Source: Daphnia pulex (Eukaryota > Arthropoda > Branchiopoda > Diplostraca > Daphniidae). From it: 64,000 nucleotides of DNA. Numbering within the stretch: position 1 is the stretch's first letter; every line of letters starts with the position of its first letter. The translations under genes and the position numbers were made by a program. The notes under the pieces are model-generated. The model did no database searches. It was not told where the DNA came from and saw only the letters and a list, made by a program, of their open reading frames with translations. The stretch lies in the NCBI RefSeq assembly GCF_021134715.1, contig NC_060025.1:7502001-7566000 (forward strand), written 5' to 3'. Of the stretch, positions 1 through 64,000 are shown in pieces.

Positions 1-1882
1 GATCCCGCTTTGTCGTGGGAGAATTCATTGCTCGTCAGACTATTGGCAGTTAACGGTTCGATGCGAAAAACTTTGACATGGCGTTTTGATTTCGTCTGCG
101 GAAGAATAGGTGTGAAAACGGCCGTTATGCTCAGCAGGATGTGCGAGCCCAAATCGAAAAGGTGTTCAGGAGACCAGACGAACACAATCATGGGTCTAAT
201 CAGCAAAAGCCACACGACAATTCCGATTAGAATCATCTCCAGGGCACTCACTCCTCGACCGCAATTGCAATTTGCACAATCTGTCATTAAGAAAATCATT
301 AGAAATTTGAGCGAAAGCCGAATTGATAATTAACCAAAATTCACCAGTAGTTGCAATCTCTCTGTCTTGCGTCAGTGGTTCGGAATAGCGGTAGTTTGGC
401 TGAGTCGGATGCGAACGACGTTTGTTGCGGGCGTAAATAATTCCGCAAATGAGGCAAGTTGGCAAGATGATTATCATGTATTGTAAAGTGTACTGCGTCA
501 GCGCCATTCGACACAGGCTATGACCGCAAATCGTAAAGCCTAAAATTACATAATTTGATTTTTTATTAGCGCTTTAAAAAAAAAGGAAAGTCTAATTTGA
601 GTTCTACTCACCAACTGTATATCTTATGCCGGTCGTCAGCGTGGATTTTTCAGTCGTTCCTAGAAGGTCGTCGAGCAGATAAAAATCCTGATTGTCGTGG
701 ACGGCAGCATTGTCCAGGGTAGTGAGTATGACGAAATAAGCAAACTGGGGTAAAATCCAGGCAGCCAGCGTGAGTCCCGCAGCTGATTTCGGACTCATTT
801 TTCTACCTCCTTGCGTTTTACTGAGAGTTACCAACGCTGCCATGGCCAATAGAACCAAAAGGACAGCATTGGTCATGTAGTTTTGGATCAGGCAGAAGAT
901 TTGCTTGTCGATCAGCAACCAGCGGCCATTTAGCATCGAGTAGAGAAGAAAAGGAATCCAACTGGTGATGTAGACCACGGAACATATTTTCACTGAATCC
1001 GAAACGTAAAGGTAGAGGCAGTGGCATTTCGAAGCTCTGGAAGAACACCGACGCAGGGCAATGATGTTGACCGCTAACACAAGAGACACAACGAAGATGC
1101 GCAAAAGACTCAGTAGAAAAACCAAGCCTTCTGCAAGTAGAAGTATGGCTGAACTATCCATTTCCGTTGGAATCTGAATAAGAAAAATTTGGAAACAATT
1201 TTAGTGGCGTCAGGTCAAGTTTTTGAAATTATTAAAATAAATTTTATGTTTTATTTTATGTTAGGATAAATTAAGTATCTACAAGAGCATTGATAAAAAT
1301 TAAAGATAAGGAACCGGGAAAACGGAATGGGTAGTTGCACATGAAATAATATTAACTAACAAAGTCGAATGTTTTTCTCATTTTCCTTGTTGATTTCTTT
1401 TGGTTTTCCTTAGTCGCCCCCTAATGAGATGCACAAACTCTCTTCGAGTTATATCTAATTGCATTCGATGTCGTGAAACATTCTCGCACAATAGTCGTTC
1501 GTTTATTTTATAATTCAACACGTAGGTTATCATTTGAGAAATGTTGGCACGACCGAACGACCCTTGGATTTATAGGCGTTGCGCATTGCATAATAAATTT
1601 GCATAATTGCTAAATTCTTTTCAACATCGAAGAACAAGACTATAAATATAAAGAAACAATTTTTAAAAAACATTTCATGCAAATTGGTGACTGGTTCTTA
1701 AAACATCCGGTTTAAATGAGAATGTGATTTTGGGGGCTATTATTTGTAACTGTTAAGTTTGTGTCTTGTTCATACAAATCAAACAGACTTATACAATTTT
1801 AAATAAGAAAAAGACCAGAAAAATTAATGGGTAAAAAATATGCATAGATGTAACTCACCTCACTGTCTGACAAAGCTTCCAT
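1..1882 (-). CDS. Orphan seven-transmembrane receptor-like protein, 3' end outside the window
   Basis: Four exons join in phase: 1859-1882, 612-1173, 345-539 and 280 to the left edge, where the frame is still open. The product starts MEALSDSEIPTEMDSS and shows seven hydrophobic segments in order: ILLLAEGLVFLLSLLRIFVV, VKICSVVYITSWIPFLLY, NAVLLVLLAMAALVTL, GLTLAAWILPQFAYFVIL, YTLQYMIIILPTCLICGII, LEMILIGIVVWLLLIRPMIV, and a last one around SHILLSITAVFTPIL. The charged ARNKRR stretch after helix 5 fits a third intracellular loop, which also carries a CANCNCGRG cysteine cluster. This is the layout of a GPCR, but no DRY, CWxP or NPxxY motif is visible, so the family is not assigned. Helix count and splice phase are seen; the receptor role is inferred. 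The first exon is only 24 bases, followed by an intron of about 685 bases. Confidence 0.72.
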
Positions 1883-3250
1883 TTTCAATCTAACGGTATC
1901 CAAATATTATGCTGGCTTTTTATAAGAAAAACAACAATCCGATCTTCGTCGAAACTTCAAGGTCAATCAGAGCATCGTATCGTTGCTGAAAACGAGGCGG
2001 TTCGAAGGTCTCACATGTACAATAGTCTAGAGAAAAGCAGAAACCTTGAATGAACAATAAATCGAAGTTTGAGAGTTACGCAAACTGCAACTTACCGAAA
2101 GATATTTTCTTTGTTCAACTGTCTGGCACCACGGCTATTGGAAATGGAATGTTTTTTTTCAATTTGACATCACCGAAAGAAACAATATTTAGACCAACTG
2201 AAATTCTATTTGAATCACTGTGTTTTAAAAGTAGCAAGAAACCGAGTGTTGCCCTCCTAAACTCAAAAAGATGTGGGTGGGTGCAACACTTTGTTTACTG
2301 CCGTCTAGCACCTGACGTAGTCGTACCGTGAATGCAACCAAAGTATCAAACAGAACTTGGAAAATGGAGAACAGCAGGCTCTCCGCGCGGCCCTCCAGGT
2401 CCCACTGGCTTTTCACCATTGGCTGCTGTCGCCCGGAAGAAAAAAAAAAACTAAAAAAATTGCCTGGGGCTCACTTCAAAAATATACCTGTATCAAACGC
2501 TGCAACCTAAAACGGCACAGGTAAAAAAATACCCGTTCTCATTCAAACAAGGGCAGCATATGTCTATATGGATATCAGTGCACCAATAATGCAGGGTATT
2601 TTAAGCAATTACTGTAGTTAATTTTTTTTGAACCAGCGCACATTTTTATAAATCAATAAATCAACACAATTTACAGCGAGATGAAATACATACTGTATTT
2701 TCGGTTATTGGCATTAGTTTCAAAAGAAACGTGCTGGGCGGAATGGTAGAGGTTAGTAACCCACATGAACGGATACGACATTACTATCAAATACAAGCTG
2801 GTCCTATTTGTACCATGACTCACAAACAAAACAAGGTATTTTGACATTTACTGAAAAATTCTTGCGATTTTCAAAATGAAATAAACAAAACAACAAATTT
2901 CCCTCTAATCCTCCTCTTCCCTAAAGTTTCGCTATTCATAAATTTGTTCGTTTAGGTCGAATACGTGGAATAAAAAAGAAACAAACATCCCCAAGCGATC
3001 AACGATAGTGACGGAACGGAGATTACCACTTTATCCCTGGAGAAATTAAGGATCTACAAACGAAGGTCACAAAACAATAGGATTACATTCAAAGACTAAA
3101 GTTTTGGTTATTTACTTTTTACTCTGTCGTGGGATTTGGACCAACTATTTCAAATTTTGAATTATTATTATTATTGAAATGGAAAACCCGAGAAAACCAT
3201 TTACAACATTGGGCCAAGTTTTTCAAAACTATTTGTAGATTGTAGAAAAA
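1883..3250. other. Intergenic stretch, no supported gene
   Basis: This AT-rich stretch separates the receptor start from the 3' end of the LisH gene. The longest open frame is about 93 codons at 2050-2331; it has no signal peptide, domain or splice partner, and it reads like chance. Promoter elements for the receptor should lie just above 1882, but no clear TATA box is seen. Confidence 0.5.
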
Positions 3251-4334
3251 CTACACAGGAGAAATGTTGGAATCGGGTAAGAATCGTAAGTTATCATGAC
3301 TGTTCTTTCGGGCAGTGACGCTGTGATACTTTTGATCCAAAAACTGAAGACGACCATCTAGATGATTGAGGAAACGAAACGCTTCTTGAATTCTTTTCTG
3401 GCACACGACTCGGTTGCGCACATTTTGATGTGGAACAGGAGGACCATGTTGCGGCTTTGTCAACGTATTATCTTCTACGATGACGCGATCGTTTTTATGG
3501 TTTAGGAGGTAATCGATTTTGTCTTCTGAATCTTGTAACTTTAATTTGCACATCTCAAGAGCAGATTGAGATTTCCCCAATTTGTTTTGGAGTTTGGTTA
3601 TCTCGTCATTCAAGTCAGTTGACATGCGTTGGAAAGATAGGCAATTCTCATCCGTTTGCGTTTCAGCTAAACTAACAGCTGGAAGAGTTTGGACAAACTG
3701 CGTCCTTAAAATCTTCTCATCAATGTCTAGTGTCTGCGATTGCGCGTTCAAGAGCAGTTTTTTAGGAGACTCGTCAGTGCATTGGCAAGATTTGTTTGCA
3801 AAGGCCTTGCTGGATATCTTGCCAAAAGCATCCACTACCCAGTTGAGCAAACATGTTTTCCCATCATTACTAGGTACCATGTTATCACTTGTTACACCTA
3901 AGGGATTTAAGAGGTCTTTCCACTGACACTTGTCCAGATATTGGGGACTGGACTGTTGGATAGATAAGCACTCACTGGCGAAAACAGATGAAGTGTAGAA
4001 CATTTTGTGATGCTTGAGGTATTCATAAATCATAACATTAATGGCGTCATCCTTTGGTGAGAATTTCACTTGTTTTGAAGTTGATCCCAGTTCCGTTTTA
4101 AGTTTTTCAACCATCCTCATTCGAAGAAATGATTGTAGTTCTCCCATAATTCCTTTTTCCTTTAGCCTGAAAATTTATTCACATTATTAGAAAACTGTAG
4201 TCATTGATGTATGCTATCTCTTTAATACAACACTTTTAAACAACAAAAACCATAAGGACTCACCAATCGAATAGAATCAACTTTAATTTGTCTCGATCCA
4301 TAAATCGATCCCCTTTAAATGACACATCACTCAT
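3251..4334 (-). CDS. OFD1/FOR20-like LisH-domain centriolar protein
   Basis: Two exons, 4264-4334 and 3251-4166, join within a Trp codon (GATTG|G) to give 328 residues. The N-terminus reads DKLKLILFDWLKEKGIMGEL followed by FLRMRMVEKLKTELG, the helical pattern at the start of OFD1 and FOR20 proteins. Then comes a LisH-type segment, INVMIYEYLKHHKMFYTSSV, at about residues 65-85. Residues 180-235 are heptad-like and probably coiled coil (DEITKLQNKLGKSQSALEMC). OFD1 and FOR20 act at centrioles and in cilium formation. Human OFD1 is about 1,000 residues with long coiled coils and FOR20 about 170, so this protein is intermediate. It may be a short OFD1 or a derived FOR20. Family membership is from recalled similarity; the orthologue is not settled. 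Confidence 0.72.
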
Positions 4335-5074
4335 TTTTCACACAAATTCGTCGATGAAGCTCAAACAGATTGTTATATCTGTTATTTTATACTACTTTGA
4401 CTTGACGCTCACTTCACAGTTCAAAAATAATGTTTGTTTGTATTCTTACGGTGCCATCTAGCAACAATTTGGTTGCTAACGAACATTCGGGTTTTGACAA
4501 CCGCGGAAATAAGGTTCGGCAACCGACAATTATTCGTCAGTCGGTCAGTCTTTACTCGTGAATCGTGCTTCGTGAGTCGTGAGTCCAACGAGCTCGGGAG
4601 TCGGGATTTTCAGCTTGCAGGAGCAGACGACATTCGGTTGTTAAATGAAAAATAACCATGTCCAATGCCAGACCGCTCGTATTTGTCTACTCATTTTTTA
4701 TAATTAATTATAACTAATGTTTTGAAAAAGAGTATTTATCACGGGTATATTACATTTTAATCTGCGGTGTATTTCCGTGAATTAAGTAGTAAAAAACCAA
4801 ATTAAAAAAAGGTTTCTTAATTTTTTGAAGAAGCGTAGGCGGCGTAGTTGTATGCCTATTACCGGGGCCTTCAAAACTATTTTGCCTGTCAATAACAATG
4901 TGGTGTATGGGTTGGGTAGATGAGACATACATTGGGTAACAGGTGAAAATGTGGAAAGTCCCTGGATCTGAAACTTTCTATTTTTAGTTGCTTGAGGTTT
5001 AACTCTCTCCTTAGCCATTCCAATGTGTTGTTATGTGTTACCCTAACGTGTTTGTTTATTCTGTTTGAAAGGTA
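4335..5074. promoter_or_regulatory. Shared upstream region of two divergent genes
   Basis: About 740 bases lie between the start codons of the LisH gene (-) and the anoctamin gene (+), which point away from each other. The stretch must hold both promoters. An acceptor-like sequence, tctgtttgaaag, sits just before the anoctamin ATG, so a non-coding first exon is possible. Short open frames here show no recognisable content. Confidence 0.4.
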
Positions 5075-8000
5075 ATGGATCGTGGCGGTTCACATAAGGG
5101 CTATGTACGTACAAAAAATGACAAAACAGGATCTGAAGTTCGGAAAAGATCAATCGAGTTGGAACATGTGACGAATAGAAGAGAGGGGCAGTATAATGCT
5201 GCTCTAGATTCTATGGAAGATGGTACAAATGAATCTCTAGTAAGTGGGTGCCAAGAGGAGAAATTTGTTCAAAGCAATAGCACAAAATTAACAGGCGCTA
5301 AGAAAGACCTCTACGACCATGTAAATAAGACCTTAGATGTTCCACATTCTTTACATCCTGTGACTAAGTATTGTTTCTTTACAGAACCCAACCTTATTCT
5401 TTGATGATGGTGTCCGAAAAATTGATTTTGTACTAGTGTGGGATGAATTAATACCTTCAAATATTTCTGAGCAAGCTGATTTCAAGAGAGATGTTTTTGA
5501 GAATAACCTAGAAAAAGAAGGACTTCAAATCGAATATGTGGATACCCCTGGAGTTTCACTGCATTTCATTAAACTGCATGCTCCTGATGAAGTACTCAGA
5601 CGTTATGCAGAAATCTTGAAACTCAGAATGCCAATGAAAAAGGTGCACAATTTTGATTAAGAAATATCCATACCTATATCATTCCAAGGTATTTTTAGGT
5701 GGAACAAGATGTGATCAACTGTGTTGGTTCAACCTCAATGGAATTCTTGTTAAAAGTATAAACTAACAGTCTAACACTAGAAAATTGTGTATTTATTAAA
5801 TTAACTGACCATGATTTTTATTTAAAGATCCCAGGAATGTTACAATTCCATAATGCAACCAACGAAATCGTGAGTGAAGTGAAATCTGGTTTCGATCGTA
5901 TACTAGATTACTTTCGGCCAGACCCCCTTTTATTCCCAGTGAAATCACAACGTTTTTCAGCTGTCTACAGTCGGGATAAAGAATATCTGTAACAAAATCC
6001 GAAAGTATTTTTAACTGTTTTGCAAATGTAAATTTCTTAACATTTCTTTGATAGGTTTAACGCGGAAGATGAAGATTTTTTTACATCATCCATTCGTTCG
6101 CGAATTGTAGACTTCATTCTTAAACGCAAGCGCTTCAAAGAAGAAATTGACGATGAATTTGCTTTTGGTATCGAACGTTTGCTGACTGAAGGAATCTATT
6201 CAGCTGCATATCCACTGCATGATGTAATGCCAATTTTTTCGAATTATTTATTCTTTATATATCTAATAAGCGGTTTCTATGTTACAGGGTAGTGATCATG
6301 TGGAGGGTAATTTGCGCAGTCTGCTGAGAACCGAGTGGACGGCCTTAAACAAATTACATCGCTATCAGCCATTGGACTATGTTAAGGATTACTTTGGCGT
6401 CAAGATTGCATTGTATTTTGCATGGCTTGGTTTCTACACGCACACTCTTCTCTTTGCTTCCGTCGTTGGATTACTTTGCTTCCTATTTAGCTTCCTGTCT
6501 TTGCAAAACAACATCCCCAGTAACGAAATTTGCTCGGGGCGATTCAATGTCGTCATGTGCCCCATCTGTGACTATTCGGGCGATAACTCTTGTGATTTTT
6601 GGTACCTTTTTGAAACGTGCTTACATTCAAGAGCCGCTTACCTTTTCGACAACGGAACTACAGTCTTTTTCGCCGTCTTCATGTCCTTTTGGGCCGTTTT
6701 GTTTCTGGAAATGTGGAAACGTTATTCTGCCGAGATCACTCATCGTTGGGATTTGACCGGTTTTGATCACCAAGAAGAACATCCGCGGCCGCAATATCTT
6801 GCACGTTTGGCTCACGTCACAGCCAAAAGAGTGAATGTGGTAACGCAAACACTGGAACCACGAGTACCGTTCTGGCGAATCAAATTTCCAGCCGCGCTCT
6901 TGTCCATGTAACAACTAACATTTAATAATTTAGAAACAATTAATTTATGATTTTTTATTTTAATTTGTCGGACCAAGATCTTTGATCCTTCTTCTCGTCT
7001 CAATGGCAATGGCAACTGTTATTGGAGTCATTCTCTACCGCATGTCACTGTTGGCGTCGCTTTCTATTCACAACGATCAGAACATTACAGCCAATGCTAT
7101 GCTGATAACAACTGCCACAGCCGCCTTCATTAATCTTTGTTGCATCCTGCTTTTCAACAGATTCTATGAAAGTACGAAATTTATCACATAAAATCCTTTA
7201 GAATTCAAACCGAATTTTTAAATTGTTTTATAGAAATCGCCCTGTGGCTTACGGAACAAGAGCTTCCTAGAACTCAAAGTGAATTTGAAGACAGCCTGAC
7301 GTTGAAGATGTATCTATTACAGTTTGTTAACCATTACGCTTCTATCTTCTACATCGCCTTTTTCAAAGGCAAATTCATCGGTTATCCGGGAAAGTACAAC
7401 CGTTTCTTCGGATTTCGTCAAGAGGAGGTTGGTTTCAATTCCTGAGTGGAATTATTAAAATTTGATCGACGATTAAATAAATTCTATCGGTAAAACACAG
7501 TGCGGCACTGGCGGCTGTCTTGTGGAATTGTGCATCCAACTTGCCATCATTATGGTTGGAAAACAGGCCATGAACACCTGCATGGAAATGGTTCTACCGT
7601 AAGTTTTAAGGCGGTATAATCAGTGAATTCAACTGACGTGAGATAATTTTTTCTAGGATGGTTTTTAAATGGATTAACAAGATACGAGTTCAAACTGGAA
7701 TGGGCAAACAGCCAAAGGAAAGTCAAGCTTACAGAGCTCAGTGGGCCAAAGATTATCAATTAGTGGCTTGGGGTAGTGAAGCTCTTTTCGCCGAGTATCT
7801 TGAAATGGGTAAATAAATGTCTAATTTTAATTCATTAATTTCATTTTTAAATTGACTTAAATTTTTCTCTCTAGTTTTGCAATATGGGTTTGTAACCATC
7901 TTTGTGGCTGCTTTCCCTCTTGCGCCGCTCTTCGCGCTACTCAACAACGTACTTGAGATGCGATTGGATGCTCGTAAGATATTGACTTTGCATAGAAGAC

Positions 8001-8898
8001 CAGTGGCTCAACGCGTGAAAGATATTGGGGTCTGGTACACCATTCTCGACTGTCTTGGCAAACTGTCTGTGGCCACAAACGTAAGTTAAATAATTCCTAT
8101 GCGTAATGTGGTCATAATAGAATGTGGTCGATCTTTTTCTAAAGGGGCTGATCATTGCGTTCACATCCGATTTTATCCCTCGGCTGATTTACACATTGAA
8201 ATATAGCCCAGATCATTCACTTGAAGGATACGTCAACTACACTTTGTCTTATTTCAAAACTTCCCACTTTAATCATACGCAACAATTATTTAACGGGACT
8301 GAGGTTGTGGAGGTTTGCAGGTCTGGTTGATTTTATCATTTTTTCATGACTTAATTTGTTTTATTACTATAATTTTAAATTTTGAATGAATAAGGTACCG
8401 TGATTTAAGGGAACCTCCTTGGATCCGAAACAATGAATCTAACCCCAACCAGTATGAGCTGACTGCCGACTTTTGGTACATCCTAGCGGCACGTTTGACT
8501 TTCGTCCTAGTCTTCCAGAATGCCGTTGCTCTCGTCACCATGGCTATCCACTGGATTATACCTGATGTACCACGGAAGCTCTCTGAACGCATACGCCAAG
8601 AAGCTTACTTTACCAATGAAATTATTATCAAGCAAGAAATGATTCGAGCTCGTGGAACAGTTCGTGGTGCCCAAGCTGCTAGGGTATACAAATCACGCAT
8701 AGGTTTCGATTCTGTTATTTTTATTAATTTTTATTGCATTTTAACATACATAAGGGCGATTCTACGGCACGGCTTCTTCGTCCGCGTTCTTACGTCGAAC
8801 CCCAAAACGAACCATCATATGATGATGGAGTATTATTCAAGCGCTCTAAATCTTCATGTCCTCGAATATCATCTAGTAAAAATATTGATGCCGTTTAA
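5075..8898 (+). CDS. Anoctamin (TMEM16) calcium-activated channel or lipid scramblase
   Basis: Fourteen exons: 5075-5320, 5385-5642, 5699-5755, 5828-5988, 6055-6223, 6288-6907, 6978-7171, 7234-7427, 7501-7598, 7657-7808, 7875-8080, 8145-8320, 8395-8683, 8755-8898. They total 2,964 bases and encode 987 residues. A cytosolic N-terminal dimerisation region ([16 protein letters not shown]) precedes the ten-helix anoctamin core. The signatures [40 protein letters not shown] and FTSDFIPRL are present. All six calcium-site acidic or Asn residues known from mouse TMEM16A have counterparts: N658, E662, E712, E715, E744 and D748. The protein should therefore be calcium-gated in a membrane. The tail [11 protein letters not shown] and [17 protein letters not shown] resembles ANO1 and ANO5. 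Whether it conducts chloride or scrambles lipid cannot be read from sequence. The 57-base third exon is in frame and could be skipped; its inclusion is less certain than the rest. Confidence 0.95.
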
Positions 8899-9432
8899 AC
8901 TAAATTTTGGCTAGTCCTTTTACTTCAAAAAAAGCCTTCAATCTTCAATGTTCCTTTTACTATCTTATCGTTCGCCTATTTGTCGAAAGTTGAAATTGTT
9001 AAGAGCTTCATTTTAGTATTTTTACTTTTTAAATAATTTTTATGTGTGATAACTTTTCCTTTTACACTTTATTACCTTGTTCCCAAATATGTTAATAACC
9101 GGTTGCTTGCTTTATAGATCTAACTATTACGCTTTTGAATCTTCAATTTTGTATCATTGACTGCCTTTGCTCTCTCTAAATGTGATGATTTAAACCCATG
9201 TTTTGAGAATTATACTAAGGTATACTATAAAATATTACTAATTTCTTTACTAGTTATATATTTATTAGACTTAGATGTATATTACAATGGAGATAAAGTC
9301 ATAAACTGAAAAATTCAAATTTGCTTTCCCGGCTTTGCCCTGAAGACGTCTAGCGGATGAAAAGGTAACCTCAAAAATCGTCTGCTTTCTCTATTGACAA
9401 CTCACGATCGGAAATTTGTATGTTATTGTTTC
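8899..9432. other. Anoctamin 3' flank, no gene
   Basis: AT-rich 3' flank of the anoctamin gene running to the retrotransposon target site. The segment GGATGAAAAG followed by GTAACC near 9356-9369 resembles the end of a 5' UTR exon and a splice donor. It may be the original first exon of PSMD9, with the retrotransposon lying in the following intron. No other feature is seen. Confidence 0.35.
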
Positions 9433-9448
9433 ACAATTGTCAATTCAT
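9433..9448 (+). repeat. Target site duplication, left copy
   Basis: The 16 bases acaattgtcaattcat recur exactly at 11122-11137, on either side of the retrotransposon fragment. This is the duplication expected from target-primed insertion, and it fixes the left boundary of the element at 9449. Confidence 0.9.
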
Positions 9449-11121
9449 CATCTGTAAAGCCTCCTATGCCCCCTCTCTCCGTTCCTTGTCATCGTTATTC
9501 AAAAGCCTAGTGCGTAGCCGCATTGACTACGGCTTAATTATATACGGCTCAGCCAGCAAGTCCCATCTCAACAAAATCGACGTCGCCGCTAGATCTATTC
9601 TCCGCATCATCCTCGGTTCAAAACCCTCTTCTCCTACGGAAGTCATTTACGCCGAATCAAATACTGAGCCCGTCGCCTACAGAAGAGATTGGCTCGCCTC
9701 CAAATATGTGATTAACCTCAGCTCAAACCCCAGAAATTTAACGTTCAACTCAATAAAAGCTTTGTTCTCATCCTCCGACCAATGGCCAACGAGATGCTCC
9801 CCATGTCTGCTCTCAATCTGCTCCAATCTTAAATTAAAGAATCACAACCTGTTTAGCCTCTCCTCTGACATCACCTACCCGTCTTCCATTCCCCCTCCCC
9901 CATGGTCTCCCCCTCTCTTTGAATCTAAATGGTTCCCTCTCAAAAAATCAGCCGCCTCAATTAATCCACAGCTCACCTCTATCATATTCAACTCCCTCGT
10001 GGAAAATATACCCCCGCCCGACATCATCATCTTCACCGACGGCTCTGTCAAACCAAGCCCTCCTCGCTCTACATGCGCCATCTTCATTCCCGCTCTTAAC
10101 TGCTCTAAATCCTGGCTCCTCTCCCAAGGTTCCGGTATATTTACCGCCGAACTCTACGGAATTCTAAAAGCACTCGAATCAATCTACGCTCTAGAACAAC
10201 TTCCCCCTTGCATCCACATTTTCTCAGATTCCAGCTCCGCCATCAAGGCCCTCTCGGCCCCCATATCCCCAATTCATAGGTGCATCTCGGAGATCAAAAA
10301 TCTCCTCAATTGTCTCCTCTCTAGTGGCACCAAAACAATTATTTACTGGATTCCCAGTCACTCCGGTATTACCGGTAACGAAATAGCGGATAAACTCGCC
10401 TCCGACGACAGCGACCCCTCCTCCAGAAGCCTAATCGAAAATTCCCTATCAACAGGGGAACTCATCTCGTCATTGAAACATTCTTGGGAACAATCGCTTC
10501 TAGCTCACCTTCACAAATGCAAAAAGCCCTGCGTTCAAATGAGAACCAAGCCTGGCTTCATCCCATGGCACCACTCCAAAGACAGAGCAACATCAACTTG
10601 CCTTCACCGCTTGAGAAACGACCACAACCATCTAAACGCGTTCGCTCACCGCATCGACCAAGATGCTGACCCGAGCTGCCGATTTGGCTGCCCAGCCATC
10701 GAATCCACAAAACATGTCTTAATTGATTGTCCTACCCATCACGCTCATCGCCTTAATCTCATCCGTTTCCTCAACTCAAATCGTCTCCCCTTGAACCCTC
10801 AAACGCTCCTGGGCCTCGACCCCTCAATCAGCCCAAAAACTCAATTTAAACTCAACAATCTCCTGTCATCATACCTAAGCAAAACGGGCCTCCGACTTAT
10901 CGCATAATTCTCAAACCTACCTCATCTCCTCCCCCCCCCCTCTTCATCTCCATCAAAAATCAAACCAAAAGCTCCGAAACACAGTATTCATCCTCGCCGG
11001 TGCATGAGGGTCCTCCAATAATTTATTCGGAAGACCAGATGTCAGCCTTAAATCTGGCTCCCCTGGATCCTAGATGCCAAGGCAGACGCACCTAAATTCT
11101 CACCAACCAACCAACCAACCA
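9449..11121 (+). mobile_element. 5'-truncated non-LTR retrotransposon (LINE) with RNase H domain
   Basis: An open frame continues to the TAA at 10905-10907. The first part (RIDYGLIIYGSAS, AARSILRIILG) is the region that follows reverse transcriptase palm motifs in LINEs. An RNase H domain follows, with all four catalytic acids: D in FTDGS (about 10038), E in FTAELYGILKAL (about 10148), D in IFSDSSSAIKAL (about 10227) and D in ITGNEIADKLA (about 10388). The C-terminus has a Cys/His segment, CRFGCPAIESTKHVLIDC. The 3' end is a short CCAA repeat (about 11101-11121) instead of poly-A. Endonuclease, gag-like ORF1 and most of the polymerase are missing, so this is a dead-on-arrival copy. The RNase H domain suggests the I, R1 or a related clade. 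The open frame and exact target duplication indicate a recent insertion. C-rich codon use differs from neighbouring AT-rich genes. Confidence 0.93.
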
Positions 11122-11137
11122 ACAATTGTCAATTCAT
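11122..11137 (+). repeat. Target site duplication, right copy
   Basis: Exact repeat of 9433-9448 directly after the CCAA tail. It marks the right end of the inserted element and lies 54 bases before the PSMD9 start codon. Confidence 0.9.
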
Positions 11138-11191
11138 TGTTAGATGTTAAATATGTAATAATTTTTTAGTTTCAGCTAAAACAAGAGTAAG

Positions 11192-11998
11192 ATGGATCGG
11201 CCTACGAGAGAGTTTGCCTTACAACTAATGGCATCTAAAGAAAAAATGGAATCGGAACTTGTAGAGCTCTTGGATGTTTTGAAGTCGGTATGTTGTTCAA
11301 ATAAATAGTTCAGCCATATAAAAGTGCTCTGACCATTTATTATTTAGAATAACACAGACATGACTGCTCCTCTTGTGGATAATGAAGGATTTCCACGCTC
11401 AGATATTGATGTGTATCAAGTTCGAACTGTGCGTCAAAAAGTGATATGTAAATATCTACATTTTGTAACTTATAGGAATTTTATTCAAACACATTTGTCA
11501 ACAGGCCTTAGAAATGACTTGAAGAACTTAACCAATCAGATTGAAAGTGTTCTGCATAACCTTCATGCACAGCAGAGAGAAGGTGCTGGAATTGATGAAA
11601 ACAGCAAGACATCTTTCTTGAATGAATATGATGAGCACACAGTCCCTTTTGCCAAAATAGGAGCAGTAACTGAAGGATCCCCAGCAGAAAAAGCAGTAAA
11701 ATTAGCCAACACATTCTTGAAATATTTAAATTAAAATATCATATTTAATGGTTTATTATTTTACGTAAAGGGGCTTAAAGCCGACGATCTCATCCTTGGA
11801 TTCGGATCATTACGAGCCAGTAACTTTAGCAGTTTGAAAGATGTGGCACAAATTGTTCAGCACAGACTGGAATGTGAAATCCCTCTTTGCATTCGGCGAA
11901 TGGAGGTACTCATGCAAATCACCCTTATTCCTAAACCTTGGAACGGTAAAGGTTTTCTTGGATGCGTGGTATTGCCTTTTGATACCGTAGACCGTTAA
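11192..11998 (+). CDS. PSMD9: 26S proteasome assembly chaperone PSMD9 (p27), PDZ domain protein
   Basis: Four exons: 11192-11287, 11348-11447, 11505-11695 and 11771-11998, giving 204 residues (human protein 223). The N-terminal half is helical (KEKMESELVELLDVLK, RNDLKNLTNQIESVLHNLHA). The C-terminal half is a PDZ domain: FAKIGAVTEGSPAEKAGLKA, DDLILGFGSLRASNFSSL, then the closing GKGFLGCVVLPF. The second exon junction rebuilds Cys in RQKVICLRNDL, as expected for the family. PSMD9 (Nas2 in yeast) binds the base ATPase Rpt5 during assembly of the 19S proteasome cap and leaves before the mature particle forms. Only 54 bases separate its ATG from the retrotransposon duplication, so its 5' region may have been disturbed. 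Identification is strong from domain order and length. Confidence 0.94.
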
Positions 11999-12548
11999 AA
12001 CAATAATTTGTAATTACAAACAATACATTTTTCACCGTTAACTGTTTCTCATAATTAAAGAGGTTAGGCTGGACCGCTGGTTTACCAAAGCTCATTGTTC
12101 GCAGGGTTATACAGATTCAACATACTTTATTTTGCCAAAAGGATGTTTTCTGAAAACTGGATATACTAAAGACAATATTTCTAATATTAAATAAGACACT
12201 TCAACTATAAAATTAGTTAGGCGCCACTACGTAAAACGTGTCATGCAGTGGTGTAGAGGTTGGGTGAGAACGACACATGTTGCTTCATTATCGAGCAGGT
12301 ACAATAGCCGCAAGGCTCAGCCATTTGGTATTTATTTTGATATTTGTTTTTGTAGACCCATCCCCAGCAACGTCTACCTGCAGAAGGAAAGGTTAGTTTG
12401 CATTTCCTTTAATCGAAGGTCATGGAGATCATTACGAAAAACGTGTCATGCAGTGGTGTAGAGGCTGGGTGAGAACGGGACGTTTTGTATCATTATCAAG
12501 AAGGTAGAATAGCCGCAAGGCTTGAGAGGTGAGGGTGAGAAAAAGTCG
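11999..12548. repeat. Two diverged direct repeats of about 88 bases, otherwise empty
   Basis: Copy one is 12233-12320 and copy two is 12437-12523. Both begin aaaacgtgtcatgcagtggt and end at agccgcaaggct. They differ by a handful of substitutions and lie about 200 bases apart, just upstream of the TATA box at 12549. They could be a regulatory duplication or a small transposable repeat. No gene is seen in the stretch. Confidence 0.7.
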
Positions 12549-12585
12549 TATAAAAGGCGAGAGAAAAGTCGATAGGGATCAGTCT
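12549..12585 (+). promoter_or_regulatory. TATA box and initiator of the Tyr-Tyr-Thr gene
   Basis: TATAAAAG occupies 12549-12556. The arthropod initiator TCAGT is at 12579-12583, with its A about 32 bases downstream of the first T of the TATA box. This spacing is textbook for a focused RNA polymerase II promoter. It stands in front of a reading frame that is now broken. Confidence 0.7.
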
Positions 12586-12770
12586 TGTGAGCATCTCCGA
12601 CACGGCAACAACTGCAGTGCACCATCTGTCACCAACTGCATTCCTCATCGTGTAACCAAATCGCAATTATGGGTAGATATTCTGTTTTTGTTTTTTTCAT
12701 TGAGTTGTGTATCAAGCTTATTTTATTCTTGTTTGTTAATGTTCCAGTTATTACTTATTATTGAATAATA

Positions 12771-13643
12771 ATGTTTTTATGTATTGATTGTATTAACTAT
12801 AGTGTAGTGCTGCTGTTGGGTGTTGTATCGTTGATGGCTGGGTCGATCACTGGTGTACCGATGTCTCCTTGGTATGGCGGATACCTAACCGCAACGCCGC
12901 CGCCTTACTACACGACAACAACTTACGCCAAGACCAGTTACTACACCGAAGTACTACACCAGTAAGGCACTGGAGTGTTATACCACAACTTACGCTGCCA
13001 CGAGCTTCTACACCGACGCCGCGAAGTGTTACTCTGCCCCGAGTTACTACACCACCAAGGCACCGGAGTACTACACGACTACGTATGCTTCCCCGTCGTA
13101 CTACACCGAGGCTTAAATACTACTCTGTTCCCAGCTACTACACCGAGGCTTCATCTTATTAATCCACCATAACGGTCGAATACTACTCCGAAGTGCCAAA
13201 CTACTACTCTGCCCCGATCTACACAACCACAAAAGGCGGCCAAGTATTACGCAGTCCCGACTTACTACACAGAAGCTGCTCCTTCGTACTAAGTTGAACA
13301 GAAACACCACACTGATGCTCCAATCTATACCACAACCTATACACTTAGCTACAACACCGAAGCTCCCAAGTACTACACCGAAGAAGCCGCACTACGCTGC
13401 TCCAGTTTACTACACCGAGGAACCAAAGTGTTGCTCTCCTCCAGACTAGTACCAGACTAAGACTCATAAGTACTACACTAGCAAGGCTCCCGAGTATTTC
13501 CCCACTACTTACGCTGCGCCGACCTATTCACCGAAGTTTCAACGTATTCCTCTTCCCTGAGTTACTACACTACTAAGGCACCTGAAGATTACACCATAAC
13601 CTACGCTTCTCCAGGTGACAACAAGGAGACTTCTAAATACTAG
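12771..13643 (+). pseudogene. Decayed secreted Tyr-Tyr-Thr repeat protein gene
   Basis: The first frame encodes a signal-peptide-like start (VVLLLGVVSLMAGSITG), then PPPYYTTTTYAKTSYYTE. After 12965 the repeat continues in other frames. 12960-13114 reads YYTTKAPEYYTTTYASPSYY and similar units, then hits a TAA. More YYTEA, YYSAP and YTTTYA units follow through several frameshifts to a final KETSKY stop near 13643. The intact form would be a tandem Tyr-rich extracellular protein, perhaps for cuticle or shell, as low-complexity Tyr/Pro/Thr proteins often are. Several separate frame breaks argue against sequencing error alone, though repeats are prone to assembly errors. The promoter at 12549 still looks intact. 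Confidence 0.78.
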
Positions 13644-14320
13644 AGCTGAATATTAATATTGTTATTTGTGTTTAGATTTTCCGGTTATATTTTAATAGTT
13701 ACTTGTCACCGGGATTTGATTGTTGATGCTTAATGAGAAAATAAATATTTTAATGCGGGTAAACATCTTGTAAGACTCCCTCAATTTTTAATCCTTTCGA
13801 CATTTCTATATTGGTTGGATCTTGTCTATTTCACATTTTGAAAGTGACTGCTGCTCTAGTCGATCTTCATAGGACATATCCTGGTGCTTGGACGGAATTC
13901 TTTTTTAGGGTAAGTTACGAAAGCGACGTACTTTTAAGTGTTCACTCCAAAATATTTGAGTTAACAGTTTACTTGACATTTAGGTTGGCGTAACAAAGGA
14001 GTTCATGACAGATGTTGTGTTTGGCTCTTTCACAGGAATTTTTGCAAGAAGAGAGATAGATAAAGATTTATTTATGTCTTAAAGTAGTAGCCAAGTGACT
14101 GATCATTAATGCATGGATGTAACACTTAAAAGTGTAACAAGTATAATGTTTTACCTGCTAAACATTACTGTATAACACTACTGTTATAATACTCAGACAC
14201 AATTTGGACAAAAACATGAAAAGGAATTGCTTTTATTGTCCCACCTCCACCCACAATTCCACCACATTTTAATCACACAAATTATACATACACAAACATA
14301 CATACACACATACACTTAAG
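13644..14320. other. Unassigned stretch with a two-exon coding-like fragment
   Basis: On the plus strand, TAALVDLHRTYPGAWTEFFF (ending at the donor near 13911) joins in phase to VGVTKEFMTDVVFGSFTGIF and then ARREIDKDLFMS, ending at a stop near 14080. The splice borders are AGG|GTAAGT and ATTTAG|GTT. No family is recognised and no start is found, so this may be a gene remnant. The rest is AT-rich, with CA/TA-rich simple sequence before the MITE. Confidence 0.3.
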
Positions 14321-14660
14321 TTAACCCGTTGGCTGCCACGCCATACAACCCGTAGGTTGTTCTTCTACTACTCTACGCGCCACGTCAGAAGGATCTATGA
14401 CCAAGGAGGGACTTGCCATTACTGACAAGTCCGGGCTGACACGGTGACAGGAGAAGATGGAATGCACGCCTCTAGAATCCATCACCGTATCGACAAGGGG
14501 GAATTCCCTATGGTGCACTGCCTAACAGGCGCCTTGCGGCGAATCTTGGGCTGGTGCGACTGTCTGACCCCGCGGCATGTAAACCACGAAACCGAACAGC
14601 GCGGAACGTGCTAAGGAGCTCACACAGGGGAGAACAAAGGCGTGGCAGCCAACGGGTTAA
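14321..14660. mobile_element. piggyBac-like MITE with TTAA target duplications
   Basis: A 332-base element at 14325-14656 is bounded by perfect 18-base terminal inverted repeats: CCCGTTGGCTGCCACGCC at 14325-14342 and its reverse complement at 14639-14656. TTAA lies directly outside each end (14321-14324, 14657-14660). TTAA duplication with CCC...GGG termini is characteristic of the piggyBac superfamily. The interior has no transposase frame, so it would move only with a transposase supplied elsewhere. It is GC-richer than its surroundings, in keeping with a recent arrival. Confidence 0.87.
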
Positions 14661-15557
14661 CTAGCACAAACAAACAAAAATATTACCAACAACAAATGAT
14701 GATCCGCGCTGACATTTTGGAGATACCGGCGATGTTTTGGTGTCCATCTTCTCGACGTCTCCTCTGCATGATCTGAATAAAGAGAAAACAATTCTTATTA
14801 AGTGAAATGCCAATAAAAGTTACATAATACATATTGATGCTCAAAACTTTAAAGGCGCACTTTTAATTCCTTAAAATCTAGCTTCCAATATTGAGAACTG
14901 TGCACAGAACAAAGCTCACTTGCTAGTTTTAAGAAAATTTTTGGGAAGTATACCGGAAGTAAGCGATAGCACCTTAACTATTGAGCTGCCGTCAAATTAA
15001 ACAAAATATTCGAGATCTCCATGAAATTTGGGGTCGATTAGGTTTGATTTAAGCGAAATCCAAAATTTGGCCGAAATCGAGAATTTTCCTGAACTATAGT
15101 TCAGGAAAATTTTCGAAACCGGAAGTACGAAAACGTAAAAAAGATAACATGAACTTTACTACAAATTCGACGAGGATCACGAATATGTGGTTCTTTTGCT
15201 CCTCAGATGAATATTTACTGAACTACTGAGTGAAATGAGCAAACCGGAAGTAGAAAAAAAATGCAATATCGAAAATTTAACAAGTGAGCTTTGTTGGTGG
15301 AATAGTTATCATCAGTTTTCACAAAAAAATTTCCACACACTAACTGCTGAAGTGCCAATAAATGTTTAAGAGATGTGCAAACTGTAACTGTTTTGACAGC
15401 TGAAAATTATCGAAAAGCCATCTAACGTTCGAAAAAAGAAACGTTTCATAAGGAACACTGTTTGCGCGCAAGAAGGGCCTGATTTTGAAACTATTACACA
15501 GACACAGAGTTTAATGTGCATTAGTAGAAAATCTAAGAAACTTACATTGGAAACAAA
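14661..15557. repeat. Dispersed repeat DNA with a perfect palindrome
   Basis: This stretch contains an ACCGGAAGTA-type motif several times (near 14950, 15119 and 15243). A related sequence recurs near 16720-16860, including aaatttggggtcga and accggaagtaggcgatt. A perfect 30-base palindrome sits at 15082-15111. On the minus strand, 14686-14769 reads IMQRRRREDGHQNIAGISKM after a good acceptor, which may be an exon remnant. No full gene is supported. Confidence 0.45.
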
Positions 15558-15578
15558 GGGTTGCAGCCAACGGGTTAA
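15558..15578. mobile_element. Solitary right terminus related to the MITE
   Basis: GGGTTGCAGCCAACGGG followed by TTAA at 15575-15578 matches the right end of the 14325-14656 MITE with two or three differences. No matching left end is seen between the two right ends. It may be the outer end of a longer related element that begins at 14325, or a truncated second copy. Confidence 0.6.
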
Positions 15579-17005
15579 CTAACAGTCCCGACGATCCACG
15601 TTGTTATGATGCCTAGGTGGCTGCCGTTTTCCACGGCATACGTTTCAGCTCTAAATCTTGTCCCTTGCGCTGCACACTAAAATTTGATACAACAAAGCTG
15701 TTAAACATCAGCACTTTAATCTGGTAAAGGAGATGTTGAGTTACGTTTATTAGTGACGCCACCAAATGACATTCGCAGTAGATCAGATGACAGGTACCTT
15801 GAGAATACTTGTCGCAATTGCCTTTTTTGCCTCTCATTTGATCTGTCAGGCAAAATCTAAATAAGAAAACAAACATTCATTTAAATCACTATTATAACAT
15901 TATAAGTTTATGAAAATAGAGCATGATCATTGATTTCATCACTTTCACACATGAAGATAGATGTTGGTCACATATGGTCACTCATTGTTATTGTATCACT
16001 TAATGTGTCACTTCTTTGCTGAAAATAACTATAGACACAAATGCTTCCAACTATGATTGAGCAAGAACTAGTATAAAGCAGCACACCTATACCTCTATTT
16101 GCAATTGGAAGTGTGTTGTGGGCTTCTTTAGCAGAAACTGCAGGGAATGCGGAAACCACAGAATTTCATTACTTGCTGCAGCAAACACTCAAGGAGCTGC
16201 TCAAATGAGACATAAGAACACTTCTGGCTCCCAAGAATGATTATGAAATTGTTGTACCAGTATTTTGTTACTTGATTCCTGCTTCATAAGCACAAATAAA
16301 GAGAGGAACGAAGAGTGAAATTGTAATGTTATGTTTACCCATTGTGTTCAGCACATATCAACGACCTTTGAGACATACTTATGCTGAAGTTTGGTAGCTG
16401 AAGTTGTGATAAATAGGAAATCAGTAGGAAATATACAACAACTTGATGTGGAAAGCCCACGATCCATTAATGGGAGATCTTGATGCATGGAAGTACAGAA
16501 ATGGGATTAAGATAAATTATGTCGGTAACAACAGTTGTTAGATATTTACTTACATGTAATTTGGGGTTGAATTGGTTTAAAACAATTCGTTTAAAACAAA
16601 GAAAGTTAAAGCAAATATAACTTTCGACATTTGTTCGCCATGAGCCATGATAAACATAACAAGCTTCTCGCCATCTAGTGTCACAAAGGACAATCACTTT
16701 AAATTTTGTACCGAAACTGTACCGGAAGTAGGCGATTAGATAACTATATTAGCTTTCATTAAATTTGACTACATTTTTTAATTCCTCGTAAAATTTGGGG
16801 TCGAAAAGTACTGCTGTTTCTAGCAAAAGGTTGGATTTGGCCTAAATCGAGATTTCCATGCATTGAATTTTATTTCATGAAATCACAATAATGTTATATC
16901 ACTATGGAAATCATCACAAATTTACAAATCACAAATTAAAGACACCTGGGCTTTGATGTAATTGACGGATTATGGTTGTGGTGAATGTTTTTTTTTTATT
17001 TGCTG
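15579..17005. other. No clear gene; coding-like fragment and repeats
   Basis: The minus strand at about 15613-15876 is open for 87 codons (QMRGKKGNCDKYSQGTCHL), with acceptor and donor-like sites inside, but no family is recognised. 16700-16870 is a diverged copy of the 14.9-15.1 kb repeat. The remaining sequence is AT-rich and featureless. Confidence 0.35.
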
Positions 17006-17027
17006 AATGTGGTGTAGTACTAGTAGT

Positions 17028-17980
17028 AAAGTGCGGTGGCGGAATCCCTTGAGGAGTTCGAGTTGCTGCTATCTTCACTTTCCATACTTGATCTCGGTAC
17101 TATTTCGTTTACAGTTTCGTGTTTGCTCTTCACGCTTCCCTGTTACTGCTTTTGTTTGCCCAAAGAAGATGATGCAAATTGATGCTGGGCTGTGACTGCA
17201 ATCTACACTCTCCTGACCTACAAGACGCCTGCCTGCAATTACGTTACCACCCACCTGTCAAATAGAAAAAATAATGTAAAACAAAGACTCGAAATCATGG
17301 GGAAATCCCCTTAGAAACTTACGGCCACGGCATAGCCCGTCGTTGTGTGGATGCGGTCTAGATTTACTCCAGGACCAGAACTGCTAGTGCAGCCTGTTGT
17401 GCTGGATACTTCATAGAGGCTGACTGAATCAGATTGACCCAGCCAGATGCTGCTGCACAGAAAGGATGCAGAGGTGCACTGAAATAAAAACACAGCCGCT
17501 AAGAAAAGAAAAAGACGTTTATCAAATAAAAGAATTATAAGTACTAAGCGGAAGCGTGAGTTTTGGTTACGATGAGACTGCCGATTCACTTCTTGGCAGG
17601 AGAGGCCTCCCATCGGCCAGCTACAGCGGAAAATTTTCTCCGACTCTGCTCACGCCGTTTTTTCTCACTGCGCAACATTTCAATTCACTCGCGGCGTGGG
17701 GCGGACGAGTCCAGAAAGGAAGGGGAGTTTATGCGCTTCTTGCTGAGACTCTGACATGCACGTCTGGGCGTCATCTGCCGAATCCTCTGTGCCGGGTAGC
17801 ATGTATTTTCCCCAAGTGCTACTGGTTCCATCGAGGAACGGTGTGGTGGTAGTATACCATCCGTCATGGTTATCTTCAACGGAATCAACACGAAATATCT
17901 GGTGGTGAGGATATTTTGGGGGGATCAAGAAATTTAGAAAACAACGACAGCAACCAACCAACAAACCAACGATCACCGCT
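17028..17980 (-). pseudogene. Degenerate exons, possibly the tail of a receptor gene
   Basis: On the minus strand several coding-like pieces lie between plausible splice sites. They include HDGWYTTTTPFLDGTSSTWG with KYMLPGTEDSADDAQTCMSE (about 17705-17900), EKKRREQSRRKFSAVAGRWE running into a stop (about 17600-17670), and VSSTTGCTSSSGPGVNLDRI ending at GCC|GTAAGT (17324-17480). The last is an acidic Ser-rich end, NEIVPRSSMESEDSSNSNSS, finishing ALYY* near 17028. Stops interrupt the chain. Ser/Thr-rich segments fit a GPCR cytoplasmic tail, and the broken receptor at 21247-22075 lies upstream on the same strand. That link is an inference only. Confidence 0.35.
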
Positions 17981-18312
17981 CACGTGACAAACGGCACCCG
18001 CTGAGCAATTTGTCCCTTTTTATTCTTCTGGCATATCATAAACGCCACTACCATTTTTCACGAAAAGTGAGAAGAGACGATCGATGTTGTGTGTGTGCTT
18101 GCGACGTTCTACATATCGCATTTTTTATTATGGATCCGGGCCTCCTCTCTCGAAACCGACCGAACCAAATGAAAATCCCCGGGTTTTCTAAACAGAAATT
18201 GAAAAAAAATTGCGAAACCAGAGAGAAATAAATGAATCCACGGCGAATAGTAAATTCATCCCAATATCAGCTGGCGAGATTACTACGCGATAGAACAATT
18301 AATAGAAAAGGA

Positions 18313-20606
18313 ATCTTGAGTGATTCACTACCGTCGATGGACAGTTTACTGTAGAAAGTCTTTCCCTGTCATTATATCGACGCTAAATACACCTATTACA
18401 CACTAGGGTCTAAAACGCTTTAAAAGAATTGGGACCAATTTTCGGGATAGAATTGAATTTTTTTTTTCGCTCTTTCTATAAAAAAGAGGTCTTTCAAAAG
18501 CGCAATTCAAAGTGGCAAAGATTACCATACACATAATTTCTGTTCTCAAAAAAATAACACAGACAATATTCTAGAAAATCTAGGATTGCACAAACGATTT
18601 TCACTGAAAACTACTTCATGACCTCAATACGAATATACGATCGGCAAAGGGTACAATAAAGATTACTGCTTATTTTTTTTTACTTTCTAATGGTGATGGC
18701 GTAAAAGCTAGATTCTAATATTTCCTAATTTATTAATTTCAAGCAAGTTCCTAGGTTTTCAGAAATCGATACTTGTTGCTGTATACATAGAGAAAAAAGT
18801 TGGACAATTAAAATATTCTAAATTCCTTTCGAGATAGAAATGCTAAACGTGGTGCACGTGAAGTTTAATTTCCCCAGGTTGAAACTTAATCGTTACTCGA
18901 AAAAACTGAAGAAAAAAAAAAGGAAATTTGGGGAAGAGTTGGAAGATTTGAACTAATCTAACGAATCAATTCGACGGAAAGGCTGGGAAAGGCAATTTTA
19001 AGATATTCACGGACTCCTTGTAGGACGCATTTGGTAAACTGTGGACGAATATTGTAAATTAAGGTAACCTGCAGAAAGAGGAGCCGGTGAAATTCAACGA
19101 AGACGATAACGACTGGAATACATGACAAAGGAAGTTACCCACAACAAATTTCCACAGTGCACCTATAAAGATTCGAGTGGGTGGAAGCTTAAGAGAAATA
19201 TCCCTAACAGAAAAACAGTAGAGGTCGCTTGTGCTTCACAAATCTTCGGCCAGATATGGGAAGATCGTCAGACATCTACTTGGTCGAAATAAAAAAAATT
19301 TTGTTATACGTAGTAGATCATGTTTCGTTTGATATTACAAGATAATTAAACAGTGAATCATTTACACAATTCGTCGTTGGAAAGCGTAAAAGAAACCTTC
19401 CTCTTCTCATTACTTCTACACTCTCAAAATCCCATCATTTCATATTCCTCCAACAGATTAGTAACAAAATCAGACATGCTATTGACATATTGCTGTTCAA
19501 TGATCACTTCCAATAGAGCTTGCTGAAGCTCACTAATGCGATCAGAATGACGCGAGTCCTATAAAATTATTGGTCATGAGAAAAGAAGGTGCTAACAAAA
19601 AGTAAATTTTTTAAATTACTGAATTTGTTTGGAGTGTAGATTCTTGGGTTTGCCGAAGGTTTGCCTGGGTAGACAAAGGAAACTGTGAAAGCTGCTGTAA
19701 AAAAGGATCAGCTGGCACAATATCATCAATTGACTGGATTATTTGTTCATCATAGTCATTGCTAGATCTGATGTTGTGGATAATTGAGCTGAATGGTTGC
19801 ATACATAGCGGGCATTTAGTTTTTTCCTGAAGCAAAATTTTAAGAAAATATTAGGGCTATTGATAATCTAGTTAGTCTCTTTCTAAATTTGTGATTAATA
19901 CCTTGGACCATCTAAACAAACAACTGTAGCAGAACTCATGAAGACAATTATTGGCAAAGCACTTGTTTTCAACCTTTCCTAGACATATTGCACATGGTGA
20001 ATCTGATGGCGCTGTCCACTTCTCATCAACAGAATTCCCTATAAAATGTAATAATAGATTTTACTACTTGAATAAAAATTAAGCACATTTGTAATTTACT
20101 CATGAAACTCATGATGGATCGTTTTTAAAGCTAGGAAACAAATTGCAAACAGCAAACAGTTTGAGAGGATTTTATTTTTTCCACTCAGACTCGATACTCG
20201 ACGATGCCAAACACAGTAAGTTTTGGATTAGGACTTTAGGAGTTAGGACTACTATTTATGTTATCTTGGTTTAATATTTTTTTCTACATTTGATTTTTCA
20301 ATTGCTTTTTTGTTGTTAGAAAGTTTTACAATTTACATTTGATTAAGATTACGCTGTTTCACGATATCTTTATTTGTGATTTTGAGCTATTTTTTAATTT
20401 TTCTAAGCAAATAATCCAACGAAAAACAACGATAAATTTTTTTGTATTTCTTTTGAATCAATCTAAAAAAATTTGAGTATGAAAAATCATCAAAACTATT
20501 ATAATCTGCATGTAATCTGCAACAGCGGCCATACTAGAATTTCATGGCAACGTCTTCTTGATGGAGCAATTTTATGCAACACAACATAAGGTTTTCAAAA
20601 ACGTGT
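18313..20606. repeat. Segmental duplication, copy A
   Basis: This 2.29 kb block matches 22443-24639 in the same orientation, with point changes and small indels. The match starts at atcttgagtgattcact and ends at ttcaaaaacgtgt. It carries a whole Topors-like RING gene and its upstream region. Copy A has an extra insertion of roughly 130 bases near 20150-20290. Sequence from about 18313 to 19250 is duplicated non-coding DNA. Confidence 0.92.
19424..20112 (-). CDS. Topors-like RING finger protein, copy A (shortened C-terminus)
   Basis: Four exons, 20100-20112, 19902-20038, 19620-19826 and 19424-19558, give 163 residues. A C3HC4 RING spans the second and third exons: CAICLGKVENKCF, CLHEFCYSCLFRWSK, then KCPLCMQPFSSIIHNIRS. 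The CLHxFCxxC...WSK...CPLCxQPFxSIxHxxR pattern is that of Topors, an E3 ubiquitin and SUMO ligase of the nucleus; the function is taken from the family. Full Topors proteins are several times longer, so only the RING part and a short unique tail are present. Compared with copy B the last exon carries a small indel, so the shared VEVMRRGR segment falls out of frame and the protein stops at EMMGF. Splice sites are intact, so it could still be expressed. Confidence 0.8.
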
Positions 20607-21246
20607 AAAAAAATACTCTCAAAGCAACAATTTCCTCCTTTTTTTTTTTGCTTTTGATGTAATTAACGGATCATCGCACAGCGATAAGCAGAAAACCCCT
20701 CCCACACAAGACCGACAATCTTACACACAAATGCAATGTCATGTTTTGAGGATTGGCAGTTGGCACGAACGGCCGTGACGTGCGAATTTGTTTGCGACCT
20801 GGTAAGTTGCATTATTAGTAGCCGTTTTTGTTTGACAGGAATGGCATCGAAAAAAAATATCGAAGAGACACTGAAGAAACACTCATAAATCGAGAACTCA
20901 AAAGTCAAATATTTATATAGCCCTTGATTCGTTCATCCACACGTATACAGAAACAGCAGAGGGGTGTAAAGTATTACCAGTTTCACACACACATTAATAA
21001 TGAATCCGCATTCACAAAAGCGTTCTTTTCATTTTCACTTTACATATTATATATTTACAGACACAACTTTGAAGGGGTTGATTGACGGGCTCCGAATCTA
21101 CAGGGATTCGATGAAATGACTGGCAGGTTTGACTCCGCTTCTCCACAGCGACTTGGCTTTCGGTTGTTGTTGTTGTTGTTGCAACACGATGGTTTCAGCT
21201 CAGATGTCCAACAACACTAGATCGATATGCGGTCGGCCAATTGTCT
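20607..21246. other. Spacer between copy A and the receptor pseudogene
   Basis: Holds a (GTT)n run at about 21163-21180. On the minus strand there is a Gln-rich reading, QQQQQQPKAKSLWRSGV, that may continue the cytoplasmic tail of the receptor pseudogene before a stop. The sequence gatgtaattaacgga at 20657 resembles gatgtaattgacgga near 16957, hinting at a larger duplicated unit. No gene is supported. Confidence 0.35.
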
Positions 21247-22075
21247 TCAATTGTCACTGTAAATAAATGTAGAAATTATTTTTTTGAAATCAGTGAACTT
21301 TTTTCCCGATGGAAAATGGGGCTCACCTGGAATGTGATTACCTTGCGTCGATGATTGGTTGAAATTGTTCTGGCGGAAACGGACGCTCGGTCCAACTCCA
21401 CGAACCATAGTTGTACGTCCTATGCTGCTGGTGGCCGCGCTGGTCCAGTCAGGCCTCAGAAGGCGCGAAGCGGTAAAAGCGAAGCGGTAAAAGAAATCAC
21501 GAACGGCCGCACCAAACGTCGGTGTAGTGAACATGTACTGGACGTAGGAAAAAGAAGAAAAACAAAATAAATTACTGGGCTAATCGATGACACACACAAG
21601 TCCGGTATCTCCACCAAGCAGGCTACAAAAATAAATTGGAAGACTCACCAGAAGAAGATGGATGGCCGATTAGACGGGCAAGATGAAAACGACCAGCCAC
21701 GAGTAGAAATCGCCGGGAATGTATACGTTGGCCAGGGCCATGATTTTCAAAAGGGCATCCAGCAGAGGCAGTCAGAGAAGACGTTGAAAAAGAAGCGGAC
21801 GGCTATTTCAATTTAGTTGTGCGCCAGTGGCGTGGCCGTCTTCGTCCGCCTGATGCTGACGAACAGCGCTGTGTACACGCCTGCAATCACCAGAACGCTT
21901 TTTTTTTAAATTAAATTTCATATTTATTTTATTAAATCAGACCCGGAATGATTCTTATTGGAAAATCGACGAAACGTACCTGCCAGATTTATGACAAACA
22001 TGGCCAATAATATGTTCTCCGTCTTGGCCAGGTCCGGCCGCCAAGGACGAGGAAATGAAGCGGGATAATTTTATT
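21247..22075 (-). pseudogene. Broken relaxin/LGR-type leucine-rich-repeat GPCR
   Basis: Three exon remnants remain, in order on the minus strand. About 21977-22075 ends in ENILLAMFVINLAG at a donor (helix 5). About 21650-21900 reads VLVIAGVYTALFVSIRRTKT, ATPLAHN*IEIAVRFFFNVF, SDCLCWMPF, then after a frameshift LKIMALANVYIPGDFYSWLV and VFILPV*SAIH (helices 6 and 7). About 21340-21540 continues YMFTTPTFGAAVRDFFYRF into the tail. This order and these motifs match helices 5-7 of LGR/relaxin-family receptors. At least two in-frame stops and one frameshift break it. Helices 1-4 and the extracellular leucine-rich repeats are not found in the window. It lies between the two duplicated RING blocks. 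Confidence 0.78.
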
Positions 22076-22442
22076 GGGGCGAAATATAGAAATTGCACTG
22101 TGTCATACCCCGAAGAGGAAAGTAGGGGCGGAAACTATTTAGAGCTGAAAAATTATGAAATTCGCTCGTTTGAGACCGTCGGTTGTCTTTGTGTAGAGAT
22201 GCAATTCTAGAGGGTCGTTGAAACAAGTTCCGGCTAAATGAATCCTCGAGTAGTTTCTTGTTTGTTGTCTGTTCCGACAAGCGAACGTAACACCAACATT
22301 TTTGAGTTTGTCTTAGCATCATTCTTGAGCACGCAGTTAGGAGCAAAGTAACGAAATCGATACAAACTCGAGCTACGGAGTACGGATTGGGGCGCTTAGA
22401 TTTTCCACGAGATAGACAGGAAATTGCAGAGTTGCTCGACGT

Positions 22443-24639
22443 ATCTTTAGTGATTCACTATCGTCGATGGACAGTTTACTGTAGAAAGTCTTTCCCTGTC
22501 ATTATATTGACGCTAAATACACCTATTACACACTAGGGTCTAAACGCTTTTTAAAAATTAGGAAACATTTTCGGGATGGAATTGAATTTTTTCGCTCTTT
22601 TCTATAAAAAAAGGGTCTTTCAAAAGTGCAATTCAAAGTCGCAAAGATTCCCATATACGACATTATTTCTGTTCTCAAAAATAACATAGACAATATTCTA
22701 GAAAATCTAGGATTGCACAAACGATTTTCACTGAAAACTGCTCCATAACCTCAATACGATCAGCAAAGGCAAAGGGTAAAATAAAGATTACTTCGTTTTT
22801 TTTTTTTACTTTCTAATGGTGATGGCGTAAAAGCTATATTCTAATATTTCCTAATTTATTAATTTCAAGCAAATTCCTAGGTTTTCAGAAATCGATACTT
22901 GTTGCTGTATACATAGAGAAAAAAGTTGGACAATTAAAATATTCTAAATTCCTTTCGAGATAGAAATGCTAAACGTGGTGCACGTGGCGTTTAATTTCCC
23001 CAAGTTGAAACTTTATCGTTTCTCGAAAAAACTTAAAAAAAAAAGAAAATTTGGGGAAGAGTTGGAAGATTTGAACTAATCAAACGAATCGATTCTACGG
23101 AAAGGCTGGGAAAGGCAGTGTTCAGAGATCCACGGACTCTCTGTAGAACGCATTTGGTAAACTGTGGACAAATATAGTAAATTAAAGTAACCTGCAGAAG
23201 GAGGAGCTGGTGAAAATTCCACGAAGCCGATAACGACTGGAATATATGACAAAGGAAGTTCCACAACAAATTTCCACAGTGCACCTATAAAGATTCGAGT
23301 GGGTGGAAGCTTAAGAGAAATATCCCTAACAGAAAAACAGTAGAGGTCGCTTGTGCTTCACAAGTCTTGGGCCAGATATGGGAAGATCGTCAGACATCTA
23401 CTTGGTCGAAATAAAAAAAATTTGGTTATACGTAGTAGATCATGTTGCGCTCGACATTACAAGGTTATTAAACAGTGAATCATTTACACTATTCGTCGTC
23501 GGAAAGCGTAATTTCATCAAAAATGGGATGAAATCTTCCTCTTCTCATCACTTCTACAATCTCAATATCATTTCTGTTGTCTGTATCCAACAGATTATCA
23601 ACAATAGCAGCAGAAGAATTGGGATACATGATATTTTGCCTTTCATTGATCAACTCTAATAGAGCTTGACGAAGCTCATGAATATGACCAGAATGACGCG
23701 AGTCCTATAAATTATTGGTCATAAGAAAAGAAGGTGCTGTCTTCTACAAAAGGTAAATTTTTTAAATTACTGAATTTGTTTGGAGTGTAGATTCTAGAGT
23801 TTGAAGGTTTGCCTGGGTAGACAAAATAAACTGTAGAAACCGCTGTAAAAAAGGCACATCTGAAACAATATCATCAGTTGACTGGATTGTTTGTTCATCA
23901 TAGTCATTGTTAGATCTGATGTTGTGAATAATTGAGCTGAATGGTTGCATACATAGCGGGCATTTTGTTTTTTCCTGAAGCAAAATTTTAAGAAAATATT
24001 AGGGCTATTGATGATCTAGTTAGTCTCTTTCTAAATTTTTGATTAATACCTTGGACCATCTAAATAAACAACTGTAGCAGAACTCATGAAGACAATTATT
24101 GGCAAAGCACTTGTTTTCAACCTTTCCCAGACATATTGCACATGGTGAATCTGATGGCGCTGTCGAAGACTCATCAACAGAATTTCCTATAATAATAATA
24201 AATTTTACTGCTTCAATAAAAGTTAAGCACATTTATATTTTACTCATGGAACTCATGATGGATCGTTTATGGAGCTTAGAGACAAAGTACAAACCGCAAA
24301 CAGTTTAAATTTGATTGTTCGATTGTTTTTTGTTGATACAGTACTTGGTTAGAAAGTTTTACAATTTACATTTGATTCAGATTACGCCGTTTCACGATAT
24401 ATTTATCTGAGATTTCGAGCTATTTTTCTAAGCAAATAAATCCAACAAAAAACAACGATAATTTTTTTTATTTCTTTTAAATAAATCTAAAAAATCTGAG
24501 TAGGAAAAATCATCAAAACTATTATAATCTGGAAATCTGCGCATGTAATCTGCAACAGCGGCCATATTAGAATTTCATGGCAACGTTTTCTTGATGGAGC
24601 AATTTTATGCAACACAACATAAGGTTTTCAAAAACGTGT
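22443..24639. repeat. Segmental duplication, copy B
   Basis: Direct repeat of 18313-20606 at a distance of about 4.1 kb. It contains the second Topors-like gene. Its right edge falls inside the 5' leader of the RING-WD40 gene, about 50 bases before that gene's ATG, so copy A lacks the RING-WD40 gene. Confidence 0.92.
23489..24256 (-). CDS. Topors-like RING finger protein, copy B
   Basis: Four exons, 24244-24256, 24050-24186, 23771-23974 and 23489-23704, give 189 residues. RING ligands are C20, C23, C36, H38, C41, C44, C55 and C58. The same Topors hallmark CLHEFCYSCLFRWSK and KCPLCMQPFSSIIHN is present. The C-terminal exon (HELRQALLELINERQ, DTDNRNDIEIVEVMRRGRFH) is longer than in copy A and ends TLSDDE. 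Family knowledge suggests E3 ubiquitin or SUMO ligase activity. The gene is head to head with the RING-WD40 gene: the two start codons are about 430 bases apart, so a shared bidirectional promoter is likely. The first coding exon is only 13 bases. Confidence 0.83.
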
Positions 24640-24689
24640 CTAAAACCAACATTTTCCTCTTTATCATATCTTTACAAATTATCAGTGAC
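24257..24689. promoter_or_regulatory. Bidirectional promoter region between two RING genes
   Basis: The 433 bases separate the start codons of Topors-like copy B (-) and the RING-WD40 gene (+). Most of it is repeated next to copy A at 20113-20606, apart from the insertion there. There is no clear TATA box; the region is AT-rich with a short GC island, gcaacagcggccat, near 24552. Confidence 0.5.
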
Positions 24690-27264
24690 ATGGACGCAGA
24701 AGAAATGGCTTCTTCCAGGGAAGAATCAGAAGATCTCACTTGCTGCTCCGTTTGTTTTTTGCGATTTGACATGGTTGAACGGAAACCAAAATTTCTTCCA
24801 TGTTCACACACTTTCTGCTTAAGTTGCTTGAAGGTATCAAACTTATAAACTATTCTGTTTCTCCACTGAATATAAATTATGATATATTTTTTTAGTTAAT
24901 GGCTATAGATCATGATGGAAAGATGATTGATTGCCCAGTCTGCCGTAAACCGTTTTCAATTGCTTCAGTTGAAATTTTACCAAATAACATGTATGCTCTT
25001 CAAATTATTAAGATGAGCAAGATCATGACAAATGTTCAAAAGCTCATGTTGTAAGTTTATACATGTTTTTATTAACTTCGTCAAATTTATCAAATTGTTG
25101 TTGGTTTCTATTATTCAGTACTCCACGCTGGTGTTTGACTTGCAAGGGTGTAGGCAAAGAATCATGTATAACAAGATAAACAATTACTGGAACTAAATAG
25201 TCATACATTTTTTACTTTTGTATCTTTACAGGTTTTAATAGCCATTCCACAATCAGTTTAGCTCAAGATGGTGAAGAATTACAGAGAAAGATTCAGGATA
25301 GTGAAAAGAATTTGAATGATGCCCTTGAGAAAAGAGCAAAAATTCAGATTCATCATAATGCTGTTTTAAATTCTCTAAAGGAAGCAAAATATTCAGCTAA
25401 GAAAGAGGCTGAGGAAAACACTCAGCACACATTTACCTTAATGACAGCCTTAGAGAGTATTGACAAACTAAAAAATGGAAAACAAGATGTTCCAGAGGCC
25501 AGAGAAAAAATTGAAGCCATCTTTAGAGAAGCAGAAAATGAGCTCCAATCGGCCTCTCAATTGATGTTTCAGTATGAAGATCAAACCGAAATTCGTGTTT
25601 GGATTGAAAAAGCTCCATCTTCAGGCAAAACTTGTTTTCTTAGCCCGAAACTTCCTGCTTGTAACTCGGGTAAGTGTTCGCTAATAATTGAGTTATCTTA
25701 TTCATTTCGTCAACTTTTTTTTATTTCTTTAAGATTTAGTTAAGTCGACGGAAACCAGAAGAATTTGTCCCAGCGAAAAGAAGGAGAAGATCATGTGTTG
25801 TGCATTGAATCCAGTTAGACCAGTTCTAGTTTGTGGTTTGGAGAGTGGGAAATTGTGTTTCTTTCAAGAAGTACACGACTGTGACTTCGAACCATTTTCA
25901 GATTGGAAGGGCACAATTGTTGAAACGTTGTCGACCAAACTGGTTTCATTTATTGCTTGGGACGTAAGTATAATTTATGTTGTTTTACCATCCAATAATA
26001 GATTAAAATTTGTTTTCCTTTTGAAGTTGGAAGGTACTAGTTTTGCAATCGGCTTTGTGGAAGGCCTCGTTCAGGTGTGGAATCGAAACTGTGAAAACAT
26101 CTTTGGACTCCAAAATCATACCATGACGGTTAGCTCAATTTCATGGAATCATAATAAAGAAGCTCTTGATCTTTTTCTCACTACAAGTATTGACATGGTA
26201 ATCTAAGTGCTTTTTATATTCAGAATCTGTGATTTGTCAAGTTTTTATTTAGTCGGTTGCCGTGTGGAGTGCCACGTTAGAAACCGTAGTGCAACAGTTC
26301 AAATTCCAATCGGAAGTCTGTGACACCGTTTGGGTCAGCGCTGATTCGTTTGTATGTTTTAACGAGGATAATATTTTTGACATGCATCAAATCGGGAAAG
26401 ACAAACCAATACGAACATTTCGCGATCTTAACGTAATACCTCCGTGTTTGATGCATTACATATGATGTAATTTGTAGCTTATAAAATTTCTTTAGGGCAC
26501 GCTGATTCGATTGTGTTTTAGAGGTCGCCTTGCCTCTTCTTCTGATGACGGATGCATCAAGGTAGGTTTTTTTATTTCAAAATCGAGAAATAAAATAATT
26601 TAACATTTATTTCAAAGATTTGGTCATTGGAAGAAGATAAACCTGTGCGTCAGTACTCCACGGATTCACCTGTTTACTGTATTGACTGGATTCCGATAAA
26701 TGAAAAAGATGCTGATACTGGCGATAATGCTGGCTGTCAACAACTTCTTGCCAGGTAAAGTTGACTGTGAATATATTGTTTAATTGTTTTTTTAATTTGG
26801 TCTTTTAGTGGATTAGAAAATGGGCTGGTTCACATATGGGACGTTTCTGGAATTTCTGACTCACCACTTGAAACACTTAAAGGACATACCGAGCCTGTCA
26901 ACATCGTTTACTTCTCATGTTGTGGAAAATTATTAGCGACATTGTCTGATAGAAATAACACGTTAATTGTGTGGTCCACGAAGGTATTTGTCGTCTCGTA
27001 TTTTACGGCGACCTCGAGTTTATTTATTTTACTTATTTATTTTCCACTTTAGAGTTGGGAAAAAGTTTATGAAACTATCATAAATGAAGGTAGTGATTCT
27101 CGTGAGCCATACTATCTTTCTTGGAATATTAACAAGGTATTAGCGACGGCTAATGGGGGGCGAGAAGTGAGTTGGCTTTCTAATGTTACTTAACAAATTT
27201 AAAATCGCCCAGTTTAAAAAAAGGTGTTTTTCATACTTAGGTAACGGTGGCTGAATTTGAATAG
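24690..27264 (+). CDS. RING - coiled coil - TBL1-like WD40 protein, unusual fusion
   Basis: Twelve exons: 24690-24833, 24896-25050, 25119-25165, 25232-25669, 25734-25963, 26027-26197, 26253-26432, 26496-26561, 26618-26754, 26809-26983, 27053-27166, 27241-27264. They give 626 residues. The RING ligands are C19, C22, C38, H40, C43, C46, C61 and C64. A partial B-box-like group (C105, C108, C116, H120) follows, then a coiled coil at about 128-230. Residues from about 264 form WD40 repeats: VQVWNRN, VAVWSATLETVVQQF, KDKPIRTFRD, DDGCIKIWSLEEDKPVRQY, GLENGLVHIWDVSG and NTLIVWSTKSWEKVYE. These follow the order and wording of TBL1/Ebi propellers. TBL1 normally has an N-terminal LisH domain and no RING. 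The TRIM-like front suggests an E3 ligase choosing substrates through the propeller; that role is inferred. An in-frame upstream ATG at 24594 is possible, but 24690 best fits. Confidence 0.83.
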
Positions 27265-27859
27265 TTTTGGATTTTTAACAATCATATTCAAGTCAAGAAT
27301 TCTGGTCGAGTAAAAAGAATGTTTGAAAGTGTTAACGCGATGTTTTGTTACTATGTTAATTAAATATTGCGCTGTGGAATTTCATAATCAAGACATCTTT
27401 TGTTTATGCTCAAAACCTGGTTAATACAGAAATTTTTTATGTTTTTTTTTATGCCAATGTTTAGTTAAATGGTTTTTGTGTCTATAACTAAATGTTTTCA
27501 GGTTGACAGGTTGACAATGGTGATAATAACTATAGTAGCGAAATTTCGTTAACTGGATATCATCGATTCTTACTGTGAGTAGGTTTTCTTCGATTTTTTA
27601 GCCTCGAATGTCCTTACTCTGGCAAGTAAATAGCGTCGAAATCCTGAATAAAGAGCACGAGTATTAAATATTCTGGTGGGGAACCGGAACATTATAAACA
27701 AAAATAAAATACCCCAGTAACTTTTTCATTCTGTATCTCTTCTATCACCAACTTTATTCTATTAGATCTTCTTTGTTTGTCCAAATTTGCTGTGACACTC
27801 TGTATATCACCATTCTATTTGCACAGAATAGGAGTAATTACATAATTTTATCTTTATCC
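27265..27859. other. Convergent 3' flanks, no gene
   Basis: About 600 AT-rich bases between the ends of the RING-WD40 gene (+) and the orphan gene (-). No open frame, repeat or structured element stands out; an AATAAA-type signal lies within caaaaataaaatacc near 27700. Confidence 0.45.
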
Positions 27860-28583
27860 CTACAGTAAGGCAAAAATACTGACCTTTTCTTCCACCTGTT
27901 TTTCCTTTTGGAGACTACATTTCACTCTCTTTGGGGGTGGGTTTGGTAGTAGCTGAGACTTTTTTGCTGCCTTTCTATTGGAATACATTTTTCTACAATT
28001 TGTGCATTTTGAAGCAGTGACAATCTTGTTGTGACTTGATTTAAATGTTGAGGAATAGAAGTATGAGCATTGTGAAGATCTATAATGTTCATAAGGGAAC
28101 TGGCTGAAAATAATTGTTTTAGATAATGGATCTCCTTCTAGGCAGCTGAATTCAGAAGCTAAAAATATTCCTGTTGAACAGAGGGGGTAAATAGAACAAA
28201 AATTTTACAATATCTCTTATAACATCAGACATCACTAGTACAAAAGTGAGGATAAACAAACCTGGACAAAATTTATGTCGATGACCATAGTATGACAGAG
28301 ATCTAATGATAACTTCAGCATCTGTCCTCTGAATTTTCCAATCTGCTTCCCTTGCAATGAAATTGAGAACTTTGAGCTTAACGTGTCCGTTGCTGTCGAT
28401 GATTGCCCGAACAGGAAAGAAACCGTCTTCAACTTTTTCATTCGGAGAAAATCGAAATTTGTTCGAGAAAACGTCCCAATGCTCCATATCATCATGACGA
28501 AATTCAACGCATACCAAGTCAGCAAATTTTTTTACGAATATTATAAATTCCGAAATATCAGGGGTATCTACTAGGTTTTCCAT
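27860..28583 (-). CDS. Unrecognised two-exon protein with Cys-Lys-rich C-terminus
   Basis: Exon 28262-28583 joins exon 27860-28170 in phase (TGTCCAG|GA) to give 210 residues. The first part is an acidic globular-looking region (ISEFIIFVKKFADLVCVEFR, DDMEHWDVFSNKFRFSPNEK, ADWKIQRTDAEVIIRSLSYY). The second part ends with KCTNCRKMYSNRKAAKKSQL and a Lys/Pro-rich tail. The C..C..K/R pattern is reminiscent of short zinc-binding or nucleic-acid-binding tails in transposon-derived host proteins, but no match is claimed. A possible donor, AAG|GTCAGT, just before the chosen stop means a further exon cannot be excluded. No domain family is recognised. Confidence 0.55.
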
Positions 28584-28982
28584 TTGTTCTGTTATTACTA
28601 GAATAGTTTAAAATAATTAGTGTTACGAAAACTTTCGTTTTTTGGAGCTGTTTTGTTGTGACTTCTCAGTTCCAATTTAGTTCCTAATTTGAACACCAGG
28701 GAAACCTCACCTAGCGACACCACTTTACACTATTTGCTAATTGATTTTTTTTAGGCTTTTTCAAACACACAAAATAAAATACAAGTTTTTCCAGTAATAT
28801 TATTCCAATCAAAAAATTTAAATAAATTATTTTTCCTTTAAACGTTATTGGAATAATATGCGAATTAATAGGGCAGCATTGAATTTAAAAAAAAGTTTCA
28901 AGCTAAACGTTCTGCTAAATTAAGAATAGGTGACAGAATTGACATTTGGCTACTTGCGTAGGCCTACTCCGCCAATGTAGGT
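28584..28982. other. Divergent upstream region
   Basis: AT-rich spacer between the starts of the orphan gene (-) and the PLC-like gene (+). Around 28791-28860 the phrase gtaatattattccaat and a reverse-complement-like attggaataatatgcg form an imperfect inverted repeat. No gene is seen. Confidence 0.4.
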
Positions 28983-29031
28983 TATATAACAAGAAGTAAT
29001 GTGAAGTGACAGCATTCAACAACCAGTTAAA
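28983..29031 (+). promoter_or_regulatory. TATA promoter of the PLC-like gene
   Basis: TATATAA at 28983-28989 stands 43 bases before the ATG at 29032. An initiator-like cattca near 29013 is about 30 bases downstream of the TATA box. A very short leader would result. Having its own core promoter argues against a dead processed copy. Confidence 0.55.
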
Positions 29032-30924
29032 ATGTTTAACTACACTCTCTCTTTATTCCCCGTCCAAGTAAGGGTAAGGATGATCATTCTAACTGCCTGC
29101 ACCTTTACTGCAAAACTCTTTACGCAAATGTTGCAGTTCTTTTGGCCACTGAAACAGGAACAAAACGCAGCAGTACGTCTTCAACCAGAAGAAGAAACCC
29201 CAAACTCAAAGACAAAGATTTTTCAGCCCGTCCTCGACGAGTTGCAGACAGCAGCAGTAGATTTACGGGCAACCGAGGAAATTGCAAAGAATACATCGTC
29301 GCTAAAAGCTGAATTAAACGAAGAGGATGACGAAGCGCATGAGACAATTCATTTCGACGACTCAGAAATGCCCGACGAACTTCAAATTTCAAACACGGAA
29401 GAGGAGCGAGATGAGCAAGTAGATAAGATGGACCCATACTTCGACCATCCCCTATCACATTATTACATAAAGGGATCGCACAACACCTATCTACTTGGCA
29501 ATCAATTGATCGGAGAAAGTACAATCGAAGGTTACCGCCGGGCCATGGCGAACAACTGCAAGTGTCTGGAGCTGGACCTGCAGGACGGACCGAACGGATC
29601 ACCCGTTATCCACCACAGATGGACGATGACTTCAAAAATTGATGCCCGAAACGTTTTGCGATACGGAATCAAACCCAACTTCAAAAGTAGCGACCTACCC
29701 TTGATTTTGTCGATGGACGACAACATCAAGTCAGACGAACAGCGAAATGTCTTCATCCAAGACATCTGCCAGATTTTGGATGAATTCATCTACATAACCG
29801 ATTACAAGGAGCTAAAATGTCTGCCGTCGCCAAACGAACTTCGGGGTAAAATAATTATCATGGCACCCAGAAGCAAATGGGGTCAATTGGCAAACATCTG
29901 TCAAGCCGTTCCCTACTCACAAAGCTCACAAAGTGGAACATGGTTTGAGGTCTCTTCACTGTCGGAGAACAAACTCCGTCGTCTCTTACAAACGTCACTC
30001 GAACCGAACACAGCAGCATTACGCAATGACAAGAGAGGAACCGAAACACATCAGAAAAAGAATCTTCGTCAAACAACAGCAAGTCAGTTGATAAGGTACT
30101 ACCCCGGAGGGCAGCATATACTATCCGGCAACCATGATCCCATTCCCGGAATGAATGTCGGTTGTCAAATCGCCGCCATGAATATGCAAACGCACAGCAG
30201 TCAATTGGCTATATACGAAAGCAAGTTCCGGGAGAACGCTGGAAATTGCGGCTATGTCCTCAAGCCGGAAATCTTATTAAATTCGCACGAATTTCAAGAT
30301 ATAATCCCTGTTCATCCAAAGCGGATCACCATTAAAGTAATGAAAGGAATTTTACCTGATAAAAGCAAAACGACCTTTGTCAGCGTTCGTGTCGACGGGG
30401 AGAAAAAGGACAAGATGAAGAAGAAAACGAAAAAAGTTAAGAGCGATGATGGACTGAGCCCCGAGTGGAACGAAGAGTTGGTCTTTGATGTGCAGCATCC
30501 AGAACTTGGTTTTGCTTTGTTCCAAATCAAAAAGTCAATGTATTTCGGGATGATAAATTCAACCGTTGCCTCTTATGCCATTCCAATCGATAAAATGGTG
30601 AACGGGATAAGCTCGCTTATTCTACACGACCAGTACCTGGAAAGTATTGACGCTACTCTTTCGGTGGAGATCAAAATAGAAGACCCAAAACCGGAAGGAG
30701 TTGAAGTTAAAGGTGGTACAATAAAGGACAAATTAAAGGGCAAACTGCTAGCTCTACGTGAAGCGATAAAGAACAAGATATTTGCTTTGAAACAAAAGGG
30801 AACGTCGTCGACCAAATATCCGAAAGGAGCATCCGTGACTACAAAACAGCCTGGCTTTCTAACGAGAGTATTAGGATTTCTCCATCCCAAAGATCGTTTC
30901 ACCAGTCGTCGGTTCGTGAAATAG
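29032..30924 (+). CDS. Intronless phospholipase C-like protein (X, Y and C2 domains)
   Basis: A single 630-residue open frame without introns. After a hydrophobic and acidic N-terminus (1-130), the X domain starts at about 136 (DHPLSHYYIKGSHNTYLLGN). The Y domain covers roughly 305-415 (YYPGG, GCQIAAMNMQTHSSQLAIYE, CGYVLKP). A C2 domain follows at about 430-555, then a basic Lys-rich tail. PH and EF-hand domains of PLC-delta are absent. Against PLC-delta1, both catalytic His are kept (H150, H195), as are E180, D182, S311, R355 and Y357. The ENH calcium-site triplet is DDN (229-231), and the two Lys that bind PIP2 phosphates are replaced near 277-279. Activity is therefore uncertain; it could be weak, altered in substrate, or only a scaffold. 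Lack of introns among intron-rich neighbours suggests origin by retrocopying. A poly-A signal lies at 31087-31092. Confidence 0.88.
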   Translation: MFNYTLSLFPVQVRVRMIILTACTFTAKLFTQMLQFFWPLKQEQNAAVRLQPEEETPNSKTKIFQPVLDELQTAAVDLRATEEIAKNTSSLKAELNEEDDEAHETIHFDDSEMPDELQISNTEEERDEQVDKMDPYFDHPLSHYYIKGSHNTYLLGNQLIGESTIEGYRRAMANNCKCLELDLQDGPNGSPVIHHRWTMTSKIDARNVLRYGIKPNFKSSDLPLILSMDDNIKSDEQRNVFIQDICQILDEFIYITDYKELKCLPSPNELRGKIIIMAPRSKWGQLANICQAVPYSQSSQSGTWFEVSSLSENKLRRLLQTSLEPNTAALRNDKRGTETHQKKNLRQTTASQLIRYYPGGQHILSGNHDPIPGMNVGCQIAAMNMQTHSSQLAIYESKFRENAGNCGYVLKPEILLNSHEFQDIIPVHPKRITIKVMKGILPDKSKTTFVSVRVDGEKKDKMKKKTKKVKSDDGLSPEWNEELVFDVQHPELGFALFQIKKSMYFGMINSTVASYAIPIDKMVNGISSLILHDQYLESIDATLSVEIKIEDPKPEGVEVKGGTIKDKLKGKLLALREAIKNKIFALKQKGTSSTKYPKGASVTTKQPGFLTRVLGFLHPKDRFTSRRFVK

Positions 30925-31092
30925 GCCCGATTTCACTACAAAAGATGAGCATGTAGTTCACAAAAGATCGTCTCCTCATGTACGTCTGATTTTCGTTTTA
31001 TCTCAGCCCACCTAATGCAATCAACTTTCTCCCTTTCGTTTTTCTGTTTACTGCTGCACTCAATCAATACTTTCTGAAATTTATTAAATAAA
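30925..31092 (+). terminator. 3' UTR and poly-A signal of the PLC-like gene
   Basis: AATAAA at 31087-31092 follows the PLC-like stop by about 165 bases. No long genomic A-tract follows, so a recent processed copy with preserved tail is not supported. Confidence 0.55.
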
Positions 31093-34000
31093 TGAGATTT
31101 CTTTCTTTAAAAAAATTTCTAATTTGTTTGTTTAATAAAAACACCCAAGGGCGACGATTCCGCCGCAAAAATATGAAACACGCAAGTTTGACCCAAGAAA
31201 AAAAATAAGACGAACCTTATTACATGCACACTCTTGATTCGCTACCAGCAGTCGAAGATCTTTACCGCAAACATTCGACAAAACATTCTTCACCAAAATT
31301 GGGTCGCAATTATTGTGTACATTATTGTTCAATGGCGTTCTCAATTAAAGGTACAAGAAAATTGCGGTGGCAATACAACATGTAACGTAGAGGTAAAAGC
31401 CGCATTGCTACAAGGTTTGTAATAAGAGAACAAATTCGAGTGAGCTAGGGGCTATACTATAATACCTTTATAATAATCTAAGTATAGCATAAGTCTAAGC
31501 AGAGAAAAAATCTTAGTAACAATATACTACATATAGTTGAACGAATCTTGTCACGCGGAAACTCTTGAATCGTTTGGATTCATCAATTGATTTAAAGCAC
31601 TCAATTCTTTAGCTTGTGCGGATTAATTTTTTTTTAAGGCGTTTACCAGGATTAGAAGTCAATTTATGTTCTAGCGTGAGTACAGAGTACATGAAACAGA
31701 ACCTCCGAAACAGTTATCTATACATACAATAAGGAACTAATAGCCTTTTTATTAAACAATTAAAAAAATTATTCCCAATAGATTATTCGGTTTTAACCAA
31801 AAGTGACACATAATCCATCCTAATCAGTCCTATTATGTACCGCACACGCTTAAAAAAAATAGATTTCTTTTTTCTTTCACAATCTTTTATAAATTATAAT
31901 GGTTGAACAACGCTCCTTTTTTATACCGCACTGAAAATTACCGCAACATTTTGTGTGTTTGTTTTGGCTGTTCGACTAACCTAGTGAATTGATACGCATC
32001 GTTCTTTTATAAAATACAGTTGCTCGATTACCGCATAAAATATCATAACCACAGACACGCAGTGGTAGAATAGATAACCTGCTTTCATGTTGTCACTCAG
32101 AAAATTCTATTTGCGGGAAACCTTGTAGCAACATAGAGTTAGAAAACGTATAGCCAAACAATTTCTCATTGTGCCTGCATTGTCATGCATTGTGCTAAAA
32201 TACGGTTAAAATTCGACTTGTGTAAATCAGAGAAAATTATACATGTAGCTTATGAGATAGTCAAGTAATAAAAGGGAAATCTTGCCACATACCGTGCTTG
32301 CATCTCCAATACTGCTTACATCTTCAATGGTCTTGAACAGTCCAATCAAGACTTTTCTCCAATTTGATTCGACCGAAGTAATCGATTTCTGTGTAGAGGT
32401 TCACATGTCCTTTCATCTCAATTAACGACACAATCGGTTCCTTAAGTAGAAAAATCTGTAGGACAAGAACGAACAGGATCACCAGATGTTTTTGCTCACA
32501 CAAGTGACAGTCTGACACACGGCGATGGATAACGTGATTACAATGTAACTTTTAACTTGCTTTAGACCATACGCTTCCATGCTGTGGCTGTGGGTCTCCT
32601 GACTGGTGAGTGGTGACTTTATTTCAGTGTGTCACTAAAATAAATAAAAAAGGCCTTCAGACTGCCATTGTCAATGTGTCCTTCTGTTATTCAATACAAA
32701 AATCTAGGGGAGGGTAATCATTTTGGTTTTCTTTTAACAATACACGTCTGCTTTGTTTCGTCATTAAAAGCCGCCGAAGACGCAATACGTTTCAAGGCCT
32801 TTCGAAGAGAAAAACTAAGTTTATTTTTTTTTGACAATGTAGTTATCTTTAAAAAAAAATCTACGCAGATCGTGTAGATAAATGATGGGACGGGTTCAAA
32901 CGGACAAAAGGTCAAGAACCTTTTTTTTATTATTTTTACGTTATGTAACGACATAACAGTTTACTTGCCTGAAATTCTTACTGGGCAATTAATTTTTGTC
33001 CCCATATCTAATCGTTTTACAGAACATCAACGTTGATAATTCTGAAGTAAAATGATACGATCCACTACGTCGTTATTTCTTAGCCGTTTAGCAGTGTTGT
33101 AAATCAGTCTCTATCGTCGTCAATCGGAATCGAGGTGTTGATCTCTCATTCTCCCATAAAAGTATCCATTTGCGTCACTATAGATAGGACAACCTTCTGT
33201 ATAGTCAAATTAGTCCCCGTGGTTTTATTCTATGTAGCAACAGAATAATGAGACAATAACCACAGAAAGCAGAAAGGCTTCCATTGTATAAAGATGGGCG
33301 TATATAGTTAATTCAACCACACACGACGCTAAAGAGAAAAAACAACAAACCGAAATTGATGGCGTTTGCTCGATGCCGAAATTGTCTCCAATATCACCTG
33401 CTGGTAAATATATTGAAACGCTAAAGTATATAACTGGGCGCAGCAGCCGCAGTCCACTGAATTGTCGTCGCTAACTTTCACTTTTTGTTATTGCCCTTAT
33501 ACCAGACCAAGATTATGGTTGCAAAGGAAGCAGGCATCTGTCGTTTGTGTTTTCATAGACCTTGCATTTGTCCAGCGCGATCACCGTAATTGTGATGCAT
33601 CAGTGGTCATCGTTTTCGCTTTTTTCTTTCCATCCATTTCATTCTTTTCCGGGTTTCATTTTTAAAACAATTACACTATAGGCTGTATTTCAATTAGGTA
33701 ATGTCCAACTGTAAAAAAAAAAACTATTTAGTCGATGTTGTGAATACATGTGGATTCGAAATGTCTGTGGAATTAATTTTTATCAAATAGAATTTTTTAA
33801 GTTTCATTTATGACTCTCGCCACTGAAACATATCCGCCATAAAGGAAAGTCATGGAAACAACTTATAACAGATGCTGGTACGAATAAGAAACGTGCGGAT
33901 TAGAAAATCATTTTCGACAACATTTGGCAGCGCGGACATTTCGCCTCCGCTATAGTGCGGAGTGAAATCATTTGACAGCTCATCTTCTCCAGCAGACATC

Positions 34001-34649
34001 CAGAACAAAAATAACCAAAGGCGGTTGTCTGGGTCGTGTGTGTCTATTATACCAATTATTTTTTTATTGTTTTAGAAAAGAGTCTCTCACTTTCCCAATA
34101 ATATTTTAACCGAGTTATTTGTTTTCCACTTTGGCTTATCCTCTTATATTATTAAAAAAAAAAAAAATGTCTGGGTATGCTCTTCTTACGTGAAAATTAT
34201 ACGACGGCGGCGGTACTTTCCTTTCGTAATTGGTGTAACAACTCTTCAAAATGGGATATTTCGCAACTTGCTGCTGCTTTATGATTTATTTTTATTTCTT
34301 TTTTGCGCCAAACATTTGTTTTTCCAGGCATATGGGAAACGAGATCAGATTTTTGTTTTTTTCCCACGACATCTTTAAAGGGTTGGCCTTATTTTGTCGC
34401 GCGTGTAGCACCAAGGAATTTCCAACAATATTATAGAGAGAACCGCGACATGGAGAGTTTTCGCGAGAGACCGCAAGTGAAATAATGTTGTGGCTTGTTT
34501 GCTTCGGAACCTCAATTTGTTTACTCCTGGCCTTGCATTATTGCATAATCGCCTGACATATGCGAAGAGGAGGAGGGAGGGAGTTATTGATGGCTGGTTT
34601 TCAGTTTCTTTCACCTTCACTACATACACAGCAGCACATCACTCGAATG
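31093..34649. other. 3.5 kb gene-poor stretch
   Basis: No open frame with recognisable content was found on either strand. A TATATAA at about 33428, followed 25-30 bases on by cgcagtccactg, looks like an orphan core promoter, but only a 24-codon frame (MVAKEAGICRLCF...) follows. T-rich and A-rich tracts are common. It may hold regulatory elements of the collagen cluster. Confidence 0.4.
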
Positions 34650-34725
34650 TTTAAAAGGCTAGCGCTCGGCCATTTCTCATCAGCATTCATCGAGCAGCGA
34701 CAATAGAAACACAAGGTAAGTCCTC
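34650..34725 (+). promoter_or_regulatory. Core promoter and 5' UTR exon of collagen 1
   Basis: A TATA-like TTTAAAAG at 34650-34657 is followed by TCATCAG at 34677-34683, a good initiator position. A short leader exon ends at ACACAAG|GTAAGT near 34714. The same TATA-like box, TCATCAG and non-coding first exon occur in front of the second collagen. Confidence 0.6.
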
Positions 34726-34833
34726 TAGAGTTAAAAGACCCTTGTGTACATTTATCTCAACTTATTCAACATCTTTTTTTAGTGCGTTAAAAAAGTATAA
34801 GCAGGATTACATACAAATTCCAAAACAAACAAC

Positions 34834-36540
34834 ATGAGGACAGCAGTAAGTTTTGAAGATTGACATTGTATAATACAGTGATTATTACTGAAATTACCAC
34901 GTTTTTATAGGCTATTGTGTTATTACTGGTCGCGGCAGCTTTGGCTGCTCCGCAATACCAGCGGACCAAACCTAATCAAGGGGCTGGATCCATTTCACCG
35001 GAACAGTGGGCCTCTCTGAATCCAATTAAACCTGGAAGTGGCAACGATGAACTGTCGAAGCAATGGGCTCGCTTCCTCGAGTAAATGATATATAAGACTA
35101 TAATTAGATCATAATAAAATAAAATTAACTGATATTTTTTTTCTAGCTATCTGCCGTGGTTGAAAGGACCTACTGGTCCCGCTGGACCACCAGGCCCACC
35201 CGGAGGAGCTTCATCTTCCTCTTACGGCTACGACCAGCCTAAATACGTTGCTGGACCCCCCGGAGCACCTGGAGCACCTGGAGCTCCTGGTCCTAAAGGC
35301 GACAAAGGAGACGCCGGTGAACCTGGTGCCAACGGAGAAGCTGGGCCCCAAGGAATTGCTGGACTTGACGGAGCTACAGGACCTCAAGGTTTGAAAGGAG
35401 AACAAGGCGCTGATGGAGCCCCAGGTGTCGCTGGACTTAATGGTGCTCCCGGAGAAAAGGGAGAAGCTGGATCAAATGGTGCAGATGGTGCCCCCGGAGC
35501 TCCTGGATCGCCTGGAAAAGATGGATACAACGGAGCACCTGGCCCAGTTGGACCTAAAGGAGAAATTGGCGCACCTGGTATCACGATCGAATCTAAAATC
35601 CCAGGCCCTCCCGGTATGTTCCACTTCAATTCTAAATAATAACAATGCCAATAACTCGTGAAATTTTATTTCATCACTGTCTTTTTTTTATCCAAAAAGG
35701 CGCAACTGGATATCCCGGTAAAGACGGAGCTCCTGGCGCAGCTGGTAGCCCCGGCCCTCAAGGAAATGCTGGGCCTCAAGGACCAGTGGGACCTGCCGGC
35801 AAAAACGGCTACGCTGGTAGCCCGGGCATTGCTGGACCTAAAGGTGAACCAGGCAAACCAGGCTACAACGGAGCACCAGGTAAAGACGGACTTCCCGGCG
35901 CACCAAGCACTCAACCCGGCCCGGTTGGACCACAAGGACCCGTCGGCAAACCCGGCTACAATGGCGCTCCTGGAAAAGACGGTGCCGTTGGCCCAGTAGG
36001 CGCTCCAGGCAAAGATGGACTCAACGGCGCTCCTGGCGCTACTGGTAAATATTTAATTTAATTATCTATTAATTGCTTGACACTTTATTTAAATTTAAAT
36101 TTCGCTTTTGTGATTTAGGTCCTCAAGGAGAGCAAGGTAAACCTGGTAAGGACGGTTATCCTGGCGCTGCTGGAGCCCCTGGAACACCCGGAGCTCAGGG
36201 ACCTCAAGGAATCCAAGGTGAACAAGGACCCGCTGGAAATCCCGGCAGCATTGGTCCCCAAGGAGAAATCGGTCCCGTCGGTCCCGCTGGACCTGAAGGC
36301 AAACCTGGCCAAGCTGGCAAACCTGGATATCCTGGACCTGTAGGACCAGTTGGACAGATTGGACCTGTTGGACAAGAAGGCAAACCTGGCCAAGACGGAG
36401 CTACCGGTGCCGTCGGCCCTGCTGGTCCACCTGGCCCACCAGGTGAAGCGGCCACTAAAGCTTCTTATCCCGCTCCTGCCTACACCACCGCTTCACCTTA
36501 CAGCAGACCGGCTTCCAACGGCAACTGGTACCGTAATTAG
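34834..36540 (+). CDS. Secreted short-chain collagen 1
   Basis: Five coding exons, 34834-34845, 34911-35080, 35147-35613, 35700-36044 and 36119-36540, give 471 residues. The first coding exon holds only four codons (MRTA). A signal peptide ([15 protein letters not shown]) is followed by a short non-collagen region ending [16 protein letters not shown]. Gly-X-Y repeats then run to about residue 445, with interruptions such as [12 protein letters not shown] and [10 protein letters not shown]. The C-terminus is short and Tyr/Pro-rich ([19 protein letters not shown]). No NC1, fibrillar C-propeptide or laminin-like domain is present, so it is not a type IV or fibrillar collagen. It is likely an extracellular or cuticle-associated collagen. 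Pro in Y positions is a substrate for the hydroxylase encoded at 40567-43108. AATAAA lies at 36815-36820. Confidence 0.92.
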
Positions 36541-38006
36541 TATGGGCCGAGTTTGATTCCAGCAAAAACGGACTTTGAAACAAACAAACCAATCCCCGCA
36601 TGTATAATTATGTAGAGTAATAATTATTAATTATTGTGTAAAAATGAAACAGTGCGGAAATGGCCCAAATCTCTGATGATGACAAAAAAATATATAAACC
36701 CAAGTTTCATATGAACCTAATGCTCTATTGGAAACTTAATGAAGCACAACTATAGACACAATTTAAGCTTTCCCTTTTCCTCGTCGTCGGGTATAATATA
36801 ACTGCCACAATCAAAATAAAGTATAAAAAGTACTTCCCCTTTTCTCACGGGCCTACTTATATAGCTCTCTAGTTCAGACAAGTCCGGTGGTTTGTTTTAT
36901 AAGTATTGCATAAAGTTATATATATTTTTAGATGGCTGAACATCGATTTTTGTATCGGGAATCTGCGCTAGAGCAGTATATGACTTATAATGTAGTCACT
37001 TTGCTCCTCGAAATCACATCAATAGACTTTTAAAATTTCATCTTCGGTGACTCCGAAATAATCTCTTTTGGATTCGGTTTTATTACGACTCATAAAATGT
37101 TGTTGCCAAGTTATATAGTTTCCCTTATGCTTCACTTTTGCCATTCTCTTTTTGGTAAAGCGAATTCGCAAAATTGATGATAATTCAACTAATGGCATTA
37201 GTGCTAATGCGAATGTGGGCGAACGCCAATCTGGTTGAAATGCAGCATGGTCCATTTAATAACAAGTCTGATTACTATGTTAGGAAACTGCTGGTGGTCG
37301 ACCAAAGGCACAAAACCGACAGCGGCTGAACGTTTTGGGCTTTCCGAACAGCGATCCGGGCCATTTTTGCAAACGGTAAAGCACACACATAGTCATAGCA
37401 CCGATGAAAATGTCAAGTTATCTCTGAATTACTTATACATCCTGACCGCTTTACACGTAATAGCTGTTTGAAGAATGAAATGCAATACGAAACAAACTCT
37501 TATTCTTTAACCGACCTTAACGGAAAAAAAAAATTGTCTATCTCTAAAATGGGAGAGCTGGAAATGTATAGCTTTAGCAGAAATATTAGAGCCGCCCTAT
37601 AGCTTTGGGGAAAGTTGATCATATGTTTTTTTCTTTTGTTAATAGCGAAGTAGAGTACTAGACTTGAGGTGTAGTGCGCTTCTGGAAATTCCGACAGCTG
37701 ACTTTAAAGCGAAATTCAAAGAAAAAAAGAGAAATGGTGTCAATTAACGCAGAAAGCCCCTCCGATAGTCTGCAGCTACTACTCTCGGACTATGTGTAGC
37801 CTACACACACACACACACACACTGAATCCTTACGTACAGCAACTCTTTTTTTTTTTTTCTTTTATCTTTCGTTTCTCTAAATAACTCAAGATTTCACTTT
37901 TACAGTACGTGGGCATTATATACACTTTGAGTCCATCCTATTCGTTCAGCCATCTTCTTTATATACGTTAGACGCGTTCTTCCACCTTCACTAGACCGCC
38001 TAGACG
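36541..38006. other. Spacer between the collagens
   Basis: Includes the collagen 1 3' UTR with AATAAA at 36815-36820 and a (CA)n run at about 37803-37822. A minus-strand 78-codon frame at 37019-37255 (MDHAAFQPDWRSPTFALALM, ending DEILKVY) has no recognised family; it is noted but not called as a gene. Confidence 0.4.
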
Positions 38007-38085
38007 TTTAAATAGCCGGCTCTCTGCCGTCAATGATCATCAGTGTTGAGCCAGCAGTGTTCTGAGAAACATCTTCCGAAACAAG
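38007..38085 (+). promoter_or_regulatory. Core promoter and 5' UTR exon of collagen 2
   Basis: TTTAAATAG at 38007-38015 precedes TCATCAG at 38037-38043, 30 bases apart. A leader exon ends ACAAG|GTAGTA at 38085, and a second leader piece starts after gattacag near 38201. The matching layout at collagen 1 shows the pair arose by duplication and may be co-expressed. Confidence 0.6.
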
Positions 38086-38259
38086 GTAGTATACAAGAAA
38101 ATTGTTTCAAGTATTAAAGCAGTAAAATAAGTCGACTGTTATAATATACTTTGGAACTGCAATTTCTCTAATCCTATCATTTTTAAAATTTTGCGATTAC
38201 AGACTTTGCTGTTTCCACTTACCTGTCAACGAAAAGATAATAATTTCAAATATCTAGCC

Positions 38260-39621
38260 ATGAAGGCAGCGGTGAGTTGATCATTTTTTTAAATAGGAAA
38301 TTGATTGACGTCAATCTAATATGCAAAACTATTGTGACGTTACCAGGCGATTCTCGTGTTTTTGGTTGCGGCAGCCACTGCTGTTCCTCAATATGGATTC
38401 TTCCCTCAGACCCCACAGGCTCCACCACAGAGTTCTTACGGCGGCAACAACAACGGCCAGGCTGGAGGAAATCCTCAGCAAATCGAAGACATCCAGAGAC
38501 AATGGGCTCAATTCACTGCGTAAGTCGCATGTCATACTTGTACAGGACAACCGGAAAATCACATTCTTTTTTTGGATGATTACAGAAAGATGCCTTGGCT
38601 ACAAGGACCTCCTGGACCACCTGGACCACCAGGAACTAGTTCTGCTGCTAGTGGACCTCAACAGCCAGTAGTTGGTCCTCCTGGTCTTCCAGGAGCACCT
38701 GGCGCTCCTGGACGCAAAGGAGAAGCTGGCAATCCTGGTAGTCCCGGATTTGCTGGTAGACCAGGAAATCCAGGACCAGCTGGACTTAATGGAGCGCCTG
38801 GCGGACCTGGACCAGCAGGCGAACGTGGATCGAATGGAGGCCCTGGCGCTCCGGGCGGGCCCGGTTTCCCTGGAGCTAAGGGAGCGGCTGGAAATAATGG
38901 AGGACCTGGTCTCAATGGAGCTCCTGGAGCCCCTGGCAAAGATGGCTTCAATGGATTGCCCGGATTTCAAGGACCCAAAGGTGAAGCTGGCGCTCCCGGC
39001 ATAACTTTGCCTTCAACCGTTCCCGGTCCCGTCGGCGCTCCCGGAGCCCCTGGTAAAGACGGATGGCCTGGATCAGTTGGCGCGCCTGGCCCTATCGGCC
39101 CAATCGGAGGACCTGGCCCAATCGGACCTGTTGGAAGACCTGGAACGAATGGATTCCCTGGAGGACCTGGCCCTAAAGGTGAAGCTGGAAGTCCCGGATT
39201 CAATGGATTACCTGGCAAAGACGGACGCAACGGCGCACCAAGCACTCAACCCGGCCCAATTGGATCAATTGGCCCCGTTGGCCCAGCTGGCTTCAACGGC
39301 GCCCCAGGAAAAGACGGTCCACCTGGCCCAGCTGGTGGATTAGGACCTCAAGGTAAACCCGGAGCGCCCGGCTATCCAGGCGGCCCAGGCCCAGCCGGTG
39401 CTCCAGGAGGCCTCGGTCCTCAAGGACCATCTGGACCTCAAGGAAAACCAGGATCGCCCGGCTATCCAGGCCCCGCTGGCCCTGCTGGCCAACCTGGACA
39501 AGCTGCCGCCGCTCCAGCGCCAGCCCAGCAGTCTTCCTACCAAGCGCCAGCTCAACAGTCTTCCTATCAAGCGCCAGCTCAACAGTCTTCCTCCCAGTCG
39601 CAATTCGGCTACGGTCGATAG
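38260..39621 (+). CDS. Secreted short-chain collagen 2, paralogue of collagen 1
   Basis: Three coding exons, 38260-38271, 38347-38519 and 38586-39621, give 406 residues. The four-codon first exon (MKAA), the signal peptide ([15 protein letters not shown]) and the pre-collagen segment [20 protein letters not shown] parallel collagen 1. Interruptions are shared too ([13 protein letters not shown] and [10 protein letters not shown]), so the two are tandem paralogues. Collagen 2 lost or never gained two introns in the Gly-X-Y part. Its C-terminus carries three tandem QQSSYQAPA-type units ending SQFGYGR. The function is inferred to be structural and extracellular. AATAAA is at 39820-39825. It ends about 950 bases from the end of the convergent prolyl hydroxylase gene. 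Confidence 0.92.
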
Positions 39622-40566
39622 ATTTCCTCAAAGTTGAACTATGAGGTTGAATGTAGACATTCATCGCATGTGCATTCCAATATGGTAAAACGATGAAAAC
39701 GACTCCGTCAGGTCAACATTATTGATTTTCCCCGTTTTTATTCCGCTTGATTCGTTGTTTTATTTGCGACTTGTACTACAAATATCATAGATTTATATAT
39801 GTGTCGGAAGAAGGCAAAGAATAAAATTTCACAATTTATTAAACACCTGTGTCGGTGCGAGTTTTCTAATCCTGCAAAGTTGTTCAAAAGGAAATGAGAA
39901 GCGTTTGGAAATTTTTATTTGAGAACATCTGACGCCCTGACGGTGAAGAAAGTAAATAAAAACGCGGAGGAAAAGTCTCGCGCTGCATGCTGTTCTTTTT
40001 CACTTTGGAGTTGTCCACTTTGCGATGAATTATGACGCATTTTAAGGTATATATAACGATCGGCTGTACACGGTATATGATCGCGATTTGGCAGCAGTTT
40101 CTCTTTTCTCTATATCGTATAGATGTAATGGAATGAAGAAATGGTGGCGTTATTTCCGGTTGAATTAGATTGGGCACCTGGGGTACGTGCATAGAAAGTT
40201 TTGATGTAAGAAAAAATTGTTTTGGAGTTAACATTTTGTTTCCGGTTTGAAAGAAGTTCACTCAGACATTACCATGACATTATAGGGGTAAAGAGACGCA
40301 TTCATTTGTATTTCATTGATAAGGTCGAGAACAAATAGATAAATTTAACAAGATACAGATCAATTTTCCCGCGTGAGTCACGCGGATGAGTGATTAAAGA
40401 TTTTGTTGGCAAAACGCAGCTAAACTAGATTTCACAGTGATGCTGACGATGATGACTTGAATCGAATAAATAACAGGATATAGAGCAAACGAGTATAATC
40501 AACAAGAGTGCACTTCATCTCCGATGCGGAATGCATTAGAATAATTATAATGACGGTGTGAGCGCG
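39622..40566. other. Convergent 3' flanks of collagen 2 and the prolyl hydroxylase
   Basis: Holds the collagen 2 3' UTR and poly-A signal (39820-39825) and, on the other strand, the prolyl hydroxylase 3' UTR. Otherwise AT-rich; no supported gene. Confidence 0.5.
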
Positions 40567-43108
40567 TTACATTTCGGCGTCGAATGTCAAGCCACAAGGG
40601 CGACGGAATTCTTGATTTCGCTCATGAATCCATTTGTTGGACACTGAAATTGATTTTCCACAAAAATTAATTCGTATTTGATTAATTCATTTCATTTCAA
40701 TTTTACCCCATTTGGATCCAGTAAGGACTGGGCAGGCGGCGTGTTGGGTCAGGTCGTCACCCTCACCATTCGGGTGCAAATTGAACCAAAATGCCGCACT
40801 TCCTTTCTGCGGCCACAGGGCTAAATTAATTTGGGGGAATACTGTCGCACCTCCAGCCTCGACGTCACTCATCTTTAATGAAGAGAAAATAATTGGAAAT
40901 TTTCAATTACAAAAATCACAGCGATCGATAAGCATTTCGCAAATGTCATTTTGTTTTAAACTTACGTAAAACATCCAAGTGGCAATACGATTGCCCCACC
41001 CAAAATCTTTCTGGACTTCGCCCTTCTGTTGACACGAAAGAAATGTCCAGGCGGCCGGAAACAAGCACAAATAACGCGCAAAGATAGTAATAGAGATGTA
41101 ATAGCGTTAATTATGCAATGAAAGATTATAAATGGGGACTTTTCTTCATTATACCCGAGCGTGATCGTAATGGGGTTCATAATGCCCGCCGATGCCGTAA
41201 TTGCAAACTTGGAGCTCTTCGGCTGTGGCCATATCAAGTCCGGTTACATCACCAATTCGACGCGTCATCTGTCATAACAGCAAAACTAAGATCAATTGTG
41301 GGTTTTAGAAAATCAAAATGATAGGTGCTATAGACAACCTTGACAATATGATCGTGTTCACTGTTTTGCAAGAAAGCCGCTTTGGCGATGCGATATTTAG
41401 TCGGTTCACTGGCACCAGTCAAGCTATTCTGAACAGTGCTTCGTCGTAACTTTGGAAATAAATAATATGTGAATTGTAAAAAAAAAAATTATCCGGCTGT
41501 ATGTAAGATAGGTTACCCTGGATTGAGCCAGTTTTTTGGCAGTTTCAATCTCTTCGTCCGTGACAACATTGTGATAAATGACGAGTCGCGGTTTGAGAGA
41601 AGCCAACTCCATTTTGATCGGCTGAATGAAGAAGTAGGGCACGTTATTGGTCACGTAGCGGCACCGGAGTCGGGCTTCAATTTTGGGATCCATCAACTTT
41701 TCACCTCTATACAGTAAAGAAATAATGGGTATATTTATTTACAAGGGAAAATCCCCCCCACCGGAGAAAATAACACAATTTTCTATACCTGCAAAGCCTT
41801 TCGTATTTATTCCACTGCTCAGCGGGTATACCAGCTGTTCCCGAGGGCTTGGTCAATTTCAGTTTACTGGTATTAAATGGTTCGATCGTGCTATTTGCGC
41901 TAAATTGGAAAATATTACAGCAATTCAATTTGCGTAGAAATGTAATACTCAACGGACATACCCGACTGTTTCATGCTGCTGCTGGAATTGCATTTCACCT
42001 TGCTGATGAAGAATTTCTCGATAGTACTGGATGTTACTAAGTCCTCGCTGGTGAAACGGAACAATCTTGAGCAGCTCGTCAGTCAATTGCAGAGCTTCCT
42101 TTACATTACCTTATATAACACAGGTGTGAAACAGAGCATGAAAGTTTTCCATCTATTATTATTCTCAACAAAAACCCAGGTATTAAGTTCATATGTACTC
42201 TTATACCTTGTTTATAGGTAGAAAACGCCAAGTATTCCAGAATTTCTTGGCGGGTAGCAGTTTTGTTCGATTCCTCTTCCAACTTGTTCAAAGCCTCTCC
42301 CATCCACAAAACAGTGTGGTAGTGGTCGCCGTTGTTGTACGATTGACGTCCCAGTTCCCAACAATCTCCAGCTTATTACGGAACAAGTCGCGGTGGTTGT
42401 AATGTAATGACGGCGGCAATTATTCAGCACTGAGCTGTGAACTCTGTATATAATTACCGGTAAGCTGGCGGGAATACTTTTTCCCCAACAATTTCCCCTC
42501 GGCTAAAGCGTGGGTATCCAGCTCGTAAGTGTCTTGGAGCCTCATAAGCGCAACAGCTGCTCCAGTCAAGTCTTCATCAGATGGGAACCGCAACGCCGAA
42601 CGGTATCGAGTAATGTTTTTGACGAAAACTTTCAAAATAAGAAATGGAAACAAATGATATTAATTTCAGCTAATAATGCTGTGTCAAATATTATTTCATA
42701 CTGGAGCCAACGTTCTGGGTCATGATCTCTTCTACCTGCTTCCAATCAGAGGTGAGGCGCTTGACTAGTAGATAAGCGTTGACGGGGTTAGACAAGTATT
42801 GCGAAACATCTTCACTGGCTTCTTGATACATGCTTTCGTACTCTTCAAGAAATCTTTTCGAGGGAAAACGAAAATTAATTTTTAAAAAAGTATTGGGGCA
42901 ATTTGTGAAACCAATTCATTCCTCACCTTTTCAATTGCTTCAGTCTGATCTCTTCTTCTTGGATGTAATTATCGAGGTGCCTGACTAGTTCCAACTCTGT
43001 GGTTACGAGACCCTCCATATCTGACAAGGCCGTAAACACCTCGCCCAAGACCGCATTGGTTTGAATAACAAGGAGGATGGCAGACATACTCAGAATAACT
43101 TCCATCAT
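40567..43108 (-). CDS. P4HA: Collagen prolyl 4-hydroxylase alpha subunit
   Basis: Twelve coding exons on the minus strand: 42927-43108, 42702-42853, 42458-42628, 42207-42371, 41962-42109, 41789-41899, 41517-41706, 41339-41449, 41155-41268, 40966-41025, 40707-40872, 40567-40643. They give 548 residues, close to the family's roughly 535. A signal peptide (MMEVILSMSAILLVIQTNAV) leads into the dimerisation helices (LSDMEGLVTTELELVRHLDN), then the TPR-like peptide-binding domain (DCWELGRQSYNNGDHYHTVL, NVKEALQLTDELLK). The C-terminal domain is an Fe(II)/2-oxoglutarate oxygenase with HxD (H443, D445), distal His H512 and 2-oxoglutarate-binding K522. The end reads VSNKWIHERNQEFRRPC. The enzyme makes 4-hydroxyproline in the endoplasmic reticulum, usually with protein disulfide isomerase. 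An acceptor before the ATG suggests a 5' UTR intron. Its substrates, collagens, are encoded next door. Confidence 0.96.
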
Positions 43109-45251
43109 AATTATGTCTATTAAATAAGAAACAAATGAGTCTATCATACAAAAGATTCAACAAAAAAGAAAATGTTGAGATTACTGACAAATTCATTTGA
43201 TAATTGAATTGAATTCAGGGCCATAACTTTTTTATTTTAACTTATTTAGAGCGATAAATTTATCAATTGGCAGATCTTCAATTCGACCATCACCTCCTTT
43301 ATCAACATTCTCTTTACTTTGAATTTCCCACGAATTTCTTTTTTGTTTTTGCTTTCAACTTTCAAGCTAGAGAGTATAACATTAACTACATTTAACAGTA
43401 CATTTGTATGTGCATTAAAATATGTGACTAGTCATGCATAATAATTCTAGTTCTCTGGGAAATCATTTGAAACGGATTGTAACGTGAATTCTACCGTTCC
43501 TCTGGTCGTTTGCTGGCCGACTAAGTTTAGACATTTTTTCAGGTAATTTAAATAGGCCTATATTTAAAGTGATGATACATTTTACATGTGAAATGAGGCG
43601 AAAGTGAGACTACGTACTGTGCAGGGCTGCAGGCACAGCGCTGGTGGCCATTTCGATTTAACACAAGGATTATATTGCTTCCGGCAAAAAAAAAATTATT
43701 TTAGTCAATTCGGAGTCAATTATCTCTATGCACTAAATGTCACGCCACCAAGCTATCAGTTTTAATTTCTGTCAAGCGCACGCAAATCAAGTAACACGCA
43801 AATTCACGGTGATAACAAAAGCATAGCCTTCCAATAGCAATCTATTAACAAGTTTTGGGCAAGATAATATTTAATCACCTGGCTATAAATTAATTTTGAG
43901 AGATTTCTTTTTAATCACATTACTAGTAACACGGTGAATGCATAGGCAAGTAGTGGTTGCAAAGCTTATAATTTCAATGAATAATTTTGTACATACCTGT
44001 GACTGAATGTTGTTGGTTGAACGTTTGAAATTCAATTATACTATTCTGCTTAACAATACGAAAACTGATTTTGACAAGACGGAGCCAAAAGAATTTGTAT
44101 CCTAATGCGGTCGTTGGCCAACTGAAGTTAAATTTTTTTGAAAAAATCAACACTTGCTGGCTTGCAAGATCTTGCACGTTCAACGTTCACACGTGGGGTG
44201 CATTAGCGGATGAAGGCGCATGAGAATTGTTAGCGTATACAAGTCCCGCCTTCTTTCTTATTTTCTTTTCCTGCAACGGCGCATTCTTCCTATTTCTCAC
44301 TCGCACACATGCCAATTACCCTTTAAAAGCGTCGCTTCTGCTCTCAGGGTGGGACATTTCCTTTCCCTTTCTCTCGCCTAACCGTAAAATTGATATCGTT
44401 TTCTTTTTTTCTTCACAATTACAAAACACGCTACATTCAACCACACATGGAGATGCAGTAAAATCTTCATAATGGTATCACTGCTGTGAAATTAATCGGC
44501 GGGAAAAGTTGAAACTTCCGTCGCATATGAATAACAATAATACACCGTCTATACTTTTTTTTCACGCGCTGAGGTGTGATTTGTCACGACATTTTTAAAA
44601 TTCCGTTCATACCGTGAAGATTTTTCTAAAAATAAAGTGCCTAAATTGGAAATAACATTTGCAGTCTAAATAGTAGGAAAAACTGATTCGTAAAGAAATT
44701 GCTAAAACATTTTACTGGCTAGGCTATAGTGCAACTCATCTTGTTGCTTAGTTAAAAAAATTTACACAAGTACTCTTTCAAAAGTTAATACTAGGGCCTA
44801 CACTACTTTGCAATAACAGTCAAGAAATTCGCGAGTCAACTTCACGATTCCCATTTAACGTGTAGTTTTGATCGCCGTCCGCCGTGTTCAACAAGTAAGG
44901 TTACTAATTTAACATTCAAACTTTATGAGCGTTAGTGTTGGCTACCTTACCTATACATTTTAATTTCCGGAAATGAAAGGAACCTATAAGCTATAAGTAG
45001 GCTATGATAAGAACATGCTAAAAATGAAAGGAATCAAGGCTGCCTAAGCATGAGTGTAACTCCATCTGTGATTTGCATATACAACTTCAAATTCAGTTCG
45101 GGGGCATTTCTTGGCCTTGTTTTTAAAGTTGCATCACAGTGAAACTGAATCATCCAATATCTTGTTTACGTTTTCATCATATGACGTGTAATTCATACGA
45201 AAATGCACCCTTTATAGTATACCACAACAGCAGAAGTCAACAATCTATGTA
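43109..45251. promoter_or_regulatory. Divergent upstream region of P4HA and ABCB7
   Basis: About 2.1 kb between two genes that point away from each other. It must contain both promoters and probably the leader exon of the prolyl hydroxylase. AT-rich; no TATA box at a convincing distance and no gene content were recognised. Confidence 0.4.
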
Positions 45252-48200
45252 ATGGCAGCTGCCTTCTTTTCATCAGTTTGCCAGAAAGGACTGCTGCAAA
45301 AAACTTCCCAGAAAAGTTGTTATGGAATCAAGAGTATTTTGCCTTCATGCTATTACCTGGATGTCTGCAGACGATACAAAAGTCACCAATCTATCGGACG
45401 GGACCATATAAATAAAAGATTCCTTTTTTATTTGAAAGATTCTAATCTTCTAAATCCATCACTTTCATCAATTCCACAAGTATTATTAGAAATAACCATT
45501 TGTTTAAAAGTTTAATCAAATAATCCTTTTGTAGACAGGTGGAATTCAATTACAGTCTCATGGAAGTTCTTCGGCACATTCTCATGAGTTCATTGGTAAA
45601 AATGTTGGACCTGTTTCAACTCCACAACTTGTGAAATACTTGTTCAGATACATTTGGCCTAAGGTATACAATTTCGGTATTTTTTTCCCCAGTATTCTAA
45701 TTTTGTGTTTATTAATAGGATAATTGGGAAATCAAGCGCAGAGTTGTGTTAGCATCTGGGTTGTTGGTTTCTGCTAAGCTGCTCAATGTTGGTGTTCCTT
45801 TCCTGTTTAAACATGCTGTGGATCTCCTCAACACACATTTGGATTCACCCTTGCACCTGGGCGACCCTCAAGCAACTATCACTACAACTGTGTTCACCAT
45901 TCTTGTTGGCTGTGAGTACCTTTCATCTACTGGTTCTGGAGTATTAAGTTGAAATTTAAATTTAAAAATATCAACAGTGCTGCCCTGCTGCCAAAAAAAC
46001 ATGCAACAAAAAAATCTAAAAAAAAAATGTCAACTATAAATTAAATTTTGTCTAGATGGAATTGCCCGCGTCGGCGCATCTGGTTTGAATGAACTTCGAA
46101 ATGCTGTGTTTGCAAAAGTCTCCCAACATTCTGTCCGACAAATAGCGAAAAATGTCTTTTCTCATCTCCACAACTTGGACCTTGAATTTCATCTTAATCG
46201 TCAAACAGGTGCCCTTTCGAAGGTGGAATGCATTACAATTTTCGGCTTTGCAAACATAATCACTAAATCATGGTTTAAATTTTTTTTCAGGCCATTGACC
46301 GTGGCAGTCGAGGCATAAATTTCCTTCTAGCTGCCTTACTTTTCAATGTAGTACCAACGATTTTTGAAGTTTCGCTTGTAAGCACAATTTTGGTAAGTAA
46401 TTAAAGAACACATACGCATACGCATCCAACACATCACTTAACGAGTTTTCCGATTTATCTATAGGGTATGCGATGCGGTTGGGAATTTGCCACTATTACA
46501 TTAGGTTGCATTGGTATGTACACCGCATATACTTTGGCAATCACGCAGTGGCGAACACGATTCAGAGTTGCTATGAATCAAGCAGAGAACGAAGCGGGAA
46601 ACAAGGCCATCGATTCTTTAATTGTAAAACAGTTATCTTTAGTTAAAGTCTTAATGGAATCTCATTCTTCTCTTATTTAACTTTGGCAGAACTATGAAAC
46701 TGTGAAGGTAATGTATATAAAAAAAAAAAATTTTAGTTTCGTTTACACAAGTCAGACTTTTTTTAAAATCACCATTATCTTAGTATTTTAACAACGAAAA
46801 ATATGAAGCCGAAGAATATGATAAATCCTTGAAAAAATACGAAGCTGCCTCTCTGAAAACCAACAGCTCTCTCGCTTTGCTAAATTTCGGACAACAAGCA
46901 ATATTTAGCGTTGCTCTAACTGCAGTAATGTTGCTTTCAGCCAAACAAATTGTCAACGGTAAGTCATCAATTACTTGTTGAAGGATTGATAAAGCTAGTT
47001 TAATTTCTATAGAGTAAAGTAGAATTCAAAGTATTTCCGTGTATTATTTAAATTCATAATTAATTTCAAGTAAAATCAGATGAAATGATTTTCGAAATAC
47101 CCGAATGCTAAAATTATCATCTTGTACATATTTCCAGGGCAAATGACAGTCGGAGATCTTGTGATGGTGAATGGACTCCTATTTCAATTATCCTTGCCAT
47201 TAAACTTCCTTGGCTCTGTTTATCGGGAAGTTCGCCAAGCAGTAATTGATATGCAGGTTCTATATAAAATCATTAATTTTATATTGGTTTTGTGCTAACT
47301 CATTTGGTTTAATATTAATTAAGGTTCTTTTCGCCCTGCAAAATGTAAAATCTACGATTGTTGTAAGTTAAATCAGTGATCGATATTTTCGGACGGGAAA
47401 ATAATCTAATTTTATGTGTCCATTTTCTTTCAATCTTAGGCCGCACCGTCGTGTCCTCCGTTGGAGTTGAAGACGTTTCGAGAAGCCTCCATCGATTTCC
47501 AGGACGTCCACTTTCACTACGGAAGCAACAAAGAAATTTTCAGCGGTTTAAACTTCAGTGTTCCAGCGGGGAAATCGGTTGCGTTGGTGGGGGGATCAGG
47601 TTCCGGGTAATTTAGTGCAGTCTTATTTATGTACCTTCACACTAGAGTGTTTTTTTTCCCATGTCCAGTTCCTCTAGTATCTCGTAAAAAAGTCGGGCGC
47701 TTTACGATTTACAATAACGCCCTCTGCGGTTGGTTTGTTTTATTATTGGGTAGCATTTCTGTGCCAGAAATTGCGCGTCAAGTACGCCAGTTTCTGAAAT
47801 GCAGAAGAAAAAAAAAACAAAGGAACATTTTGAGCTCTAGTGTAAAGAAAGCTCCGTATAGATAGCACAAGTTTTTATACGTCATTTACTTTGGTTATTG
47901 TTTGCAGTAAGTCCACCCTTATAAGACTACTTTTTCGGATGTTCGAACCGCAGCAAGGAAAGATTTTGATTGGAGGACAAGACATCTCCACTGTAAATGT
48001 AGATAGTCTTCGCCAAGCAATTGCAATCGTTCCTCAGGTACTTTGTTTTGTATCCTTTTTTACAGTTTGACACTACATTTCTCCTTTGATCATTAGGAAC
48101 CTGTGCTATTCAACAATAGCATATACTACAACTTATCCTACGGCAATTTCCGGAAAAGTGAAGATGAAGTTTATGAAGCGGCTAAAATGGCTGGAATTCA

Positions 48201-48709
48201 CGATTCGATAATGTCGTGGCCAAAGCAATATAACACTTCGGTCTGGATAACCTTTTAATGACAAAGTGAATAAATATTTATTCTATTTTCTGCATTTTTA
48301 AGGTCGGAGAAAGAGGCCTAAAATTATCCGGGGGAGAAAAACAACGAGTGGCGATTGCGAGAGCAATACTGAAAAGCTCGCCGATCTTGATTTTCGATGA
48401 GGCTACATCTTCTCTGGACTCTGTTACGGAGAGTGTAAGCATAGGAAATGAGTGATTAAAGCATTAAAGAGCTTAATTTAATTTGTTATTAAAAATCCTT
48501 AGACCATAATGGAAGCCTTGAAGCAAGCGACAACCAATCGAACTTCTATCTGCATTGCCCACCGCTTGACCACAGTGATTGACGCGGATGAAATTTTCGT
48601 ACTCAAAGAAGGACGAATTGTGGAGAGAGGAACACACCTGGAATTGCTTGCTACTGTCGATAGTGTTTATGCAAATCTATGGAACACCCAATTTAGAACC
48701 CACTGTTAA
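45252..48709 (+). CDS. ABCB7: Mitochondrial iron-sulfur export ABC transporter ABCB7/Atm1
   Basis: Fifteen exons: 45252-45479, 45535-45663, 45719-45911, 46056-46222, 46291-46392, 46465-46623, 46690-46707, 46784-46958, 47138-47256, 47324-47362, 47440-47606, 47908-48037, 48097-48240, 48303-48434, 48503-48709. They give 702 residues (human about 750). The basic, Ser-rich start fits a mitochondrial presequence. A six-helix ABC membrane domain includes [58 protein letters not shown] and [14 protein letters not shown], the last typical of ABCB7/Atm1. The nucleotide-binding domain has Walker A GGSGSGKST (494-502), LSGGEKQR (598-605), Walker B ILIFDE (D622, E623) and the H-loop H654. It should act as a homodimer in the inner membrane, exporting a sulfur or glutathione-bound cluster precursor. 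Exon 7 is only 18 bases. The donor after 48240 (GTCTGG) is weak. Confidence 0.96.
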
Positions 48710-49951
48710 GTCAACCCTACCTGAAATTATAACAGTTTCAAATATTTGTGAGATTTATTATTGAGAATCAAGCTTGTTTGTTAGGAGTGAATGTCCATCG
48801 TTCAAGCATTATTTTTAGGTTAATTGTTGATTGCCATTGGCAGTAGGGTCGGTTAAAACTGCTTTGTTTGCAAAGATTAAGGATTTTCTGCAATCCAATA
48901 CATCGGGGAAAGCCACGTGTTACATGGTAAACTTATTGATAGCGTCATTTTGAATTGACGAGCGCGCCGTTATTCAGGTTAACCAAATACCAGCAGTGCC
49001 AGTAGCGCTTTGCTTCAGTAATGCGGATTTGCGTATCTTCCTCATATCGCTCATCGATCTGATGCGGACAAATTGGCGTCATTTTTCTTAGAAACAGAAC
49101 AGACATAAGTTTACTTTTCTTTGCAAACTGCACTTTATCATTTATGATCATCTGTTATTTTATTTTATTCAAAATTAACTTACATTAATCTGCTTTGAGC
49201 ACATGATTAGTTTTTTCTTCTAAACTCTAAAGGCGATGGAATTTTTAAAACGTTTGTCTCAAGAAGAAGAAATGTATCTAAACAAATAAAAATTCACGTA
49301 AATTAGATTAAATCTAAGTGCCGGGCTTTTCTCGTTTGTTATTGTTATTCAACAATAAACCAATCAAATTGGTAAAAATATCGCCTCGAGCCTTTAAATT
49401 TGGGCTAGCAGACGAATATTCAAATCATTTGCTTTCAGTCTTTTCAGTTTTCAGGCGCGTTGTCCTTGTCCCTCGTCTTCACTCACATTTAGGCCTAGTG
49501 CTGTGGCCTTTCATCGCATGCTACAGGTAAGTCTCAGTAAATTTTATATAAAAACTAAGGAATGAAAAACATGGGACCACTGAGTTGGTAATAATACTTG
49601 GTGTACGTGTAGGTCCATCGTCCTTAAACTAATCGTGTGAATTATTGCTTATTTGTATTCTTACCACGTGAAATACTTATTGTAGCAAGCATGGTCATGA
49701 AAACCTTTGGATCTTAACTATCTAATAATCTTGATAAATAAGAATGTTATAATATGGAATATAATGTCACATTTACCTACCACATTTACATTCAGAAATT
49801 TGGACTTTAGGTTCATGGTAAATTTTTGCACGAACAGTAAAGATTTTTTGTGGGGTAACACTTGACTGAGTGAATGACTGTGAATGAGTTTCTTTTAACG
49901 AATGATGTTGATGCTCAGATTAATAATATTTCCTATTTTGAACCATTTCAG
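48710..49951. other. ABCB7 3' flank and an unassigned leader
   Basis: 48953-49090 on the minus strand is open and reads CPHQIDERYEEDTQIRITEA, but has no recognised family. Around 49440-49526 a plus-strand sequence ends GCTACAG|GTAAGT, like a leader exon for the fragments at 49987-50740. Otherwise no feature is seen. Confidence 0.35.
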
Positions 49952-49986
49952 ATCACCACCGAGGGAACTTCAGTGATAAACCTGGG

Positions 49987-50758
49987 ATGGAAGATTCACT
50001 TCTCAAGGTAGGACATCCTTTACCATTTATATCATGATGTGTTGTGCTGTACAAAGTATGGAGCAATAGCTAGATTGTTTGTCATTCAGATTAGACCCGC
50101 GAAATTTTTTTTTATTTATTCTTTTGAAACTTGAATAGTGTTAGGCCATCTGTCGATCAGTAGTGCTACCAGTATTTTTACTGTTGGGACTTTTCGAAAA
50201 AATGGGGCAAATAACGAATGGATACACTGTTACACTGTGTACATGGCAGAAGCTAATTGATTAACATCCAATTAGCTTTTTTTCTCTTGTTTTTCCCTAT
50301 TGTTTTTCCATTCCCTAACAAATGTCGAGACCCCACCTCTATAATAACATCACAACGCCGATCAAGTGTCAAATGAAATTTGGTACGTTTGGCGCGCGCC
50401 TTGTACATTTTCTCATCCGTTACCCTTTCTTTTGCCAATTTGGCAATTCATCTCGAATCATTAAAGATAGAGTTTCTGAGAGACAGCGGCCTCTAAAGAA
50501 TAAGTCACATTGTGGTAACAAGCGGAATTACCCTGTCACATTCTTTTCTGAATTTATTTTGACATTTTCAATTAGTTTCAATTTGAATGTTAGCAGCCCG
50601 TAAAATTCGCTGCAGAAGTGAAAAACAAATCTAGATCGCATAGCGGAAAAACGTTTCTCATGAATTCAGTTGATTGGACATTTATGGAATGGTCCCATGA
50701 GTCTTTTGATGACGTACTCAAGGGTGCGCAAACACTCCAGGTATTTACCTTTGGATAG
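49987..50758 (+). CDS. Unrecognised short spliced reading frame, perhaps a gene remnant
   Basis: ATG at 49987 gives MEDSLLK, then a donor at 50007. The acceptor before 50597 continues in phase with PVKFAAEVKNKSRSHSGKTF, LMNSVDWTFMEWSHESFDDV and LKGAQTLQ to a donor-like CAG|GTATTT at 50740. Without further splicing it stops at VFTFG* (50758). After that stop the same frame stays open to about 50910 (RRGAFQVGNNHKWFVRWNQR), which suggests one damaging stop in an older gene. No family is recognised. Confidence 0.35.
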
Positions 50759-52100
50759 ACCAGGAGAGGGGCGTTCCAAGTTGGTAACAACCACAAGTGG
50801 TTTGTGCGATGGAATCAACGATCCATTTTACATGGATCGCTGAATCCAACGCCCCGCCACGAAAGCCTCCACCCCGTCATTTCGATTATGCGAAGCATTT
50901 GTTAGTCTTAAATATGGTTGTGTCATAAATCGTCTATGGAGAACGAAGCCGCGCCGTTTCCGATGGTGTTGACACCGCCATAGCGAAAGTCGTAAAAAAG
51001 CCGATAGAATTTATAGTGACACTGGGTACTCTCAATAATACATTTTTTTGCATTATTAAAGATGTCCCGACGTCAGGGGACATGGACTCCAAATATAGAA
51101 GGACATGTCGATTCCACTTGGGAAACAATGGCCGATACCATGACAACGGGTTTTTTTTTCGTATCCTAAAGCTGGCTACATTTATTGACTGACAAGTATT
51201 GTATCGGTCGTCCTCAATGACGAATACTTGAATAGACTTCCATCTCCATGGTGATTGTGTTCGGCTTAGTATTAAAATTGTATCGGTGGCGGCCATGTTT
51301 CTTGGACGAGATTTGCTAACGTTGGCATCTCATCCAAAATTGAAAGACCAGACGTCGCCACAGTGACCGATGAAATGGAAGTTTTGGACTAGGATCAAAG
51401 ATTTCGGGCATCAAAGATTTTCTGGCTTCAGGTCAACATACAGAAAACATGCGACAAGGTCCGTCAATCTTTGACGTTTCAATAGACGAACATAGCTGAT
51501 GTGTTATGAATCGTTGAATGGTGACAAGACTCCATTTCAATGATTAGACGTTGCAGCGGATGTCTATGGGATGTTGGGTCCGTCCGTCGACTTTCTCTGA
51601 ACGTGAATAGTGTGGTCGTCGTATATTTTGATCGAAACTGACTGCTGTCAACCGGACGCAGTAATCTGGAGCCAACAGTTGAAAGAGGTGGAACATTACC
51701 GCTCTATGCTTTGGTTCAGGATTCACGATCCATCACCATCTCACCCCAATCCGAGAGATCCGAACTCGCAATCCTCCCACTCAATATCTAACTCGCTCAC
51801 GATCTCTCAAGCCAGAGTTTCAAACTCCCGATGTCGGTCGCCCCTGTGCCTTTGGTCTCACAAGTTTCCACCGTGGGGAAACCAGGAGAGACTTCAAGGA
51901 GCCGAGAGCGAAACCTCCGCAGGGAAATCAATAAAGTTTGTCGCTATTGGACTGGAGTCTATCGCTGGAGGTGCAATGGACCAACTTGTATCGCGGAGGT
52001 TTCACGTCATCTTTCGATACGCTAGCGGCACCTATTTCCGCTCGACTGACTGCCGTCGTGTTTCTTTGTTCTCTTTATTCTATATCCTTTGACATGCGGA
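50759..52100. other. Coding-like but unassigned sequence
   Basis: The plus strand at about 50940-51190 is open (SDGVDTAIAKVVKKPIEFIV, then TLGTLNNTFFC and KYRRTCRFHLGNNGRYHDNG). The opposite strand is open for 120 codons over the same bases. 51610-52092 is open for 160 codons on the plus strand with Ser/Arg-rich content. None has a recognised domain or consistent start. The region may be an old, broken mobile element or gene. Confidence 0.3.
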
Positions 52101-53960
52101 AAGAAATGAGGAAGAAAAAAGAGAAGGGATCATAAGCCTCTTTTTGATTAAAAAGTTTGATAATAAAATCGCTTCTGCTTTTCCGAAAAGAAGAAAACAT
52201 CTGGTCTTTTGGGCGACTTGTCTCCCTATCGATCATTGCAGGGTAGGAAAAAAGGGCCGAGAAGATGTGTGACAGATCGGGTGACATTTTAAGAAAGAAA
52301 AAGGACATGGAACAGTAAAGAATAGATGGGTGAATAGAAAAGAAAAGAGTTGGGCAGTGAACCGCGGGTGCCTTTGCGGAGCGGGGAAAAAACCGGAAAA
52401 AAAGCGGGAGATTTATCGGCGCCGTCCAAGAGAGATCCCATCAGAAGTGCGCTCGTGTCTATATATCAATACGGTCATCGTCGCCTATCGCTTTTGGTCA
52501 TAAGGTCGATATACAGTATAATAAAGTTATAAAGAACTACATAGAGATGTTCCATTTTTCCCCATCTTTTTTTTTTTTTTCTTTTCCTCTTTCCTTTTGC
52601 GTCCGCTTTTTAGCCAGTGGTAGCCTTAAAGCGACGGGAACGGGCGGAATGCTCCCATCGTTCGACTTGGTGGCGCGCGTCCGCGACAGATAGATTGTGA
52701 CAGCACAACCATCTACTTCCTCCATATTGCATGATCGAATGAAGGAGTAAAAAAAAAAAAAATGAAAAGGGGAAAGTTGGCTTTCGTTATTCTAAAAAAT
52801 TGAAAAAGAAAAATGTTGATCCTATTTTGATTCGTCGTCAGACTTTTCTGGCTCTGGGCATTAAAGATTAAAGCTCTTTTTCGCTGAAGCCCACCCATAC
52901 GATATAGCAGCAGCCAAGGACGGGCCTGATGGGAAAACGAGGTAATCGAGGTTAAAGGCTTCTGATAGACGTCGACGTCCGGTCTGTATAATCCCCGAGC
53001 GCAGGAACGAGGGCCGCATAGCCAATGAACGTTCAAATAATGCCAGCACAGAAAAACCGAATAACAAGGGGAGGGCGAATGCGACTCTAATAACAAGTGT
53101 AATAGCTGCTGGAGGAGCAAATAAAATGTCGTCAAAGTGGTAATCTTTATCGATTCGTATCTCATTTACATGCAACATTGGGTCGCTCTTTTATTTAGTT
53201 TTGTTTCTACTTTTTCAATTCCGTGTTCTTCTGTTGTCGTCGAGTCGAATGGACGATGATGGATGGAGATTGGCCGGATTCTTTGGCAGCGTGCGGATGC
53301 ATATCATACCAATGCTCTCTTCTTATCCCCCCCTCTTTCTTCTTATTTGTTATTTTTGGCCTCGCATTCGACGGATACTGATGCGATCTGAAACGGTGGA
53401 AAACGAGAGTTTATTTCTAAAATGTTGTATAAGAAAGATAGATCCTCGCCTGCATCGCTGAATCCTTTAGAACATTTTAGAGATGCAGAAAAAGAAAAAG
53501 GGGTACTCGATACTGAGAAGAAGAAATAAACCGGATAAAGAGGCGAAAAATAAAATGGGAAGACGAAGGATTTTATTTCTGTCCTCCTCGTCGTCGTCGT
53601 CGTGCGGTTTCTGACAAGCCGACGACCGAAAGCGAACATTCTCGTTCCAGCTCTTGTCTTAACAGTTTCTCCTTTCTTTTAACATAGGCGACTGATGCTC
53701 CCTACCTCTAGCCGTGGTATATAAAAATACAACGTCGGAGAGAGAGGGAAAAGAATGACTTCTTTTCTTTTTTACTTTCGGGGGTTTTAGTGGGAGCCTG
53801 CTAGAAGATTCCGCATGAGCGAAAGGCCCGAAAACCATGTGTGTGTAGTTGTGTGTCTCTCGGTTCGTTTCCTGGTGGGCATTTTCCGTGGGCCCGTGAC
53901 GCCGCCAACAAGGAGCGGGGTTGCCGCAGCAGTCTGTTTCCTTGCGTTTCAACGGTGACT
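52101..53960. other. Gene-poor stretch with purine-rich tracts
   Basis: No supported gene on either strand. Tracts such as agaaaagaaaagag and ttttttttttttcttttc are frequent, as are short accidental open frames. It is probably upstream regulatory DNA of the gene that starts near 54 kb. Confidence 0.4.
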
Positions 53961-54593
53961 CGGTCTTACCTTATCCTCTTCGTCGAAGCTTTGACTATTG
54001 CCACTTAATACTCTTCTCTCCCTTCCGTTAAAAGGTCGTACACGCACCACACTTACCCGCGTTACTTGATAGTGGTAGGCATTTATTCGTGAACGGGTTT
54101 CTTGTGTGTATTGATCCCGCGTTTGCACTTGTGCATGAGAGTGAACCTTTTGAAACGTTTATTTCCTCGCCCCATAGAAAAGTGTTAGTGAGTGTTGTGT
54201 GGGCGGGTCGTACGGCCGTCGGCTAGAAGAGCGGGCAGCTGTTCAGAGGTCGTGTCGGGTGGGAAAAACAGGAAAAAGGAGTGAAACAGAAAAGGAGAAA
54301 CCAAGCGTGAAAGAAGCTGTATCATAGCGAGGGAAATAAAGGCAGGAAGAAGAAAAGGAGCGCCGAGTGTCGGCCGTTCAAAAGTTGCTGGGCCACCGCG
54401 TCGTCGGTGGCAGTCGGCGACTGGACTTTCTTGTCTTTTGTGTGTCGTTCCGAGTCGTGGCGAATTTGACTACGACTTGCAAATACTGTCGTGTAATAAG
54501 GACTGAACTAGTGGAAGACATTTAAAATTCCGATTGATCCGTCAAACAAGTTGTTGCGTCGAACCAGTTTGAAACCAAGTAGACCGCAACACA
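53961..54593 (+). promoter_or_regulatory. Probable promoter and GC-rich 5' leader of the 54.6 kb gene
   Basis: The sequence becomes GC-richer and lacks open frames, ending in aagtagaccgcaacacaATG. There is no TATA box. A TATA-less, CG-containing start region suits a developmental or broadly expressed gene. The exact start site cannot be read. Confidence 0.4.
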
Positions 54594-54660
54594 ATGTCTA
54601 CCAAGGAAGAAATGGCCGAGATTGATCAGATGGAGGCGGGATCTAATCAGCCGTCAGTGG
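54594..54660 (+). CDS. First coding exon of an unidentified gene
   Basis: ATG at 54594 opens MSTKEEMAEIDQMEAGSN and QPSV, then GG|GTAAAT forms a good donor at 54660. The acidic, Met/Glu-rich N-terminus shows no domain. No in-phase continuation could be identified confidently in the remaining 9.3 kb, so the next exon probably lies beyond the right edge. One candidate, around 57000-57120 (RSDGIFFVGAAIYFCTLAGS), ends at a donor-like CCGAG|GTGAGT but has no convincing acceptor or support. Confidence 0.45.
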
Positions 54661-57600
54661 GTAAATATCGTATGGGTGCAGCCAATGTGTTGTTTTTGTT
54701 GATAGTGGTGCAGACGCTGCTGCTGTTGTCTTAACCCCTTGCATGCAGTTGTTGTGATGATGAAAAGGAGAAAACAATAGTCGCTAGTTACAACAATGAA
54801 TTGCTCAGTGACTACAACATTGGGTGAGCAAACGCAACTGCAGTCACTAGTTAGAAGCCAAAGTCAAGAGCTGTGCTACCCCAGACAGTGTCCTTGTTTA
54901 TCTTGGCCATCTTTCGCCGCTGTCCTTTATCCAGTAACCCATTTTCTTGCTTGTTTCATTTCCGAGACTGGGGACGGGTCCTACTTTCACAAAAAAGAAA
55001 ATCCCATCCATCATTCTGGAGACGCAGGGTCCTGGGGACAAAAACGGGCGGGGACTTGTATACCTTTTCCTTGTTATTCAGCTTGGCCCTTACTTCTTGA
55101 TTGAGGCGTCTGTCACGCGCGCTGCAACTCGTAATGAAATCACCGTGTCGCTTGCAAAACAAACACGACGTCTAATGTCTTCTCAATCCGCTCAGCTTAG
55201 TGTAACCACCTGGCACCCGTCATTGCCAGTTAAGTGTGCGTGTCCGAAACTTCTTCTCGCTTTCTACTTTTTGATGGAGTGCAAGTTTATTTCGGGATTT
55301 ATTAAGTCCTTCCTGCCTTTCTTTCATTTTGGAACGGGGAAAGAAAAGAGAAAGATAAAGACGCCCAAGTTTGGAAATTATTTTTGGTGGTGGGTAGCAC
55401 AAAGGAAATATTAGAAAAGAGAGAAATGAATTTCTGCGTTCGTAATGGTACCGGGGTTTGAATCGACTCGGCAATATCCTTCCAACACTGGGGAGCCCAC
55501 TGTTATATTTGTATGAGCAGTGGTTGCGGCCATGGTGGATTCAATCTGGGGCGGACGGCTATGACTTGGCTCGAAACAAAAGACGATAAAGAGATATCAT
55601 ATAAAGGGTTGGAAAAAGGAAAGAGATAGAGAGAGAGGAAAGAGAAAGTGAAAGGGAGCCTTCGGCGCGGAATTCCTGATCATTCAGTTCCGTCTTTCGC
55701 CACGCTGGTCAAAGTGCTTGTGACTAGCGAGCTGGATATTGGTTTCCGGATCCCGCAACTGTCGCTATCTTATACAACGACCTATTTTTAGTGCGCGGCT
55801 CGTTTCGTCTCTTTTCACCGCAGCTTTGAGTCGGGACGAATGCGTGAGGGGTAGATGGAATCACTATATCAGGTTCCCTTGGTGGATGATGACATTGATG
55901 GCCAGAGAATAAACGGCTGGCATCTTCTTCAGCTCGCGTTAGTAATGAAAATCTTGAATGACGCAAATATGGTAGGGGATGGAGGGGCGGACGGACGGAC
56001 GGGTTGTTTGCAAAAATGGCCGTCATCATTAGAGTGATTGAAGCTAAAGTGGCACCACCCCAGATTATTACAATGAGACACTGTGAGCAGCGGGTGATTT
56101 CCTTTTCTATTTCCTGGATAACCATTCGAGAATGTTCTCCCATTTTTGAGTCCGTTCTCTTTCTCGAAGATTGCTCATTTCGATTCATGTATTCATCAGA
56201 AGGCAGGAAGAGGAAAAAGAAAAAAAGTACAAGAATGAGAATGAGAAGCGAGGGCTTACTGTTAACTGTGAGGCTCATACTTATGACCTCGTTATCCCTC
56301 CTCCTTTCAGCGCTGCTGTAGATGATGAGACTGCGAAAAAAGCGGAATAAATAGAAGCCTCTTCTGTTGAGACTCCTATGTTTATCGATCGCATTTTTTG
56401 TGTAGTAAGTATAAGTATGGGGAAAAAAGACGGGCAAGAGCAGACCGAGCCCAGCAGCGGTCGGGAAACAAACACACATGGTCGGTCGGTCATTCGATCG
56501 CTGCACCGGTTGTCGGCAATGTCTTTTCCGGCTCTTTCCTCTGTGCTTCCTTTGCTTCGTGTAATCTTCTTTTCTTTCTTTGAAAATAAAAGGAATTCAT
56601 GAAAATGATGAAAGTACTGGCATTATCAATGAAGTCATTGACTTCTCTTGTGCGACAATAGAGAGACTGCGTAGAAACCGATCGCAACTTTTCAAACTTC
56701 TTTGGTTGCCAAAATGAGAATCCTCTTGAGCGGCTTATGGCACAACAAGCGTATCGTCGCGCTATCCCTATTCACAGATGCACAGTCGGGCAATCGATCC
56801 TTTTCAACTACTTGTATTAGTAACATCGCCAATGACGTAGAATTGTATATAGATTTCGTATGCTGTCGTTCATGAATTTTTAAATTGAACACTTTGAGCG
56901 AAAAGGTTCGGCGAAAACCTGGGAATTCATTGATTTTCAGTCTGGATCATTTTTTTTCTTGCCTAGTTGTTTTATTTACTTTTTTTTTCACTCTTTCTTG
57001 ATCTCTTTTTCTCTTTTATGTTTCGATCTGACGGCATCTTCTTTGTTGGCGCCGCAATATACTTCTGTACGTTGGCCGGATCTTTTCTCTTCGGTCGACA
57101 GCCCCCGTCGGCTACAACATCAACCGAGGTGAGTCACACTCACGCGCACACAAAATACCATACAGATACTATAACAATCGAAAGATGTCTGGTAGCTTTT
57201 AAAATGTGAAAAGTGGCGTGAGAGAGTAGTAGGTCTTCCGCCGTTGCTGGTGCCTTTGAGGAACAAAGCAACGAATCATTATGATTTTCTTTTTCGATAT
57301 GCCACCACCACAGCCGCCATCAAGCCAGCACCTCATTATGCAGAGTGGAGCGTTTGTGTTTTCTTCCACTTTATTTCCTACTTTCCCCGCTGGAAATCTT
57401 TCCCAATCCTTAGCACTCAAACACACTGACATCCCACGCGTCGTGTTACGTCGGTGTAATGGCATTCAAAGCGGTTCGGGTACATAATTTTGATGAGGCG
57501 CTTCTTTCTTTTTCATCTCCAGTACCGATTTCTTTTTTTTAAGGCGGCTAAAAGAATAGATGGCACATCTCGTCTCGCAGTAGGAAAAGAGAAAAACGGA

Positions 57601-60600
57601 TAGCAACGAAATCATAAAAATCAAATAAAATCGAACGAAAGTTTCTTTGAATAGCGTCTCAATTGCTGCAGATCTCGTTAGACATGATCAAGACTCCTTT
57701 CTTTCCCTCATATCTTTTGCCTTCCCATTGGCGACCGCTAGGTCTTTTTTACTTCTATTTTTTCTGTGGCTATAGACCGTCGTCTCAAAGCCAACGGATC
57801 AGACTTTCCCGTTTTTCTCCAGGTCGTATTTGATTTAATTCAGTTTTGACTCTTCTCACACAAAAAGATCCGGAACAAACTTTTCCGCCAAGAAATCGTC
57901 GGCCTCCGCATCAGGGACACAATGCAATTTGCCGGACGTTGAACAAATTCTCTTTTTTCTTCTTCTTGAAACGTTTTTCACGCGTCACTTAAATCAATAA
58001 AAAATGTTTCAAAACAATTATGGGAACTGAGAGGGAAAAAAAAGGCGACTTCTGAATGTACACACATCAAGGTGTTGGTAGTGTATCGGGTTTGTGTGGA
58101 CACACTCTACGCTTGTGTGTTACTTCTTTCTTGTTTTTCTTTTTTTGCCTTGGCTTCTTTTGGCTTTTCCTCTCGCCGAGAAGGCGGAGAGACGTCGGGC
58201 CATTAGTATAGAGTCTGTGCGCGCGGTCGCAGTCCAGTCACTTGTCCGCCGGTCTGGGCCTGAACGAGACCCATCAGATCGTCTCTCCCTCTTTCACTCT
58301 CTCTTTTCTCGGTTGTTGATTTGGTGTTTCGCTTTCATCTTCAACCTGAAAATCAGTTGTCGAGACGACGAACAAGTAATTACATCAGTGACACGGAAAG
58401 CTGTGATTGTTCCGTCGAAATATCCCCGTGACACTGTGAGACTAGCAGGCGTGAGGAGTAGGAAAAAAAAAGAATTTCTTTAGAATACCGGTAAGAAGTT
58501 GGATTTCTTTATCTTTTTAGTTTCTTCTCCTGTTTGTTTACTTTGAACCCCCCGCGTGTTGGCGCTGACGGCACCTTGTCATCATCCGCACCTGATGAGT
58601 TCTAGATGGTCTGTGTGTCTCTTTTGTTTGGTTTTGTCTGCTCCGGGTGTTGTTGGTGCGCTGTGATAGTTTCTCTCACACAAACTCATTTTCTTAGTCC
58701 ATTTTCCATTTATACAAACTGTGAAAACCGAGCAGACACCACAACATCTCCACTGACGCGTCCACACCATAGTCTTCTGGTCAATAATACCACAACATCC
58801 AGTCTTGGGTCGTCCAGTTGTTGTAGCCTAATTCAAGTGTAGCAGCAACTCAGTTGTGAGGAGGAATTCCAAGCCCAACATTCCCTTGTCGGGTGACGTG
58901 AATTTGGCTTTGTCGAGTGATCACGTCACGTTGCCCCTCGTCGCAACTTGTTCACGGACCGATAAACATTTTGAACGGGAAAGATCCAGCAACGTCGATG
59001 ATGACGTCGGGTATTCTTGATCCAAAGATAGAGAAAAGGCAAAAAGAAAACGAGAAAAAGGATTATGGAAAGGGCCGAGAGAATTGTGAGGTCTGAAGTA
59101 GCTTGAACCCATTCAATTTCGTACAATTCCATTGGCTTTTTACGTAAATCCGCATGAAGAATAGGAAGAAAAGAAAAGGGAGAAATCAACGTAAAATCAT
59201 TAAAAAGTTTCTTGATCCTTTTGCATGTTTCTCTTGTCCCCCAAATTGCATTACGTACAATTTGAAAGATACACAGGGCGAAGAAAGGGGAAAGAGATAG
59301 TACTACATCATCTCGACTTCTTGCCTTCTCGAGTCCTGACGGCCGACAATAATGTAATTCGGCGGGCGGGAACGGGTAAAAGATGGAATGCTTTTTGGGG
59401 AGAGTTGGCCGCTAATGCTGTAGTCGGCTCAGACTAGACCCCAGACTGTAGAGTGTATTATAGTGCTTGCCTCTGCTGCTTTTCAGTTTCTCTGACGTTG
59501 CTGATGTCTCTTTTGTTTCCCTGTTGCCGCAACGCGCTGCTTTTGCCCCGGCCCCAACGGCGCTTGGAGTAACAATGTGTCGACCCCAATAGACGCGGAC
59601 AATCAGTCACTCTCTCTCACTTCCCCCCTCGATGCAATTCTTTGCAAACAAGAATCTGTCAGGAATATTTGTGGAGAAAGAAATGGCGAGGCGAAGCGAA
59701 AAATCGCCATTACAATAATTCGTGTCGAAGGAGGATCAGATGGGTCGGCGATCGTCTTGTGTCGCTTCCGTTGTCATTTACGTGCGGAATCAAACCCAAA
59801 GGAAAAGGGATGAAATGACCGTGGTTGGGTCGCGCGCGGAATTATTGATTGCTTCGGGGAGAGCGTCGAGTCTTTGCCCGTCTTGATGTGGCCAATTGGA
59901 ACGTGTACAAAATCCTGTCGACGTGAGGTTTCTCAGCCCGCGACAGCAAACACGACCACAAGATCTCGATGTATAAAGAGGATACTCTCTACGCCCGACA
60001 TACAACCAATGCAAAACAACAAACAGACAATAAGAGACTAGGGCAACAAAACAAACGTAATGAGTGAGTTATCCCGCTGGGTGTATTCTGTGTGACATGA
60101 TGATGCTGTAGGCTAGCCTTCTTCCTTTTCTCTTTCCTAGTTTCCGGTTCTGTCATTCTGTCCTTGCTCTGTGGCACCGTGGTTTTTGTCTGCTCTGTGG
60201 CTCTCTTGCACGACTGGTCGATTATCATCTGGCGTTCCATCAAGTCCCAGATAGGAATCAATAGTTAATCCAAAGTTAATCAGAACAGGACAGAGCCATG
60301 CACGCATTTTCCTTTTTGTCATTCAAAATGAAAATGTGATTCAATGAACCAATTGATGATGATGGAATCGTGGGAATTTGAATTTTCCAATTATCATAGG
60401 CCGTTAAGAGAAAAGCGAGAAAAGTTAAGAAACCAGCGGTCGATTTCCGTGTCGGTTTTGTTGTGGGCAGATTTGCCTTGCTTGCGTTGCGATGACGACT
60501 GACTTTGGTTTCCGACCAGAGAGAATTGAAACAATTGACTTGACAAATCGCGACAGTCCCACATATTAATACAATAACTACTCTGGGGAGGTGCTGAATG

Positions 60601-63600
60601 CATAAGGATTAGGTTGATTGACGGGTATCCCACATTATCATAGTAGAGCTCGAGCGTTGTGGTAGGGTAACTTGAAAAGCCAGGGGGATGTACACCGTGC
60701 CTAGTGACTCTGCAGTATTATATGTTTGCTGTATCTGGTACTCCCAATTTACATGGTTGACTAGTTCATGTCTAGCTTCATCCTCATCAACGTGATATGA
60801 TGATGGCCGACGTTGGAGGATGTACAAGGCTTTGAAGGAAAGTATGGTGCGCTGCGCATACATTACTTCCGGAGCGGCCGGACCCTTGCACTACCGGAGG
60901 GGTAAGCAGCGTAGGCGTTTTTTGCTGTTTATTATAATAACATCCTCCCGTTGGGGGGAGGGGGTAGTAGAACAGATAGCGGTAGTGGTGGTGGTGTTGT
61001 CGAGTTCATATTATTATTTACACACGCACGCTAAATAGACATTACAACATTAAGAACAGAGAGCAGCCGAGAAGAGCTATAGAGGTCCGAGACGGTTCTT
61101 TGTTTGCTGTCATGTCCTATATGAGAAGGGCGGAGTATGTTCATTTCTGTATGTTTCTTCTTTGGTTTGACGCTTGTAACGAACCCCGGACGGTGAGATC
61201 TCGCCCGGCGGAGCTGAATTCATATAAAGATAGTCACTTTACGACCTCCTCCCGCAGCAATAGCCTGTCGTATTCCTATAGTCTCTATCTCTTTTTATTG
61301 GAGGCAATATCGCGAGTAGTGTGGCCTTTTCCTGTCCCCTCTTGTTCTTCCGCTTTTCTCCTTTTAGTTTTGCTCGTCTTCTTTTTTTTTGGGTTTGATC
61401 TAAAAAGTGGAGGCGAAAGAGAGAGAGAAAATGGGTTGATGGATCTGCTCGGAATAAAACCAACAACACAACAAAAAATGAAAGGGAGAAGGGAAAGAAG
61501 AGGGAGAAAGAAACATTGCAGCAGTTAGAGATGCGGCAGCAGTTCCCTTCGACATCGTCGACACAATTCGCCAGAGAGAGAGAGAGTCGATCGCGGGGAG
61601 ACGGAAATCAAAGAAGAAAAAATCTACTGCTGGTGACGTCGTTCCCCATCCATCAATTTCAATCCTCTTCCCTTTTTTTTGCCCCCCGTTTCCTCCTTTC
61701 TTTCTATCTTTGTTTATTCTTCCTCTCTTTTATTGGGTGATTCTGGAATAGTCGATGCTCATCTTTTATATTTCCATATACCAAAAAGGTTCGGAAAAAG
61801 CTTCGACACCTTCTCGTGCTGGTGTGGCCTTTGAGCTTTTTTTCTTCGCTTTCTCTGAGCGGATTCCATTCAATTTAATCTTTTTTTTTTTACTGTGGCA
61901 AAAAATGAAACATCAGCTGCGCCCAGGATTGTCTTGATTTTGGAATGGACTCGGAATCCAATCACCTGAATAGAAAAGAGGAGCAGGAGATTAGGATGAC
62001 CCCAATCTGACTAGCCATTAGAGTTGATTGCCGTTGGCCAAATGGCCCAGCCCGCAGGTCAGGACGAATCGCCCTCAAATCCGATTTGATTTGATTTTCC
62101 TGGCCGGAATCTCCGCAGTCATAACCGTCACCTTTTCCAATTGAACGATAGACTCATTGAGAGTCGTCTAAGGGGACTGCGTGAATTCTCCGGATGACTA
62201 GCCGGATGGAACGCATCCGATTTTCCTGGCATTCTTCCTCTCTCTCTCTCTTCCCTGGCCATCGATGCCATTAATGTCGAATCGCCATCAATAAATCTCC
62301 TTAACCCCCCCAAGACTTTGTTCCTTTTTTTTCTGCTTCATTCTTTTCTTTTTCTTGGCATTGAAACAAAATAGGTGCGGCCCGCAATGCGAACGCAATA
62401 GTCGCGTGGGGTCTACCGATGCGTCGTATATATCTTTTGGACGACGTATTATTATTTATTATTATTCTCGTAAATATTTTCCGCACTCTTTCTTTTTTTT
62501 TCCATTTCCATGACGTAAATGTCCTTATTGTCGAAAGTAGCTCCTCCCCTAGTTCTATAACCTTTTTGCGTTATTCATTTGACCCGGTTGTAGGAAATGA
62601 GAATCAAGGATTCTCGCCGAGCTTTCGTGAGTTGCATCATTCAGCGCAGGTCGCAAGATGTGGAAATGAGACGGGAGGGAGGGAGGGGAGAGAGGAGGAT
62701 TTACTAGTGCAAGAGGGTTAGCTCCATGCAGTATATCTACGCAATATATCTACATACATATCAGGCTGCTGATTTAAGATGTCTGCCGACAGCAACGCTA
62801 GTGTTATCCTATACACGAGTTGATTGCGACGCAGTCGTGCGCGTTGCAACTCCGGCAGTCGGGTGTTTGCGGTCCGTCATGCGGTCGCCCCCTCCGGCCG
62901 TCCGTGACGCTGCACACAACGTTCTTGTACAAAAAAAAAAGCAAAGGATCCAAGGGAACTTATTCTATTTTCTTCCGGGTCAAAAGAACAAGAGATATAT
63001 GATGTGATGGTGGGAAATGATTTTCTGTGGTGCGCCGATATACACACCGTCCCCGAGGGGTGAGAAAAGAAGAAAAAAAAAGAGCTCCAGCATCAATGTT
63101 GGCGGGGTCTGTTGCTACCAATAACTTTGAGTGATATTTGTTTGTTTATCCGTGGGAAAAAAAAGAGAGTACAAGTGAACAGTTGCTAGGCAACTGTTAG
63201 CGGCATAACATTATAAGAGCGAGAGAAGCTGGCTCTGGTTATATTGCCGTCATAGTGTAGTTTACTCTCGCTGCCGCTGGGGGGAGGCCTTTGGGGGCAA
63301 CATAAAAAAGAGGCTAGATGAAGGGGGAAAAAAGGCAGTCGGCAGCCGCAGCCCTAACTAAAAGACCTCAGCTTCGTCAATCGCTTTTAGTGTTTTCTCT
63401 CAGATGCCGCAGAACGTCAAAGGGTAGAAAAGTAGGAGCTCAATAAGCTGCTTGTTTTCCTCCCACGTCCTTTTGGCTCCTGGTCTCTCTCTTTTCGCCC
63501 TGGACTATTCGCAAGCCAGCCAGAAAATCCCAACTTTGTAATCGAGTTAAAGACTTTTCCGAGATCCTCTCTTCGTTGATCAACTTTTTTCTAAAAAAAA

Positions 63601-64000
63601 AGACGCAGGGAAAGACTATCATCATCGGCTTCATCTTGCCCTCTATGTAAGTTGTTGCAGTTCGTGTCTTGATAATCCTCTAGTGGCCGGCCGTGTCCGC
63701 TGCCTAAGAGGAAACGTGACTGTTGCGTGTTATTGTTTTCCCGGAGGAAGGGAAATGGAAAGAGAGAGAGAGAGAGAAAGAGCCGGAACAAACATAAGAA
63801 AAAAAAACACAACACAGAAGGGGCAGCAATAGGCAAGAGTGAGAAAAAAAAGAGGTGGTAGAGTAGCCGCCATCATCCGTCGAGCCCAACCGGAACAGTT
63901 GGTAATTGATGGCACTTGCTATTTTTTTCGGAGGAGCCCGTCTGTCTGCACTGGAAAGACAATCATTCAAACGGACGGAAGTAAATCATTTGAGATGGGA
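54661..64000. other. Long probable first intron or regulatory region
   Basis: No gene with recognisable domains was found on either strand over 9.3 kb. The composition differs from the left half of the window, with higher GC and many polypurine or polypyrimidine tracts. GAGA-type repeats occur near 55625-55650, 61415-61430, 61571-61590 and 63758-63782. A 260-codon minus-strand frame at 55724-56506 has low-complexity hydrophobic stretches and no known domain, so it is not called. Confidence 0.45.

Follow-up and report, generated by a model that had tools for sequence, protein, structure and literature searches.

The plus-strand gene at positions 24690–27264 of the window, by which we mean the whole 64-kb stretch of Daphnia DNA that was analysed, is likely to encode a COP1-like single-chain RING E3 ubiquitin ligase with a coiled coil and a substrate reader derived from TBL1. 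In the mechanism proposed from the sequence, a charged E2 would dock on the RING, dimers or higher oligomers would form through the long coiled coil, and substrates would be selected and held by the propeller of TBL1 origin, with the protein as a whole working like COP1 or TRAF7. According to an excerpt of the cited source, COP1 contacts the E2 via its RING, dimerizes via its coiled coil, and takes up substrates via its WD40 domain (PMC12808801). By analogy, ligase activity, oligomerization, and substrate binding are predicted for the Daphnia protein. As far as could be seen, the novelty lies in the placement of a TBL1-type propeller within a known layout of RING, coiled coil, and WD40.

Gene Model and Reading Frame

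The gene model was rebuilt, and the in-phase exon chain and 626-residue product proposed in the first-pass annotation were reproduced exactly. The model comprises 12 exons and 11 GT-AG introns and ends in a single terminal stop codon; all introns are 54–74 nt long. The G+C content is 34–50% in the exons and 18–32% in the introns, every exon being richer than every intron. Stop codons interrupt both alternative frames of every exon except exon 3 (47 nt), in which one of the two stays open. Codon usage favours the frame of the model in 5 of the 12 exons, with one additional tie, and thus gives the frame weak support. The phase of the joins is likewise weak evidence, since in-frame joins are common by chance: 17 of the 92 GT/AG pairs tried between exons 4 and 5 give an open in-frame join, and alternative splice sites around exon 3 allow it to be shortened or skipped in frame (25 chains include a middle exon, and 5 join exon 2 directly to exon 4). 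A search against Rfam gave no matches at the gathering threshold, and no genes were found in the tRNA search.

RING Domain, Second Cys/His Group, and Coiled Coil

The C3HC4 RING occupies residues 19–64 (24744–24943) and is interrupted by the intron at 24834–24895. Exon 1 (24690–24833) holds the start codon (MDAEEM) and the first part of the domain, and exon 2 (24896–25050) contains the remaining part followed by a linker. The zinc ligands are complete, with the spacing C-x2-C-x15-C-x-H-x2-C-x2-C-x14-C-x2-C, and the last Cys is followed by an Arg at the linchpin position. In the N-terminal half of the protein, the Pfam RING models PF13445, PF14634, and PF00097 scored above their cut-offs; the spacing and these matches bear out the earlier assignment of a C3HC4 RING. 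The closest solved RING sequences in the PDB were those of TRIM32 (37.4 bits) and TRIM2 (35.5 bits), with TRIM56 also among the nearest.

A second Cys/His group, described in the first-pass annotation as B-box-like, consists of C105, C108, C116, and H120. The first two residues of this possible zinc group are encoded by exon 3 (25119–25165), C116 spans the junction of exons 3 and 4, and H120 is located in exon 4. With E up to 1, the B-box HMM matched neither the N-terminal half nor the piece covering exons 3–4, and exon 3 could be shortened or skipped in frame. In these B-box searches, weak matches above about E 0.1 were possibly lost to the HMMER filters.

The coiled coil is encoded by exon 4 (25232–25669), where it is followed by a linker. 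In a 107-residue stretch of this exon, the hydrophobicity power at a period of 3.5 was 106, a value reached by none of 2000 shuffles. The AlphaFold model of the 145 residues of exon 4, folded alone from the single sequence, contained helices at residues 6–80 and 86–117 (about 25249–25473 and 25489–25584), with a pLDDT of 70.7 and a pTM of 0.39. The heptad signal together with the two predicted helices agrees with the coiled coil claimed at first. A Foldseek search with this model returned 85 matches at E up to 10 and none at E up to 0.001.

The suggestion of a TRIM-like front therefore stood in part: the RING is nearest to those of TRIM32 and TRIM2 and a coiled coil is present, but a B-box was not detected, and by definition the protein is not a TRIM. 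The TRIM label was accordingly rejected. A separate proposal concerns descent and is compatible with the ligase mechanism, namely that the protein comes from a TRIM32/TRIM2-like member of the TRIM family in which the B-box was lost or reduced and a new C-terminal domain was gained. The three nearest solved RINGs are consistent with such an origin, as is the pair of helices in exon 4, the longer of which comes first, an arrangement that resembles the TRIM coiled coil; against it stand the negative B-box searches described above (E up to 1; N-terminal half and exons 3–4) and the lack of a fold match to exon 4 at E up to 0.001, and we regard this descent as unlikely. TRIM32 and TRIM2 carry an NHL propeller, so that the likeness in RING sequence is accompanied by two differences, the Daphnia protein having no detectable B-box and a WD40 domain in place of the NHL propeller.

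Probable Continuity of the Gene Across Exons 4 and 5

Intron 4 (25670–25733) separates the RING and coiled coil from the propeller. It is a 64-nt A+T-rich intron similar to the others (25% G+C), its GTAAGT donor matches 6 of 7 consensus positions, and its acceptor lies before 25734 or alternatively before 25740, which keeps the frame as well. Since chance in-frame joins at this junction are as frequent as stated above, the open join between exons 4 and 5 in itself proves little. Another argument, from position, comes from the reading frame of exon 5 (25734–25963), which opens only at 25733 and has its first Met at residue 282 (about 25793). The first 20 residues of the exon fall at the position of the opening strand in TBL1XR1's propeller, although the similarity is weak. 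Because these first-strand residues precede Met282 and the frame opens only at 25733, a complete propeller would need an upstream exon. Exon 4 would be the upstream exon at hand, a point that we hold less firmly than the quality of the donor and the type of the intron.

The locus could instead contain two adjacent genes, one for a RING/coiled-coil protein that retains intron 4 and ends at the stop codon at 25743 and the other for a propeller protein that starts at Met282. The exon-4 frame does read through to 25743, a Met is available at residue 282 of exon 5, and chance in-frame joins at the junction are not rare (17/92). Nevertheless, we consider two genes quite unlikely: the residues before Met282 occupy the position of the first TBL1XR1 strand, even if they are only weakly similar to it; no AATAAA or ATTAAA was present on the plus strand between 24600 and 26001; and the gap between the genes would be a single 64-nt A+T-rich stretch with intron-like ends. 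We infer that one mRNA would cross the 25669/25734 junction and that the gene is probably single and continuous. The splice structure and open frame make one continuous gene from RING to WD40, as originally proposed, the best model.

The WD40 Propeller and Its Probable Relationship to TBL1

The propeller comprises residues 262–626 and scored 62.6 bits against the Pfam WD40 model (cut-off 27). It begins in exon 5, which covers blade 1 and leads into blade 2, and continues through exon 6 (26027–26197; blades 2–3), exon 7 (26253–26432; blades 3–4), exon 8 (26496–26561; blade 5), exon 9 (26618–26754; blades 5–6), exon 10 (26809–26983; blades 6–7), exon 11 (27053–27166; blades 7–8), and exon 12 (27241–27264), which supplies the final strand and the stop codon. 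The TBL1XR1 propeller has eight blades.

Among the best 60 of the 197 PDB sequences matched, TBL1XR1 ranked first (E 6.4e-28), with 101.1 bits for 5naf and 100 bits for 4lg9, followed by bacterial PkwA (85.6 bits) and 2ymu (75.9 bits); lower matches included designed WD40 proteins and WDR5 (about 43 bits). The local match spans residues 64–326 of the 365 propeller residues, so blade 1 and the final strands are covered by the global alignment alone. In the global alignment to TBL1XR1, 97 of 338 positions were identical (29%), with a score of 268 and the blades in register, while the start of the propeller was poorly conserved. Rotation of TBL1XR1 by three to five blades reduced the score to 61.5–70, the other, part-register rotations scored 121–262, and the maximum over 200 shuffles was −13.5. 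The two proteins also have in common the linker between blades 4 and 5 (IGKDKPIRTF in exon 7 versus LGQDRPIKTF in TBL1XR1) and a long loop in blade 6, which is encoded by exon 9 and has the same position in both propellers. The leading position of TBL1XR1 among those best 60 PDB matches and the in-register alignment support the TBL1-like propeller of the first-pass annotation.

The best Pfam propeller models fell well below their cut-offs (CDC20-Fz, 101.6 versus 200; THOC3, 90.7 versus 305). TBL1XR1 itself matches many of the same general models, and no TBL1-specific model was among the matches listed for the propeller; the assignment to TBL1 therefore depends on the alignment and on the match in the PDB. 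With E up to 1, the LisH HMM did not match the N-terminal half of the Daphnia protein, while the N-terminus of TBL1XR1, used as a control, scored 39.9 bits. Membership of the TBL1 family was rejected on this ground, as LisH was not detected. The positions of the top face were less conserved than the propeller as a whole, 4 of 24 being kept (17%) versus 97 of 338 overall (29%), the 24 positions having been assigned manually. D369 and D370 of TBL1XR1 are kept and Y446 is not. Compared with TBL1, TBL1XR1, and Ebi, the Daphnia protein thus shares the register of the propeller and the similar linker and loop, but has a RING and coiled coil instead of the LisH region and retains few top-face positions. 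On the preferred reading, the propeller would come from a TBL1/Ebi paralogue whose LisH front was lost and whose ligand face was altered.

The N-terminal domain of TBL1, which bears LisH, binds SMRT and GPS2 and tetramerizes, as stated in an excerpt of the source (PMC3315023). The idea that the Daphnia protein is a corepressor-complex factor, a RING-bearing TBL1 paralogue acting on NCoR/SMRT clients, draws on the TBL1-like propeller and on the retention of D369 and D370, the D370N substitution being reported in a part of the source to weaken the binding of SETD5 by TBLR1 (PMC13385800), but it is very unlikely, given that no LisH was detected, this being part of the region by which TBL1 contacts SMRT and GPS2, and that few top-face positions are conserved. 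For these same two reasons, the role in corepressor exchange suggested in the first-pass annotation was not supported.

Comparison With Known RING and WD40 Proteins

The preferred reading, a single-chain RING ligase with a TBL1-derived substrate reader, places the protein in a layout that has been described before. The first-pass annotation knew of no family with this order of domains; COP1, RFWD3, and TRAF7 combine RING, coiled coil, and WD40, so the layout is not new. "RING finger + WD40" is Class 15 in a survey of human WD40 proteins and is also reported for at least one plant (PMC5172248), and a survey of Drosophila RING proteins lists five with WD40, for example, Light (PMC3166285). RFWD1–3 correspond to TRAF7, COP1, and RFWD3, respectively (PMC10424150, excerpt). 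The features of the RFWD layout were all found in the Daphnia protein, with an N-terminal RING with complete ligands, a coiled coil in the middle, and a C-terminal WD40 domain. No orthology of the propeller to COP1 or RFWD3 was found, as judged from the RFWD3 model and the best 60 of the 197 PDB matches.

By description, TRAF7 is the nearest in layout, having a RING, zinc fingers, a coiled coil, and WD40 repeats; the same description sets it apart, since it has a TRAF-type RING and seven WD40 repeats (PMC10424150, excerpt). COP1 shares the RING, the coiled coil, and the C-terminal WD40 domain, but its propeller is seven-bladed (PMC12808801, excerpt), and no COP1 chain was among the best 60 of the 197 PDB matches to the propeller. 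RFWD3 has a RING and a coiled coil, according to a figure legend, and a C-terminal WD40 domain (PMC6851490, excerpt), whereas the Pfam model of the RFWD3 propeller scored 35.6 bits on the Daphnia protein, below its cut-off of 47, and RFWD3 chains were likewise absent from those best 60 matches. In these comparisons with COP1 and RFWD3, a far better match to a WD40 family already known with RING domains was not seen. Among the open-access papers listed, judged by title and the start of the abstract, none seemed to report a fusion of RING, coiled coil, and TBL1-type propeller.

It is conceivable, though we would not rate it as probable, that an animal lineage, here a crustacean, built a COP1-like ligase by joining a TRIM-type RING and a coiled coil to a duplicate of the TBL1 propeller, and that the product is expressed and has its own substrates, which may include former chromatin partners of TBL1. 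If expressed, the protein would add to the known chains that unite RING, coiled coil, and WD40, and its propeller would stem from a parent that is usually part of the NCoR/SMRT complex. In that case, the protein would show a scaffold propeller turning into the substrate reader of a ligase and would allow testing of whether ligand specificity moved with the propeller.

Related Sequences and Genomic Neighbourhood

In searches with the 626-residue model, 15 stretches of viral contigs and 119 of contigs from prokaryote genomes matched the pattern, and none was confirmed in either collection; as these collections consist of viral or prokaryote records, the misses say little. Within the window, the whole model matched only two other places in a tblastn search at E up to 1, namely RING copies on the minus strand (E 0.032 and 0.13).

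Minus-strand RINGs are carried by both copies of a tandem duplication of about 2.2–2.3 kb (18313–20612 and 22443–24645), in which 11 blocks are 75–96% identical at a spacing of 4.02–4.15 kb. The RING of the first copy was confirmed by Pfam, and both resemble Topors. The right edge of the duplicated segment lies about 45 nt upstream of the ATG of the RING–WD40 gene. An in-frame upstream ATG, located inside this segment, would provide a possible 32-residue N-terminal extension (24594–24689).

Several other features were observed in the window. A 297-residue frame on the minus strand (3254–4144) begins with a sequence similar to LisH_2 (24.7 bits against a cut-off of 27) and is possibly an OFD1-like protein. 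Matches to anoctamin at 6282–6908 and 8390–8911 lie upstream of a 511-residue plus-strand frame with an RNase H domain (9372–10904; 47.5 bits), which is probably the end of a retrotransposon. On the plus strand at 29032–30921, the X, Y, and C2 domains of a phospholipase C are encoded in one uninterrupted frame of 630 residues, the longest open frame listed for the window. Three long collagen-like Gly-X-Y frames follow on the same strand at 35133–39621 (35133–35639, 36073–36540, and 38524–39621).
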